Source of the DNA: Chloroflexota bacterium | GTDB taxonomy: Bacteria > Chloroflexota > Dormibacteria > CF-121 | Direction of reading: 5' to 3' | NCBI GenBank assembly: GCA_005880615.1 | Contig: VBID01000141.1 | Location: 1 to 52,169, forward strand | DNA length: 52,169 nt | Part shown: in pieces, positions 1-52,169 of the stretch | How positions within the stretch are numbered: position 1 is the first letter of the stretch | How the letters are laid out: the number at the start of each line of letters is the position of its first letter | Program-made: the position numbers and the translations under genes | Notes under the pieces: generated by a model | What the model was told of the DNA's origin: nothing | What the model saw: the letters and a program-made list of their open reading frames with translations, nothing else | The model's database searches: none

Positions 1-1395
1 CAGCCGCTCGGACTTGTCGATGGAGACGGTGCCCACCAGGACCGGGCGGGCCTGCCGGTTGAGCTCCACGATCTCGTCCACGACCGCGTTGAACTTGGCG
101 GCCTCGTTCTTGTAGATGACGTCCGAGTTGTCGGTGCGGACCATGGGCCGGTGGGTCGGGATCACCAGCACCTCGAGCTTGTAGATCTTGTGGAATTCTT
201 CGGCCTCGGTCACCGCCGTCCCGGTCATCCCGGCCAGCTTGTGATACAGGCGGAAGAAATTCTGGAAGGTGATGGTGGCCAGCGTCTGGTTCTCCTGCTG
301 GACCTTGACGCCCTCCTTGGCCTCCACCGCCTGGTGCAGGCCGTCTGACCAGCGGCGGCCGGGCATCTGGCGGCCGGTGAACTCATCGACGATGATGACC
401 TCGCCGTCCTTCACGATGTAGTCGCGGTCGCGCTTGTGCAGGAGGGTGGCCTTGAGCGCCTGGTTGATCTGGTGCGCCTCCTCCACGTGCTCCAGCTCGT
501 ACACGTTCTTGATCCCGGTCCAGCGCTCGATCTTGGCGATCCCCTCTTCGGTGAGGGACGCCGATTTGGTCTTCTCTTCCATGGTGTAATCGCTCGGCGA
601 GAGCCGGGCGATCAGGCGGGCATACTGGTAGTACTTCTCGGTGGGGTCGTTGGCCTGGCCCGAGATGATGAGCGGCGTGCGCGCCTCGTCGATGAGGATG
701 CTGTCCACCTCGTCCACGATGGCGTAGTGCAGCGTCCGCTGCACGCACTGGGACAGGTCGACCGCCATGTTATCGCGCAGGTAGTCGAAGCCAAACTCAT
801 TGTTGGTGCCGTAGGTGATGTCGGCGGCGTACGCCTCCTGGCGGCTGATGGGCCGCAGGTGCTGCAGCCGCGAGTCGGGGTGGGTCTCGTCCAGGTAGTC
901 CGGGTCATACCGCAGCGACATCTCGTGGCCGATGACCGCCACCGACATGCCCAGCCGGTGATAGATGGGTCCGTTCCAGCCGGCGTCGCGGCGAGCCAGG
1001 TAGTCGTTGACCGTGACCAGGTGGGCGCCCTTGCCCTCCAGCGCATTGAGATACAGGGGCAGCACGGCCACCAGGGTCTTGCCTTCGCCGGTCTTCATCT
1101 CGGCAATCTGGCCGTGGTGCAGCACCATGCCCCCCACCAGCTGGACATCGAACGGGCGCAGCCCGATCGCCCGGCGGGAGGCCTCCCGGACCACGGCAAA
1201 GGCCTCCACCAGCAGGTCGTCCACCGTCTCGCCGGCTTCCAGCCGCTGGCGGAAGTCGGCCGTCTTGGCCTCCAGCTGAGCATCGGATAGCGCCTGGATC
1301 AGCGGCTCCAACTCGGTGATCTGGGCGGCCACCGCCAGATGGCGCTTGACCTCTTTGGCGTTCGGGTCCCCGAGGACCTTGGTGATAATGCTCAT
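1..1395 (-). CDS. secA: Preprotein translocase subunit SecA, N-terminal part (runs off the window start)
   Basis: Minus-strand translation from ATG at 1393-1395: [20 protein letters not shown]...[20 protein letters not shown]...[10 protein letters not shown]...[16 protein letters not shown]...[21 protein letters not shown]; SecA DEAD motor motifs. Confidence 0.95.
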
Positions 1396-1449
1396 AGGAA
1401 AAAGGACGCGAAGTTAGAATACCCGGCGGTAGCCGGGGCTAACCGCAGG

Positions 1450-1628
1450 AGCCCGGATCCACCGGTCAGGCGACGCAGATCGGGATGCGGGGCGTGCCGA
1501 GCCGAAGGAGGCGACGAGCACGGGAGGGAGCGCATCCGTCGATGCGTGACCGAGCGCGCGCAGGAGACGACGCCCGGATCGGCCGCCTCCGCGCCCGAGA
1601 TGCCAGCTTGATCCGGTGGATTCGGGCT
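1450..1628 (+). repeat. Interspersed element copy A (179 bp), between hpf and secA
   Basis: AGCCCGGATCCACCGG...CCGGTGGATTCGGGCT terminal inverted repeats; internal sequence shared with copies at 17083, 47065, 48324 and 49721; right end overlaps the hpf stop codon. Confidence 0.9.
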
Positions 1629-2164
1629 TAGCGCAGCGCCGCCTCGACCAGCCCCAGGCTGCCGTTGCGCCGCCGGTAGAGGATATTGACCTCCTGGCTG
1701 TCTTCGTTGAGGAAGACGAAGAAGCTGTGGCCCAGGTCGGTCATCTCGGTCTTGGCCTGCTCCTCCGAGATGGGCTGGAGGTGGAAGCGCTTGATCTTGG
1801 CCACCCCGTTGAGGCGCGTCTCGCTGGGGACCGCCGACTCGGCCTCTTCGGCCTTGCCCTTGCGCCGGCTGCGCAGCCGCTCCTTGTGCTGGCGGATCTG
1901 CCGGTCCATCTTGTCGACCACCAGGTCGACCGCCTCGTTCACGTGCTCCGACGCCTGGACCGCCTTCAGGATGGTGCCGTTGACGTGCACTACCAGGCGG
2001 GCCACCTTCATCGTTTCCAGGCTCTTGTTTTTTTCGGTGGCGAGTTCCATGCGAGCTTCCATGATCTGGTCGAAGTGCCGGGTGAGCTTCTCCAGCTTGC
2101 CCTGGGCGTAGGCCCTCATCCGGGGATCGGCGGCCGCCTTCTTGGCCTGAATCAAGACCTTCAT
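1628..2164 (-). CDS. hpf: Ribosome hibernation promoting factor, long form (HPF/RaiA family)
   Basis: MKVLIQAKKAAADPRMRAYAQGKLEKLTRHFDQIMEARMELATEKN...; C-terminal EEAKTEMTDLGHSFFVFLNEDSQEVNILYRRRNGSLGLV. Confidence 0.9.
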   Translation of the reverse strand: MKVLIQAKKAAADPRMRAYAQGKLEKLTRHFDQIMEARMELATEKNKSLETMKVARLVVHVNGTILKAVQASEHVNEAVDLVVDKMDRQIRQHKERLRSRRKGKAEEAESAVPSETRLNGVAKIKRFHLQPISEEQAKTEMTDLGHSFFVFLNEDSQEVNILYRRRNGSLGLVEAALR

Positions 2165-2221
2165 CTGCGCAGCCTCCCGCAGTGAGATCTGGTCGCGTCC
2201 GTGTGCTCACAGTATAGATAC

Positions 2222-2325
2222 CGGGGGGCAGATCCCCCCGTCTTCGGCGGCGTCAAGACTCGCTCGCACCGGCTCGCTCCTGTGTCTTGACCCCGCCGGA
2301 TCGTCGTGCTGATGCACGCCGATCC
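2222..2325. promoter_or_regulatory. Series of hairpins between the 35-aa ORF and hpf
   Basis: CGGGGGG-cagat-CCCCCCG (2222-2240); GTCAAGAC...GTCTTGAC (2252-2291); GGATC-gt-CGTGC-tgat-GCACG-cc-GATCC (2298-2325). Confidence 0.5.
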
Positions 2326-2362
2326 CCCCCTCGGCCGAAAGGCCGTTCCGGCCCCGGGCCGC

Positions 2363-2470
2363 CTAGGCAACGACGGGTTGCTGGCTCAGGACCATGATCC
2401 CGCTCACCAGCAGGCTGGCGGCGGCGGTGCGAAGGACTGCCAGCAGGGCGCCCAGCGGCCGCCGGCTCAT
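2363..2470 (-). CDS. 35-aa putative single-pass membrane protein, overlapping the cpaF-like stop codon
   Basis: MSRRPLGALLAVLRTAAASLLVSGIMVLSQQPVVA; ATGA overlap with the stop of the upstream CpaF-like gene at 2467-2470; one hydrophobic stretch. Confidence 0.4.
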   Translation of the reverse strand: MSRRPLGALLAVLRTAAASLLVSGIMVLSQQPVVA

Positions 2471-3630
2471 GCCGCGCGGCGTTCCGGCCCGCCCTGGCCA
2501 CTCTCGCCGGCCCGGCGGTCTGGGAAGACCCGTGACAGCTCCGGTGGGATCGGCACGCCGGCGGCGAACAGCTTGTCCATGATGTGCGGCCGGATCCCGG
2601 TGGGACGGAACACGCCTTTGATGTTGCCCTGCTTGTCCACCCCATGGGACTCGAACAGGAAGATCTCTTGCATGGTGATGGTGTCGCCTTCCATGCCGGT
2701 GATCTCGGTGATGCTGGTGACCTTGCGACCGCCGTCCCGCATCCGGGACAGCTGGACGATCAGGTCGACGGCGGAGGCCACCTGCTGCCGGATGGCCCGC
2801 ATGGGGAGGTCGATGCCGGCCATCAGCACCATCGTCTCCAGCCGGGACAGCGCATCGCGAGTGCTGTTGGCATGGAGGGTGGTCAACGATCCATCGTGGC
2901 CGGTGTTCATGGCCTGCAACATGTCCAGGGCCTCGCCGGCACGACACTCGCCAACCACGATCCGATCGGGGCGCATACGGAGGGAGTTGATGACCAGGTC
3001 GCGGATGGCGACCCGATGCTCCCCGTTGAGGTCGGGCGGCCGCGATTCCATGCGGCAGACGTGCTCCTGATGGAGCTGGAGCTCGGCCGCATCCTCAATG
3101 GTCACGATCCGTTCGTCCGTCGGGATGAACGACGAGCAGACGTTGAGCAGGGTGGTCTTCCCGGTACCGGTCCCGCCCGAGATGAGCAGGTTGGCGCGGG
3201 CCATGACGCAGGCTTTCAGGAAGCCGACCGCCTCCGGGCTGATGGTGCCAAAGTTGACCAGGTCCTCGGCCTGATACGGGTCCCGCGAGAACTTTCGGAT
3301 GGTCAGCATGGGGCCGTCGAGGGCAATCGGGGCAATGACGGCGTTCACCCGGGAGCCGTCCAGCAACCGGGCATCGACCATCGGGGTGCGGAAGTCGATC
3401 CGCCGGCCGACCGCGGAGACGATGAAGTCGATGACCCGCAGCAGGTGGTTCTCATCGTCGAACTTCCGGTCCGTGAGCAGGATCTTGCCGGCCCGTTCGA
3501 CGTAGATGTTTTCGGGTCCGTTGACCATGACTTCGGTCAGACTCTGGTCGAGAACGAGGTCGCGGATGGGGCCCAGCGCGTCGTAATAGCGCTGCAGCTC
3601 ATCGTGCGAAACCTCCGAGGCGTTGACCAT
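2467..3630 (-). CDS. CpaF/TadA-type secretion/pilus ATPase (first paralogue)
   Basis: MVNASEVSHDELQRYYDALGPIRDLVLDQSLTEVMVNGPENIYVE...ISGGTGTGKTTLLNVCSSFIP...RPDRIVVGECRAGEALDMLQAMNTGHDGSLTTLHANS; start chosen at the ATG overlapping the comF stop rather than the longer ORF. Confidence 0.9.
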   Translation of the reverse strand: MVNASEVSHDELQRYYDALGPIRDLVLDQSLTEVMVNGPENIYVERAGKILLTDRKFDDENHLLRVIDFIVSAVGRRIDFRTPMVDARLLDGSRVNAVIAPIALDGPMLTIRKFSRDPYQAEDLVNFGTISPEAVGFLKACVMARANLLISGGTGTGKTTLLNVCSSFIPTDERIVTIEDAAELQLHQEHVCRMESRPPDLNGEHRVAIRDLVINSLRMRPDRIVVGECRAGEALDMLQAMNTGHDGSLTTLHANSTRDALSRLETMVLMAGIDLPMRAIRQQVASAVDLIVQLSRMRDGGRKVTSITEITGMEGDTITMQEIFLFESHGVDKQGNIKGVFRPTGIRPHIMDKLFAAGVPIPPELSRVFPDRRAGESGQGGPERRAA

Positions 3631-4406
3631 CAGGTGTGCTCTCCTTGAACAGGAGTCTCGGGCAGGCGAACTCTGCCCGATGTAACGAGCCCACCCGGCA
3701 AAGTTTGCACCGGCGCGACAGCCAGGACCAGGTAGCCCGAGAACCGCCCACCGACGTCGGCGAGAGCCTGGGCGGCCGCCTGGAGCGTGGCCCCGGTGGT
3801 GGCGACGTCGTCCACCAGGGCCAGCCCGGGCGGAGGCGGATTCGGGGCGGCCCAGCGGAAGGCGCCGGCCACGTTGCCCTGACGCGCCGCCTGATCCAGT
3901 CCCACCTGCGGCGGTGTATCCCGGTCGCGGGTCAGGCCGGCCTGCAGCGGGAGGCCCAGTCGGGGCGCCAGGCACCGGGCCAGCCGTTCCGCCTGGTTGA
4001 ATCCGCGGGCCCGCTGCCGGGCCGGGTGCAGGGGAATGAATGTGAGCCCGGTGGGGCGGATGCTGGCCGCCTGCACGGCGCCTGCCAGGTGGCCGGCCAG
4101 GGCGGCGGCCAGCTGGGGCCGGCCGCGATATTTATAGGTGTGGATGGCGTGTTGCCAGGCGCCCTCCAGCCGCCCGGCGGCGATCAACGGGGTGCCGTCC
4201 AACCACGCGATCGGGAGCGGGCGGACGCTGGCGGCACACGCCGGGCACCAGCCTGACCCGGGCTCTCGGCAGCCCGCGCATCGCGGGGGAAACAGCAGGT
4301 CGAGCAGCGCCGCGCTCAGGCCGAGAGCGCCAGGCGGTCCCCCCGCTCCAGGTGCAGCCGCTTGGCAGTCCCGGCGGGGAGCTCGGCCACCCGGTCCGCT
4401 TTCCAC
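3630..4406 (-). CDS. comF: ComF family phosphoribosyltransferase (start codon uncertain)
   Basis: PPRCAGCREPGSGWCPACAA four-cysteine motif; PRTase motif LALVDDVATTGATLQAAAQAL; RGFNQAERLA. Confidence 0.85.
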   Translation of the reverse strand: MESGPGGRAPRRDCQAAAPGAGGPPGALGLSAALLDLLFPPRCAGCREPGSGWCPACAASVRPLPIAWLDGTPLIAAGRLEGAWQHAIHTYKYRGRPQLAAALAGHLAGAVQAASIRPTGLTFIPLHPARQRARGFNQAERLARCLAPRLGLPLQAGLTRDRDTPPQVGLDQAARQGNVAGAFRWAAPNPPPPGLALVDDVATTGATLQAAAQALADVGGRFSGYLVLAVAPVQTLPGGLVTSGRVRLPETPVQGEHT

Positions 4407-4660
4407 ACGAGCGGGATTAGCCCAATCCAGGGGAGCAGCCGGTGATAGACCTTGACCACCGTATTCGACTTGTCCAGGAACACGGCATCGATGGGAAAGC
4501 GCATGAACATCATGTGGATGCCATTGCAGCGATAGATCAACAAGCCCCCGCCGGCCGGGATGGAGCGCCGGAACATCAGGCCCATCCCCTGGGTGTAGAG
4601 ATTGGTGGCCTCTTCCAGCGGCTGGGCGACGATGGTCCCGTCGGTCTTAGTTAGGCGCAA
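4316..4660 (-). CDS. DUF192 family protein
   Basis: MGLMFRRSIPAGGGLLIYRCNGIHMMFMRFPIDAVFLDKSNTVVKVYHRLLPW is typical of DUF192. Confidence 0.85.
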   Translation of the reverse strand: MRLTKTDGTIVAQPLEEATNLYTQGMGLMFRRSIPAGGGLLIYRCNGIHMMFMRFPIDAVFLDKSNTVVKVYHRLLPWIGLIPLVWKADRVAELPAGTAKRLHLERGDRLALSA

Positions 4661-4706
4661 AACTTCTCCCTTGAATCATACCGCACGGGCCGCGCCGGAC
4701 GAAAGC

Positions 4707-5630
4707 TTATTTGTGCTGGAAGGTATGGATGATGATGATGACGGCCGGGCCCATCAGGACGATGAACAGGGTTGGGAAGATGCACCCGATCATCGGGAAC
4801 AACATCTTCAGGGGTGCCTGGGCCGCCTGCTCTTCCGCCCGCTGCCGGCGCCGGCGGCGCATTTCCTCGGACTGGATGCGCAGCACTTTCGCGATCCCCA
4901 CGCCGAGCTGTTCAGACTGGATGAGGGCCTGGGTGAAGGTATGCAGTTCTTCCACTCCCGAACGCCGCCCCATCTCGTCCAGCGCCTCCAAGCGCGGCCG
5001 GCCCAGTCGGATCTCGTTCAGCACCTGGGCGAACTCATCGGTGAGCGAGTTGTGGAACTTCTCGATCAGGCGGCCGATGGCGGCGTCGAAGCCCAGCCCG
5101 GCCTCCACCGAGATGGTCAGCAGGTCCAGGGCGTTGGGGAGAGCCAGCCGCAGCTCTTTCTGGCGGCCCTTCATCTTGCCGTTGAGCCAGACATCGGGCA
5201 TATAGCGGCCCAGGGCGCCCGCCGCCACCACCAGCGCGGCCTGGACTGGCAGCTTGATCCCCAGGACAAGGGTGAACCACAGCCCCAGGGTGCCGAAGAC
5301 CAGCAGGGCAATCACCTTGAGCACTTCGAAGGCGTTGACACTGAGGCCGTACGGACGGCCGGCCAGGTTCAGCTTGTTCTGCATCACGACCTGCCGGTTC
5401 TTGGCCATCCGGGAGGTGAGCAGGGACCCGAGCCGGTCCAGGGCCGGCCTGACGAACCGTTCGGTGAACGGCAGCGACAGCTCGATCTCATCGAGGGTGA
5501 GGTTGTGATCCCGATACTGCGACAGGCGCTCGGCAATCAGGTCGGCGCGGGGCTTGGCCGTGACAGCCTGGAAAAAGATCAGGACTCCGCCAAACGCCAC
5601 GATCCCGAAGATGACTTGGAAAATATTCAA
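4707..5630 (-). CDS. TadC-like type II secretion F family protein
   Basis: GRYMPDVWLNGKMKGRQKELRLALPNALDLLTISVEAGLGFDAAIGRLIEKF...; TTG start inferred because the ORF upstream of it overlaps tadB. Confidence 0.85.
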   Translation of the reverse strand: MNIFQVIFGIVAFGGVLIFFQAVTAKPRADLIAERLSQYRDHNLTLDEIELSLPFTERFVRPALDRLGSLLTSRMAKNRQVVMQNKLNLAGRPYGLSVNAFEVLKVIALLVFGTLGLWFTLVLGIKLPVQAALVVAAGALGRYMPDVWLNGKMKGRQKELRLALPNALDLLTISVEAGLGFDAAIGRLIEKFHNSLTDEFAQVLNEIRLGRPRLEALDEMGRRSGVEELHTFTQALIQSEQLGVGIAKVLRIQSEEMRRRRRQRAEEQAAQAPLKMLFPMIGCIFPTLFIVLMGPAVIIIIHTFQHK

Positions 5631-5638
5631 GGCTACAC

Positions 5639-6580
5639 CTATACCTCGATGTTTGTGATCTTGCTGATGATGCCGTAGCCGATCGCGATCGAGATGAGAC
5701 CGATGCCGATCAGGACATAGCCCAGCCACTCATGGAAGAGGGGCGTGATATAGCTCGGGCTGATGAAGGTCAGGACGAGCGCCAGCGCGAAGGGCAGACC
5801 GGTGATGATGTAGCCCGATGCGCGGGCCTGGGCGGTGAGGGTGCGGATCTCGCCCTGGATCCGGATCCGTTCGCGGATGGTGAAGGCGATGGTGTCCAGG
5901 ATTTCGGCCAGGTTGCCGCCGACCACCCGGTGGATCTGGACGGCGGTGACCATCAGGTCAAAGTCCTCGCTCTCGATGCGCTTGACCATGTGCTGCAGGG
6001 CGTCGTCCACGGCCACGCCCAGGTTCATCTCGCGGACGGCGCGGCCGAACTCATCGGCCATGGGTGGCGAGGAGCTCTTGGCGATGGTCGCCATGGCCTG
6101 GGCGAAGGAGTAGCCGGCCTTGAGCGCGTTCGAGAGCAGGACGATGGTGTCGCCCAGCTGGTTGTTGAACGCCTTCAGCCGGCGCCGCTGCCGAAACTTC
6201 AGATAGAAACCGGGGCCGAAGTACCCGACCGGGATCCCGAACACGGCCAGGAACACGTTGTGGAAGCGCAGGTAGATGACCAGCACCAGCACCACGATGA
6301 GGCCAATGACCAGGATCACGTACTCCGAGACGCGCAGCTTGAGGTCGGCCCGCATGAGCTCATCGGCCAACCCCGACGTCCGACCGCCTTTGCGCGTCAG
6401 GCGCTTGTTGAAGCCCTCCAGCATGCCGTCTACCAGGCCGCCCTTGCCCGAGCCGCCGGCCGCGGGATTGTAGGCATCCATGTGCAGGTCTGGGTCCGAG
6501 GAACCCCGGTTGGCCGCCAGCCCCATGAAGATGATCAGGACGCCAACCGCTGCCGCCAGGCCGATGAAGATGGTGGTCAC
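5639..6580 (-). CDS. TadB-like type II secretion F family protein
   Basis: FNNQLGDTIVLLSNALKAGYSFAQAMATIAKSSSPPMADEFGRAVREMNLGVAVDDALQHMVKRIESEDFDLMVTAVQIHRVVGGNLAEILDTIAFTIRERIRIQGEIRTLTAQARASGYI. Confidence 0.9.
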   Translation of the reverse strand: MTTIFIGLAAAVGVLIIFMGLAANRGSSDPDLHMDAYNPAAGGSGKGGLVDGMLEGFNKRLTRKGGRTSGLADELMRADLKLRVSEYVILVIGLIVVLVLVIYLRFHNVFLAVFGIPVGYFGPGFYLKFRQRRRLKAFNNQLGDTIVLLSNALKAGYSFAQAMATIAKSSSPPMADEFGRAVREMNLGVAVDDALQHMVKRIESEDFDLMVTAVQIHRVVGGNLAEILDTIAFTIRERIRIQGEIRTLTAQARASGYIITGLPFALALVLTFISPSYITPLFHEWLGYVLIGIGLISIAIGYGIISKITNIEV

Positions 6581-8011
6581 CTAGGCGCCTCCTTTTCCGG
6601 CGGGATCCGGCACCGGCTTGAACAAGTCCTTGGACACGCCCTCGCCGGACGATTGCATGTGGTCGAAATACTTGGGCATAATGCCGGTGGGCGTGAAGTA
6701 GCCCTGCACCCTGCCGTCTTCGCCTACGCCGGTTTGCTTGAACACAAAAATGTCCTGCGTTTTAATCTGGTCGCCGTGCAGTCCGATGACTTCACTGATG
6801 GCGATGACCTTTCGCTGACCATCTCGAAGGCGGCTCTGCTGCACGATGACGTTTATGGCGGAGCTGATCTGCTCCCGGATGGCCCGAGACGGCAACTCGG
6901 CTCCCGCCATTAACACCAACGTTTCCAGGCGGTTCAAACTGTCATGTGGCGAGTTGGCGTGGATGGTCGTTAACGATCCGTCATGACCGGTGTTCATGGC
7001 CTGGAGCATGTCCAGGGCCTCGCCCCCGCGACACTCGCCGACCACGATCCGATCTGGCCGCATACGAAGGGCGTTGACGACCAGGTCGCGGATCGCGATC
7101 CGCCCCCGGCCCTCGACGTTGGCGGGTCGTGACTCAAGTGTTACAACGTGGTCCTGGTTCAGCTGGAGCTCGGCCGCGTCCTCCACGGTCACGATCCGCT
7201 CTTCCTCCGGGATGAAACTGGAGAGGACGTTGAGGGTGGTGGTCTTGCCGGAGCCGGTCCCTCCGGAGACCAGGATGTTCAGGCGGGACCGCACGGCGGC
7301 CCGGCAGAAATTCGCCATGGGCTCGGTGATCGTCCCGAATTTGATCAGGTCGTTGATCATGTAGGGCGTTTTGGAGAACTTCCGGATGGTCAGGATGGCG
7401 CCGTTCAACGCCAGCGGCGGGATGATGACATTGACACGGGACCCGTCCTTGAGCCGAGCGTCCACCATGGGCGAGCTCTCATCGATCCGCCGGCCGATGG
7501 TGGACACGATCCGATCGATGACTCGGCGCAGCTGCGAATCACTTTCGAACTGGATGCTGCTCAGGGTGAGCTTGCCCTTCTGTTCGACGAACACCTGGTT
7601 GGGGCCGTTCACCATGATTTCGGTGATGGCCGGATCATTCACCAGCGACTCGATGGGGCCCAGCCCCAGGAAGTCGTGCAGCACGGAGTCCTGCAGCTTC
7701 TGCTTTTCGAGCTTGGTCATGGTCAGCCCCAGCTCGGCCACCACGGCATCGAGCAGCTCCACGATGCGGGCGGCCGTCTCGTCCTGGCTCTGCTCCTCGG
7801 TCTGGTCGATCTCCTCGATCAGGCGGGCCTGGAGTCGGACCTTGACGCGCTCCGTGGTCTGCTCGAAGGGAGTCCGGGGCCGAGCCGACGCCGTATTCAT
7901 CCGGCCCTGCGGGGGCCGGGCCGCCGCCTGGCCGGCCTGGGGCACGTAGGCCCCTTCCGGCAGGCTGGGGTCGGGCCCCTGCTGCTTCTGAACCCGATCC
8001 AGGAGGGACAC
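6581..8011 (-). CDS. cpaF: CpaF/TadA-type pilus ATPase (second paralogue)
   Basis: DPAITEIMVNGPNQVFVEQKGKLTLSSIQFE...VSGGTGSGKTTTLNVLSSFIPEEERIVTVEDAAELQLNQDHVVTLE...VGECRGGEALDMLQAMNTGHDGSLTTIHANSPHD. Confidence 0.93.
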   Translation of the reverse strand: MSLLDRVQKQQGPDPSLPEGAYVPQAGQAAARPPQGRMNTASARPRTPFEQTTERVKVRLQARLIEEIDQTEEQSQDETAARIVELLDAVVAELGLTMTKLEKQKLQDSVLHDFLGLGPIESLVNDPAITEIMVNGPNQVFVEQKGKLTLSSIQFESDSQLRRVIDRIVSTIGRRIDESSPMVDARLKDGSRVNVIIPPLALNGAILTIRKFSKTPYMINDLIKFGTITEPMANFCRAAVRSRLNILVSGGTGSGKTTTLNVLSSFIPEEERIVTVEDAAELQLNQDHVVTLESRPANVEGRGRIAIRDLVVNALRMRPDRIVVGECRGGEALDMLQAMNTGHDGSLTTIHANSPHDSLNRLETLVLMAGAELPSRAIREQISSAINVIVQQSRLRDGQRKVIAISEVIGLHGDQIKTQDIFVFKQTGVGEDGRVQGYFTPTGIMPKYFDHMQSSGEGVSKDLFKPVPDPAGKGGA

Positions 8012-8113
8012 GGCTAGACCCGGCCCTGGCCATTACTACGCCCTGTGGTCGACCACTGGACGGAGCGTGACCTTTGAGAGCGGGCGGGGATGCGGAAAGT
8101 GGGGTGCATAGGT

Positions 8114-9370
8114 CTATCGCCGGGCGAAGAGGCCCTTCTTTTGCTTTTTGTCGATGACCTCGACTTCTTTGACGGGGGCGGTGGGCAGCATCTTGCCGAC
8201 CAGCTCCCGGATCCGCTGGCTGATTTCCGACTCCGGGTGGGTGGTCACAAACGGGTTGCCCCGGTTGATGGAGTTGATCACCAGCTTGGCATCGTTGGGG
8301 ATCTGGGCCGTGATCGGGAAGCGCAGGTTGGCTTCCACGCTTTCCTTGTTGAACTCCGAGTGCGCGTCCGATTTGTTCAACAGCAGGATGACCCGGTCGG
8401 GAGAGACGGACAGGGAGTCGAAGATTTTCAGGGCCAGCTTGGTGTCCTTGATGGCCGGGATGCTCAGTGACGTCACCACCACGATCCGGTCGGCGTGGTC
8501 GAGCACTTCCAGGTTGATTTCCCCCAGGTGGGTCCCGGAGTCGACGATGATGAAGTCGAAGATCTTCCGCATCTCGGCAAAGATCTTCCGGATATGGTCG
8601 ACGGTGACCAGATCCGCCAGCTCGGGGCTGATGGGCGAGAGCAGGACTTTGACCCCGAAGGGCCCCTCCACCATGACTTCGCGAATGAAGTCCGGGTCCA
8701 TATGCTCGATGTTTTCGACCAGGTCGGTGATCCCCTGCGAGTGGTCCAGGTTCAGGAGCACCCCGATGTCGCCAAACTGGAGATCCAGATCGACCAGGGC
8801 CACCCGGGCCTTGGTCTCTTTGGCCATCGACACCGCCAGGTTGGCCGCGATCAACGACTTGCCCACCCCGCCCTTGCCCGAGTAGAAGAAGATGACCTGG
8901 CTCTGATCGGCGCGTGGCCGGGCGGCTTCGGCGGGGGCGGCGCCGCCGGCCGCGGCGGCCGGGGCCTTGGCCATGAACGACTCTTTCTTTTGCTCGAGCT
9001 GGTACACCCGCCGGATGCTGGCGATCAGCTCGTCGCCGGAGAACGGCTTGATGAGGAACTCCCGGGCGCCCGATTGCATCGCCCGCCGCAGGTAGTCGCG
9101 CTCTCCCTGGACGGACATGATGATGACCGGCGAGTTGGGAATTTCCTGGGCCAGGATCTCGGTGGCCTGGATGCCGTCCATGATGGGCATGTTGACGTCC
9201 ATCAGGACGATGTCCGGGGCGGACTTCTTGGACAGGTCGATGGCTTCCTTGCCGTTGGTGGCCGTGCCGACGACCTGGATGTCGGGCTCGAAGGAGAGTA
9301 GTTTCTGCAGGTTGTCCAGCGTGCTCGGGATGTCGTCGACGATCAGGACCTTGATCAGCCCGTCGCTCAT
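8114..9370 (-). CDS. CpaE/TadZ-like protein: N-terminal receiver domain plus MinD/ParA-like ATPase
   Basis: Receiver VLIVDDIPSTLDNLQKLL...DIVLMDVNMPIMDG...VIIMSVQG...REFLIKPF; ATPase FFYSGKGGVGKSLIAANLAVSMA...VALVDLDLQFGDIGVLLNL. Confidence 0.9.
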   Translation of the reverse strand: MSDGLIKVLIVDDIPSTLDNLQKLLSFEPDIQVVGTATNGKEAIDLSKKSAPDIVLMDVNMPIMDGIQATEILAQEIPNSPVIIMSVQGERDYLRRAMQSGAREFLIKPFSGDELIASIRRVYQLEQKKESFMAKAPAAAAGGAAPAEAARPRADQSQVIFFYSGKGGVGKSLIAANLAVSMAKETKARVALVDLDLQFGDIGVLLNLDHSQGITDLVENIEHMDPDFIREVMVEGPFGVKVLLSPISPELADLVTVDHIRKIFAEMRKIFDFIIVDSGTHLGEINLEVLDHADRIVVVTSLSIPAIKDTKLALKIFDSLSVSPDRVILLLNKSDAHSEFNKESVEANLRFPITAQIPNDAKLVINSINRGNPFVTTHPESEISQRIRELVGKMLPTAPVKEVEVIDKKQKKGLFARR

Positions 9371-9434
9371 CCCTGCACCCGCATCCCCGGATTCATCGAT
9401 ACCAGCCCCATTCGGTGATTTCCCACATAAGCAA

Positions 9435-9527
9435 TCCCCGCGAAATCTTCTGACTTCGCGGGGAATCTGTCAACGGGAAGAGGGACCCGGTCCCTCTTCC
9501 TGCCATCGCTCCCTGCTCCGCAGCAGG
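9435..9527. promoter_or_regulatory. Three consecutive hairpins between cpaB and cpaE
   Basis: TCCCCGCGAA/TTCGCGGGGA (9435-9464), GGAAGAGGGACC-C-GGTCCCTCTTCC (9476-9500), CCTGCT-ccgc-AGCAGG (9512-9527). Confidence 0.7.
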
Positions 9528-9553
9528 TGGTCAATGTCCGGTCTCCTCAGGGT

Positions 9554-10285
9554 TTAGTGGAGGTGGTACGTGGCCTTGAAGGTATTGATGTCCGTTCCCA
9601 GGGTATCCGGGTCCGGCTGATCGTAGTCCTTGACCGACTTGAGCACGTACCGGTAGTTGGTATTGTCGATCAGGAACTTCAGGTCTTCCGCCTGCTGCAG
9701 GGTGACCACGACGGTCAAGCTGCTGCTGATGCCACGCGTGTTCTGGCCGCCGGCCGGTCCGACGCGCAGGACCCGCAAGTTGTGGAAGGCCGTCTTAGTC
9801 GTCGCCCCCAGCGTCACAATGACGTCGATTCGGTCTTCCGGCTGGATGTAACCGCCGGCGCCGACCAGCTCCCCGGTGGGGATCTGCATGCCGACCTGGC
9901 CGGTCGGAATGTCCAGGTAGGGCTGCTTGGTCACGGTCACCTTATCCGCGGAGGCGACGAGCAGGTTGTCGGACAGGGGCTCATTCAGGTGGATGGTGAT
10001 GGCGGAGTACTTCCCGACCACCAGGTCCTTTGACTTGAAGGCAAAGGGGGGCTGCTGGTCCGAGCTGAAGTACTGGATCGTCACCATGTCGGTCGTCAGC
10101 TGGGTCGCGGGCGGGATGTCTCGGGTAGCGACCACCACCGGGATGTTTTTCGGGCCGCCTCCTCCACCAATCGATCCCCCACTGGTCTTTCCGAGCATCA
10201 GTGCCAACCCGAAAGCCCCGAGGGCGCAGAGAACACCGAAAAGCATGAGGAGCCGGTTGCTCTTCGGCTTCACCTCGGTCGCCAA
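9554..10285 (-). CDS. CpaB/RcpC-like Flp pilus assembly protein (SAF domain)
   Basis: IPVVVATRDIPPATQLTTDMVTIQYF...LSDNLLVASADKVTVTKQPYLDIPTGQVGMQIPTGELVGAGGYIQPEDRIDVIVTLG; AGGAGGTGA upstream of the start. Confidence 0.88.
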   Translation of the reverse strand: MATEVKPKSNRLLMLFGVLCALGAFGLALMLGKTSGGSIGGGGGPKNIPVVVATRDIPPATQLTTDMVTIQYFSSDQQPPFAFKSKDLVVGKYSAITIHLNEPLSDNLLVASADKVTVTKQPYLDIPTGQVGMQIPTGELVGAGGYIQPEDRIDVIVTLGATTKTAFHNLRVLRVGPAGGQNTRGISSSLTVVVTLQQAEDLKFLIDNTNYRYVLKSVKDYDQPDPDTLGTDINTFKATYHLH

Positions 10286-10385
10286 TCAACTCACCTCCTG
10301 AATACTGGGCGCCGCCGCACCCGGCGGCACGCACTCCCGTCGCATGCTGTATCCACAAATCCCGAAGCTTCCTTGCGGGAAAACG

Positions 10386-10413
10386 AAGAGGGCTTCCGCG
10401 TGGAAGCCCTCTT
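10386..10413 (-). terminator. Putative intrinsic terminator downstream of flp
   Basis: Perfect 12-bp stem AAGAGGGCTTCC-(4)-GGAAGCCCTCTT, followed on the minus strand by CGTTTTCCC. Confidence 0.6.
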
Positions 10414-10436
10414 GTGTGCTCGTTATGAGCCGAGGC

Positions 10437-10628
10437 TTACTGGCCCAGGCCGCCCGAGATGTTGCAGAAGACGTTCTTGACCTGGTTGCCGAGGACGATA
10501 AGGACCACGATAACAACCACAGCGATCAAGACGAGGATAAGGGCGTACTCTACCATGCCCTGCCCTTCCTCACGGTTGAGCAGCTCGCGCAGACGAAGAT
10601 AAAGGCTGGTCAGCATTTTGCGATTCAC
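10437..10628 (-). CDS. flp: Flp/Fap family prepilin
   Basis: MNRKMLTSLYLRLRELLNREEGQGMVEYALILVLIAVVVIVVLIVLGNQVKNVFCNISGGLGQ; G/QGMVEY cleavage-like motif; AGGAGG RBS. Confidence 0.93.
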   Translation of the reverse strand: MNRKMLTSLYLRLRELLNREEGQGMVEYALILVLIAVVVIVVLIVLGNQVKNVFCNISGGLGQ

Positions 10629-10760
10629 CTCCTTACTAGGGATCGCGTCGCAGCGTCAGTGTCGCATCGATCGACACCCGTAGCAACGCAGTCCCCGCAG
10701 AGGAATCGCACGGGAGTTGTCACAACCTGGTAACGCCTGCCGGCCAGCCGATCGACTCGA

Positions 10761-11846
10761 CTAGGACTTCTTGTCGACCCGGATTTCGACCTTGACTTCC
10801 GTCCCTCGCCCGGGCTGGCTCCGGATCTCCAGCGTCCCCTTCTCTAGCTCGGCCCGCTCCCGCATGCTGAGCAGACCCAGGTTCTTATTCTTGTGGAGGT
10901 TGGCCTCCGTCCTGGCCACGTCGAAGCCCTGGCCGTCATCCTTGACTACCACCGTGACCCGCCCCGGCTGCAGGTTCATCGTCACCTCGGCGGTCTTGGC
11001 CCGGGCGTGCTTGTGGACGTTGGTGAGCGCCTCCTGGATGATCCGGAAGAGGACCCCCTCCAGGTTGGTCGGCAACCGGCGCTCCTGGCCCACCACGTTG
11101 AAACGCGTGGTCAGCCCGTAGCGGTCTCCATACTCCTTGATGTATTTCCGGAGCGTGGGGATCAGCCCCAGGTCATCCAGGGTCATGGGGCGCAGGTCGA
11201 AGATCAGCTGGCGCGTCTCCTCCAACGCGTTGCGCACGCTGTTCTTGAACTCCGCCAGCTCGGCCACCAGCTGTTTGGGATTGCGATCCAGCAGCCGCTC
11301 CAGAATTTCGGCCTGGAGTACGAGATTGGCCATCGATTGCGCGGGACCGTCATGCATGTCGCGGGCGATCCGCATTCGCTCCTCTTCAATGATCTGGAAG
11401 ACCTGACGGGAGGCGTCCCGGAACTGGGCCTCGCCGTCGGCCCGGCTGGGCGGACTCTCTTCGCCATGCATCCGCTGGAGGTCGAGGAGGATCTGGCTGG
11501 TCGAGCGCAGGAACTGGCCCTGGTCCTTCAACTCGGCCTGGCGCGTGACCAGCGCTTCGTACTGATCCTGGGCGCGCTCGAGCTTGAGCTGCGCGTCCAC
11601 GATGTCGTGATAGACGGTCTGGATCTCATCGGCCGAGAAATGTTTGAGGTTGTTCAGGATGTGCTTCTCGGTGACTTCGATCTCTTCGGAATGCTCCTTC
11701 AAGGCCTCCAGCGATCGTTCCAGCTCGTGGGCCTTCTCCTCTGTCCGCTCCACCTCCGCCTCCAGCATCTGGAGGCGCGTCATCACGGACTGGTGCAACA
11801 GGACGAAAGGATCAAAGACCTCGTCCGCGACCGCCGTAGCATTCAT
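10761..11846 (-). CDS. DegS/NarX-type cytosolic sensor histidine kinase (HisKA_3 + HATPase_c, coiled-coil N-terminus)
   Basis: EEERMRIARDMHDGPAQSMANLVLQAEILERLL...FRIIQEALTNVHKHARA...VVVKDDGQGFD...NLGLLSMRERAELEKGTLEIRSQPGRGTEV. Confidence 0.9.
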   Translation of the reverse strand: MNATAVADEVFDPFVLLHQSVMTRLQMLEAEVERTEEKAHELERSLEALKEHSEEIEVTEKHILNNLKHFSADEIQTVYHDIVDAQLKLERAQDQYEALVTRQAELKDQGQFLRSTSQILLDLQRMHGEESPPSRADGEAQFRDASRQVFQIIEEERMRIARDMHDGPAQSMANLVLQAEILERLLDRNPKQLVAELAEFKNSVRNALEETRQLIFDLRPMTLDDLGLIPTLRKYIKEYGDRYGLTTRFNVVGQERRLPTNLEGVLFRIIQEALTNVHKHARAKTAEVTMNLQPGRVTVVVKDDGQGFDVARTEANLHKNKNLGLLSMRERAELEKGTLEIRSQPGRGTEVKVEIRVDKKS

Positions 11847-11870
11847 GTGGGCTAGAGACCCCCTAAGCCT

Positions 11871-11983
11871 GCCAAAATCCCGATTTTGGCGGCCACTATG
11901 TTAGCACGGAATTTGCCGACTTCCAGTTACATGATGCCGCCGGCACCGTCAAATAGGCACGAATTTTCCGCATTTCTAGTTAC
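11871..11983. promoter_or_regulatory. Divergent promoter region with a 20-bp palindrome and two long direct repeats
   Basis: GCCAAAATC-CC-GATTTTGGC (11871-11890); TTAGCACGGAATTTGCCGACTTCCAGTTAC (11901-11930) and ATAGGCACGAATTTTCCGCATTTCTAGTTAC (11953-11983). Confidence 0.55.
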
Positions 11984-11997
11984 GGTAAGGGATCTCA

Positions 11998-12653
11998 TGA
12001 CGGCCAGGCTGTCGTTCTTCTTCGGCCGCGCCCTCCCGCTCGGGGTATTTGGCTTCCTGGTGGTCATCCAGGCCGAGCTGGCCATCGCCGGCCTGGGCCG
12101 GTTGGGGCAGGACTGGACCACCGTCGCGTACCTAGTCAACCGCCTCCTGACGCTGGCCTTCTTCTCCTTCCTCTTCATCATGTACATGGTCCGCGGCCGG
12201 GCGGTCGCCCGGGACCACAACCCGGTAGCGGTGCTCGCCGCCATGGTGGGGAGTTTCATCCTGTTCGGCATGATCCTGGTCCCCAGCCCAGCCCGATCCG
12301 AAAGCCTGGTGGTGCTGACGGCCAGCAATCTCTGCCTGGCGGTGGGCATGACTCAGGCCATTTACGCCCTCGCCTACCTGCGCCACCGCTTCAGCATAGT
12401 TCCGGAGGCGCGCGGGCTGGTCACCTCGGGCCCCTACCGGCTGGTCCGGCATCCGATCTATCTGGGCGAGATCCTGGCCGGCTTCGGGCTGGTGCTGCCC
12501 ACCATCGCCGGCCTGCCTGCCATCGTGTTCGTGGTCTTCGTGGCCGCCGAGGTGCTGCGCACCTACTACGAGGAGCGCGTGCTGCGCCGGACCTACCCGG
12601 AGTACGCTGCCTACGCGGCCGGCACGCGACGCCTCATCCCGTTGGTGTTCTGA
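11998..12653 (+). CDS. Isoprenylcysteine carboxyl methyltransferase / phospholipid methyltransferase family membrane protein
   Basis: GLVTSGPYRLVRHPIYLGEILAGFG...EERVLRRTYPEYAAYAAGTRRLIP; start taken at the internal ATG (MTARLSFFFGRALPLG). Confidence 0.85.
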
Positions 12654-12737
12654 GCTCGAGAGGGCTTCGCGAGGCGGGCGGATGATCGCCCGGTACTCGC
12701 AAACTCCGGTGCTTCCCGTCGTTACCACACTGTTAAA

Positions 12738-14303
12738 TTGGCCTCCGTAGCTCCTCTCCCGCGCCAGCCGAAGCGGCGACCGGCCACCGGGGCGGCCGTG
12801 CTCTATCGGTGGCTGGACTTGCCCCGCCTGTTCACCCTGGCCGTGGTGCTGATCCTGTTGATCCCGGCCATCCAGCCGGTGACCGATCCCGACTTCTGGT
12901 GGCACCTGGCGACCGGAAACTGGATCCTGGCGCATCACGCGGTGCCCCATAAGGACCTCTTCACCTACACCGTGGCCGGCCACGCCTGGATCACCCACGA
13001 GTGGTTGAGTGAGGTCGCCCTGGGCGCCCTCTTCACCCTGGGCCGGCTGACCCTGATCAGCCTGGCGTTGGGACTGGTCACAGCCGCCGGCTTTCTGGTG
13101 ATCTACCGGGCCATCGATCGGCGGGTCAATTTCGTCATCGCCGGGCTGGCCCTGGCGCTGGGGGTGGCAGCCGCCAACCCGATCTGGGGACCACGCATCC
13201 AGATGGTCACCTTCTGCCTGGCCGCCCTCACCTACCTCTGGATCAAGCGCTTTTGCGAGGGCAACGGCCGGGCCCTCTACGCGCTGCCCCTGGTGATGGT
13301 GCTGTGGGCCAACCTGCATGGCGGGTTCGTGGTCGCCTTCATCTTTCTCGGCGTGGCGTTTGTCGCCGAGCTGATCAAGGTCGTCCTGCGGCGACCGGAC
13401 GCGATGCCGATGGTGCGCCTGCAGCACCTCGGGCTCATCGGGCTGGCGTCGCTCCTGGCCATCATCATCAACCCCAACGGCTGGAATCTCTACATCTACG
13501 CGGTGCAGACCCAACTCAGCGGTGTGCAGCAACGCTTCATCGTGGAGTGGGCCTCACCCAACTTCCACATGGCGGAGATCCGTTTCTTTGAGGCCATGCT
13601 GTTCTTGGTCGTCTGCGGCCTGGCGGTGGTCCGCAAGGTCGAGCTCCGGTCATTCCTGCTGTTCCTGGGCGGCCTGGCGCTGGCCTTGCAATCGGTGCGC
13701 CACCTGGCGCTGTTCGTCATCGTGGCGGTACCGCTGCTTGCCGATCTCGGCCAACAAGCCTGGGAGCGCGTGCAGAGCCGAGTCCGGCTGCGACCAGTGC
13801 CCGCCAACGCGCTCACGTTCTGGATCAACAGCCTGGTCCTGGCGCTGGTCGCCCTGGCCGTCGTCGGAGCGACCGCCCCCGTTTACGGCCAGGCCCTGGA
13901 CGGCAAACGGGTGGCCCGCGACTACCCGGTGCAGGCGGCCACTTTCCTGGCCAAGAATCCGCCGCCTGGCCACATGCTGAACCAGTACGGATGGGGCGGC
14001 TACCTCGTGTACCGGCTCTCCGCCAGCGGGCAGAAGGTCTTCATCTTTGGGGACGCGGCTCTGGCCGGCGACGCCCTGCTAGAGGACTATGCCCACCTCA
14101 TCTACCTGGCACCCGACCAGCCCAAGCTCCTGGACCGCTACCAGGTCAACTGGGTCATCTTCCGGGATGACGACCCGCTGATCACCGAGCTAAAGCAGGC
14201 GCGCGGTGCCTGGTTCGTGCTCAAAACCACGCCGGACCACGCGGTCGTCATGATGCGCGACACTCCCCAGAACCGGTCCTTCGCGGCCCACGCCGGGCCG
14301 TGA
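12738..14303 (+). CDS. Multi-TM membrane protein, GT-C-like
   Basis: DPDFWWHLATGNWILAHHAVPHKDLFTYTVAGHAWITHEWLSEV; paralogous to the ORF at 30054-31586 (DPDLFWHLTNGQVILQSGWPHTDLYSFSAPGHAWVMHEWLAD); TTG start. Confidence 0.75.
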   Translation: MASVAPLPRQPKRRPATGAAVLYRWLDLPRLFTLAVVLILLIPAIQPVTDPDFWWHLATGNWILAHHAVPHKDLFTYTVAGHAWITHEWLSEVALGALFTLGRLTLISLALGLVTAAGFLVIYRAIDRRVNFVIAGLALALGVAAANPIWGPRIQMVTFCLAALTYLWIKRFCEGNGRALYALPLVMVLWANLHGGFVVAFIFLGVAFVAELIKVVLRRPDAMPMVRLQHLGLIGLASLLAIIINPNGWNLYIYAVQTQLSGVQQRFIVEWASPNFHMAEIRFFEAMLFLVVCGLAVVRKVELRSFLLFLGGLALALQSVRHLALFVIVAVPLLADLGQQAWERVQSRVRLRPVPANALTFWINSLVLALVALAVVGATAPVYGQALDGKRVARDYPVQAATFLAKNPPPGHMLNQYGWGGYLVYRLSASGQKVFIFGDAALAGDALLEDYAHLIYLAPDQPKLLDRYQVNWVIFRDDDPLITELKQARGAWFVLKTTPDHAVVMMRDTPQNRSFAAHAGP

Positions 14304-15517
14304 GCGCGCCGGCCGTGGCCGACCGGCGGCGCCGCTTTCGGCTCCGGCTCCTGCTTGGCTTCCTGGCCCTGCTGACTATCGCCTACACGCGCCAGATGCT
14401 CACCTCACCCACGGTGGGACAGGATTTCCGCGCCTTCTATGCCGGCGCGGTCGTGCTGCGGGCCGGGGGGAATCCGTATGACTGGTCCCAGTTGGGCGCC
14501 ACCGAGGAGGCGCTCTACAACGCCCCCCGCCACCTGCACGGCGGCGACCCCGCCTACTACGACTTCCTGCCACTGCCGGAAGGTCCATGGCTGATCTGGG
14601 CGCTGGTGCCGCTCACCGTCTTCACCTGGGTGGTCGCGGCGGCCATCTACGCCGGCCTCATTCTCGCCGTGATGCTGGCGGGCGCCTGGTTCTGGCTGCG
14701 TCACCTCGGATGGCAGGGCGCCCGGCTGGCCCTCGGCGTGCTGGGCGTCGCCCTTTCCCCGGTGGTCTTCATCAACGTATTCCTGGGCCAAGCCACCCCA
14801 CTGATCTTCGGCGCCTTCTGCGCGGCGGTGGCGTTGGCCGCCGGCCGCCGTCCCTTGGTGGCCGGGATGGTGCTGTCCCTCATCTGGATCAAGCCCAACC
14901 TGGCGCTCGTGCTGCCGGCCGTGGTGGTCCTCTTGCTGCCCGGGATTGGACGCCGGGTGCTGGCCGGGTTTGGGCTCGGATCAGTGATCGCGTTCGGGCT
15001 GGCCTTCGCCAGCCTGCGCGCCGGCCTGCTCGAGTGGCCGCGGGGCATCGTGCAAGTGTGGCGCTCCGTCCAGGGTCCCCAGCCCGACATCGCGTCCCTC
15101 CACAGCTTTTACTACCCGCTACTGAGCGGGTGGGTCAAGACGGCCGCCCTGGCGGTGGCCTGTCTGTTGCTGCTCGGCTACGGCGTGTGGGCGGTTCGCC
15201 GATCGCCGTCCCGGCCGCTCACAGGTCTGACCGTCCTGCTGCTCTGGCTCTGCGCCCTGCCGTACACGCACTCCTTTGACGCCATCCTGCTGCTCCCAGT
15301 GGTGGCCACCCTGGTGGGCAGAACTCAGCGCGGCCTCGCGGATCCGCTGGTGGAGACGACCCTGTTCGCCTTCGCCGTGCTTCCCCTCCTCTACTTCACG
15401 GGGGCGCATCTGGGGCCATTCAATGGCTTCGCGGCCATCCCGGTCGCCCTCACCGCCTGGACCTGGCACCGGCGTATCGTGGCCCCCTCGCCGCCGGCCA
15501 TGGAGGTGGCCGCGTGA
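14300..15517 (+). CDS. GT87/DUF2029-like multi-TM glycosyltransferase
   Basis: DFRAFYAGAVVLRAGGNPYD...FINVFLGQATPLIFGAFCAAVALAAGRRPLVAGMVLSLIWIKPNLALVLPAVVVL. Confidence 0.8.
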   Translation: MSAPAVADRRRRFRLRLLLGFLALLTIAYTRQMLTSPTVGQDFRAFYAGAVVLRAGGNPYDWSQLGATEEALYNAPRHLHGGDPAYYDFLPLPEGPWLIWALVPLTVFTWVVAAAIYAGLILAVMLAGAWFWLRHLGWQGARLALGVLGVALSPVVFINVFLGQATPLIFGAFCAAVALAAGRRPLVAGMVLSLIWIKPNLALVLPAVVVLLLPGIGRRVLAGFGLGSVIAFGLAFASLRAGLLEWPRGIVQVWRSVQGPQPDIASLHSFYYPLLSGWVKTAALAVACLLLLGYGVWAVRRSPSRPLTGLTVLLLWLCALPYTHSFDAILLLPVVATLVGRTQRGLADPLVETTLFAFAVLPLLYFTGAHLGPFNGFAAIPVALTAWTWHRRIVAPSPPAMEVAA

Positions 15518-16812
15518 GGCACTGGTACGGGATCCGGCTGCTCTTCCGGCCGAAGGCGCGCCAGGGCATCGAACGGCTGGTGCTGATCCTGGTGATCGGC
15601 TACTACGTCTTCTACTCCGTCTCCCAGTGGGTCACCCTCACGCCGGGCGATTTGCGCTTCGACTTCCAGAACTACTTCGGCGGGGCGGTGGCCGCGGCGC
15701 ACCACACCAATGTCTACGGCGACTTCGAACGTCTGTGGGGAACGCACGCCTGGACAGTGGCCTACATCTACCCCCCGTTGTTCGCCCTGTCGCTTGCCCC
15801 CCTGACTCCGCTGGGGCTGCTCTGGGCGGGACGCGTCTGGCTGCTGGTGGTGCACGCGGCGTTCGTGGCATCGCTCTGGCTCATCCTGCGCATCAACCCC
15901 GAGCTGACCCCGGCCGCCCGGCGGCTGTTCCTGATCGCGGCCTTCATCTTCATGCCGGTCTACCTCACCCTCCACTTCCAGCAAGTGGCCAGCCTCTGGC
16001 TGCTGCTGCTGACCGCCACCTTGTGGGCCGCCCTCCGCGGGCACCATCGCGCCGCGGGGATCACGCTGGCGCTGGCCGCCTCCCTGAAAGTGGTGCCCAT
16101 CTTCCTCATCCCGCTGTTCGCACGCCTCGGTCGGTGGGCGACCGTGGCCTGGGCGACGGCCGCCCTGTGCGCCATTACCGCGCTCACCATGCTGGCCTCG
16201 CCCGGCAGCCTCGATTTCTTCACGGTGGTCCTCCCCCGGCTGAGCCTGGGGAATGCCAACTGGGACAACGGGTCGATCAACGGCCTCATCAGCCGTACGG
16301 TCGACCTCTTCCCCGGCGTGTTCGGCAGCCAGACGGCGCGGGTGGCGGCCGCCCTCATCAGCGCCAGCGTGGTGATCGTGGTCGGCATCACGCTCTGGCA
16401 GGCGGGCCGAGCCGGACGCGACCCCTGGCAGCTGCGGCTCAACGTGGCGGCGCTCCTGGTCGCGCTCTTGATCGTGTCCAGCGTCACCTGGCAGCACCAC
16501 CTGGTCACCCTGCTGCTGCCGCTGGCGGTGGCCATGGCCTGGATCATCGAGCGACGCCCGGGACGCCGCTACGCGGTCTCACTGGCCGCCGGCTACCTCC
16601 TGTGCTGGCTCGACCGCCGGGCTTTCCCGCTCCCCGCCGATGGGGTAGCCCACTCGACGCTGCAGGCCGTTGGCATCCTGGCCGGAACCTCGGTCAAGCT
16701 CTGCGGCCTGCTGACCTTCTGGATCGTGCTCCTCCTGATGCTGCGGCACGAGCGCCGGCTGGCGCTCACGCGGCTTCGTACAGCCGCGGTCTCGCTGCCG
16801 CCCGCCGCTTGA
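15514..16812 (+). CDS. GT87/DUF2029-like multi-TM glycosyltransferase
   Basis: FDFQNYFGGAVAAAHHTNVYGDFE...YIYPPLFALSLAPLTPLGLLWAGRVW...ITLALAASLKVVPIFLIPLFARLGRWATVAW...NWDNGSINGLISR. Confidence 0.82.
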   Translation: MRHWYGIRLLFRPKARQGIERLVLILVIGYYVFYSVSQWVTLTPGDLRFDFQNYFGGAVAAAHHTNVYGDFERLWGTHAWTVAYIYPPLFALSLAPLTPLGLLWAGRVWLLVVHAAFVASLWLILRINPELTPAARRLFLIAAFIFMPVYLTLHFQQVASLWLLLLTATLWAALRGHHRAAGITLALAASLKVVPIFLIPLFARLGRWATVAWATAALCAITALTMLASPGSLDFFTVVLPRLSLGNANWDNGSINGLISRTVDLFPGVFGSQTARVAAALISASVVIVVGITLWQAGRAGRDPWQLRLNVAALLVALLIVSSVTWQHHLVTLLLPLAVAMAWIIERRPGRRYAVSLAAGYLLCWLDRRAFPLPADGVAHSTLQAVGILAGTSVKLCGLLTFWIVLLLMLRHERRLALTRLRTAAVSLPPAA

Positions 16813-18103
16813 AGTCGATCAGGTACCAGCCCAGCACGCCGGTGAGCGCCAGCGCTCCGGCGCTGACCGGCAGGCCGTGAAGGTCGACGACCCATCCCAC
16901 CTGCAAGATCACCAGTCCGGCGACCGGCGACCGCAGGCGCCCCTGGCGATGCAACACAAACGCCGCCCAGGCGGGGACGAGGAGCAGCACCATATCGTGC
17001 GGCAGCGTGTGGGGGGACCCCAGCAGCGCCAGGCAGCCGGCCAGCCCCGCAAACGGGAGCAGGTCCGTCCGCCGGCGGGCCAAGCCCGGATCCACCGATC
17101 GGGCGCCGCAGATCGGGATGCGGGGCGTGCCGAGCCGAAGGAGGCGACGAGCACGCGAGGGAGCGCACCCGTCGGTGCGTGACCGAACGCGCGCAGGAGA
17201 CGACGCCCGGATCGGCCGGATCCGCGCCCGAGATGCTAGCTCGACTCGGTGGATCCGGGCTAAGACTGGGAGCACGATCAGGGTCGCCCCGAAGAGGCCC
17301 AGCCCCGCGATCATGGCGAGCCGGGGCGGCAGCCCCAGCGCCAGCAGGCCGGCCCAGCTATCCATGGAACGCAGATCGGCCCAGGCACTGCCGGCCAGCA
17401 TGCCCCGCACCATGGCCGCTATTCCCGACGGTCCCCCGGCCAGCAAGGCCGAGCAGCCGACCAGGAGGCCGCCGGCGATGACTGCCACCAGCGCGCGACG
17501 GCAGCGACCGGCCCACAGCAGCACCAGGTAGGCCGGCAGGTACTGTGGCTTGAAAGCCAGTAACACCCCGCCCAGGAAGCCCCAGCCGGCGACGTCACGA
17601 TCGGCGGCGGCGAGCACCGCGACGGCGCCGACCAGCAGCACGCCGCCGAGCTGTCCTTCGGTCAACAGGGCCCACGTCGGCTCGGCCGCCAGAACCGCGA
17701 GCAGCCCGAAGGGGACCGCCGCCGGGCCCAGCGGATGAAGGCGGTTGAGGATGAAGACGGCGGCGGCTAGCAGGAGCAGGATCAGGAGCTGCCAGACGCG
17801 AAACGCCGCCTGCAGCGGCAGCAGCGTGAGCGGCACCAGCGGTAGCGCGTCGGCCAGCGGATAGTCAAACGGCAGGGTGGGGTCGATGTGTCCATCGGAC
17901 ACCTGGAGCAAGGCCGGCCCCATTTTCGCCTGGTCGTACACCGCCGCCAGCTGTCCGTGGCGGACGAGGGTAGCGGCCGTGTACAGGACCGTGAAGTCCG
18001 AGTTTTGCACGGCCGCCGCTCCCGCACGCACGCTGAGGACGACAGGCACCAGGGCGAAGCCGGCCAGCACGCCCACCAGCCACCTTCGCCGGCGACGGCT
18101 CAC
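16766..18103 (-). CDS. GT87/DUF2029-like multi-TM glycosyltransferase carrying a 60-codon repeat-derived insertion
   Basis: NSDFTVLYTAATLVRHGQLAAVYD...; GVLLAFKPQYLPAYLVLLWAG; the segment RIHRVELASRARIRPIRASSPARV...RSVDPGLA is repeat-encoded. Confidence 0.8.
   Translation of the reverse strand: MSRRRRRWLVGVLAGFALVPVVLSVRAGAAAVQNSDFTVLYTAATLVRHGQLAAVYDQAKMGPALLQVSDGHIDPTLPFDYPLADALPLVPLTLLPLQAAFRVWQLLILLLLAAAVFILNRLHPLGPAAVPFGLLAVLAAEPTWALLTEGQLGGVLLVGAVAVLAAADRDVAGWGFLGGVLLAFKPQYLPAYLVLLWAGRCRRALVAVIAGGLLVGCSALLAGGPSGIAAMVRGMLAGSAWADLRSMDSWAGLLALGLPPRLAMIAGLGLFGATLIVLPVLARIHRVELASRARIRPIRASSPARVRSRTDGCAPSRARRLLRLGTPRIPICGARSVDPGLARRRTDLLPFAGLAGCLALLGSPHTLPHDMVLLLVPAWAAFVLHRQGRLRSPVAGLVILQVGWVVDLHGLPVSAGALALTGVLGWYLIDFKRRAAARPRLYEAA
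17083..17261 (+). repeat. Interspersed element copy B (179 bp), in frame inside the GT87-like ORF
   Basis: Perfect 16-bp terminal inverted repeats AGCCCGGATCCACCGA / TCGGTGGATCCGGGCT; internal sequence nearly collinear with copy A. Confidence 0.92.
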
Positions 18104-19785
18104 GGCCGCACCTCGAACAGGCCGCTCCCCCCGGACTCCTGCACCAGCCGCAGCATCGTGTCATCGCGGAGGCGGTCGACCCGAGCCGCGTCCGGGGCCA
18201 GCACGTACCCGATATGATTCGCCTGCAGAAACGCATCGCGTTGTTCCGCCGACCACGAGTCGAAGAAGCTGACGGCCAGGGCAGCTTTCTTGGCGACATC
18301 GATGGTCTGGTCCGGGTGGCCCACATAGGCCCGAGCGTGCGTCTGCGCCGGCACGAACAGCCCGTCGAGGTAGGTGGTCAGGATCACGGTCTGCCGGCTG
18401 GTGCGGGGCGCGACCCAGGCCAGCAGGCGGGCCTCATCCGTCCGCTCATATTCGGCGGCGGCGTCCAGCCGGCCGGCCGCGATCGCATAGGGATGCGCCA
18501 GGCTGTAGAGACCGAATAGGCTGGAGCCGGCCAGGCTGAGCGCGACCAGCCGGCGGCGCCAGGCGCGGCCATCAATCTGCCGGCGCAGCACCACCAGCGC
18601 GCCGGCCGCCATCAGCCCGAATGGGACCGTGCTGGCCAGGAACGTCCGCCCCATCACGGGGCCCAGGCCCGGCGTGAACATGAACACCGTGATGGCGCCG
18701 ATCCAAAGCCCGGGCAGCCAGAGCACCTGGGGAAGCCGGCGGCGGGCGAACGCCGCCACGATCAACCCGGTGGCCACCAGGTGGGAGAGCACCAGGAATC
18801 CGAAGGGGTCGCCCAGGTCGAAGCTAAACCGGACCTGGCGGAGGGCGATTGGTGAGCGCAGGTCGACCCAGCCCAGGTACCCGATGTAGGGAGCGACCAC
18901 GACCGCGACGGCGCCCGCCAGCAGGAGGAGACGCCGCGACCGATGGAGGAACGCCAACCCGACCAGCACCACCACGGGCAGGAGGGCGAGCTGCGGGTAG
19001 ATCAGGGCCAGGCCGAGCTGCGCCGCCAGGGCTGCGGCCAGCGCTCGCCCCGACGGGGCCTTTCCGTACCGGAGGACAGCCGTGAACAGGAAACACAGCA
19101 GGGCCGCCGCCCAGGGCAAGTGTGGGGCCAGCGACAACAGGTCGCCGGGGCTGGTCCCTGACACCAACATCTCGGTCGCCGAAAGGCGCACCGGACCGAG
19201 CTGCGGGGAGCTCCCCAGGAACGGGCCGACGCCGCCACCGAGGACGGCCAGCCCAAAGGCCAGCCGCCGCAGGCGGCGTGGGCGAAAGAGTTCAGCGGTA
19301 AGCCCGTAGATTGCCAGCAGCAGCGCGCCACCGCTGGCCAGCCGGGTCAGGTGATAGAGCCACGGCGCGGCCATCCCGCCAACCAGGTGCCCGCTCCAGA
19401 TGTACCACGGGAAGAGGAGGACCGGCGGCACCGGTTCCGAGGTGTACATGGCGTGGAACAGCCAGGCGCCGGCCCATCCCTGCCGCCAGTCCGACACGTA
19501 CACGGGTCCATCCACGCCGACCACCACGTACCCGGTGAAGGTGGTCCCGGGGGGAGTCATCACCCAGGCGATCAGGATCGGGCCCAGCGTGAGGGCGAGG
19601 AGGACCGCGGCCACCAGGGCCGGCCAGCGCCATTCCTCGCGGCCTGTCTTCGAGCGCCGGGCTGGCGCCGCCTCCGGCTCAGGCAGCCGATGAGCTAGCG
19701 CCACCCGCGGTCCAGCGACGACGGCACCGATCTGAGGGGGGCCGTCGCTCGGGAAAGCAGGGTCGAGTCTCCTAGCGGGGCGCAC
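18100..19785 (-). CDS. Multi-TM GT-C-like membrane protein
   Basis: PPGTTFTGYVVVGVDGPVYVSDWRQGWAGAWLFHAMYTSEPVPPVLLFPWYIWSGHLVG, similar to ORF 22369-24000 (PPGKHFAGFFFIADDATTYLAKMREGADGAWLWTDPYTSE...). Start uncertain. Confidence 0.75.
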   Translation of the reverse strand: MRPARRLDPAFPSDGPPQIGAVVAGPRVALAHRLPEPEAAPARRSKTGREEWRWPALVAAVLLALTLGPILIAWVMTPPGTTFTGYVVVGVDGPVYVSDWRQGWAGAWLFHAMYTSEPVPPVLLFPWYIWSGHLVGGMAAPWLYHLTRLASGGALLLAIYGLTAELFRPRRLRRLAFGLAVLGGGVGPFLGSSPQLGPVRLSATEMLVSGTSPGDLLSLAPHLPWAAALLCFLFTAVLRYGKAPSGRALAAALAAQLGLALIYPQLALLPVVVLVGLAFLHRSRRLLLLAGAVAVVVAPYIGYLGWVDLRSPIALRQVRFSFDLGDPFGFLVLSHLVATGLIVAAFARRRLPQVLWLPGLWIGAITVFMFTPGLGPVMGRTFLASTVPFGLMAAGALVVLRRQIDGRAWRRRLVALSLAGSSLFGLYSLAHPYAIAAGRLDAAAEYERTDEARLLAWVAPRTSRQTVILTTYLDGLFVPAQTHARAYVGHPDQTIDVAKKAALAVSFFDSWSAEQRDAFLQANHIGYVLAPDAARVDRLRDDTMLRLVQESGGSGLFEVRP

Positions 19786-21314
19786 GCGGCCAACAGCGCC
19801 AGCACCAGCGTCAGGTGGCTGTCGTTGAAGAAGCGGGCGAAGAAGGTCATGGCGAAGAGGGTGGCGACGAATCCGGTGAGCCAGCGACCAGCGGAAGGCC
19901 GCCGCAGGAACCAGGGGACGGTCACGGCCAGCGCCAGCCCCAGCCCGAGCAGCTGGAAGACCCAGAAGGGGAACTGGTCAGTCTGATGAATGGCATGGGT
20001 CGCCAGCAGCAACCCACCCAGGCCGTACCCGGAGATGGGGTACGAGTCGGGCCCGCCGCTGCCGGGGTAGAGCACCACATCGCGGACAAAGGCCGCCGGA
20101 TCCGCCAGCAGGAACGGCGTGATGGTGACCACCGGGACGATCGCCAGGGCCACCAGGCAACGCCCCACCTCCCACCCATTCCGCTGGCTGCGCCAGCGCA
20201 GCCAGAGCGTGGCCAGCAGGAACGGCACCGCGGGCGCCGCAAACAGCTTGTAGGCGAGCCCGGTGCCGAGCACCAAGCTGGCCAGCAGGGGACGGTCGAG
20301 GGCCAGCAGGGCCAGACCCAGGATCACCAGCGCCACCACCGGAACATCGCTCCGCCCGGCCCAGACATAGAGTCCCAGCAGCGGGCCCAGGAACAGCGAG
20401 ACCGCGATGGCGAAGCGCCGGGCGGGCGGGATCGGCAGCAGCCCGATGGCCCACAGCCCGATGCCGAGGACGATCAGCAGGACCTGGCGGTAGTCATACG
20501 GGATCCCGAGCGCGTGGGCCACCAGGGCGACCGGAATTCCCGCCATCGGCACCAACGGGAAGTAGAGATTGTGATGCAAAGCGGGGTTGGCCGGCCCTTT
20601 CGAATAGTCCCAGGGCACCTGGGCGACGGCGGTCTTCGACCAGTCGACGCCGTAGATCGGCAGACCGTGGAGCATCCGATCCATGGCCACCTCGGCCTGG
20701 ATGGCGCCATCGTGTTCGACCGAGGTGATCCCCCTGACGGCGCGGTCGTGCATGAGCACCACCGCGGGAGCCACCACCAGCAGGGCGATGACCAGCAGCA
20801 GCCCGAGGGTCTTGGCCGGCCAGTGTCCCCGCACGACGGCCACCGCCACTACCTCCGCGCCCAGGGCAACCGCCCCGGCCACGATCAGCCACACGGGCCA
20901 GAAGCGGCTGAGCCAGAACATCAGCCCCAGCTGCAGGCCGCCGAAGAACAAGAGGTAGCCGAGGGGCGACTGGAGGCGGGTGACCGCGCGGCCAAGCCGC
21001 GCGCCGAATCCGAGGGAGTGAGAGGGACCGCCGTGTTGGGCCGCCGGCTCCCGCGGTTGGGCCTGCGCGCCCCCGATCACGGACCTATAACGGGCCTGTT
21101 CAGATTTCCCTGTCTCGGACCGGCGGAACCTCAGGGCCGAGGCGTTATACGACCGCAATGCCAGCTTCGGCGCCGGCCCTGGCCCAGGACTCATTCCACC
21201 GAGGCGTGGTCTTGCGCGCCGCGCGCAGAGCCATCCCCATCGGGCTGGCGGTCTCCAGCCTGCTCCTGTACGTCGCCGTGCTCGCCAGCGCCGGCCACCA
21301 GGACCTGGACGCAT
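19695..21314 (-). CDS. Multi-TM glycosyltransferase-like membrane protein (start uncertain, probably shorter)
   Basis: DGAIQAEVAMDRMLHGLPIYGVDWSKT...NPALHHNLYFPLVPMAGIPVAL...WAGRSDVPVVALVILGLALLALDRPLLASLVLGTGLAYKLFAAPAVPFLLATLW. Confidence 0.7.
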   Translation of the reverse strand: MRPGPGGRRWRARRRTGAGWRPPARWGWLCARRARPRLGGMSPGPGPAPKLALRSYNASALRFRRSETGKSEQARYRSVIGGAQAQPREPAAQHGGPSHSLGFGARLGRAVTRLQSPLGYLLFFGGLQLGLMFWLSRFWPVWLIVAGAVALGAEVVAVAVVRGHWPAKTLGLLLVIALLVVAPAVVLMHDRAVRGITSVEHDGAIQAEVAMDRMLHGLPIYGVDWSKTAVAQVPWDYSKGPANPALHHNLYFPLVPMAGIPVALVAHALGIPYDYRQVLLIVLGIGLWAIGLLPIPPARRFAIAVSLFLGPLLGLYVWAGRSDVPVVALVILGLALLALDRPLLASLVLGTGLAYKLFAAPAVPFLLATLWLRWRSQRNGWEVGRCLVALAIVPVVTITPFLLADPAAFVRDVVLYPGSGGPDSYPISGYGLGGLLLATHAIHQTDQFPFWVFQLLGLGLALAVTVPWFLRRPSAGRWLTGFVATLFAMTFFARFFNDSHLTLVLALLAACAPLGDSTLLSRATAPLRSVPSSLDRGWR

Positions 21315-22390
21315 ATCTCAGTGCTGGGCGCGACCTGCTGGGTGGGCGTCCCCTGTACGACGCCTTCCTCCATCACCCATTTCCGGACCCAACCCTGCGA
21401 CCGGCCTACATCTACCCGCCGATCTTTGCCGTCCTGATCGCCCCGCTGACCTGGCTGCCGAGGGTGGTCGCCGGCTGGACCTGGCTGCTGGCCATGCAGG
21501 CCGCCCTGGCACTGAGCATCACGGTCGTGGGCCGCTCCCTGAACCCGACGTGGGCCGCGGGCTGGGTGGCGCTAGTTTTGACCTTCACCTTTTTTCCGCT
21601 GCTGGTCGACGTGGCCCAGGGGCAGACCAACCTCCTGGTGCTGGCCCTGCTGGTGCTGGGCGTGGTCGGGATCCTGCGGGGACAGAGCCAGGCGGGGGCG
21701 TGGCTGGGGGTGGCGGCGGCCATCAAGATCACCCCGCTACTGCTGCTGGGCTGGCTCCTCTTCCAGCGCCGATGGCGAGCCGCTGGTTTCCTGGCGCTTG
21801 GCTTCGCCGGCACGACCGGGCTTGGGCTGCTGGTTCGCCCCAGCGACACCGTGACCTTCTTCGGGCAGGTGCTTCCGGTGCTCGCCCGCGGGACCGCCTA
21901 CTATAGCAACCAGTCGCTGACCGGCGTACTCGGCCGCCTGCTGACGACCAACCCGTACACCAACCCCTGGGTGGCGCTGCCCTGGGAGAGCGCCCTGGCC
22001 GTCGGCGCGGCGCTGGCGCTGCTCAGCTGGTGGGCCTTCAATACTGGGCGACTCGACCCGACGGCGGCCGCCTTCTCGTTTCTGCCTCTGCTGCCGCTCC
22101 TGTCCTCGGTCACCTGGGAGCATCACCTGGTGGTGCTGTTGCCGCTGATCTGGCTGAGCGTCCTGCGGCTTCGGGGACGTGGCTGGCACCCTCCGGCCAC
22201 GGCGCTGCTGGCATCAGCGGTGGTGTGCTTGAGCGTCCTCTCCCGGTGGCATCCCGGACCTGGGTTCGGATCGGCCACCTTCCGGGCGGCCCAGACCGGT
22301 GATCCGCTGACCATCCTGACCGCCAACGCGCTCTTTGGCGGCACCCTCATCCTGTTCCTGGGAAGCCGGTGGCTGCTGCGGTCCCGCTGA
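21158..22390 (+). CDS. GT87/DUF2029-like multi-TM glycosyltransferase
   Basis: DLDAYLSAGRDLLGGRPLYDAF...YIYPPIFAVLIAPLTWLP...VAQGQTNLLVLALLVLGVVGILRGQSQAGAWLGVAAAIKITPLLLLGWLLFQRRW...NQSLTGVLGRL...WEHHLVVLLPLIW. Confidence 0.85.
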   Translation: MPASAPALAQDSFHRGVVLRAARRAIPIGLAVSSLLLYVAVLASAGHQDLDAYLSAGRDLLGGRPLYDAFLHHPFPDPTLRPAYIYPPIFAVLIAPLTWLPRVVAGWTWLLAMQAALALSITVVGRSLNPTWAAGWVALVLTFTFFPLLVDVAQGQTNLLVLALLVLGVVGILRGQSQAGAWLGVAAAIKITPLLLLGWLLFQRRWRAAGFLALGFAGTTGLGLLVRPSDTVTFFGQVLPVLARGTAYYSNQSLTGVLGRLLTTNPYTNPWVALPWESALAVGAALALLSWWAFNTGRLDPTAAAFSFLPLLPLLSSVTWEHHLVVLLPLIWLSVLRLRGRGWHPPATALLASAVVCLSVLSRWHPGPGFGSATFRAAQTGDPLTILTANALFGGTLILFLGSRWLLRSR

Positions 22391-24000
22391 CCCGGGCCCC
22401 GGCCCCCGCCCGCCGGCCGGCGCTAACGGTCGGCTTCCCGATCGTGCTGGCGCTGATCCTGGGCGCCGTCTCGTTGCTCCCCTATCTGCTGGCCTATGCA
22501 TGGACTCCGCCCGGGAAGCACTTCGCCGGATTCTTCTTCATCGCCGATGACGCGACGACCTACCTGGCCAAGATGCGCGAGGGAGCCGATGGCGCCTGGC
22601 TCTGGACCGACCCCTACACCAGCGAAGCCCACCGCGGGGTGTTCCTGTTCGGGTTCTATCTGCTGCTGGGCCACCTGGCGGGGCTCCTGCACCTGCCGCT
22701 GGTGGCGGCCTACCACCTGGCGCGGGTGACCGGGGGCGTGGCCCTGGTGCTGGCGGTCGACCGGCTGGCCCGACGCCTGCTGGTCCCCGAGCTGCGCCGG
22801 CTGGCCGTCGTTTTCACCATGCTGGCCGCCGGGCTGGGGTTCGTGGCCCAGACAATGGGGAACCCGGGCGTGCTGGGGATGCGCCTGGAGGCTCTGGACC
22901 TGCACCTGCCTGAGCTGACCGGATGGTATTCCTTGCTGGCCATCCCGCATTTCGTCTGGGCCACCACGCTGATCGTGCTAGCGCTGATCGGCCTGCTCGA
23001 CCTGCAGGAGCGGCCGGCCGTTCGCCCCATGGTCCTGACCGGCGTTTGCCTGACGGCCCTGGCCGCCATCCATCCCCAGATGATCCCGGTGCTGGCCATG
23101 GTCTGGGCGGCCTATCGCCTGGTCCGGTGGCGCTGGGGGACGCGGCCGTCGGCCCGCGGCCTGCTGGCCGAAGCCACGGCCTTTGCCATCCCCCTTCCCT
23201 TGCTCGTCTACAACGCGTGGGTCCTGTACACCGACCCCACCATCGCCCTCTGGGCCAAACAATGGAAGCATCAGGCGCCTAACAGCCTGAGCCTGCTGAT
23301 CAGCCTGGGGCTGCCGCTGGCCGCGGCGGGCTACGCTATGGCGCTGACCTGGCGCCGACGCGATCGGAAGCTAATCCTGCTAGCCGTGTGGCCGCCGCTG
23401 GTCATCGCCCTCCTCTACCTCCCGAACGTGGCCAACATCCAGCGCCGGCTGCTGGACGCGCTGTACGTGCCGCTGGGGTTCCTGGCTGCCGTCGGGCTGC
23501 GGGCGCTGCTGGCCCGCTGGCCACGCCGAGCCGCCCGGTTGGAGCGGGTTTTGGTTCCGCTGTTCTGCCTCTCGTCAGCGCTGGTGCTGGCCATCGCGCT
23601 CCGCTTCGCCAGCGGCGTGTACCCGGAGATTTATCTGAGCGCCGATCAGGTCCAGGCCATGACCTGGCTGTCGACCCACCACCATCCGGCCGACCGGGTC
23701 CTGTCCTCGCCGGGCGACGGCCTGTACATTCCGGCCTGGTCGGGCGTGCCCGTCTACGTCGGCCACTACTCCGAGACGCTCGACTACTTCGGCAAGATCC
23801 GCACCGCGAGCGCCATGCTGCAGGCGACCACCCCGCCGGCGCAGCTGCAGTCCTTCTTCCACGACAACGGCATCACCCTCCTCTACTGGGGTCCGCAGGA
23901 GCGGCAGGATCGTAGCTTTGATCCGGGCCAGGAGCCGTATCTTCGGTTGGTGTACGAAGCCGGCGGCGTGCGCATGTATCGCGTCATCGGAGGGACGTGA
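22369..24000 (+). CDS. Multi-TM GT-C-like membrane protein
   Basis: LAYAWTPPGKHFAGFFFIADDATTYLAKMREGADGAWLWTDPYTSE...; C-terminal VYVGHYSETLDYFGKI; paralogue of ORF 18100-19785. Confidence 0.75.
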   Translation: MAAAVPLTRAPAPARRPALTVGFPIVLALILGAVSLLPYLLAYAWTPPGKHFAGFFFIADDATTYLAKMREGADGAWLWTDPYTSEAHRGVFLFGFYLLLGHLAGLLHLPLVAAYHLARVTGGVALVLAVDRLARRLLVPELRRLAVVFTMLAAGLGFVAQTMGNPGVLGMRLEALDLHLPELTGWYSLLAIPHFVWATTLIVLALIGLLDLQERPAVRPMVLTGVCLTALAAIHPQMIPVLAMVWAAYRLVRWRWGTRPSARGLLAEATAFAIPLPLLVYNAWVLYTDPTIALWAKQWKHQAPNSLSLLISLGLPLAAAGYAMALTWRRRDRKLILLAVWPPLVIALLYLPNVANIQRRLLDALYVPLGFLAAVGLRALLARWPRRAARLERVLVPLFCLSSALVLAIALRFASGVYPEIYLSADQVQAMTWLSTHHHPADRVLSSPGDGLYIPAWSGVPVYVGHYSETLDYFGKIRTASAMLQATTPPAQLQSFFHDNGITLLYWGPQERQDRSFDPGQEPYLRLVYEAGGVRMYRVIGGT

Positions 24001-25607
24001 GGATGGCCCTGGCAGCCCGGGATTCCGGTGGCCGGCCTCAGCTCGTCCCAGCGTCGAGTCCTGCGTTAGGACCGCTGCGCGCGGTCCTCCTCGCGCTGGC
24101 CGGCCTGTGCTTCATCGCGGTGGCGGCCCGCTTCCTGGCGGCGCCCCTCGACCGATTTGACGAAGGGTTGACGCTGACCAAGGCGGCGCTGGTCGCCCAG
24201 GGCCTGATCCCGTATCGCGACTTCTGGTCCACCTACGGACCGCTGGACATGCTGGTCCTGGGGACCGCCTTTCGCGTGATCGCGGTCGACGCCCTGGTGG
24301 AGCGGGGGCTGGCTATCGCCAGCGTCCTCCTCTTCGCCGGCGCCGCCTACACGCTGTTCACGGTGATGGGCGTACGCGGCGCGCTCCGGCTGTTGATGAC
24401 GAGCCTGCTGGCGCTGGTCGCGCTATCCATTCCCGCCTTCAACTCGGCGGTGCTGGCGGATCTGCTGCTGCTGGGCGCCTTCGCCGCCTTTCTCCGAGGC
24501 CAGCTGACGGGGCTGCGGGGCTGGGCGCTGGCCGCCGGGGCCCTCACCGCGCTGGCCTCGTTTGCCCGACCCGAGCTGGGCGCCGCCCTCGGCCTGGGGC
24601 TTTTGGCCGGCTACGCCCTGGCCGCTCGTCTGGAGATGCGCCTGGGCCCGCTGCTCGCCTATGTCGCCAGCGCGGGCCTCGCCGTCGCCCTCCTCTGGGG
24701 TCCGGTGGTGCTGGTGGCCGGGCCGTCGCCCGTCTACGTCCAGCTGGTGCAGTCCACGGTCACGGTGTATGCCCGCGCCCGGCACATCCCCCTCGGCCAG
24801 GGCCATGAGGGCCCGGTGGTGGCCGTCATGGCCGGCGCCTTCGCCCTCACCTGGATCTGGGCCGCCCGCACGCTCTGGCTCCGCAAGCTCCCCCGCGCCG
24901 AGATGGCCGCCGTGCTTGCGCTTCTGATCACCGGCATCCTGCTCTTCGGCTGGGTGTGGACCCGCGCCGACGGCGCGCACGCCCTAACTGCCTGGCCCGC
25001 TACCGGAGTGCTGCTGGTCCTAATGCTGCAGCAGCGCCGGCGCGGCCTCCCCCTCCAGCCCCGCCTGGAGGCGGCGATGTCGGTGGTGGCGCTGGCCGGC
25101 CTGGCCCTGGCGGCCGGGGGGCTGGCCATCCGGGACCTCAACCTGCCCACTACCCCGGGCGTCGTCCCCCGGGCGACGCTGGTCGGGGCCCGCGCCTGGA
25201 TGCCGCCCGACCGGCTGGCCTTGCTGGTTCGTCGCATCCATGCCCAGGTCCCGGCCGGGCAGCCCCTGTTCGTCGGGCTGCAGCGCAACGACCTGGCCCT
25301 CTTCAACGACACGACCCTCTACTTCGTCTCGGACCGCCGCCCCGGCACCGTCTACTTCGAAAACCTGCCGGGGTTCAGCAACCAGGACGCCGTCCAGCAG
25401 ACGGTGATCTGCCAGCTCGAGCGCTCGCATGTCACCCTGGCGGTCCTGGGTCCCAACGGAACGGGTGAGCCCTGGAACCTGAGTTCGCACCCCGGATCGA
25501 CCCGACTGGACGCCTGGCTCCGGGTGCACGCCAGCGCCCGGGAGACCATCGATCCGTATGAGCTGATCACGCTGCGGCAGGATCCCGCGGCTCCCACTGC
25601 GTGTTAG
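23997..25607 (+). CDS. Multi-TM GT39/PMT-like membrane protein
   Basis: DRFDEGLTLTKAALVAQGLIPYRDFWSTYGPLDMLVLGTAFRVIAVDALVERGLAI. Confidence 0.75.
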   Translation: MRMALAARDSGGRPQLVPASSPALGPLRAVLLALAGLCFIAVAARFLAAPLDRFDEGLTLTKAALVAQGLIPYRDFWSTYGPLDMLVLGTAFRVIAVDALVERGLAIASVLLFAGAAYTLFTVMGVRGALRLLMTSLLALVALSIPAFNSAVLADLLLLGAFAAFLRGQLTGLRGWALAAGALTALASFARPELGAALGLGLLAGYALAARLEMRLGPLLAYVASAGLAVALLWGPVVLVAGPSPVYVQLVQSTVTVYARARHIPLGQGHEGPVVAVMAGAFALTWIWAARTLWLRKLPRAEMAAVLALLITGILLFGWVWTRADGAHALTAWPATGVLLVLMLQQRRRGLPLQPRLEAAMSVVALAGLALAAGGLAIRDLNLPTTPGVVPRATLVGARAWMPPDRLALLVRRIHAQVPAGQPLFVGLQRNDLALFNDTTLYFVSDRRPGTVYFENLPGFSNQDAVQQTVICQLERSHVTLAVLGPNGTGEPWNLSSHPGSTRLDAWLRVHASARETIDPYELITLRQDPAAPTAC

Positions 25608-25646
25608 CGGCCGCAAGAAGGCCTTCGGGACAGGGCTTGTATTGAC

Positions 25647-26864
25647 ATGAGGGGGACCCCCGACCGCGAACCGGTGGCCGATCTCGACCTGGTGGTGGTG
25701 GGCGGCTGTGGTCACGTTGGTCTCCCGCTGGCACTGGCGTTCGCCCGGGTGGGGTGCCGCGTCGGGATCTACGACACCGATCAGGCCCGGATGGCGATGG
25801 TGCGCGGCGGCCAGATGCCCTTTCGCGAAACGGGGGCCGACAGCCTGCTGGTCTCGATGCTGGCCAGCGGCCGCCTCCAGTTCAGCACCACCAGTGAGAT
25901 CGTGCGGCGCACCGACACCGTCGTCACCGTGGTCGGCACCCCCATCGATGAATTCCTGAATCCGTCCACCCGGGTCTTCGACCGGGTGGTCGACCAGCTG
26001 GCCCCCGAGCTGCGGGACGGGGCGCTGCTGGTGCTGCGCAGCACGGTGTACCCGGGAACCACCGACTTCGTCCACGCGCGACTCAAAGCCCGAGGCCTGC
26101 CGGTGGACGTGGTCTTCTGTCCCGAACGAATCGCGGAGGGTCACGCCCTGGAAGAGATCGGCCTCTTTCCGCAACTGATCGGCGCCAGCAGCGACTCGGC
26201 CTTCGAGCGGGCCCGCGCCCTCTTCGACAAGCTGGACGTGGAGACGCAGCGCACCACGCCCACCGAGGCCGAGCTGGCCAAGCTGCTGACCAACGCCTGG
26301 CGGTACATGAAGTTCGCCATCGCCAACCAGTTCTTCGAGATCGCCCATCGGGCCAACGTGGACTACGGCCGGGTGCTGGAGGCGGTCCGCCACGGCTACC
26401 CCCGGGCGGCGGACCTGCCGGGTCCGGGTTTCGCCGCGGGTCCGTGCCTGCTCAAGGACACCATGCAGCTGGCGGCCTTTTGCCCGGATCACTTTCCCCT
26501 CGGCCACTCGGCCATGCTGATCAACGAGGGGCTGCCCGGCTACATCATCGACACCCTCAACCACCGCCGGTCGCTGGACGGCCGCACCCTCGGGATCCTC
26601 GGCATGGCGTTCAAAGCCGAGTCCGACGACGCGCGTAGCTCCCTCAGCTACAAGTTAAAGAAGCTGGCCACCTTCAAAGGGGCGCGGGTCCTGTGCACGG
26701 ATCCCTATGTCCAGGACTCGACCCTGCGGCCGCTGGATGAGGTGCTGCGGGAAGCCGACGTGTTGATCGTGGCCGCCCCGCACCACGTCTATCGCACCAT
26801 CGAGCTGGACGGGCGCGAGGTGGTCGACGTCTGGGATCTGTTCGGTCGCGGCATCCGCTTGTGA
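25647..26864 (+). CDS. Nucleotide-sugar (UDP-sugar) 6-dehydrogenase family
   Basis: LVVVGGCGHVGLPLALAFARVGCRVGIYD...RSTVYPGTTDF...FCPERIAEGHALEE...TNAWRYMKFAIANQFFEIA...GFAAGPCLLKDT. Confidence 0.9.
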   Translation: MRGTPDREPVADLDLVVVGGCGHVGLPLALAFARVGCRVGIYDTDQARMAMVRGGQMPFRETGADSLLVSMLASGRLQFSTTSEIVRRTDTVVTVVGTPIDEFLNPSTRVFDRVVDQLAPELRDGALLVLRSTVYPGTTDFVHARLKARGLPVDVVFCPERIAEGHALEEIGLFPQLIGASSDSAFERARALFDKLDVETQRTTPTEAELAKLLTNAWRYMKFAIANQFFEIAHRANVDYGRVLEAVRHGYPRAADLPGPGFAAGPCLLKDTMQLAAFCPDHFPLGHSAMLINEGLPGYIIDTLNHRRSLDGRTLGILGMAFKAESDDARSSLSYKLKKLATFKGARVLCTDPYVQDSTLRPLDEVLREADVLIVAAPHHVYRTIELDGREVVDVWDLFGRGIRL

Positions 26865-27886
26865 AGATCCTCGTCACCGGATCGGCGGGCTTCATTGGTG
26901 GCTACCTGGTCCCGGAACTTCTCAGCGCCGGCCACCAGGTGATCGGCGTCGACAACTTCAGCAAGTACGGGCCGGTCGCCCGGACGTTCGACAATGACCC
27001 CGGGTACACCCTCGTCGAGGGGGACGCCAAGGACGTCGAGCTGCTCACCAGGCTGGCAGGCGACTGCGACCAGCTGATCGCGGCGGCCGCCATGGTGGGC
27101 GGCATCAGCTACTTCCACGAGTTCGCCTACGACCTGCTGGCCGAGAACGAGCGCATCGTGGCGGCGGCGTTCGACGCCGCTATCCAGGCCTTCCGGCAGG
27201 GCCGGCTGCAGAAGATCAACGTTCTGTCCAGCAGCATGGTGTTCGAGCGAGCCACCGTGTTCCCCACGCCGGAGGGGGCCGAGCTGTCCAGCCCGCCACC
27301 GAGTTCGGCGTACGGATTCCAGAAGCTGGCCGCGGAGTATTTCGCCCGAGCGGCCTGGCTGCAGCACCAGCTGCCCTACACCATCATCCGCCCCTTCAAC
27401 TGCGTCGGGGTCGGCGAGCGTCGAGCCCTGCGCGACAGCGACATCCAGAGCGGCAACGTGAAGCTGGCCTTGAGCCACGTGGTGCCCGACCTGGTCCACA
27501 AGGTCCTGGCGGGCCAGAATCCCCTCCACATCCTCGGCGACGGCGGCCAGGTCCGGCACTACACGTATGGCGGCGACCTGGCCCGCGGCATCCGGCTGTG
27601 CGTGGAGTCGGCGGCGGCCAAAAACGAAGACTTCAACCTCTCCACGGCGCAGTCCACCACGGTGGCCGACCTGGCCCAGGTCATCTGGCGCAAGGCGAAG
27701 GGGACCAGCAACGGGCCGCTGCGGCTGGCCCACGATCCGCCCTATCCCTACGACGTGCCGCGCCGCGTGCCCGATGTGCGCAAGGCCCAGCGCCTGCTGG
27801 GCTTCACCGCGACCACCACCCTCGCGGAGATGCTCGACGAGGTGATCCCCTGGATCACCCACGAGATGTCGGTGGGCCGGATTTAG
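26861..27886 (+). CDS. NAD-dependent epimerase/dehydratase (extended SDR)
   Basis: KILVTGSAGFIGGYLVPELLSAGHQVIGVDNFS...SAYGFQKLAAEYFAR...GDGGQVRHYTYGGDLARGI; GTG start. Confidence 0.9.
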   Translation: MKILVTGSAGFIGGYLVPELLSAGHQVIGVDNFSKYGPVARTFDNDPGYTLVEGDAKDVELLTRLAGDCDQLIAAAAMVGGISYFHEFAYDLLAENERIVAAAFDAAIQAFRQGRLQKINVLSSSMVFERATVFPTPEGAELSSPPPSSAYGFQKLAAEYFARAAWLQHQLPYTIIRPFNCVGVGERRALRDSDIQSGNVKLALSHVVPDLVHKVLAGQNPLHILGDGGQVRHYTYGGDLARGIRLCVESAAAKNEDFNLSTAQSTTVADLAQVIWRKAKGTSNGPLRLAHDPPYPYDVPRRVPDVRKAQRLLGFTATTTLAEMLDEVIPWITHEMSVGRI

Positions 27887-28630
27887 GTGGCGCCGGGCAG
27901 AGACGACCCGGTCGTCTCCATCATCCTGCCGGTCTACAACGAGGGCGACAACATCGCCTCGGTGCTCCGCCACCTGAGTGCCTCGATGGCGGCCCGGCCC
28001 CGCCAGGTCCTGGTTGTCTACGACTTCGATGCCGACACGACGGTCCCGCCGGTCAAAGCCCTGCAGGCCGAGATGCCCGAGGTGCAGCTGCAGCGCAACC
28101 AGCTGGGCCGGGGCGTGCTGAATGCCATCCGGACCGGCTTCGCCGTCTCGACGGCGCCCTACGTGGTGGTCATGATGGCCGACGGGTCAGACGAGCCGGA
28201 GGCGGTGGACGGCATGCTGGCCCTGGCGCGCGCCGGGGCGGACGTGGTCAGTGCCTCGCGCTACATGCGCGGCGGGCGCCAGGTCGGGGGGCCGAGGCTG
28301 AAGGCGCTGCTGTCGCGAACCGCCGGGCTGTCCCTGTATCGGCTGGGCGCCCTGCCCATTCACGACGCCACCAGCAACTTCCGCCTGTACAGCCGCCGGT
28401 TGCTGAACCGGGTCACCATCGAATCGTCGGGTGGCTTCGAGCTGGGGCTCGAGCTGACCGTGAAGGCCCACCTGCTGGGGATGCGGCTGGCCGAACTCCC
28501 GACCACCTGGCGGGACCGGACGAAGGGGCAGAGCCGCTTCCGCGTCTTCGCGCTCCTCCCCCACTACCTCCGTTGGTACGCCCGCTGCCTGGCGGCCCGA
28601 TTCGTGCCTCGCCGCCTCCCCCTGGCTTAG
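27887..28630 (+). CDS. GT2 family glycosyltransferase (polyprenyl-phosphate-sugar synthase-like)
   Basis: VVSIILPVYNEGDNIASVLRHL...VVMMADGSDEPEAVD...RLGALPIHDATSNFRLYSRRLL. Confidence 0.85.
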   Translation: MAPGRDDPVVSIILPVYNEGDNIASVLRHLSASMAARPRQVLVVYDFDADTTVPPVKALQAEMPEVQLQRNQLGRGVLNAIRTGFAVSTAPYVVVMMADGSDEPEAVDGMLALARAGADVVSASRYMRGGRQVGGPRLKALLSRTAGLSLYRLGALPIHDATSNFRLYSRRLLNRVTIESSGGFELGLELTVKAHLLGMRLAELPTTWRDRTKGQSRFRVFALLPHYLRWYARCLAARFVPRRLPLA

Positions 28631-28636
28631 CCGGGC

Positions 28637-29356
28637 TTAGCCCGGATGCCGGCGGACTCGAGCCGGGATGGCGAGCAGCTCGAGGAACATCGCCGACGAG
28701 TCCCAGATGGGGTTGACCCGACTCTGGGGGCTGTTGATCCAGCGGGTGGGGACCTCCACGATGGTGTAGCCGAGGGCGCGCGCCCGGTAGAGCACTTCGA
28801 CGTCGAATCCGAACCCGCGGGTCTGCAGCGGGGGAAACACTTTGGTGGCCACCTCCGCCGAGAAGGCCTTGAAGCCGCACTGGGTGTCGTGAATCCCGGC
28901 CAGCACGAAGGTCTGCACCAGCTTGTTGAAGATCTTGCCCATGGTCTCCCGGTACCACGGTTGATGGAGCTCGATCTGTGACTCCTTCAGCCCTCGCGAG
29001 GCAATCGCCACCCCGGCTCCACTCTGCAGGGGCTTGAGCAGGAGCTCGATGTCCTCGATGGGCACGCTCAGGTCGGCGTCACTGAACACGCGATAGCGCC
29101 CGGTGGCTGCCGCCATCCCCAGCTGGACCGCCCGGCCCTTGCCGGCGTTGACCGGGGCCGACACCAGCTTCAGCGCCGGCCACGTGCGGGCGTGGCTCGA
29201 GACCACGGCGGCGGTCTGATCCGTGCTGCCATCGTCCACCACGATGACTTCGGCCGCGATGCCCCGCGATCGCAGGTGCGCCTCGATGCGGTCCAGGGTG
29301 GCGGGCAAGCGCCGCGCTTCGTTGTAGGCCGGGATGACGATCGAGATCTCGCTCAT
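28637..29356 (-). CDS. GT2 family glycosyltransferase (DPM/ALG5-like)
   Basis: MSEISIVIPAYNEARRLPATLDRIEAHL...VIVVDDGSTDQTAAV...VFSDADLSVPIEDIELLL...IHDTQCGFKAFSAEVATKVFPPLQTRGFGFDVEVLYRA. Confidence 0.9.
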   Translation of the reverse strand: MSEISIVIPAYNEARRLPATLDRIEAHLRSRGIAAEVIVVDDGSTDQTAAVVSSHARTWPALKLVSAPVNAGKGRAVQLGMAAATGRYRVFSDADLSVPIEDIELLLKPLQSGAGVAIASRGLKESQIELHQPWYRETMGKIFNKLVQTFVLAGIHDTQCGFKAFSAEVATKVFPPLQTRGFGFDVEVLYRARALGYTIVEVPTRWINSPQSRVNPIWDSSAMFLELLAIPARVRRHPG

Positions 29357-30057
29357 CGGCGCCCTCCCAGGGTCCGGCGTAACGCAATGAGTTCCCGAAA
29401 GGCCCGCAGGACCACCGCCGGCCGAGCTCCGGTCTGAGTGCCCGCCGTCCGCGGAAAGTGATGAACCGGGACCTCGATGATGCGCGCGCCTCGCTGCCGC
29501 GCCAGGGCCAGCATTTCGGTGTTGATCAGGGCGCCAGCCGAGCGCAGGGCCAGGTCGTCCAGCAGCTCGTGCCGGATCAGCTTGAAGGCGCAATTGACAT
29601 CCCGCGCCAGGTACCCGAAGAGCACCCGGACCAGGGTGAAGAAGGCCCACGCGTTCAGCCGACGCGTGAAGGGGTCCCGTCGCACCGAGCGATAGCCGAT
29701 CACCATGTCGGCCTCGGCGCGGCGGTCCAGCAAGAGCTCGATCTCCGACGGATCGAACTGGTTGTCGGCATCCATGAAGAAGACCCAGGGGAAGCGGGCT
29801 CGCCCAAACCCCGACCGGAGGGCGGCGCCGTAGCCGAGATTGCGGTCGTGCCGGACCACCACCAGATATGACGCGCGGGCCTGCAGCCGCGCGAGCAGCG
29901 CGGCCGAGCCGTCCCGGCTGCCATCATCCACGACGATGATCTCGAACTCACCAGCGAACGCCGCCAGCGCCTGACCCAGCCGACTGACCGCCCGTTCCAG
30001 GTTCGCTTCTTCGTTGAAGGCAGGCAGCACGCCGCTGATAGACACGGGACCACTCAT
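29353..30057 (-). CDS. GT2 family glycosyltransferase (polyprenyl-phosphate-mannose synthase-like)
   Basis: ISGVLPAFNEEANLERAVSRL...EIIVVDDGSRDGSAALL...FFMDADNQFDPSEIELLL...RDVNCAFKLIRHELLDDL. Confidence 0.9.
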   Translation of the reverse strand: MSGPVSISGVLPAFNEEANLERAVSRLGQALAAFAGEFEIIVVDDGSRDGSAALLARLQARASYLVVVRHDRNLGYGAALRSGFGRARFPWVFFMDADNQFDPSEIELLLDRRAEADMVIGYRSVRRDPFTRRLNAWAFFTLVRVLFGYLARDVNCAFKLIRHELLDDLALRSAGALINTEMLALARQRGARIIEVPVHHFPRTAGTQTGARPAVVLRAFRELIALRRTLGGRR

Positions 30058-31586
30058 TGACTCCCTGCCACGTTAGCGACAAAGACGGTGGCCACGCGGT
30101 CGGCGCTGAGTGTCCGCCAGTTCGGGTCCTTGGACAGCGCGCCCACCAGTGGGTGCCAGGTGGGCAGCACGATGGCGTCCGGCGCGTACCGCTGCACCAC
30201 GTCATGCCACCCCGGCGACGCGTAACTCACCGCCAGGTAATCGCTGAAGACCCCCGGCCCATAGACCTCCACCCGGCCGTCGATGAAGACGTGGCTCCCC
30301 GAGGGCCACAAGCGATAGATCAAGTAGCCGCCGTAGTCGTAGTAGTTGAGCACGCGCAGCGCTCGGCCCTCTCGCAGCAGAGCGTCGGCGCCGACCACTG
30401 GATAGGCCGCCGCGATGGAGGCGGCCTCCTGCGAAGGCCGCAGGTTCGGCAGCGCGCGATAGCCGAGCATGCCGGCGGCCACCCCCACCAGGATGGCTCC
30501 GTTGACCAGGGCCATGGCACGGCTGCGGGCCGGCGCGATGGGCGTGGCGATCAACGCGACCCGCTGCGCAGGTGCCTTCGATACCCGGGGCACGATCTCC
30601 GCCCCCACCGCGAGCAAGGCCTGGGCGCTGCGCCCGATCAGGGGGGCGGCGGCCAGGACGAAGAGGGGCACGTGGCGTTGCGAGGAAAGCGCCAGGTAGA
30701 GGAAAGCGAGGGTCCAGAGCCAGTCGGCCAGCCGCGCCTTCACCCGTCCGGTCCCCAGGCCGGCCAGCACCACAAAGAGGATCCCCTCCAGCAAATGACC
30801 AGCCAGGGAGTGGAAGTCGGGGGACGCCCATTCCTGGATGTTGTTCTGAATCAATGGCGAGAACAGCGTGCCCAGCGGGAAGAGCACCGTGTCCCACCCA
30901 TACGGATTGACGAAGGCGAGGGCCAGGCCGCCCAGGCCGTAAAGCGCCAGGCCGCGCAGCCGCCGGAGCGCCCGCGCATCGTGGTTGCGCCACGCCTCTA
31001 CGCCTTCGCCGGCCAGGAACAGCCCCACCAGGATGACTCCACTCAGGAATCCGGAATGCAGGTTGGCCCACACCCACAGGTAGGGCGCCACCCACCAGGC
31101 CGGCACTTTTCCCTCCCGGTGCAGCCAGAGCCCACAGGCGAGGACGGCGAAGCAGGTCACGTTCAGCACCTGGGGGCGCGCCCCCCAGGCCGTCGAGCCG
31201 GCCAGGGCGCCGGCCATGGTCAGGATGGCGGCCAGGGTGGGGTGCAGCCCCCCGCGCCGGAGCAGCCAGTAGAGGCAGGCGGCTGTGATGGTGACCAGGC
31301 CGGCGAAGAGGGCGACCAGCAGGGGCAGGCCCCCGGCGCGCACGATCAGCGCCATGGCCAGATCCGCCAACCACTCGTGCATCACCCAGGCATGGCCGGG
31401 CGCGCTGAACGAGTAGAGATCGGTGTGGGGCCAGCCGGACTGGAGGATGACCTGGCCGTTGGTGAGGTGCCAGAAGAGGTCCGGGTCGACCGGGGGCAGG
31501 GCCGCCAGGCTGAAGATGGCGACGAAGACCAGGATGCGCAGGACGGCGCCACTATCCAGGTCTTGCCAGCGGCGGAACGCCATCAC
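30054..31586 (-). CDS. Multi-TM membrane protein, GT-C-like
   Basis: PPVDPDLFWHLTNGQVILQSGWPHTDLYSFSAPGHAWVMHEWLADLAMAL; paralogue of ORF 12738-14303. Confidence 0.75.
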   Translation of the reverse strand: MMAFRRWQDLDSGAVLRILVFVAIFSLAALPPVDPDLFWHLTNGQVILQSGWPHTDLYSFSAPGHAWVMHEWLADLAMALIVRAGGLPLLVALFAGLVTITAACLYWLLRRGGLHPTLAAILTMAGALAGSTAWGARPQVLNVTCFAVLACGLWLHREGKVPAWWVAPYLWVWANLHSGFLSGVILVGLFLAGEGVEAWRNHDARALRRLRGLALYGLGGLALAFVNPYGWDTVLFPLGTLFSPLIQNNIQEWASPDFHSLAGHLLEGILFVVLAGLGTGRVKARLADWLWTLAFLYLALSSQRHVPLFVLAAAPLIGRSAQALLAVGAEIVPRVSKAPAQRVALIATPIAPARSRAMALVNGAILVGVAAGMLGYRALPNLRPSQEAASIAAAYPVVGADALLREGRALRVLNYYDYGGYLIYRLWPSGSHVFIDGRVEVYGPGVFSDYLAVSYASPGWHDVVQRYAPDAIVLPTWHPLVGALSKDPNWRTLSADRVATVFVANVAGSQ

Positions 31587-32245
31587 GAGGCGCCGGGGCG
31601 CCCGCCCAGCCGGTGTCGCAGGGCGGCCACCCGGCTGAGGAGGTGGATGCTGGGGCTGGAGCGGCGCTGGGTCATCTGTCCAGCAGCCAGGCAGCGGAGC
31701 AATCCGGCGCCGTCTTGGAAGTCGGACCCTTCCACGAATGAGCGACCGATCTCGCGCAGGGTGTGGGCGTCGCTGGCGGCCGACCGCGCGGCGCGCATCG
31801 ACGCCGACAGCGCCAGGGCCTCAGCGTTGGAGGATGGGCGCAGGCAGCGGCTGTTGAAGACTTCGATGATGTCGACCTCGTCGCGCACCTGCGCCAGGCC
31901 GGCCGCGCTCAGGCCGTGCCGGTATGGATCGCGGGGATGGGGCAGATACACGAGGCCCCCCTGCTGGCGGATCGCGCGCACGGTGTCGGAGGCGCTCATT
32001 CCGGGCGGCACAGGCTCCTTGAGGAAGAGCCCGATGAGCTCGCCCTCCGCGGTCATGATCTCTTCCCCGACTATAACGGGCAGGCTGGAGACATCCTGCA
32101 TTCGGCGAGCGCCCTCGATGGTGTTGTGATCGGTGACCGCCAGGTGGGTCAGGCCGGCCATCCGGGCCCGGGCGGCCACGTCGGCCAGCCGGCTCATCGA
32201 GTCCTTAGAGTATTCGGTGTGCAGGTGCAGGTCGACCCGCGCCAT
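31583..32245 (-). CDS. PHP domain phosphoesterase
   Basis: MARVDLHLHTEYSKDSMSRL...HLAVTDHNTIEGA...LPHPRDPYRHG...SDAHTLREIGRSF; start at the internal ATG. Confidence 0.87.
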   Translation of the reverse strand: MARVDLHLHTEYSKDSMSRLADVAARARMAGLTHLAVTDHNTIEGARRMQDVSSLPVIVGEEIMTAEGELIGLFLKEPVPPGMSASDTVRAIRQQGGLVYLPHPRDPYRHGLSAAGLAQVRDEVDIIEVFNSRCLRPSSNAEALALSASMRAARSAASDAHTLREIGRSFVEGSDFQDGAGLLRCLAAGQMTQRRSSPSIHLLSRVAALRHRLGGRPGAS

Positions 32246-32979
32246 CAGGTCCTGGACGGGCGGCGTTCCACCATCACCCGCATGACGAAGTGCGGCAGGG
32301 CCAGCATGCGCCGCCAGCGCCAGGGCTGCTGAGCCAGCCGGTGAAGCCACTCCAGGCCGCGATCCTGCATCCAGCGCGGAGCCCGGCGGGTGCGACCGGC
32401 GATGAAGTCGAGCGCCCCGCCCACCCCGATCGCCAACCGCGCCCCGGTGGCCGGTAGGTTGCGCGCGATCCACAGGTCCTGGGCGGGGGCACCGTAGGCA
32501 ACCAGCAGGATGTCGGCTCGCGACCCGCGCACGGCCCCGACGGTCACCGGGTCCATGGCGACATCCGGTGATCCGGCGAGGGTCCCGGCTACCTGTAGCC
32601 CCGGATACTCACGGCATAAAGCCAGCCCGGCCGCCTCGGCCACGCCGGGTTCTGCGCCGAGCAAGAAGAAACGCCAGCCGCGGGTCGCGCCGGCCCGGGC
32701 CAGGGCGCGCACAAAGTCGACCCCCGCGATGCGCGATGGCAGCGACTGCTGCTGGCGCCGGGCCGCCCACAGGAGACCGGCGCCGTCCGGCAGGCAGAGG
32801 TCGGCCCGCCGGAGCGCCGCCGCAAACTCTGGATCGCGACGGGCACGCATCACGAACTCCGGATTGACGGTGGCCACCTGGCGAGGGCGGCCGTTCGCCA
32901 GGGCCTGCACCGCCCACTCCAGGGCTTGGGGCTCGGTGACCGCATCCACTGGCACTCCCAGGATCTCGATCCGCGTCAC
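32245..32979 (-). CDS. WecG/TagA/CpsF family glycosyltransferase
   Basis: ILGVPVDAVTEPQALEWAVQAL...VATVNPEFVMRARRDPEFAAALRRADLCLPDGAGLLWAAR...RIAGVDFV...FFLLGAEPGVAEAA; GTG start. Confidence 0.92.
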   Translation of the reverse strand: MTRIEILGVPVDAVTEPQALEWAVQALANGRPRQVATVNPEFVMRARRDPEFAAALRRADLCLPDGAGLLWAARRQQQSLPSRIAGVDFVRALARAGATRGWRFFLLGAEPGVAEAAGLALCREYPGLQVAGTLAGSPDVAMDPVTVGAVRGSRADILLVAYGAPAQDLWIARNLPATGARLAIGVGGALDFIAGRTRRAPRWMQDRGLEWLHRLAQQPWRWRRMLALPHFVMRVMVERRPSRT

Positions 32980-34145
32980 CCGCGCAGCGCCTCCTGGTAC
33001 ACACGCACCGTCGCTTCCCCCAGCCGCCGCGGCGTGTACTGCCGCGCCCGGGCGAGGCCGCGCTGGCGCAGCGCGTCGCGGTCCGGGGCAAAGCGCAGCA
33101 GACGCTCGATGGCCTGGGTCAGCTCCGCCGGGTCGGCGGTCTGCAGGACCACGCCGGCATTCCCCACCAACTCCGCCAGGGCGCCGGCGGACGACACGAT
33201 GACCGGAGCGCCGCATGCCATGGCCTCCAGCACCGGCAGCCCGAAGCCCTCGTAGCGGGATGGGTAGACAAAGGCGGAGGCTCCCGCGTACAGTGCCGGC
33301 AGGTCTTCGCGCGGCACGTACCCCAGCATGATCACATGGCCCCGCTTGGGCTGGCGACCCAGCCGCTGCGCCAGGCGTTCTGCCCCATAGGCAGTGCGCC
33401 CCGCAAACACCAAGGCCACGTCCGCACAGTCGGGCGGCAGCAGGTCATAGGCGGCCCGCAACCGGCTGAGGTCCTTGCGGGAATCGATGGTGCCCACCGA
33501 AAGCACGTACCGCTCCGGCAGCCGGTAGCGCTTGCGCGTCTGTACCACCACGTCGGCGGGCGGCGCAACGAAGAACGCTTCCGCGCACAGCGGGATGGCG
33601 GTCACCCGATCGGCATCGACGCCAAAGAGGTCGATGACCTGCCGCCGTACCGCTTCCGATGACACCATCACCCGCCGCGCCCGGCGGATGCTGGCCGGCA
33701 CCAGGGTGCCGAAGTACAGGCGAGCTCTAGGATGAAGATCCTGGGGGGACAAACGAAACGTGAGATCCGGGACCGTCACCACCAGCGGGATATCGCACAG
33801 GATCGGAGCCACCCCGGTCACCGCGTGCAGCAGCCCGTAGCCCCGCGGATGGCGACCGAAGCGCCAGGGCACCATCCATTGCTCCCATCCCAGCCGGAGT
33901 GGCCGCGGCGGCGTAGGAAACGGCACCAGCCGGTGGCTCCGCGCGTCGAGAGCGATGGCCGGGGCGACCTGGCGGCTGACCCACACATCGACCGGCCACC
34001 CCACCTCCGCGAGTCCCCGCAGGATGTGCAGGGCATGATGGTCCAGGCCGGTGAATGGGGGCGCCGCGAACAGGAGATCGATGGCGACCCGGTCATCAAC
34101 CGCCGCCGCCGCGTCTGGCGAGACGGCGGCAGCCTCGCGCATCAT
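32976..34145 (-). CDS. GT4 family glycosyltransferase
   Basis: RYVLSVGTIDSRKDLSRLRAAYDLL...LGYVPREDLPALYAGASAFVYPSRYEGFGLPVLEAMACGAPVIVSSAGALAELVGNAGVVLQ. Confidence 0.92.
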   Translation of the reverse strand: MMREAAAVSPDAAAAVDDRVAIDLLFAAPPFTGLDHHALHILRGLAEVGWPVDVWVSRQVAPAIALDARSHRLVPFPTPPRPLRLGWEQWMVPWRFGRHPRGYGLLHAVTGVAPILCDIPLVVTVPDLTFRLSPQDLHPRARLYFGTLVPASIRRARRVMVSSEAVRRQVIDLFGVDADRVTAIPLCAEAFFVAPPADVVVQTRKRYRLPERYVLSVGTIDSRKDLSRLRAAYDLLPPDCADVALVFAGRTAYGAERLAQRLGRQPKRGHVIMLGYVPREDLPALYAGASAFVYPSRYEGFGLPVLEAMACGAPVIVSSAGALAELVGNAGVVLQTADPAELTQAIERLLRFAPDRDALRQRGLARARQYTPRRLGEATVRVYQEALRG

Positions 34146-34150
34146 GACTG

Positions 34151-35236
34151 GTGATGTTACTGGCTCTTGATGCGAGCCCGGCTGTGCGCCCGAATCCTTC
34201 GGGGACCGAAGTCTATGCGCGGGAGATCATCACCCACCTGGCCCGTACCAATCGCGGCCACACGATGCGCCTCTACGCCAACACAGCGTCGCCGCCCGCG
34301 TGGTCACCCGCCAACGTCGAGTGGCGCCTCCTGCCATTCCCGCGACTGTGGACCCACTGGCGGTTTCGTCGCGCCCTGCGAGCCGAGCAGCCGGATGTGG
34401 TCTTCGTGCCCAGCCACGTGCTGCCCTTGTTCCTGGACCTGCCGGCGGTGGTCACCATCCATGATGTCGGTCACCGCCACGTCCCGTCGGCCTACCGCCC
34501 GGCGGCGTGGCTGTATCTGGAGTGGATGACCCGCTCCATGGCCCGTCGGGCCGCCCGCCTGATCGCGGTCTCACAGGCGACGGCCGATGATCTGCGCCGC
34601 TTCTACCGCGTGTCCCCTGAGCGAATCGCGGTGATTCATTCCGGGGTTGATGAGACCTTTCGGCCTCCGACCACCAATGAGATGGCTCGAGTGCGAGATC
34701 GGTACGGACTCCCATCCGCCTATTTCCTGTACCTGGGGCGCGCGCATCCACGGAAGAATCTGCCACTCCTGCTGGCCGCCTTCCAGGCCGCCCGGCGGAG
34801 CGGGTTGACGGCGGGGCTGGTGCTCGCCGGACCGAGCCACCAGCCGTCGGCCGGCGATGGCGTTCAGGTGCTCGGGTACGTGCCGCGGGAAGATCTTCCC
34901 GCCCTGTATGGCGGGGCGCTGGCGCTGACCCTGCCCTCCCTCTTCGAAGGCTTCGGCTTCGAGGTGCTGGAAGCGATGCGCTGCGGCACCGCGGTGCTGG
35001 CCTCCACGGCCGGGTCGCTGCCAGAGATCGCCGGCCAGGCGGCGCTGCTGGCCGACCCCCACCAGGTTCCCCCGTGGACGGCGGCCCTGCGTCGGCTGGC
35101 CACCGAGGTCCCCCTGCGCCAGCAGCTCATCCAGCGCGGGGCAGCGTGGAGCGCCGGGTTCAGCTGGGAACGGGCGGCGTCGCAGACGTGGACGGTGCTG
35201 GAGACGGCCGGCCGGCCGCCTCACGATAGATCCTGA
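34151..35236 (+). CDS. GT4 family glycosyltransferase
   Basis: FLYLGRAHPRKNLPLLLAAFQAAR...LGYVPREDLPALYGGALALTLPSLFEGFGFEVLEAMRCGTAVLASTAGSLPEIAGQAALL. Confidence 0.92.
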   Translation: MMLLALDASPAVRPNPSGTEVYAREIITHLARTNRGHTMRLYANTASPPAWSPANVEWRLLPFPRLWTHWRFRRALRAEQPDVVFVPSHVLPLFLDLPAVVTIHDVGHRHVPSAYRPAAWLYLEWMTRSMARRAARLIAVSQATADDLRRFYRVSPERIAVIHSGVDETFRPPTTNEMARVRDRYGLPSAYFLYLGRAHPRKNLPLLLAAFQAARRSGLTAGLVLAGPSHQPSAGDGVQVLGYVPREDLPALYGGALALTLPSLFEGFGFEVLEAMRCGTAVLASTAGSLPEIAGQAALLADPHQVPPWTAALRRLATEVPLRQQLIQRGAAWSAGFSWERAASQTWTVLETAGRPPHDRS

Positions 35237-36290
35237 GGTAGGCCTGCGCCGTTGCCCGCCAGGTGAATCCAGCCGCGCGCCGACGTCCCCGTTCCACCAG
35301 GGGGGCTCCACGATCGCCGTCGGTCAGCAGGGTGTGCATCGCCGACGCGAAAGCGCCGGTATCTTCCGCCGGGACCAGCCACGCGGCGTCACCCGCCACC
35401 TCTGGGATGGACCCGGCATCGGCTGCCACCACCGGCGTCCCGGCGGCAAACGCCTCCAGGATGGGGAGCCCGAAACCCTCGTCGAGTGACGGAAACACGA
35501 AGAGACTGGCCAGTTGGTAGAGCGTGGGGAGGTCCCGCGGCCGGACATAGCCCAAAAAGCGCACCCAGTCGGTGAGGTCGAGGTCGTGCACCGCCCCCAG
35601 CACCGGTTCGAATTTCCAGCCGAACTCGCCGGCCACCACCAACGGCACGCGCTCGGTCGCCGGGATGGCGGCCAGGGCGCGCAGCGTGCCCACGAAGTTC
35701 TTCCTGGGTGAGACCGTGCCCACCTGGAGGATGAACCGCTCCGGCAACCGGAACGACTGACGCAGGCGGGCCCGCTCGGAAGGCGGCGCACTGGCGGCGA
35801 ACACCGGGTCGACGCCGAGGGAAATCACCCGGCAACGGTCTGGCGGCATTCGGAAGCGTTCGAGCAGGGACCGGCGGGTCGCTTGGGATGGGCACACCAC
35901 GATCCGGGCGCTGCGCACCGAGCGCGGCACCAGCACCCGGGTGCTCACCCACTGCCGGTCGGGGAACCACTCGGGATGGTCGTAGATGGCCAGGTCGTTG
36001 ATGGTGACCACGCTGGGAATGCCGAGCCGGGTCAGCGGCAGGCTGTGCGCGGGGCCGTGGAAGACCTCCGCCCGCGCCAGGCGAGCCCGCAGTGGCATCA
36101 GCAGGTGCGGGCCGACCACGGGCATCCCGGACGTCTGAGTCAGGATCAACTGCACGCCACCCAGCTGTTCGAGTTCGCGGACGAGCAGCACCACGGAGCC
36201 GCCCACGCCGCTCCCCTGTTGGGCCGACGCCATGGCGCGGGCGTCGATGGCGACCCGCAGGTCAGGCGTGGGCGGCGAGCCCCAGGTGAC
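35160..36290 (-). CDS. GT4 family glycosyltransferase (start approximate)
   Basis: LRVAIDARAMASAQQGSGVGGSVVLL...FILQVGTVSPRKNFVGTLRALAAIP...LGYVRPRDLPTLYQLASLFVFPSLDEGFGLPILEAFAAGTPVVAADAGSIPEVAGDAAWLV; longer ORF extension to 36455 considered unlikely. Confidence 0.88.
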   Translation of the reverse strand, partial: VTWGSPPTPDLRVAIDARAMASAQQGSGVGGSVVLLVRELEQLGGVQLILTQTSGMPVVGPHLLMPLRARLARAEVFHGPAHSLPLTRLGIPSVVTINDLAIYDHPEWFPDRQWVSTRVLVPRSVRSARIVVCPSQATRRSLLERFRMPPDRCRVISLGVDPVFAASAPPSERARLRQSFRLPERFILQVGTVSPRKNFVGTLRALAAIPATERVPLVVAGEFGWKFEPVLGAVHDLDLTDWVRFLGYVRPRDLPTLYQLASLFVFPSLDEGFGLPILEAFAAGTPVVAADAGSIPEVAGDAAWLVPAEDTGAFASAMHTLLTDGDRGAPLVERGRRRAAGFTWRATAQAYLRIYREAAGRPSPAPSTSATPPVPS

Positions 36291-37200
36291 GGTGGGCGGC
36301 CTCGACCGCCTCGCGGGCGGGCATCTTCTCGAGTGCGGCCACCCGGACCGCCGCGCTGTTCGGCCCGTAGGGCGCCACCTCTCCCGGACCGAGGAGTGCC
36401 AGCGAGCGCCCGCCGCCGGCGGCGGCCGCGTGCAGCGCATCGCCGTCATGGCCAATCACCAGCAGACTGCGCTGCGCCAGCGTGGCCAGGTCCTCGGGCA
36501 GGATCGCACCCAGGTCGACCACGGCCGTCCGCAGGGGGACGCCGGCCAGCAGCTCCCGCACCGGCCGCTCGTCACCAACGCCCCGCACCACGACCAGTAG
36601 GTCGGGACGGAGCTGGTTGACCAGCACCGCAAATCGCTCGGCTGGCCACCGCGTTCGCGGCCCTCGGTGGACCCAGTCGCCTCCTCCCGGGATGGCGACC
36701 AGGACCCGATCATGGGCGCCGATGCCAGCCGCCTGCAACCGGGCCTCCAGACGCTCCCGGCGAACTCGAGCCGGCTCGAGCCGCGGCCCGCCCGGCGGCT
36801 CGACGCCAGGCACGATCCGGGCGGCCAGGCGGGCGATGGCATCCACCGGGTGCAGGCCGTCCGCCACCGGAACGGACTCGGTGGTCCACCAATCGCCGCG
36901 GCTCGCCATGCCAACCCGCCGCTGGATGCCGGAGAGATAGGCGAGCGCCACCGTCGCGGCCGCCACTGGCGGCGGCACCACCACCAGCGTGGCGGGCAGG
37001 GTGCGCAGCCGCCGCCAGGCCCCCAAAAGACCAACCCCCGGCCGGATGGCAAAGCCGTGCCCCACCGTGTGCAGGTGGAACACATCGAGACTCTGGCGGG
37101 GGGCGAAGACGGACGCCCCCTCCAGCGTCCGGACCAGCGGCTGGGCAAAAAGGGCCTCGCGTACGCTCCCGCTGACGATCACGACCGGGCGCGCCATCAC
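36262..37200 (-). CDS. GT9 (heptosyltransferase)-like glycosyltransferase
   Basis: VIVSGSVREALFAQPLVRTLEGASV...VLVAIPGGGDWVHRGPRTRWPAERFAVLVNQL...LVIGHDGDALHAAAAGGGRSLALLGPGEVAPYGP. Confidence 0.7.
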   Translation of the reverse strand: MMARPVVIVSGSVREALFAQPLVRTLEGASVFAPRQSLDVFHLHTVGHGFAIRPGVGLLGAWRRLRTLPATLVVVPPPVAAATVALAYLSGIQRRVGMASRGDWWTTESVPVADGLHPVDAIARLAARIVPGVEPPGGPRLEPARVRRERLEARLQAAGIGAHDRVLVAIPGGGDWVHRGPRTRWPAERFAVLVNQLRPDLLVVVRGVGDERPVRELLAGVPLRTAVVDLGAILPEDLATLAQRSLLVIGHDGDALHAAAAGGGRSLALLGPGEVAPYGPNSAAVRVAALEKMPAREAVEAAHRHLGLAAHA

Positions 37201-38204
37201 GTGATGTAGTGTTGCCCTCCTTTGAGCAAATGGAAATTCTCCAGGGCGAGGCCGGCCCCCGCCGCCACACTCACCTGGGGATCGGTGGCGACCCGCACCG
37301 GGACACTGATCCGCTGGGCCAGGAAATCGGCAAGCCCACGCAGCAGCGCGCCGCCGCCCGTGAGCGTGACGCCGGTCCGCTGCACGGACTCTCGCGCCTG
37401 TTCGGGCGCCTCCTGGATGAGCTGGCCGAGCCCGGCCGCAATCGCCTCCAGCGATTCGGCCAGGGTGGCGCGCACTTCGCCGCCGCTGATGCGGACCCGC
37501 TGGGGCCGCCCTTCCCCATCCGACCCGTCGACCTCCAGGACCGCGTCATCCGCGACCGAGACGGCCGCCCCGATGCTGATCTTCAGCCGCTCCGCCTCCC
37601 CATCCGCAAGTCGGATGCCGTGGGTGTGCCGGACGGCCGCCGCGATGGTGGCGTCGAGGGCCGCCCCCCCGACGCGCAAGCTGCGCACCGCGACCATCGC
37701 GCCCTCCGCCACCACGGCCGCCTCGGTCCGGCCCGCTCCGAGATGGCAGACGGCCAGCCCGGCTGAGGTCGCAATGGGCAGGCCGGCGCCAATGGCGGCG
37801 GCCAGGGGCTTCTCAATGAGGTAGGCGGTCTTGGCCCCCGCCCGCATGCCCGCCTCCAGCACCGCGCGCCGCTGGACCCCCGTGACCGTGGAGGGGATGG
37901 ACAGCATCAGGTCGGGCCGGAAGATCCGCTGCCGGCCGCAGACCCGGGCCACGAAGTGCTGCAGCGCCAGCCCGGCTACCCGCTGGTCAATCACATCGCC
38001 ATCCCGGACTGGCCGAAGGGCGGTGACCGCCCCATCGCCGCGCCGCACCATCTGGAGGGCGGCGGTCCCCAGGGCCAGCACGCGCATGCCGTGCTCATCG
38101 GTCGCGATCAGCGACGGCTCGTTGAGCACCACGCCGTCCCCTTTGACGTAGACCACCATGGAGCTCGAACCCATATCGATGCCGAGCTTCTTGGAGAGGT
38201 TCAT
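37197..38204 (-). CDS. Divergent MreB-like actin-fold protein
   Basis: KLGIDMGSSSMVVYVKGDGVVLNEPSLIA...IPSTVTGVQRRAVLEAGMRAGAKTAYLIEKPLAAAIGAGLPI...VTLTGGGALLRGLADFLAQRISVPVRVATDP. Confidence 0.85.
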   Translation of the reverse strand: MNLSKKLGIDMGSSSMVVYVKGDGVVLNEPSLIATDEHGMRVLALGTAALQMVRRGDGAVTALRPVRDGDVIDQRVAGLALQHFVARVCGRQRIFRPDLMLSIPSTVTGVQRRAVLEAGMRAGAKTAYLIEKPLAAAIGAGLPIATSAGLAVCHLGAGRTEAAVVAEGAMVAVRSLRVGGAALDATIAAAVRHTHGIRLADGEAERLKISIGAAVSVADDAVLEVDGSDGEGRPQRVRISGGEVRATLAESLEAIAAGLGQLIQEAPEQARESVQRTGVTLTGGGALLRGLADFLAQRISVPVRVATDPQVSVAAGAGLALENFHLLKGGQHYIT

Positions 38205-38222
38205 GACCTGCAGTGGGACACG

Positions 38223-39521
38223 TTAGTCGCCCACCACCTTGGAGAGGTCGTCGCGTTCGTCGCCGCCCGCCTCGACCCGGGTCAGGTTGGCGCCCAGCCG
38301 CTGGAACTTGGCGTCGATCTCCTCATAGCCCCGGTCCAGGTGGTAGACATTGTCGAGGGCGGTCGTCCCCTGCGCGCACAGGCCGGCCACCACCAGGGCG
38401 GCTCCCGCCCGAATGTCCGGAATCCGAACCCGGGCGGCCTGCAGCACGGTGGGCCCGTGGATCAGGGCGCTGCGCCCCTCGACCCGGATATCCGCCCCCA
38501 GCTTGTTCAGCTCGGCCACGTGCTGGAACCGGTTCTCGAAGAGCGCTTCGGAAACGACGCAGTGGCCCTCGGCCTGGGTCATCAGGCTGAGATAGGGCGC
38601 CTGGAGGTCGGTGGGGAAACCGGGGTGCGTCCAGGTGGTCACGTCGACCGCCTGCAACGGGTTCGAGGCCTCCACCAGGAGGCCGCGGCCTTGTTCTTCC
38701 ACGTGCACGCCGGCCGCCCGCAGCTTGAGAATGAGCGCGCGCAGATGCGATGGGTCGACATCCTCGAGGATGGCTTCCCCGCCGGTGGCTGCCACGGCGA
38801 TGGCATAGGTGCCGGCTTCGATGTTGTCCGGGATCACGTGGTGGCGCGTGCCACCCAGCTCGCGAACGCCTTCCACCTGGATGACGTCCGTGCCCGCCCC
38901 CCGCACCTGGGCTCCCATGCCTCCCAGAAAACGGGCCAGGTCGACCACATGTGGCTCGCGAGCCGCGTTATGAATCGTGGTCACACCCTCGGCAGTGACC
39001 GCCGCCATCATCAGGTTTTCGGTGCCGGTGACCGTCGGCATGTCGAGATGGATGGTGGCGCCGTGCAGGCGCCGGGCGTGGGCCACGTAGTCCCCGTCCT
39101 TCACGTCGACCTGGGCTCCCATGAGGCGCAGGCCGACGATGTGTTGCTCAACCCGGCGCATCCCGATGTCGTCGCCGCCCGGCTTGGCCACCCGTGCCTC
39201 ACCGGTGCGAGCCAGCAAAGGGCCCATCAGCAGGAATGAGGCACGCATCCGCCTGGCAATGGCCGTCGGAACTTCGGCGGACGCCAGGCGGGCGGCCCGC
39301 AGGCGCAACTGCCCCCGCTCCGGATGGGTGACCTCGGCGCCCAGGCTCTGCAGCAGCTGGCGCATGGTGTGCACGTCCTCGATCTCGGGAACATTCGTGA
39401 GCCGGCACTCGTCCTCGGTCAGCAGGCACGCCGCCAGGATGGGCAGCACCGCGTTCTTCGACCCGCTGATCCGAACCTGCCCGACCAGGCGTGAACCCCC
39501 CTCGATCAGCAGTTGGGCCAC
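38223..39521 (-). CDS. murA: UDP-N-acetylglucosamine 1-carboxyvinyltransferase
   Basis: MAQLLIEGGSRLVGQVRISGSKNAVLPILAACLLTEDECRLTNVPEIEDV...RRMRASFLLMGPLLARTGEARVAKPGGDDIGMRRVEQHI. Confidence 0.93.
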   Translation of the reverse strand: MAQLLIEGGSRLVGQVRISGSKNAVLPILAACLLTEDECRLTNVPEIEDVHTMRQLLQSLGAEVTHPERGQLRLRAARLASAEVPTAIARRMRASFLLMGPLLARTGEARVAKPGGDDIGMRRVEQHIVGLRLMGAQVDVKDGDYVAHARRLHGATIHLDMPTVTGTENLMMAAVTAEGVTTIHNAAREPHVVDLARFLGGMGAQVRGAGTDVIQVEGVRELGGTRHHVIPDNIEAGTYAIAVAATGGEAILEDVDPSHLRALILKLRAAGVHVEEQGRGLLVEASNPLQAVDVTTWTHPGFPTDLQAPYLSLMTQAEGHCVVSEALFENRFQHVAELNKLGADIRVEGRSALIHGPTVLQAARVRIPDIRAGAALVVAGLCAQGTTALDNVYHLDRGYEEIDAKFQRLGANLTRVEAGGDERDDLSKVVGD

Positions 39522-39551
39522 GGGCTTAGGGTACCCGAATAGTCCTCACGG

Positions 39552-39968
39552 TCAGCGACGCGCCCGGCGGCGCAATTCGGCAATCCGCAACCGCGCTTCC
39601 GCCCGGGCCAGGGCGGCGGCGACCTGTGTCTGATCGGCGGTCGAGACCCGTTCGTCCAGCAGCCGTTCGGCTCGGCGGCGGGCTTCCTCGGCGCGCGCTT
39701 CGTCGATGTCCTCCGCGCGCTCGGCCGAATCGGCCAGCACGGTGACCTGGTCGGGGCGGATCTCCAGGAACCCGCCCGACACGAAGAAGAACTGGTCCGT
39801 CCCGTCATTCACGACTTTGATGGTGCCGACTTTCAGCGGCGTCAGCAGCGGGATGTGATGGGGCAAGATGCCGAGCTCGCCCTCCGAGCCGGGCGCGACC
39901 ACGAAGTCGGCCTCGCCGGCAAACCGGCGGCCCTCCACGGTGACGATGTCGACGTGGAGCTTGGCCAC
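39552..39968 (-). CDS. atpC: F1Fo ATP synthase epsilon subunit
   Basis: AKLHVDIVTVEGRRFAGEADFVVAPGSEGELGILPHHIPLLTPLKVG; GTG start; position in the atp operon. Confidence 0.95.
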   Translation of the reverse strand: MAKLHVDIVTVEGRRFAGEADFVVAPGSEGELGILPHHIPLLTPLKVGTIKVVNDGTDQFFFVSGGFLEIRPDQVTVLADSAERAEDIDEARAEEARRRAERLLDERVSTADQTQVAAALARAEARLRIAELRRRARR

Positions 39969-40110
39969 TTAGCCCAAGGAAAGGAACCCTTGCCGGATCC
40001 TTTCCTGCCGCAAGCCGCAGCGACAGCTGCGCCTCCGCTTCGCTCCGGCCAAGCGGCGCTCATCCTTTCCTCCGGCACAACAAGTAGGTATCGCCGTCAT
40101 CTTTGCGCCA

Positions 40111-42400
<2,290 letters not shown>

Positions 42401-42583
42401 CTAGTGTCCCGGGCCGGAGGTTCGTTGATAAAGTCGCGGCCTCGGCGGGGGTGGCGGAAGGAGGAGCCTATCCGTCGATAGGTGACGACTGGCGCCGGGC
42501 CCCCTAACGCCGGCATCCGCGCCGCAGGCGCCCGGCCGCCCAGGCCGATGAATTTGCAACGAATTTCTGGCTCGGGACACTAG
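42401..42583 (+). repeat. 183-bp inverted-repeat element F between atpA and atpG; possible diverged member of the 179-bp family
   Basis: Left arm CTAGTGTCCCGGGCCGGAGGTTCGTTG vs reverse complement of right arm CTAGTGTCCCGAGCCAGAAATTCGTTG (23/27, all mismatches G/A); central hairpin CCTATC-CGTC-GATAGG. Confidence 0.75.
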
Positions 42584-44202
42584 GTTTCCTTTCGCTCCTC
42601 CCGCTCCACCGCGGCCCGCGCCCGCTGCAGCGGACCGGCGGGTTGAGGCGGAGCGGCCTCGGCCGGCGGGGCCGCCGGGGCGGCGGGCTTCTGGACGAAC
42701 GCGCTCCCCTTCCGGAATTCCTCGATGGCGGCCCGCAGTGCCTTCTCGGTCTCGGGCGAGATGGTTCGGTCCTTGGCAATCTGGTCGCCGACCTGCGGAT
42801 GAGCGGTCCTCATGAATTGGACGAACTCCCGCTCAAAGACGGAGACCTGCTCCGCCGGAACGTCATCGAGATACCCGTTGGTCCCGGCGAAGATCGCCAT
42901 CACCTGATCGGGGATGGCCACCGGTTCGTATTGCGGTTGCTTGAGCAATTCGGTCATCCGCTTCCCGCGCTCGAGCTGGTCCCGGGTCCGCTTGTCCAGG
43001 TCCGAGGCGAACTGCGCGAACGCCGCCAGCTCGCGATACTGCGCGAGGTCAAGGCGGAGCCGGCCGGCCACCTGGCGCATGGCCTTCCACTGGGCGTCGC
43101 CGCCGACCCGTGAGACCGACAACCCCACCGACACGGCGGGCCGGATCCCGGCATAGAAGAGGTCGGTCAGCAGGAAGATCTGGCCGTCGGTGATGGAGAT
43201 CACATTGGTTGGGATGTAGGCCGAGATGTCACCAGCCAGCGTCTCGATGATGGGCAGGGCGGTTAGCGATCCGCCGCCGTTGTCCTTGTTGAGCCGGGCG
43301 GCCCGCTCCAGCAGGCGGGAGTGCAGGTAGAACACGTCCCCCGGATAGGCCTCGCGGCCGGGGGGCCGGCGCAGCAGCAATGAAATCTGCCGGTAGGCCC
43401 AGGCGTGCTTGGAGAGGTCGTCGTAGACGATCAGTGCGTCCTGGCCGCGGTCGCGGAAGAACTCGCCCATCGAGCACGCCGCATAGGGAGCGATGTACCA
43501 GAGCGGTGCGGGTTCTGACGCGGTGGCGGACACGATGATGGTGTGCTCCATCGCTCCGAAGCGTTCCAGGGTGGCCCGCACCTGGGCCACGGTGGCCGCG
43601 CGTTGCCCGATGGCCACGTAGATGCAGATCAGGTCCTTGCCCTTCTGGTTGATGATGGTGTCCAGCGCGATGGCCGTCTTGCCGGTCTGGCGGTCGCCGA
43701 TGATCAGCTCACGCTGGCCCCGGCCGATCGGAATAATCGAGTCGATGGCCTTGATACCGGTCTCCACCGGCGCACTGACCGGCTGCCGGGTGATCACGCC
43801 GGGCGCCACTTTCTCGATCGGCGCGAATTCACTGGTCTTGATCGGGCCCTTGTTGTCGATGGGCTGCCCGAGCGCGTTGACCACGCGCCCCACCATCGCC
43901 TCACCGACCGGGACCTGCATGATCTTGCCCGTCGTGCGGACCTCGTCGCCCTCGCGGATTTCCTCGAAGGGGCCCAGGATGATGGCGCCGACCGAGTCCT
44001 CCTCGAGGTTGAAGGCGACGCCGCTAATCCCGCCCTTGAACTCGAGCAGCTCGAGCGCCTGGGCGCTGCGGAGACCGTAGACCTGGGCGATCCCGTCTCC
44101 CACCTCGGTGACGATGCCGACGTCGGCAGAAAGGACCGGGACGTCGAATTCCCGCAAGCGTTGTTTGATCAGGCTGCTGATCTCATCCGACCGGATGCCC
44201 AC
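42580..44202 (-). CDS. atpA: F1Fo ATP synthase alpha subunit
   Basis: [21 protein letters not shown]...[22 protein letters not shown]...[46 protein letters not shown]. Confidence 0.98.
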
Positions 44203-44214
44203 TCCTCCTCCCTC

Positions 44215-44745
44215 CTACCCAGCCAGCTCCTGGCGGAGCCGTTGGAACTGGGTCGATACGCTACCGTCGACCAGCCGATCACCAACTTGAATCGTGGCAC
44301 CCGCGACCAGACGCGGCTCGACTTCGTGACGGAGCGTGACCTTGCGTCCCAGCCTCCCGGCCAGGCCCCGCTCGTACCGCTGGCGATCGGCGGCACTGAG
44401 CGCAACCGCGGTCGTCAGGGTGACGTGCACGATCCCGGACGCCTCGTCCGCCAGGCGATCGAATTCGCGGCGGATGGCTGCCATCTCGTTGGTCCGCCGG
44501 TGCTCGATCAGCAGCCGGAGCAGGTTCTGAGCCCCAGGCGCCAGCTCGGGAGCCAGCCGTTTGGCCAGCTCCATCCGGCGCGGCATGTCGACCGCCGGGT
44601 TGGCAAAGGCCGCCTGGAGGACGTCATCCCCCAGGAGGTCGTCGAGACTCGCCATCTCGCGGCGCCAGCCCTCCAGGTTGCTTTCCTCCATGGCCAGCTG
44701 GAAGGCGCCCTCCGCATAGCGGCGCGCGACGTTGCTCCTAGGCAC
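44215..44745 (-). CDS. atpH: F1Fo ATP synthase delta subunit
   Basis: ARRYAEGAFQLAMEESNLEGWRREMASL...; position between atpF and atpA. Confidence 0.93.
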   Translation of the reverse strand: MPRSNVARRYAEGAFQLAMEESNLEGWRREMASLDDLLGDDVLQAAFANPAVDMPRRMELAKRLAPELAPGAQNLLRLLIEHRRTNEMAAIRREFDRLADEASGIVHVTLTTAVALSAADRQRYERGLAGRLGRKVTLRHEVEPRLVAGATIQVGDRLVDGSVSTQFQRLRQELAG

Positions 44746-45268
44746 CGGGGATGGCCTCCGCCACCGAGACCTCCTCGATCGCCCGCTCGATCAGCTCCCG
44801 ATGCCGCTCAGCGGTGAGGGTTTCCCCCACGACCTTCTGGGCCGCGGTGACGACCAGCTCGGCGACCTGGTCCCGCAGGGCATACATGGCCCGCTGCCGT
44901 TCGGCCTCGATGTCCCGGACGGCCTGCTCCAGGATGCGCTTCGCTTCGGCTTCGGCCTGCTGTTTCACCTGCAGAGCGACCTGTTCGGCTGAGCGGCGAG
45001 CGGCCTCAATGATCCGCTGACCCTCCACCCGCGCTTCCTGGATCGACGCCTCGGCGTCTTTCAGGTACTGCTCCGCGTCCTGGCGCGCCTTTTCCGCCGC
45101 CGCCAGCTGGTCGCCGATCTGCTTCTGACGGGCTTCGGCCGCCCGCAAGATCGGCGGATAGACCCAGCGCGCCAGGATGCCCAGCATCACCAAGAAGGCG
45201 ATCAGCTCGACGACCGCCGTGGCGTTGAGCTGGAGCGGCCCCAGCGGCGCGGCGTCGAGCGGCACCAT
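44738..45268 (-). CDS. atpF: F1Fo ATP synthase b subunit
   Basis: LNATAVVELIAFLVMLGILARWVYPPILRAAEARQKQIGDQLAAAEKARQDAEQYLKDAEASIQEARVEGQRIIEAARRSAE. Confidence 0.95.
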   Translation of the reverse strand: MVPLDAAPLGPLQLNATAVVELIAFLVMLGILARWVYPPILRAAEARQKQIGDQLAAAEKARQDAEQYLKDAEASIQEARVEGQRIIEAARRSAEQVALQVKQQAEAEAKRILEQAVRDIEAERQRAMYALRDQVAELVVTAAQKVVGETLTAERHRELIERAIEEVSVAEAIPGA

Positions 45269-45271
45269 GCG

Positions 45272-45574
45272 TTATTTCACGCCCGCGGCGATGACAAAGA
45301 TGAAGAGGATGGCCAGGGCGAAGTTGATGAAGTACATGCCCTCGGCCAGCCCGATGATCAGGAACATGATCGTGGTCAGCCGCCCCTGGGCCTCCGGCTG
45401 GCGGGCCGTGCCGTTGATGGTGGCGTGGCCGGCCAGCCCGTCGCCAACCCCGGCGCAGATCGCGCCACCGCCCAGCGCCAGCCCGGCGGCGATCAACCCA
45501 CCCGCGACGGCGATGGCATGAACCATGGAGTCGGCCTGGAGCAGAACGGCCGCCACCGCATTTGCCTGAACCAT
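45272..45574 (-). CDS. atpE: F1Fo ATP synthase c subunit
   Basis: [60 protein letters not shown]. Confidence 0.95.
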
Positions 45575-45591
45575 CTTTCGTCTCCTCCTTG

Positions 45592-46377
45592 TTACGCGGC
45601 TGCCGGCTGCTCAGACCGGTGTTCCGCATGGCCCTCTTCTTCTAGACCCTCGCGCGCCTGCCCGAAATAGATGATCGTCAGCAGCATGAAGATGAACGCC
45701 TGGATGGTGCCGATGATGAAGACGTCAAAGAACTTCCAGACCACCAGCGGGATCCAGGCGATGAAGACCGGTGCCAGTTGGATAATGATGAAGATCATCA
45801 CCACCCCGGCGAAGATGTTGCCAAAGAGCCGCAGGGCCAGGCTCAGCGGTTTGGCGATCTCTTCGACGATGTTGATCAAGACGAACGGGACGCGAATCAC
45901 CAGTGGGGCGTCGAAGGGTTTCGTGTACCGGCGAAGGTATCCTGTGATCCCCAGCACGCCGACGCTATACCAGTTGGTCATGATGAAGACCACCAGGGCC
46001 ATGGCCACGGTCTGGTTCACGTCGGAGTTTGCCGGAATCAGGTACTGGCTAATCCCCAGCGGGAAGAATTCGATCCAGTTGGCGACCAGGATGTAGAACG
46101 CGATGGTGGCGGCCAGCGGGATGACGAAGCGGGCGGTTGGACCGAGGGTCACCTCGACCTGCTGCCGGATGTAGGAGAGCAAGAACTCGAGGACCAACTG
46201 CAGCTTGCCGGGCACGCCGTGGCTGAGCCGATAGGCCACCGCAAAGCCGATGGCCAGCGTGATCAGGATGGCCAGCCCGCTGGAGATCAGGCTGTCGACA
46301 TCCAGCGCGCAGAAGGGCGAGTTGCACAGGCTGATGGTGGGATGGGTACCAATCGGCGCTTCCTGCAGCCAGATCAT
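45592..46377 (-). CDS. atpB: F1Fo ATP synthase a subunit
   Basis: [50 protein letters not shown]...[28 protein letters not shown]. Confidence 0.96.
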
Positions 46378-46715
46378 TGGCTCCGGAGCCCCCAGGCGCC
46401 GGCGAAGGCCAGGATGATCTGCGCCCCGGCCACCCCTGCGAGCACCAGCCAGGCCAGGCTCGGACTGAGCGCCAGCCCCAGTCCGACCGCCACGACCGAC
46501 AGGACCAGGAGCCGGACCATGCTCAGGGCGCCAAAGCCCATTCCCAGCCGCAGGGAGCGCTGGATCATAGGCCCGTTCGCGGCGCCTATCACCAGTCCGA
46601 GATCGAGAGCCAGGCCCGCGCGCAACCGGCCGATGGATGCCATGCCCGCCAGCACCGCGACCGCCACCACGGCCGTGGCCACGATGGCGGTTCGCACAGT
46701 GCGGTCAGCCGTCAT
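46374..46715 (-). CDS. Small ATP synthase-associated membrane protein (AtpI-like)
   Basis: Four hydrophobic segments; overlaps atpB start; LAGMASIGRLRAGLALDLGLVIGAANGPMIQRSLRLGMGFG. Confidence 0.6.
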   Translation of the reverse strand: MTADRTVRTAIVATAVVAVAVLAGMASIGRLRAGLALDLGLVIGAANGPMIQRSLRLGMGFGALSMVRLLVLSVVAVGLGLALSPSLAWLVLAGVAGAQIILAFAGAWGLRSQ

Positions 46716-46724
46716 CGGCCTCCC

Positions 46725-46928
46725 TCATTGATAGCGTTTCCAGCGCGCGAACAGGCCCCCTGCAGCCGCCGCGATGCCCGCCAGCAGCCCAAGGAAGAGG
46801 AAGAACGGCGAGGTCCGCAGGATCGCGTCGAGTGCCAGCCCGGCCAGGAACGGCACGATGAATGCCGCCGCCAGGAAAAGACCCAGGCCCCCCAGCTCAG
46901 CCCCCGTGGGACCGCGGTTGCCTGCCAT
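46725..46928 (-). CDS. AtpZ/AtpI family protein
   Basis: MAGNRGPTGAELGGLGLFLAAAFIVPFLAGLALDAILRTSPFFLFLGLLAGIAAAAGGLFARWKRYQ; two TM segments; start of the atp operon. Confidence 0.75.
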   Translation of the reverse strand: MAGNRGPTGAELGGLGLFLAAAFIVPFLAGLALDAILRTSPFFLFLGLLAGIAAAAGGLFARWKRYQ

Positions 46929-47064
46929 CACGGGCTCCGCCGGCTGTCTGGCGACGCCGGACAGGCGGGCAGCCGGGCGGCCATCAACCGCTGCAAGGTG
47001 GGCTCTCAACCGACTTCAAGCTTAGCATCGGCTGAATTTGCGCCGCAATCAAGCAGCCAGCTGA

Positions 47065-47242
47065 AGCCCGAATCCACCGAGTCGAACTTGCATCTTGGGC
47101 GCGGGGCGAGCGAGCGGGCCGTCGTCTCCTGCGCCCGCTCGGTCATGCATCGACGGATGCACTCCCTCGCGTGCTCGTCGCCTCCTACCGCTCATCTCGC
47201 CGCGCATCCCAATCTGCGTCGTCCGATCGGTGGATCCGGGCT
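47065..47242 (-). repeat. Interspersed element copy C (178 bp), inverted relative to copy A; overlaps the 3' end of the WecA-like gene
   Basis: AGCCCGAATCCACCGA...TCGGTGGATCCGGGCT; contains the CGTC-loop hairpin (47146-47161). Confidence 0.88.
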
Positions 47243-48303
47243 GATCGACGCCGCCAGCGACGCAGGAAAATGACCGCGATCCCCAGCAGCAGCAGGACAA
47301 TGGCGCCCTGCAGCACTCGGTGGTGGCCGTAGACCGTCAGGCCGACGGCGGCGAAAATCGCCGTCCCGAAGTAAAAGGTGAGGGCGGTCTCCCGAGGGCT
47401 CAGCCCAAAGTCGAGCAACCGGTGGTGGAGGTGCTCCGCATCGGCTTCGGCGATGGACCGGCCCCGCAGCCTGCGCCGGACGATGGCCCAGGCGGTGTCC
47501 AGGATGGGGATGATGAGCGCCAGGATTGGAACGGCCAGGGAGAAGACCACCGCCCCCTTGGCCACCGACAGCACCGAGATCGCCGCCAGCGCGAAGCCCA
47601 GAAAGTGGCTGCCCGCATCCCCCATGAACACCCGGGCCGGGTGCCAGTTGAAAAGCAGGAAGCCGACGCAGGCGCCTATCAGCGCTCCGGCCAGGATCAC
47701 GATGTCCCATTTCTGCTGGGTGATGGCGGCCAACAGGATGGTGCCGGCCACGATGGCCACCACCCCCGCGGCCAGGCCATCCACCCCATCCAGCAGGTTG
47801 ATTGTGTTCTGCAGCGCGACGAACCAGAAGAGCGTCACCGGGATGGCGACCCACCCCGGGAAGGTAATGACCCCAAGACCCGGCAGCGCGATGAACCCGA
47901 TGGTGAAGACCGGGTTAAACGCCAGGATGAAGAACAGCGACACCCCGACTTGCAGCCCCAACTTGGGCAGCGGTCGCAGCCGCCGCAGGTCGTCGAAGAT
48001 CATCACCGTGGTGATGGCGGCCGAGCCCAGCAACAGGCCGAGCGTGTCGGGATGGGTGGAGAAGATGGCGGCGGCGATGCCGAAGCCGACGTACATGGCG
48101 ATCCCACCCAGCCGGGCGGTCGGCTGGCTGTGGATGTCGCGCTCGCCGGGGTGCGCGACCGCGCCCAACCGGAAGGCCAGCCAGCGTGCCGGCAGGATGG
48201 CGATGGCAGTGGCCACCAGGGCGGCCAGGAAGGGTAGGACGGCCGGCCCGAACTTCTCCGGCGTGAAGCCGAGGACGCGATCGAGCTGAGACTCTAACAG
48301 CAC
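47185..48303 (-). CDS. WecA/TagO/MraY family undecaprenyl-phosphate sugar-1-phosphate transferase with a repeat-derived C-terminus
   Basis: HSQPTARLGGIAMYVGFG...MIFDDLRRLRPLPKL...NTINLLDGVDGLAAGV...FNWHPARVFMGDAGSHFLGFALAA...AEHLHHRLLDFGLSPRE; tail ARIHRSDDADWDARRDER is encoded by repeat copy C. Confidence 0.92.
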   Translation of the reverse strand: MLLESQLDRVLGFTPEKFGPAVLPFLAALVATAIAILPARWLAFRLGAVAHPGERDIHSQPTARLGGIAMYVGFGIAAAIFSTHPDTLGLLLGSAAITTVMIFDDLRRLRPLPKLGLQVGVSLFFILAFNPVFTIGFIALPGLGVITFPGWVAIPVTLFWFVALQNTINLLDGVDGLAAGVVAIVAGTILLAAITQQKWDIVILAGALIGACVGFLLFNWHPARVFMGDAGSHFLGFALAAISVLSVAKGAVVFSLAVPILALIIPILDTAWAIVRRRLRGRSIAEADAEHLHHRLLDFGLSPRETALTFYFGTAIFAAVGLTVYGHHRVLQGAIVLLLLGIAVIFLRRWRRRSARIHRSDDADWDARRDER

Positions 48304-48323
48304 CGCGCCGAAAGTTTAGAAGA

Positions 48324-48427
48324 AGCCCGGATCGATCGAGCGGACGATGCGGATTGGGATGCGGGCGTGCCGAGCCTCAGGCCGCATCCGCGCCCCAGAT
48401 GCGCGTTCGCTTCGGTCGATTCGGGCT
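48324..48427 (+). repeat. Interspersed element copy D (104 bp, internally deleted), between glyA and the WecA-like gene
   Basis: AGCCCGGATCGATCGAGCGGACGATGCGGATTGGGATGCGGGCGTGCCGAGC joined to CTCAGGCCGCATCCGCGCCCCAGATGCGCG...GATTCGGGCT; the central hairpin region is missing. Confidence 0.85.
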
Positions 48428-48430
48428 TTA

Positions 48431-49690
48431 TTAGTACGGGAGCGGAAAGCGCTCGCAGAGGGCGCGGCTGCGCCGGCGGACGTCATCGTGGACGCCGGGG
48501 TCTTCCAGGTGTGTGATCAGGGTCGCCACCAGGTCCGCGATCTCCCCCATCTCCCCCTCCCCCATCCCCCGGGTGGTGACCGACGGCGACCCCAGCCGGA
48601 TGCCGCTGGGGTTGAACTTGCTGGCGGTGTCGAAGGGGATGCTGTTGCGGTTGACCGTGATCCCCACCGTGTCGAAGATCTCCTGCACCCGCTTGCCGGT
48701 CAGCCCCAGCGGGCGGAGGTCGATCAGCATCAAGTGGTTATCGGTGCCCCCGCTGATCAGCCGGAGCCCGCGCCGGGTCAGGCCATCGGCGAGTGTGCGG
48801 GCGTTGGCCACGACCCGCTGCGCGTAGTCCTTGAACTCGGGCGTGCGCCATTGCGCCAGCATCACGGCTTTGGCCGCCACCCCGTGGTTGTGTGGGCCAC
48901 CCTGGCTGCCGGGAAAGACGCTCTTGTCCAGCTCGGCCGCGTGGGCCGCCTTGCACAGGATCATCCCGCCCCACGGGCCGCGCATGGTCTTATGCGTGGT
49001 GAAGCTTACGAAGTCGGCATGGGCAACCGGACTGGGGTGCGCCCCGCCCGCCACCAGGCCGGCGAAGTGGGCCATGTCCACGAAGAAATAGGCGTCCACG
49101 GATTTGGCGATCGCGGCCATGCGGGCGAAGTCCAGGATGCGCGGGTAGGCGCTGTAGCCGCCCAGCAGCATCTTGGGCCGCACCTCCTGCACCTGCCGCT
49201 CGAGCACGTCGTAGTCGATGCGCTCGGTCTTGGGATCGACGCCATAGGCCACGAAGTGATAGAGCTTGCCCGAGAAGTTGACCGGGCTGCCATGGCTGAG
49301 ATGGCCGCCGTGACTCAGGTCCATCCCCATCACGGTGTCGCCCGGCTGCAGGACGGTGGCATAGACGGCGTAGTTCGCGGTGGTCCCGCAATGGGGCTGT
49401 ACGTTGGCATGGTCGGCCCCGAAGAGCGCCTTGGCCCGATCGATGGCCAGCGTCTCGATCCGATCGACGTTCTGGCAGCCGCCATAGTAGCGCTTGCCGG
49501 GATAGCCCTCGGCGTATTTGTTGTTGAGGAGCGATCCCAGCGCCTGCAGCACGGCCGGGCTGGCGATGTTCTCGGACGGAATCAGCTCCAGTGTGTACTG
49601 CTGCCGATCGAACTCATCGCGGATCGCCTGCCCCACCTCGGGATCGACCTCGTCAATCTTGCTTGTCAGATCGCGGGCAACCTGGACCAT
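48431..49690 (-). CDS. glyA: Serine hydroxymethyltransferase
   Basis: ELIPSENIASPAVLQALGSLLNNKYAEGYPGKRYYGGCQNVDRIETLAIDRAKALFGADHANVQPHCGTTANYAVYATVLQPGD...FVSFTTHKTMRGPWGGMI. Confidence 0.97.
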   Translation of the reverse strand: MVQVARDLTSKIDEVDPEVGQAIRDEFDRQQYTLELIPSENIASPAVLQALGSLLNNKYAEGYPGKRYYGGCQNVDRIETLAIDRAKALFGADHANVQPHCGTTANYAVYATVLQPGDTVMGMDLSHGGHLSHGSPVNFSGKLYHFVAYGVDPKTERIDYDVLERQVQEVRPKMLLGGYSAYPRILDFARMAAIAKSVDAYFFVDMAHFAGLVAGGAHPSPVAHADFVSFTTHKTMRGPWGGMILCKAAHAAELDKSVFPGSQGGPHNHGVAAKAVMLAQWRTPEFKDYAQRVVANARTLADGLTRRGLRLISGGTDNHLMLIDLRPLGLTGKRVQEIFDTVGITVNRNSIPFDTASKFNPSGIRLGSPSVTTRGMGEGEMGEIADLVATLITHLEDPGVHDDVRRRSRALCERFPLPY

Positions 49691-49720
49691 GCCAGAGATT
49701 ATCCGGGATCGGCCGCGCCA

Positions 49721-50127
49721 AGCCCGGATCTACCGGTCGGGCGCCGCAGATCGGGATGCGGGGCGTGCCGCGCCGAAGGAGGCGACGAGCACGCGAGGGA
49801 GCGCACCCGTCGGTGCGTGACCGAACGCGCGCAGGAGACGACGCCCGGAGCCCGGGGCCGTCGGACGAACGAGGCAGATTGGGATGCGGGGCGTGCCGAG
49901 CCGCAGGAGGCGACGAGCACGCGAGGGAGCGCACCCGTCGATGCGTGACCGAGTGCGCGCAGGAGACGACGCCCGGATCGGCCGCATCCGCGCCCAAGAT
50001 GCGAGTTTGTTCCGGCGGCCCCGGGCTCAGGCCGCATCCGCGCCCGAGATGCGAGTTTGTTCCGGCGGCCCCGGGCTCAGGCCGCATCCGCGCCCGAGAT
50101 GCTAGCTCGATCCGGTGGATTCGGGCT
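49721..50127 (+). repeat. Interspersed element composite copy E: interrupted outer copy E1 containing complete copy E2 (49849-50027)
   Basis: E1-left 49721-49848; E2 179 bp with its own TIR variant AGCCCGGGGCCG...CGGCCCCGGGCT; extra 50-bp right module 50028-50077; E1-right 50078-50127. Confidence 0.85.
49981..50127 (+). repeat. 50-bp tandem repeat (about 2.9 units) within composite copy E
   Basis: GCCGCATCCGCGCCC(A/G)AGATGCGAGTTTGTTCCGGCGGCCCCGGGCTCAG starting at 49981 and 50031, with a diverged third unit from 50081. Confidence 0.9.
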
Positions 50128-50728
50128 TTAATCTAGGAATCAGGTCGGCCGCCGGAATGAGACCCTGCCGGAGGATGCGCGGCTCGGTCCCGCTCAGGTC
50201 GAGGATGGTGGACGGCTGTCCGTTGGCCGGCCCGCCGTCAAGGATCAGGTCGAGCTCCTGGGCGAAGGCCGCCTCCACCGACCCGGCGTCCGCCGGCGGT
50301 GGCGCGCCCGCGTAGTTGGCGCTGCTGCTGGCGATCGGCTCCGTCAAGCCGCGGAGGAGCTCCAGGGCCACCGGGTGCTCCGGCGCCCGAAACGCCAGGG
50401 TGGAGCCCCCGGCACCCACGATGGGGGCCCCCGGGCGGCGCATCAGGACCAGGGTCAGCGCCCCGGGCCAGTAGCGGGTCATCAAGTCCTCCGCCTGGGG
50501 CGTGACGATCGCCCACTCCGGCACCTGGGTGGCGTCGGCCACCAGCAACACGACCGGCTGGTCGGCCGGCCGACGCTTGATCGCGTAGAGGCGGCGCACC
50601 GCCGAGGGATCGCGGGCCCGAGCTCCGATGGCGTACAGCGTGTCGGTCGGGAAGGCAATCACCGCGCCCTGGAGGAGCCGGCTGATGGCCTGGTTGATGT
50701 AAGGAGGCTCCGCGGGCCAGCGCACCAT
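50102..50728 (-). CDS. Sua5/YciO/YrdC/YwlC family protein (threonylcarbamoyl-AMP synthase-like)
   Basis: INQAISRLLQGAVIAFPTDTLYAIGARARDPSAVRRLYAIKRRPADQPVVLLVADATQV...YWPGALTLVLMR...FRAPEHPVALELLRG...SSSANYAGAPPP; tail KPESTGSS is repeat-encoded. Confidence 0.9.
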   Translation of the reverse strand: MVRWPAEPPYINQAISRLLQGAVIAFPTDTLYAIGARARDPSAVRRLYAIKRRPADQPVVLLVADATQVPEWAIVTPQAEDLMTRYWPGALTLVLMRRPGAPIVGAGGSTLAFRAPEHPVALELLRGLTEPIASSSANYAGAPPPADAGSVEAAFAQELDLILDGGPANGQPSTILDLSGTEPRILRQGLIPAADLIPRLKPESTGSS

Positions 50729-51603
50729 CAGAGGCGCACCTCGACGGCCCGCGAACGCCGGCTCAGGTCGGCGAGCACGCCAATCGTCGCCCCCGGGAAG
50801 CTCGAACGGGCGAGACTGGCCACTGAGCGCGCCTGCCGCGGATCGCACTCGATGACCATCGCGCCGCTGGGCCGAAGCATGCGAGGAGCGTCGGCCAGCG
50901 CCCGCCGGATCAGCCGAAGCCCGTCGGCACCGCCGTTGAGCGCCCGTTTCGGCTCATGCCGAACGTCCAGCGGCAGGCGCCGAAGGGCCGCGGCGGACAG
51001 GTAAGGCAGATTGGCCAGCACCAGGTCAGTGGGCCGAGCCCGCCCAAACAGGTCGCTCCGGCGGACCTCGACCCGGCCGGATACTTGCCGGGCACGCACA
51101 TTGGCTCGCGCCACCCGGAGGGCTCGCTCATCGGTGTCCAGGGCCTGGACCCGGGCCCGTGGGCAGTTGCGGGCGACGGCGATGGCGATGGCGCCGCTGC
51201 CGGTTCCCAGGTCGATGACGTCGCGCGCCCCGGGGTGGTCGTGCAGGAATCGCAGGCCGGCTTCCACCAGGACCTCCGTATCCGGGCGAGGGACAAGCAC
51301 GCGGTGGTTCACCCGGATGGGTTCCCCGAAGAACTCTTTGACCCCGGTCAGGTACGCAACCGGGACCCGGTGCGACCGCTGGGCCAGCAGGAGGCGAAAG
51401 CGCCGGGCCTGGGACGCCGTGAGCCGGCGATCATCGTGGGCCCACAGCCATTCCCGCGGCCGTTTCATGACGTGCCCGAGCAAGACTTCAGCGTCGAGCG
51501 CGGGCCTCCCGATGCTGGCCTGGGTCAGCCGCCGGCGGGCCGCGCGTAACTGGTCACGAACGCGGGACCCGTCCTGGTCATTGGACCTCACCGTTGGCTC
51601 CAC
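50728..51603 (-). CDS. prmC: Peptide chain release factor N5-glutamine methyltransferase
   Basis: [43 protein letters not shown]...[16 protein letters not shown]...[10 protein letters not shown]; adjacent to prfA. Confidence 0.93.
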
Positions 51604-52169
51604 CGTCGCGTCCGGACAACCGGTTCGCCTGGTCCGCCGCCAGCAGCCGGTCCAGCACCGGGTCCAGGTCCCCCGTCAGGAACTGGGGCAGCTTGTAGTA
51701 CTTCAGGTCGATGCGATGATCGGTGATGCGGCCCTCGGGATAGTTGTAGGTGCGCACCTTCTCGCTCCGTTCCGCCGTCCCCACCGCCGACCGGCGCACC
51801 TTGGTGAGCTGGGCCGCCTCCTGTTCCTGCTGGCGGGCCAGCAGGCGGGTCTTCAGCACTTTCTCGGCCTTGGCCCGGTTCTTGAGCTGCGAGCGCTCGT
51901 CCTGGATAGCGACCACGATGGGCTCGCGGCCATCCTCCGGTGTGTAGGTGAGCCGGACGGCGGAGTCGGTCGTGTTCACGCTCTGGCCGCCGTGGCCGCC
52001 AGAGCGGTAGACGTCCACCTTGAGCCGTTCGGGATCGATGGCCACCTCGACGTCCTCGGCTTCGGGCATCACGACCACCGTCGCCGTGGAGGTGTGGATG
52101 CGGCCCTGGGCCTCGGTCTCGGGGACTCGCTGCACGCGGTGCACCCCGCTTTCCAGCTTCAGCCGGGAG
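51578..52169 (-). CDS. prfA: Peptide chain release factor 1, C-terminal part (runs off the window end)
   Basis: [107 protein letters not shown] motif. Confidence 0.95.

Follow-up and report, generated by a model that had tools for sequence, protein, structure and literature searches.

ERIC, an enterobacterial repeat, is about 127 nt in size. Protein C-termini written by small repeats are already known from BOX, QMITE, RPE and ERIC elements. In Streptococcus pneumoniae, 58 genes overlap BOX, and 36 get their 3′ stop codon from the repeat (PMC3049150). QMITE1 and QMITE2 of Coxiella burnetii are MITEs that overlap functional genes at their 3′ ends, by 1–50 bp; in one Coxiella strain, the last 33 residues of the enhC product are QMITE2-encoded (PMC5896051). 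The RPEs of Rickettsia are palindromic mobile repeats of ∼150 nt, which lie in frame in unrelated genes and are translated (PMC10969869, PMC2229807). More generally, bacterial MITEs often have open frames fused to genes (PMC2229807).

Here, we analyzed one window, the whole 52,169-nt stretch of a contig from the draft assembly of a Chloroflexota bacterium, in which a transferase gene runs into a repeat. Gene calls near the elements were taken from a codon-usage script. A limited literature search found no earlier description of the element family, which appears to be undescribed. Found outside the bacteria that usually serve as models, it adds a well-documented example of short mobile repeats that write C-termini: within a single genome, it accounts for six tails and an in-frame insertion. 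It also reveals a class-wide hairpin family with a conserved apex.

The WecA/TagO-like gene ends within the repeat

The WecA/TagO-like transferase gene (47185–48303, minus strand) encodes 372 aa, starts with GTG and ends at a TAG inside the repeat. Its product matches Pfam PF00953 (Glycos_transf_4, E = 6e-37, domain 88–246) and carries the conserved motifs NLLDGVDG, HPARxFMGD and HLHHRL; 59 of the 61 relatives searched match the gene, some of the matches being paralogues. Judged by domain and motifs, the host ORF is a true Glycos_transf_4 family gene. The repeat, copy C (47065–47242, minus strand), is a full element of 178 nt, AGCCCGG...TTCGGGCT, and forms one long imperfect hairpin. The translated C-terminus reads ...FLRRWRRRS-ARIHRSDDADWDARRDER-TAG. 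Position 47242, the first base of copy C, is the A of the serine codon TCA, and the TAG (47187–47185) is within the element; the repeat-encoded 3′ end (47185–47242, minus strand) is thus composed of the last base of TCA, the 18 codons of ARIHRSDDADWDARRDER and TAG, and 58 nt of the gene, including 18 full codons, derive from copy C. The preliminary description had assigned the last ∼18 residues to the repeat; frame and coordinates agree exactly with that assignment, as does the finding that orthologues in the sister genus g4 have neither repeat nor tail.

Orthologue C-termini and the original stop codon

Ten orthologues from this one sister genus, 68–73% identical in tblastn, end in RRFRRTSRG* or close variants, with the stop 3 codons past the RRxRR motif, directly after the last membrane helix. 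No repeat is present downstream of these ten genes, and their products have no 18-residue tail. In a third genus (L020), the C-terminus is RFSRRNGRD*; the orthologue of genome G002 (L021) has an extension unrelated to ARIHRSDDADWDARRDER, and more distant orthologues carry other short tails, whose sequence and length differ between genera. A repeat-free orthologue with the same C-terminus, which would have contradicted the preliminary description, was looked for and not found among any of these. Because orthologues without the repeat do not share this C-terminus, the 18-residue tail is, on this sequence comparison, specific to the source lineage. The comparison covers the sister genus and other genera; a search of genome contigs for close relatives returned distant actinobacterial matches only and no same-genus empty site.

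We also noticed that in two g4 loci (L010 and L012), TGA-GCCCGGTTCGGGC stands straight after the wecA stop, exactly at the position of the element in the window. GCCCGGTTCGGGC is a short palindrome resembling fused element ends; it may be a footprint or a coincidence.

Copy C, AGCCC...GGGCT, is flanked by GATC on one side and by TCAGCTGG on the other. Exact removal of the element in silico gives ...RRRSQLAA-TGA, with the TGA (47049–47051, minus strand) 16 nt past the junction and in frame; if TCA is counted as the duplicated target, the frame continues for 79 nt to a stop. This TGA may plausibly be the old stop codon, which would then have been displaced, not destroyed. The earlier suggestion that the element replaced the original stop and gave the enzyme a charged tail therefore stands for the tail, but its first part has to be reworded to ‘replaced or displaced’, owing to the TGA 16 nt on.

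Structure and target of the repeat element

Over its 178 nt, copy C is 85–92% identical to a dozen full copies (E down to 7e-70), well above what chance would give. An iterated profile search (nhmmer) over stretches of the source genome gave 89 matches in 53 blocks; 50 of these are full-length, ∼179 nt when the flanking A and T are counted. The element is MITE-like, ∼177 nt in length (177–180 nt), present in >50 copies in the source genome, and contains no gene of its own. Its ends, GCCCGGATCCACCG and CGGTGGATTCGGGC (GCCCGG..CGGGC), form terminal inverted repeats with compensatory changes in pairing. The bases flanking the ends are T/T in 16 cases, A/A in 10 and T/A in none. A 3-nt TWA duplication is exact in 11 cases versus 4.5 expected, a number that none of 2000 shuffles reached; in copy C, the duplication is imperfect (TCA/TTC). 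Because the sites prefer C-T-(A/T) 5′ of the element (CTA/CTT flanks), we take CTWAG as the insertion target. By these features, namely short length (the class limit being <200–500 nt), non-autonomy, inverted ends and target duplication, the element is MITE-like in the broad bacterial sense of PMC2229807.

Across 46 copies, the entire element is one hairpin, with 61 consensus pairs and 98% of cells paired. Nineteen pairs are changed on both sides, and sliding the partner by 1–3 columns lowers the paired fraction to 24–41%. In all 46 copies, which share ancestry, the strand as oriented here gives the more stable fold, with a mean of -110 versus -94.5 kcal/mol. On the plus-strand fold, G.T outnumbers A.C by 270 to 15, whereas the column counts are balanced when the two folds are taken together (20 versus 16); with moderate confidence, the strand preference rests on the energy comparison, not on these counts. 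The copies also include nested forms and arrays, the latter composed of repeated 128-nt units (1–129), one full copy and repeated 50-nt right arms (132–179). The minus frames are nearly stop-free (44–45 of 46 copies); as the copies share ancestry, selection for open reading frames in the element is not claimed.

Being palindromic, multicopy and intergenic near gene 3′ ends, with tandem composite arrays, the repeat also invites comparison with REP/BIME sequences moved by a RAYT (Y1 transposase) in place of a MITE. We regard such an identity as very improbable and rejected it: the genome contains no Y1_Tnp (PF01797), although the control search was positive; the element makes a 3-nt duplication; and the unit is a ∼177-nt hairpin, far longer than REP, rather than a 20–40 nt palindrome with a GTAG/CGTC-type tag. 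Solo short hairpins of the element ends were considered as a separate REP family and dismissed, the genome holding one for the pattern sought. A known structured RNA was ruled out as well, since positions 46900–50300 of the window have no Rfam match at E ≤ 1. As to the mobilizing enzyme, no transposase with ends matching the element was found in the draft genome; the three DDE_Tnp_1 loci present there were considered as a candidate IS5-type parent transposon and provisionally set aside, none having matching ends.

Other copies in the window

Two further full elements lie on the plus strand. Copy A (1450–1629) provides, with its 3′ end, the last base of the TAA stop of the neighbouring gene. 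Copy B (17083–17262) is inserted in frame, over ∼60 codons, in a GT87-like gene (16766–18076, minus strand), whose orthologues are continuous without the insertion; residues ∼274–333 of the product are a complete element. Between wecA and glyA, there is an internal-deletion derivative (48324–48428, plus strand) made of left arm and right arm without the core; the glyA stop is 3 nt away from it. A modular array (49721–50127, plus strand) contains one 128-nt unit, one full element and two 50-nt right-arm units. Most Sua5 orthologues are ∼198 residues long, with ELIRG* or a related sequence as C-terminus; the Sua5/YrdC gene of the window (50102–50728, minus strand) ends in the array, and its last ∼8 residues, KPESTGSS, and TAG come from the array's right arm.

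In the glyA–Sua5 gap, where the window has this array, genome G002 carries the same core in an element whose arms are unrelated (L134:178–356), and g4 has no element. The shared site may be a hot spot hit by separate insertions, or it may hold a single old element whose arms have changed. Two other repeats were observed in the window: direct repeats at 2866–3464 and 6953–7551 (71–81% identity, 4087-nt spacing), which are probably duplicated genes, and a 49-nt inverted repeat at 33280–33328 and 34869–34917 (80% complementary, 1.5 kb apart).

Effect of the element on gene ends

In 24 of 52 blocks, the stop codon of a gene is formed where the element ends or immediately next to that point (TA|A, T|AG); 16 of the junction stop codons are at offset -1 and 7 at -2. 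Because the CTWAG target alone, in a G+C-rich genome, brings 8 of 33 uninserted sites into contact with a stop codon, target choice may explain most of this pattern, and the excess over the target preference is suggestive only. Six genes read deeper into the element, those for the WecA-like protein, Sua5, a methyltransferase, TMEM164, DUF1684 and a cupin. All six are Pfam-supported, with domains that end ahead of the element-encoded tails, which are 7–18 residues long. In the usual copy, the frame used by the WecA-like gene would add 32 residues and stop at nt 100. All three genes using this frame sit on early-stop copies, compared with 6 of 50 copies overall (P ∼0.001, post hoc), which suggests that the early stops reflect selection for short tails.

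These observations bear on whether the read-through is real. Should the junction TCA be a base-call or assembly error for TAA or TGA, the enzyme would end there. TCA is one base away from either stop, the g4 orthologues have TGA-GCCCGG where the window has TCA-GCCCGG, and most copies by gene 3′ ends abut a stop formed at the junction, as the -1 and -2 offsets indicate. Against an error, the other five genes of the source genome also read into the element, and only stop-bearing copies are used in the WecA-like frame, as expected of translated tails; we consider the error unlikely.

Properties of the added tail

The tail ARIHRSDDADWDARRDER is charged, with six Arg/His and seven Asp/Glu. In an AlphaFold2 model built with 28 orthologues (mean pLDDT 83), the last helix continues through the tail at pLDDT 72–76. 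We assume the topology of the WecA-like family, in which the HLHHRL loop is cytoplasmic and is followed by two more helices and then by RRWRRR; with RRWRRR standing after the last membrane helix, the 18 residues are probably cytoplasmic. The mean codon score is -0.25 for the tail and +0.50 for the gene body, and such a difference from host genes is expected because the sequence would have been added recently. Since the WecA-like C-terminus varies so freely among relatives, the added tail is most likely tolerated and near-neutral.

The element could instead have been recruited, either as a functional charged cytoplasmic tail or as a hairpin regulating the mRNA. The helix prolonged by the charged tail in the model, the overlap of the hairpin with the 3′ end of the gene and the shortening of the tail by the early stop would all fit an adaptive role. 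However, the tail codons are unlike host coding sequence, unrelated proteins also carry this peptide, and the C-termini differ among orthologues, so that we find recruitment quite improbable.

We instead favour, with a probability of roughly 85%, insertion of a mobile hairpin that added a near-neutral 18-residue tail to the WecA-like enzyme, where the repeat identity, the frame, the lack of the tail in orthologues and the recurrence in other genes are shown, and the mobility in trans, the location of the tail and its neutrality are what we infer. In the source lineage, the 3′ end of the gene would have received a non-autonomous MITE-like hairpin (∼177 nt, with a further 3 nt from the TWA duplication), presumably mobilized by a transposase acting in trans. 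Translation would then pass the old protein end into the left arm of the element and stop at the TAG carried 56–58 nt into copy C. The predicted outcome is an 18-residue charged, probably cytoplasmic tail past the last membrane helix, with the catalytic part untouched.

A core conserved across the class

The apex of copy C contains a 67-nt core (47120–47186, minus strand) that is shared by 53 of the 110 genomes in this class. It is weaker in one further family of the phylum (f21), and elsewhere a few short scattered matches were obtained. In other genera, the hairpins that carry the same core have markedly different arms and ends, for example AGTGTCCCG..CGGGACACT, AGGGTCGTGCGCGGG..CCCGCGCGCGACCCT and GCAGCCTGTCCCGG..CCGGGACAGGCTGC. 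Compensatory changes are observed at 9 of 17 consensus pairs of the core hairpin. On the core-oriented strand, the arms pair more stably at 35 of 38 loci, including loci with unrelated arms, suggesting that it is one strand that folds, either as RNA or as single-stranded DNA.

Tentatively, as one possibility that we rate below even odds, the core may function as a module that folds as a single strand, RNA or ssDNA, and has been kept class-wide, while the arms are terminal repeats that are exchanged or diverge freely. If so, this would be a mobile-hairpin family defined by its apex, not by its ends, and its mover would be an enzyme not yet known; at stop sites of the form CTWAG/CTAG, the hairpins would seed protein tails as well as stop codons. 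For a MITE derived from a transposon, one would expect the opposite of a conserved apex with variable ends, so that what moves these hairpins becomes a testable question.

Comparison with known repeats

By description, the element resembles BOX, whose hairpin repeats are modular (A-B-C) with variable tandem middle units (PMC3049150). However, the sequences appear unrelated, and the present element forms a single long hairpin over its full length, with tandem units of 128 and 50 nt. Compared to the QMITEs, it differs in sequence and occurs in another phylum, and a class-wide conserved core is not among the features described in the available part of PMC5896051. Like the RPEs, again compared by description, it is inserted in frame in a conserved gene, for which GT87, with ∼60 codons, is the one clear case. 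Different from the RPEs, which encode a conserved peptide within genes, most copies here are intergenic and the tails are read in several frames. The enterobacterial ERIC/IRU elements are also intergenic long stem-loops, with a TA-type target, a target duplication and open frames (PMC2229807). Whereas their target is TA, the present element targets CTWAG and duplicates TWA, and between genera its arms diverge while its core stays.
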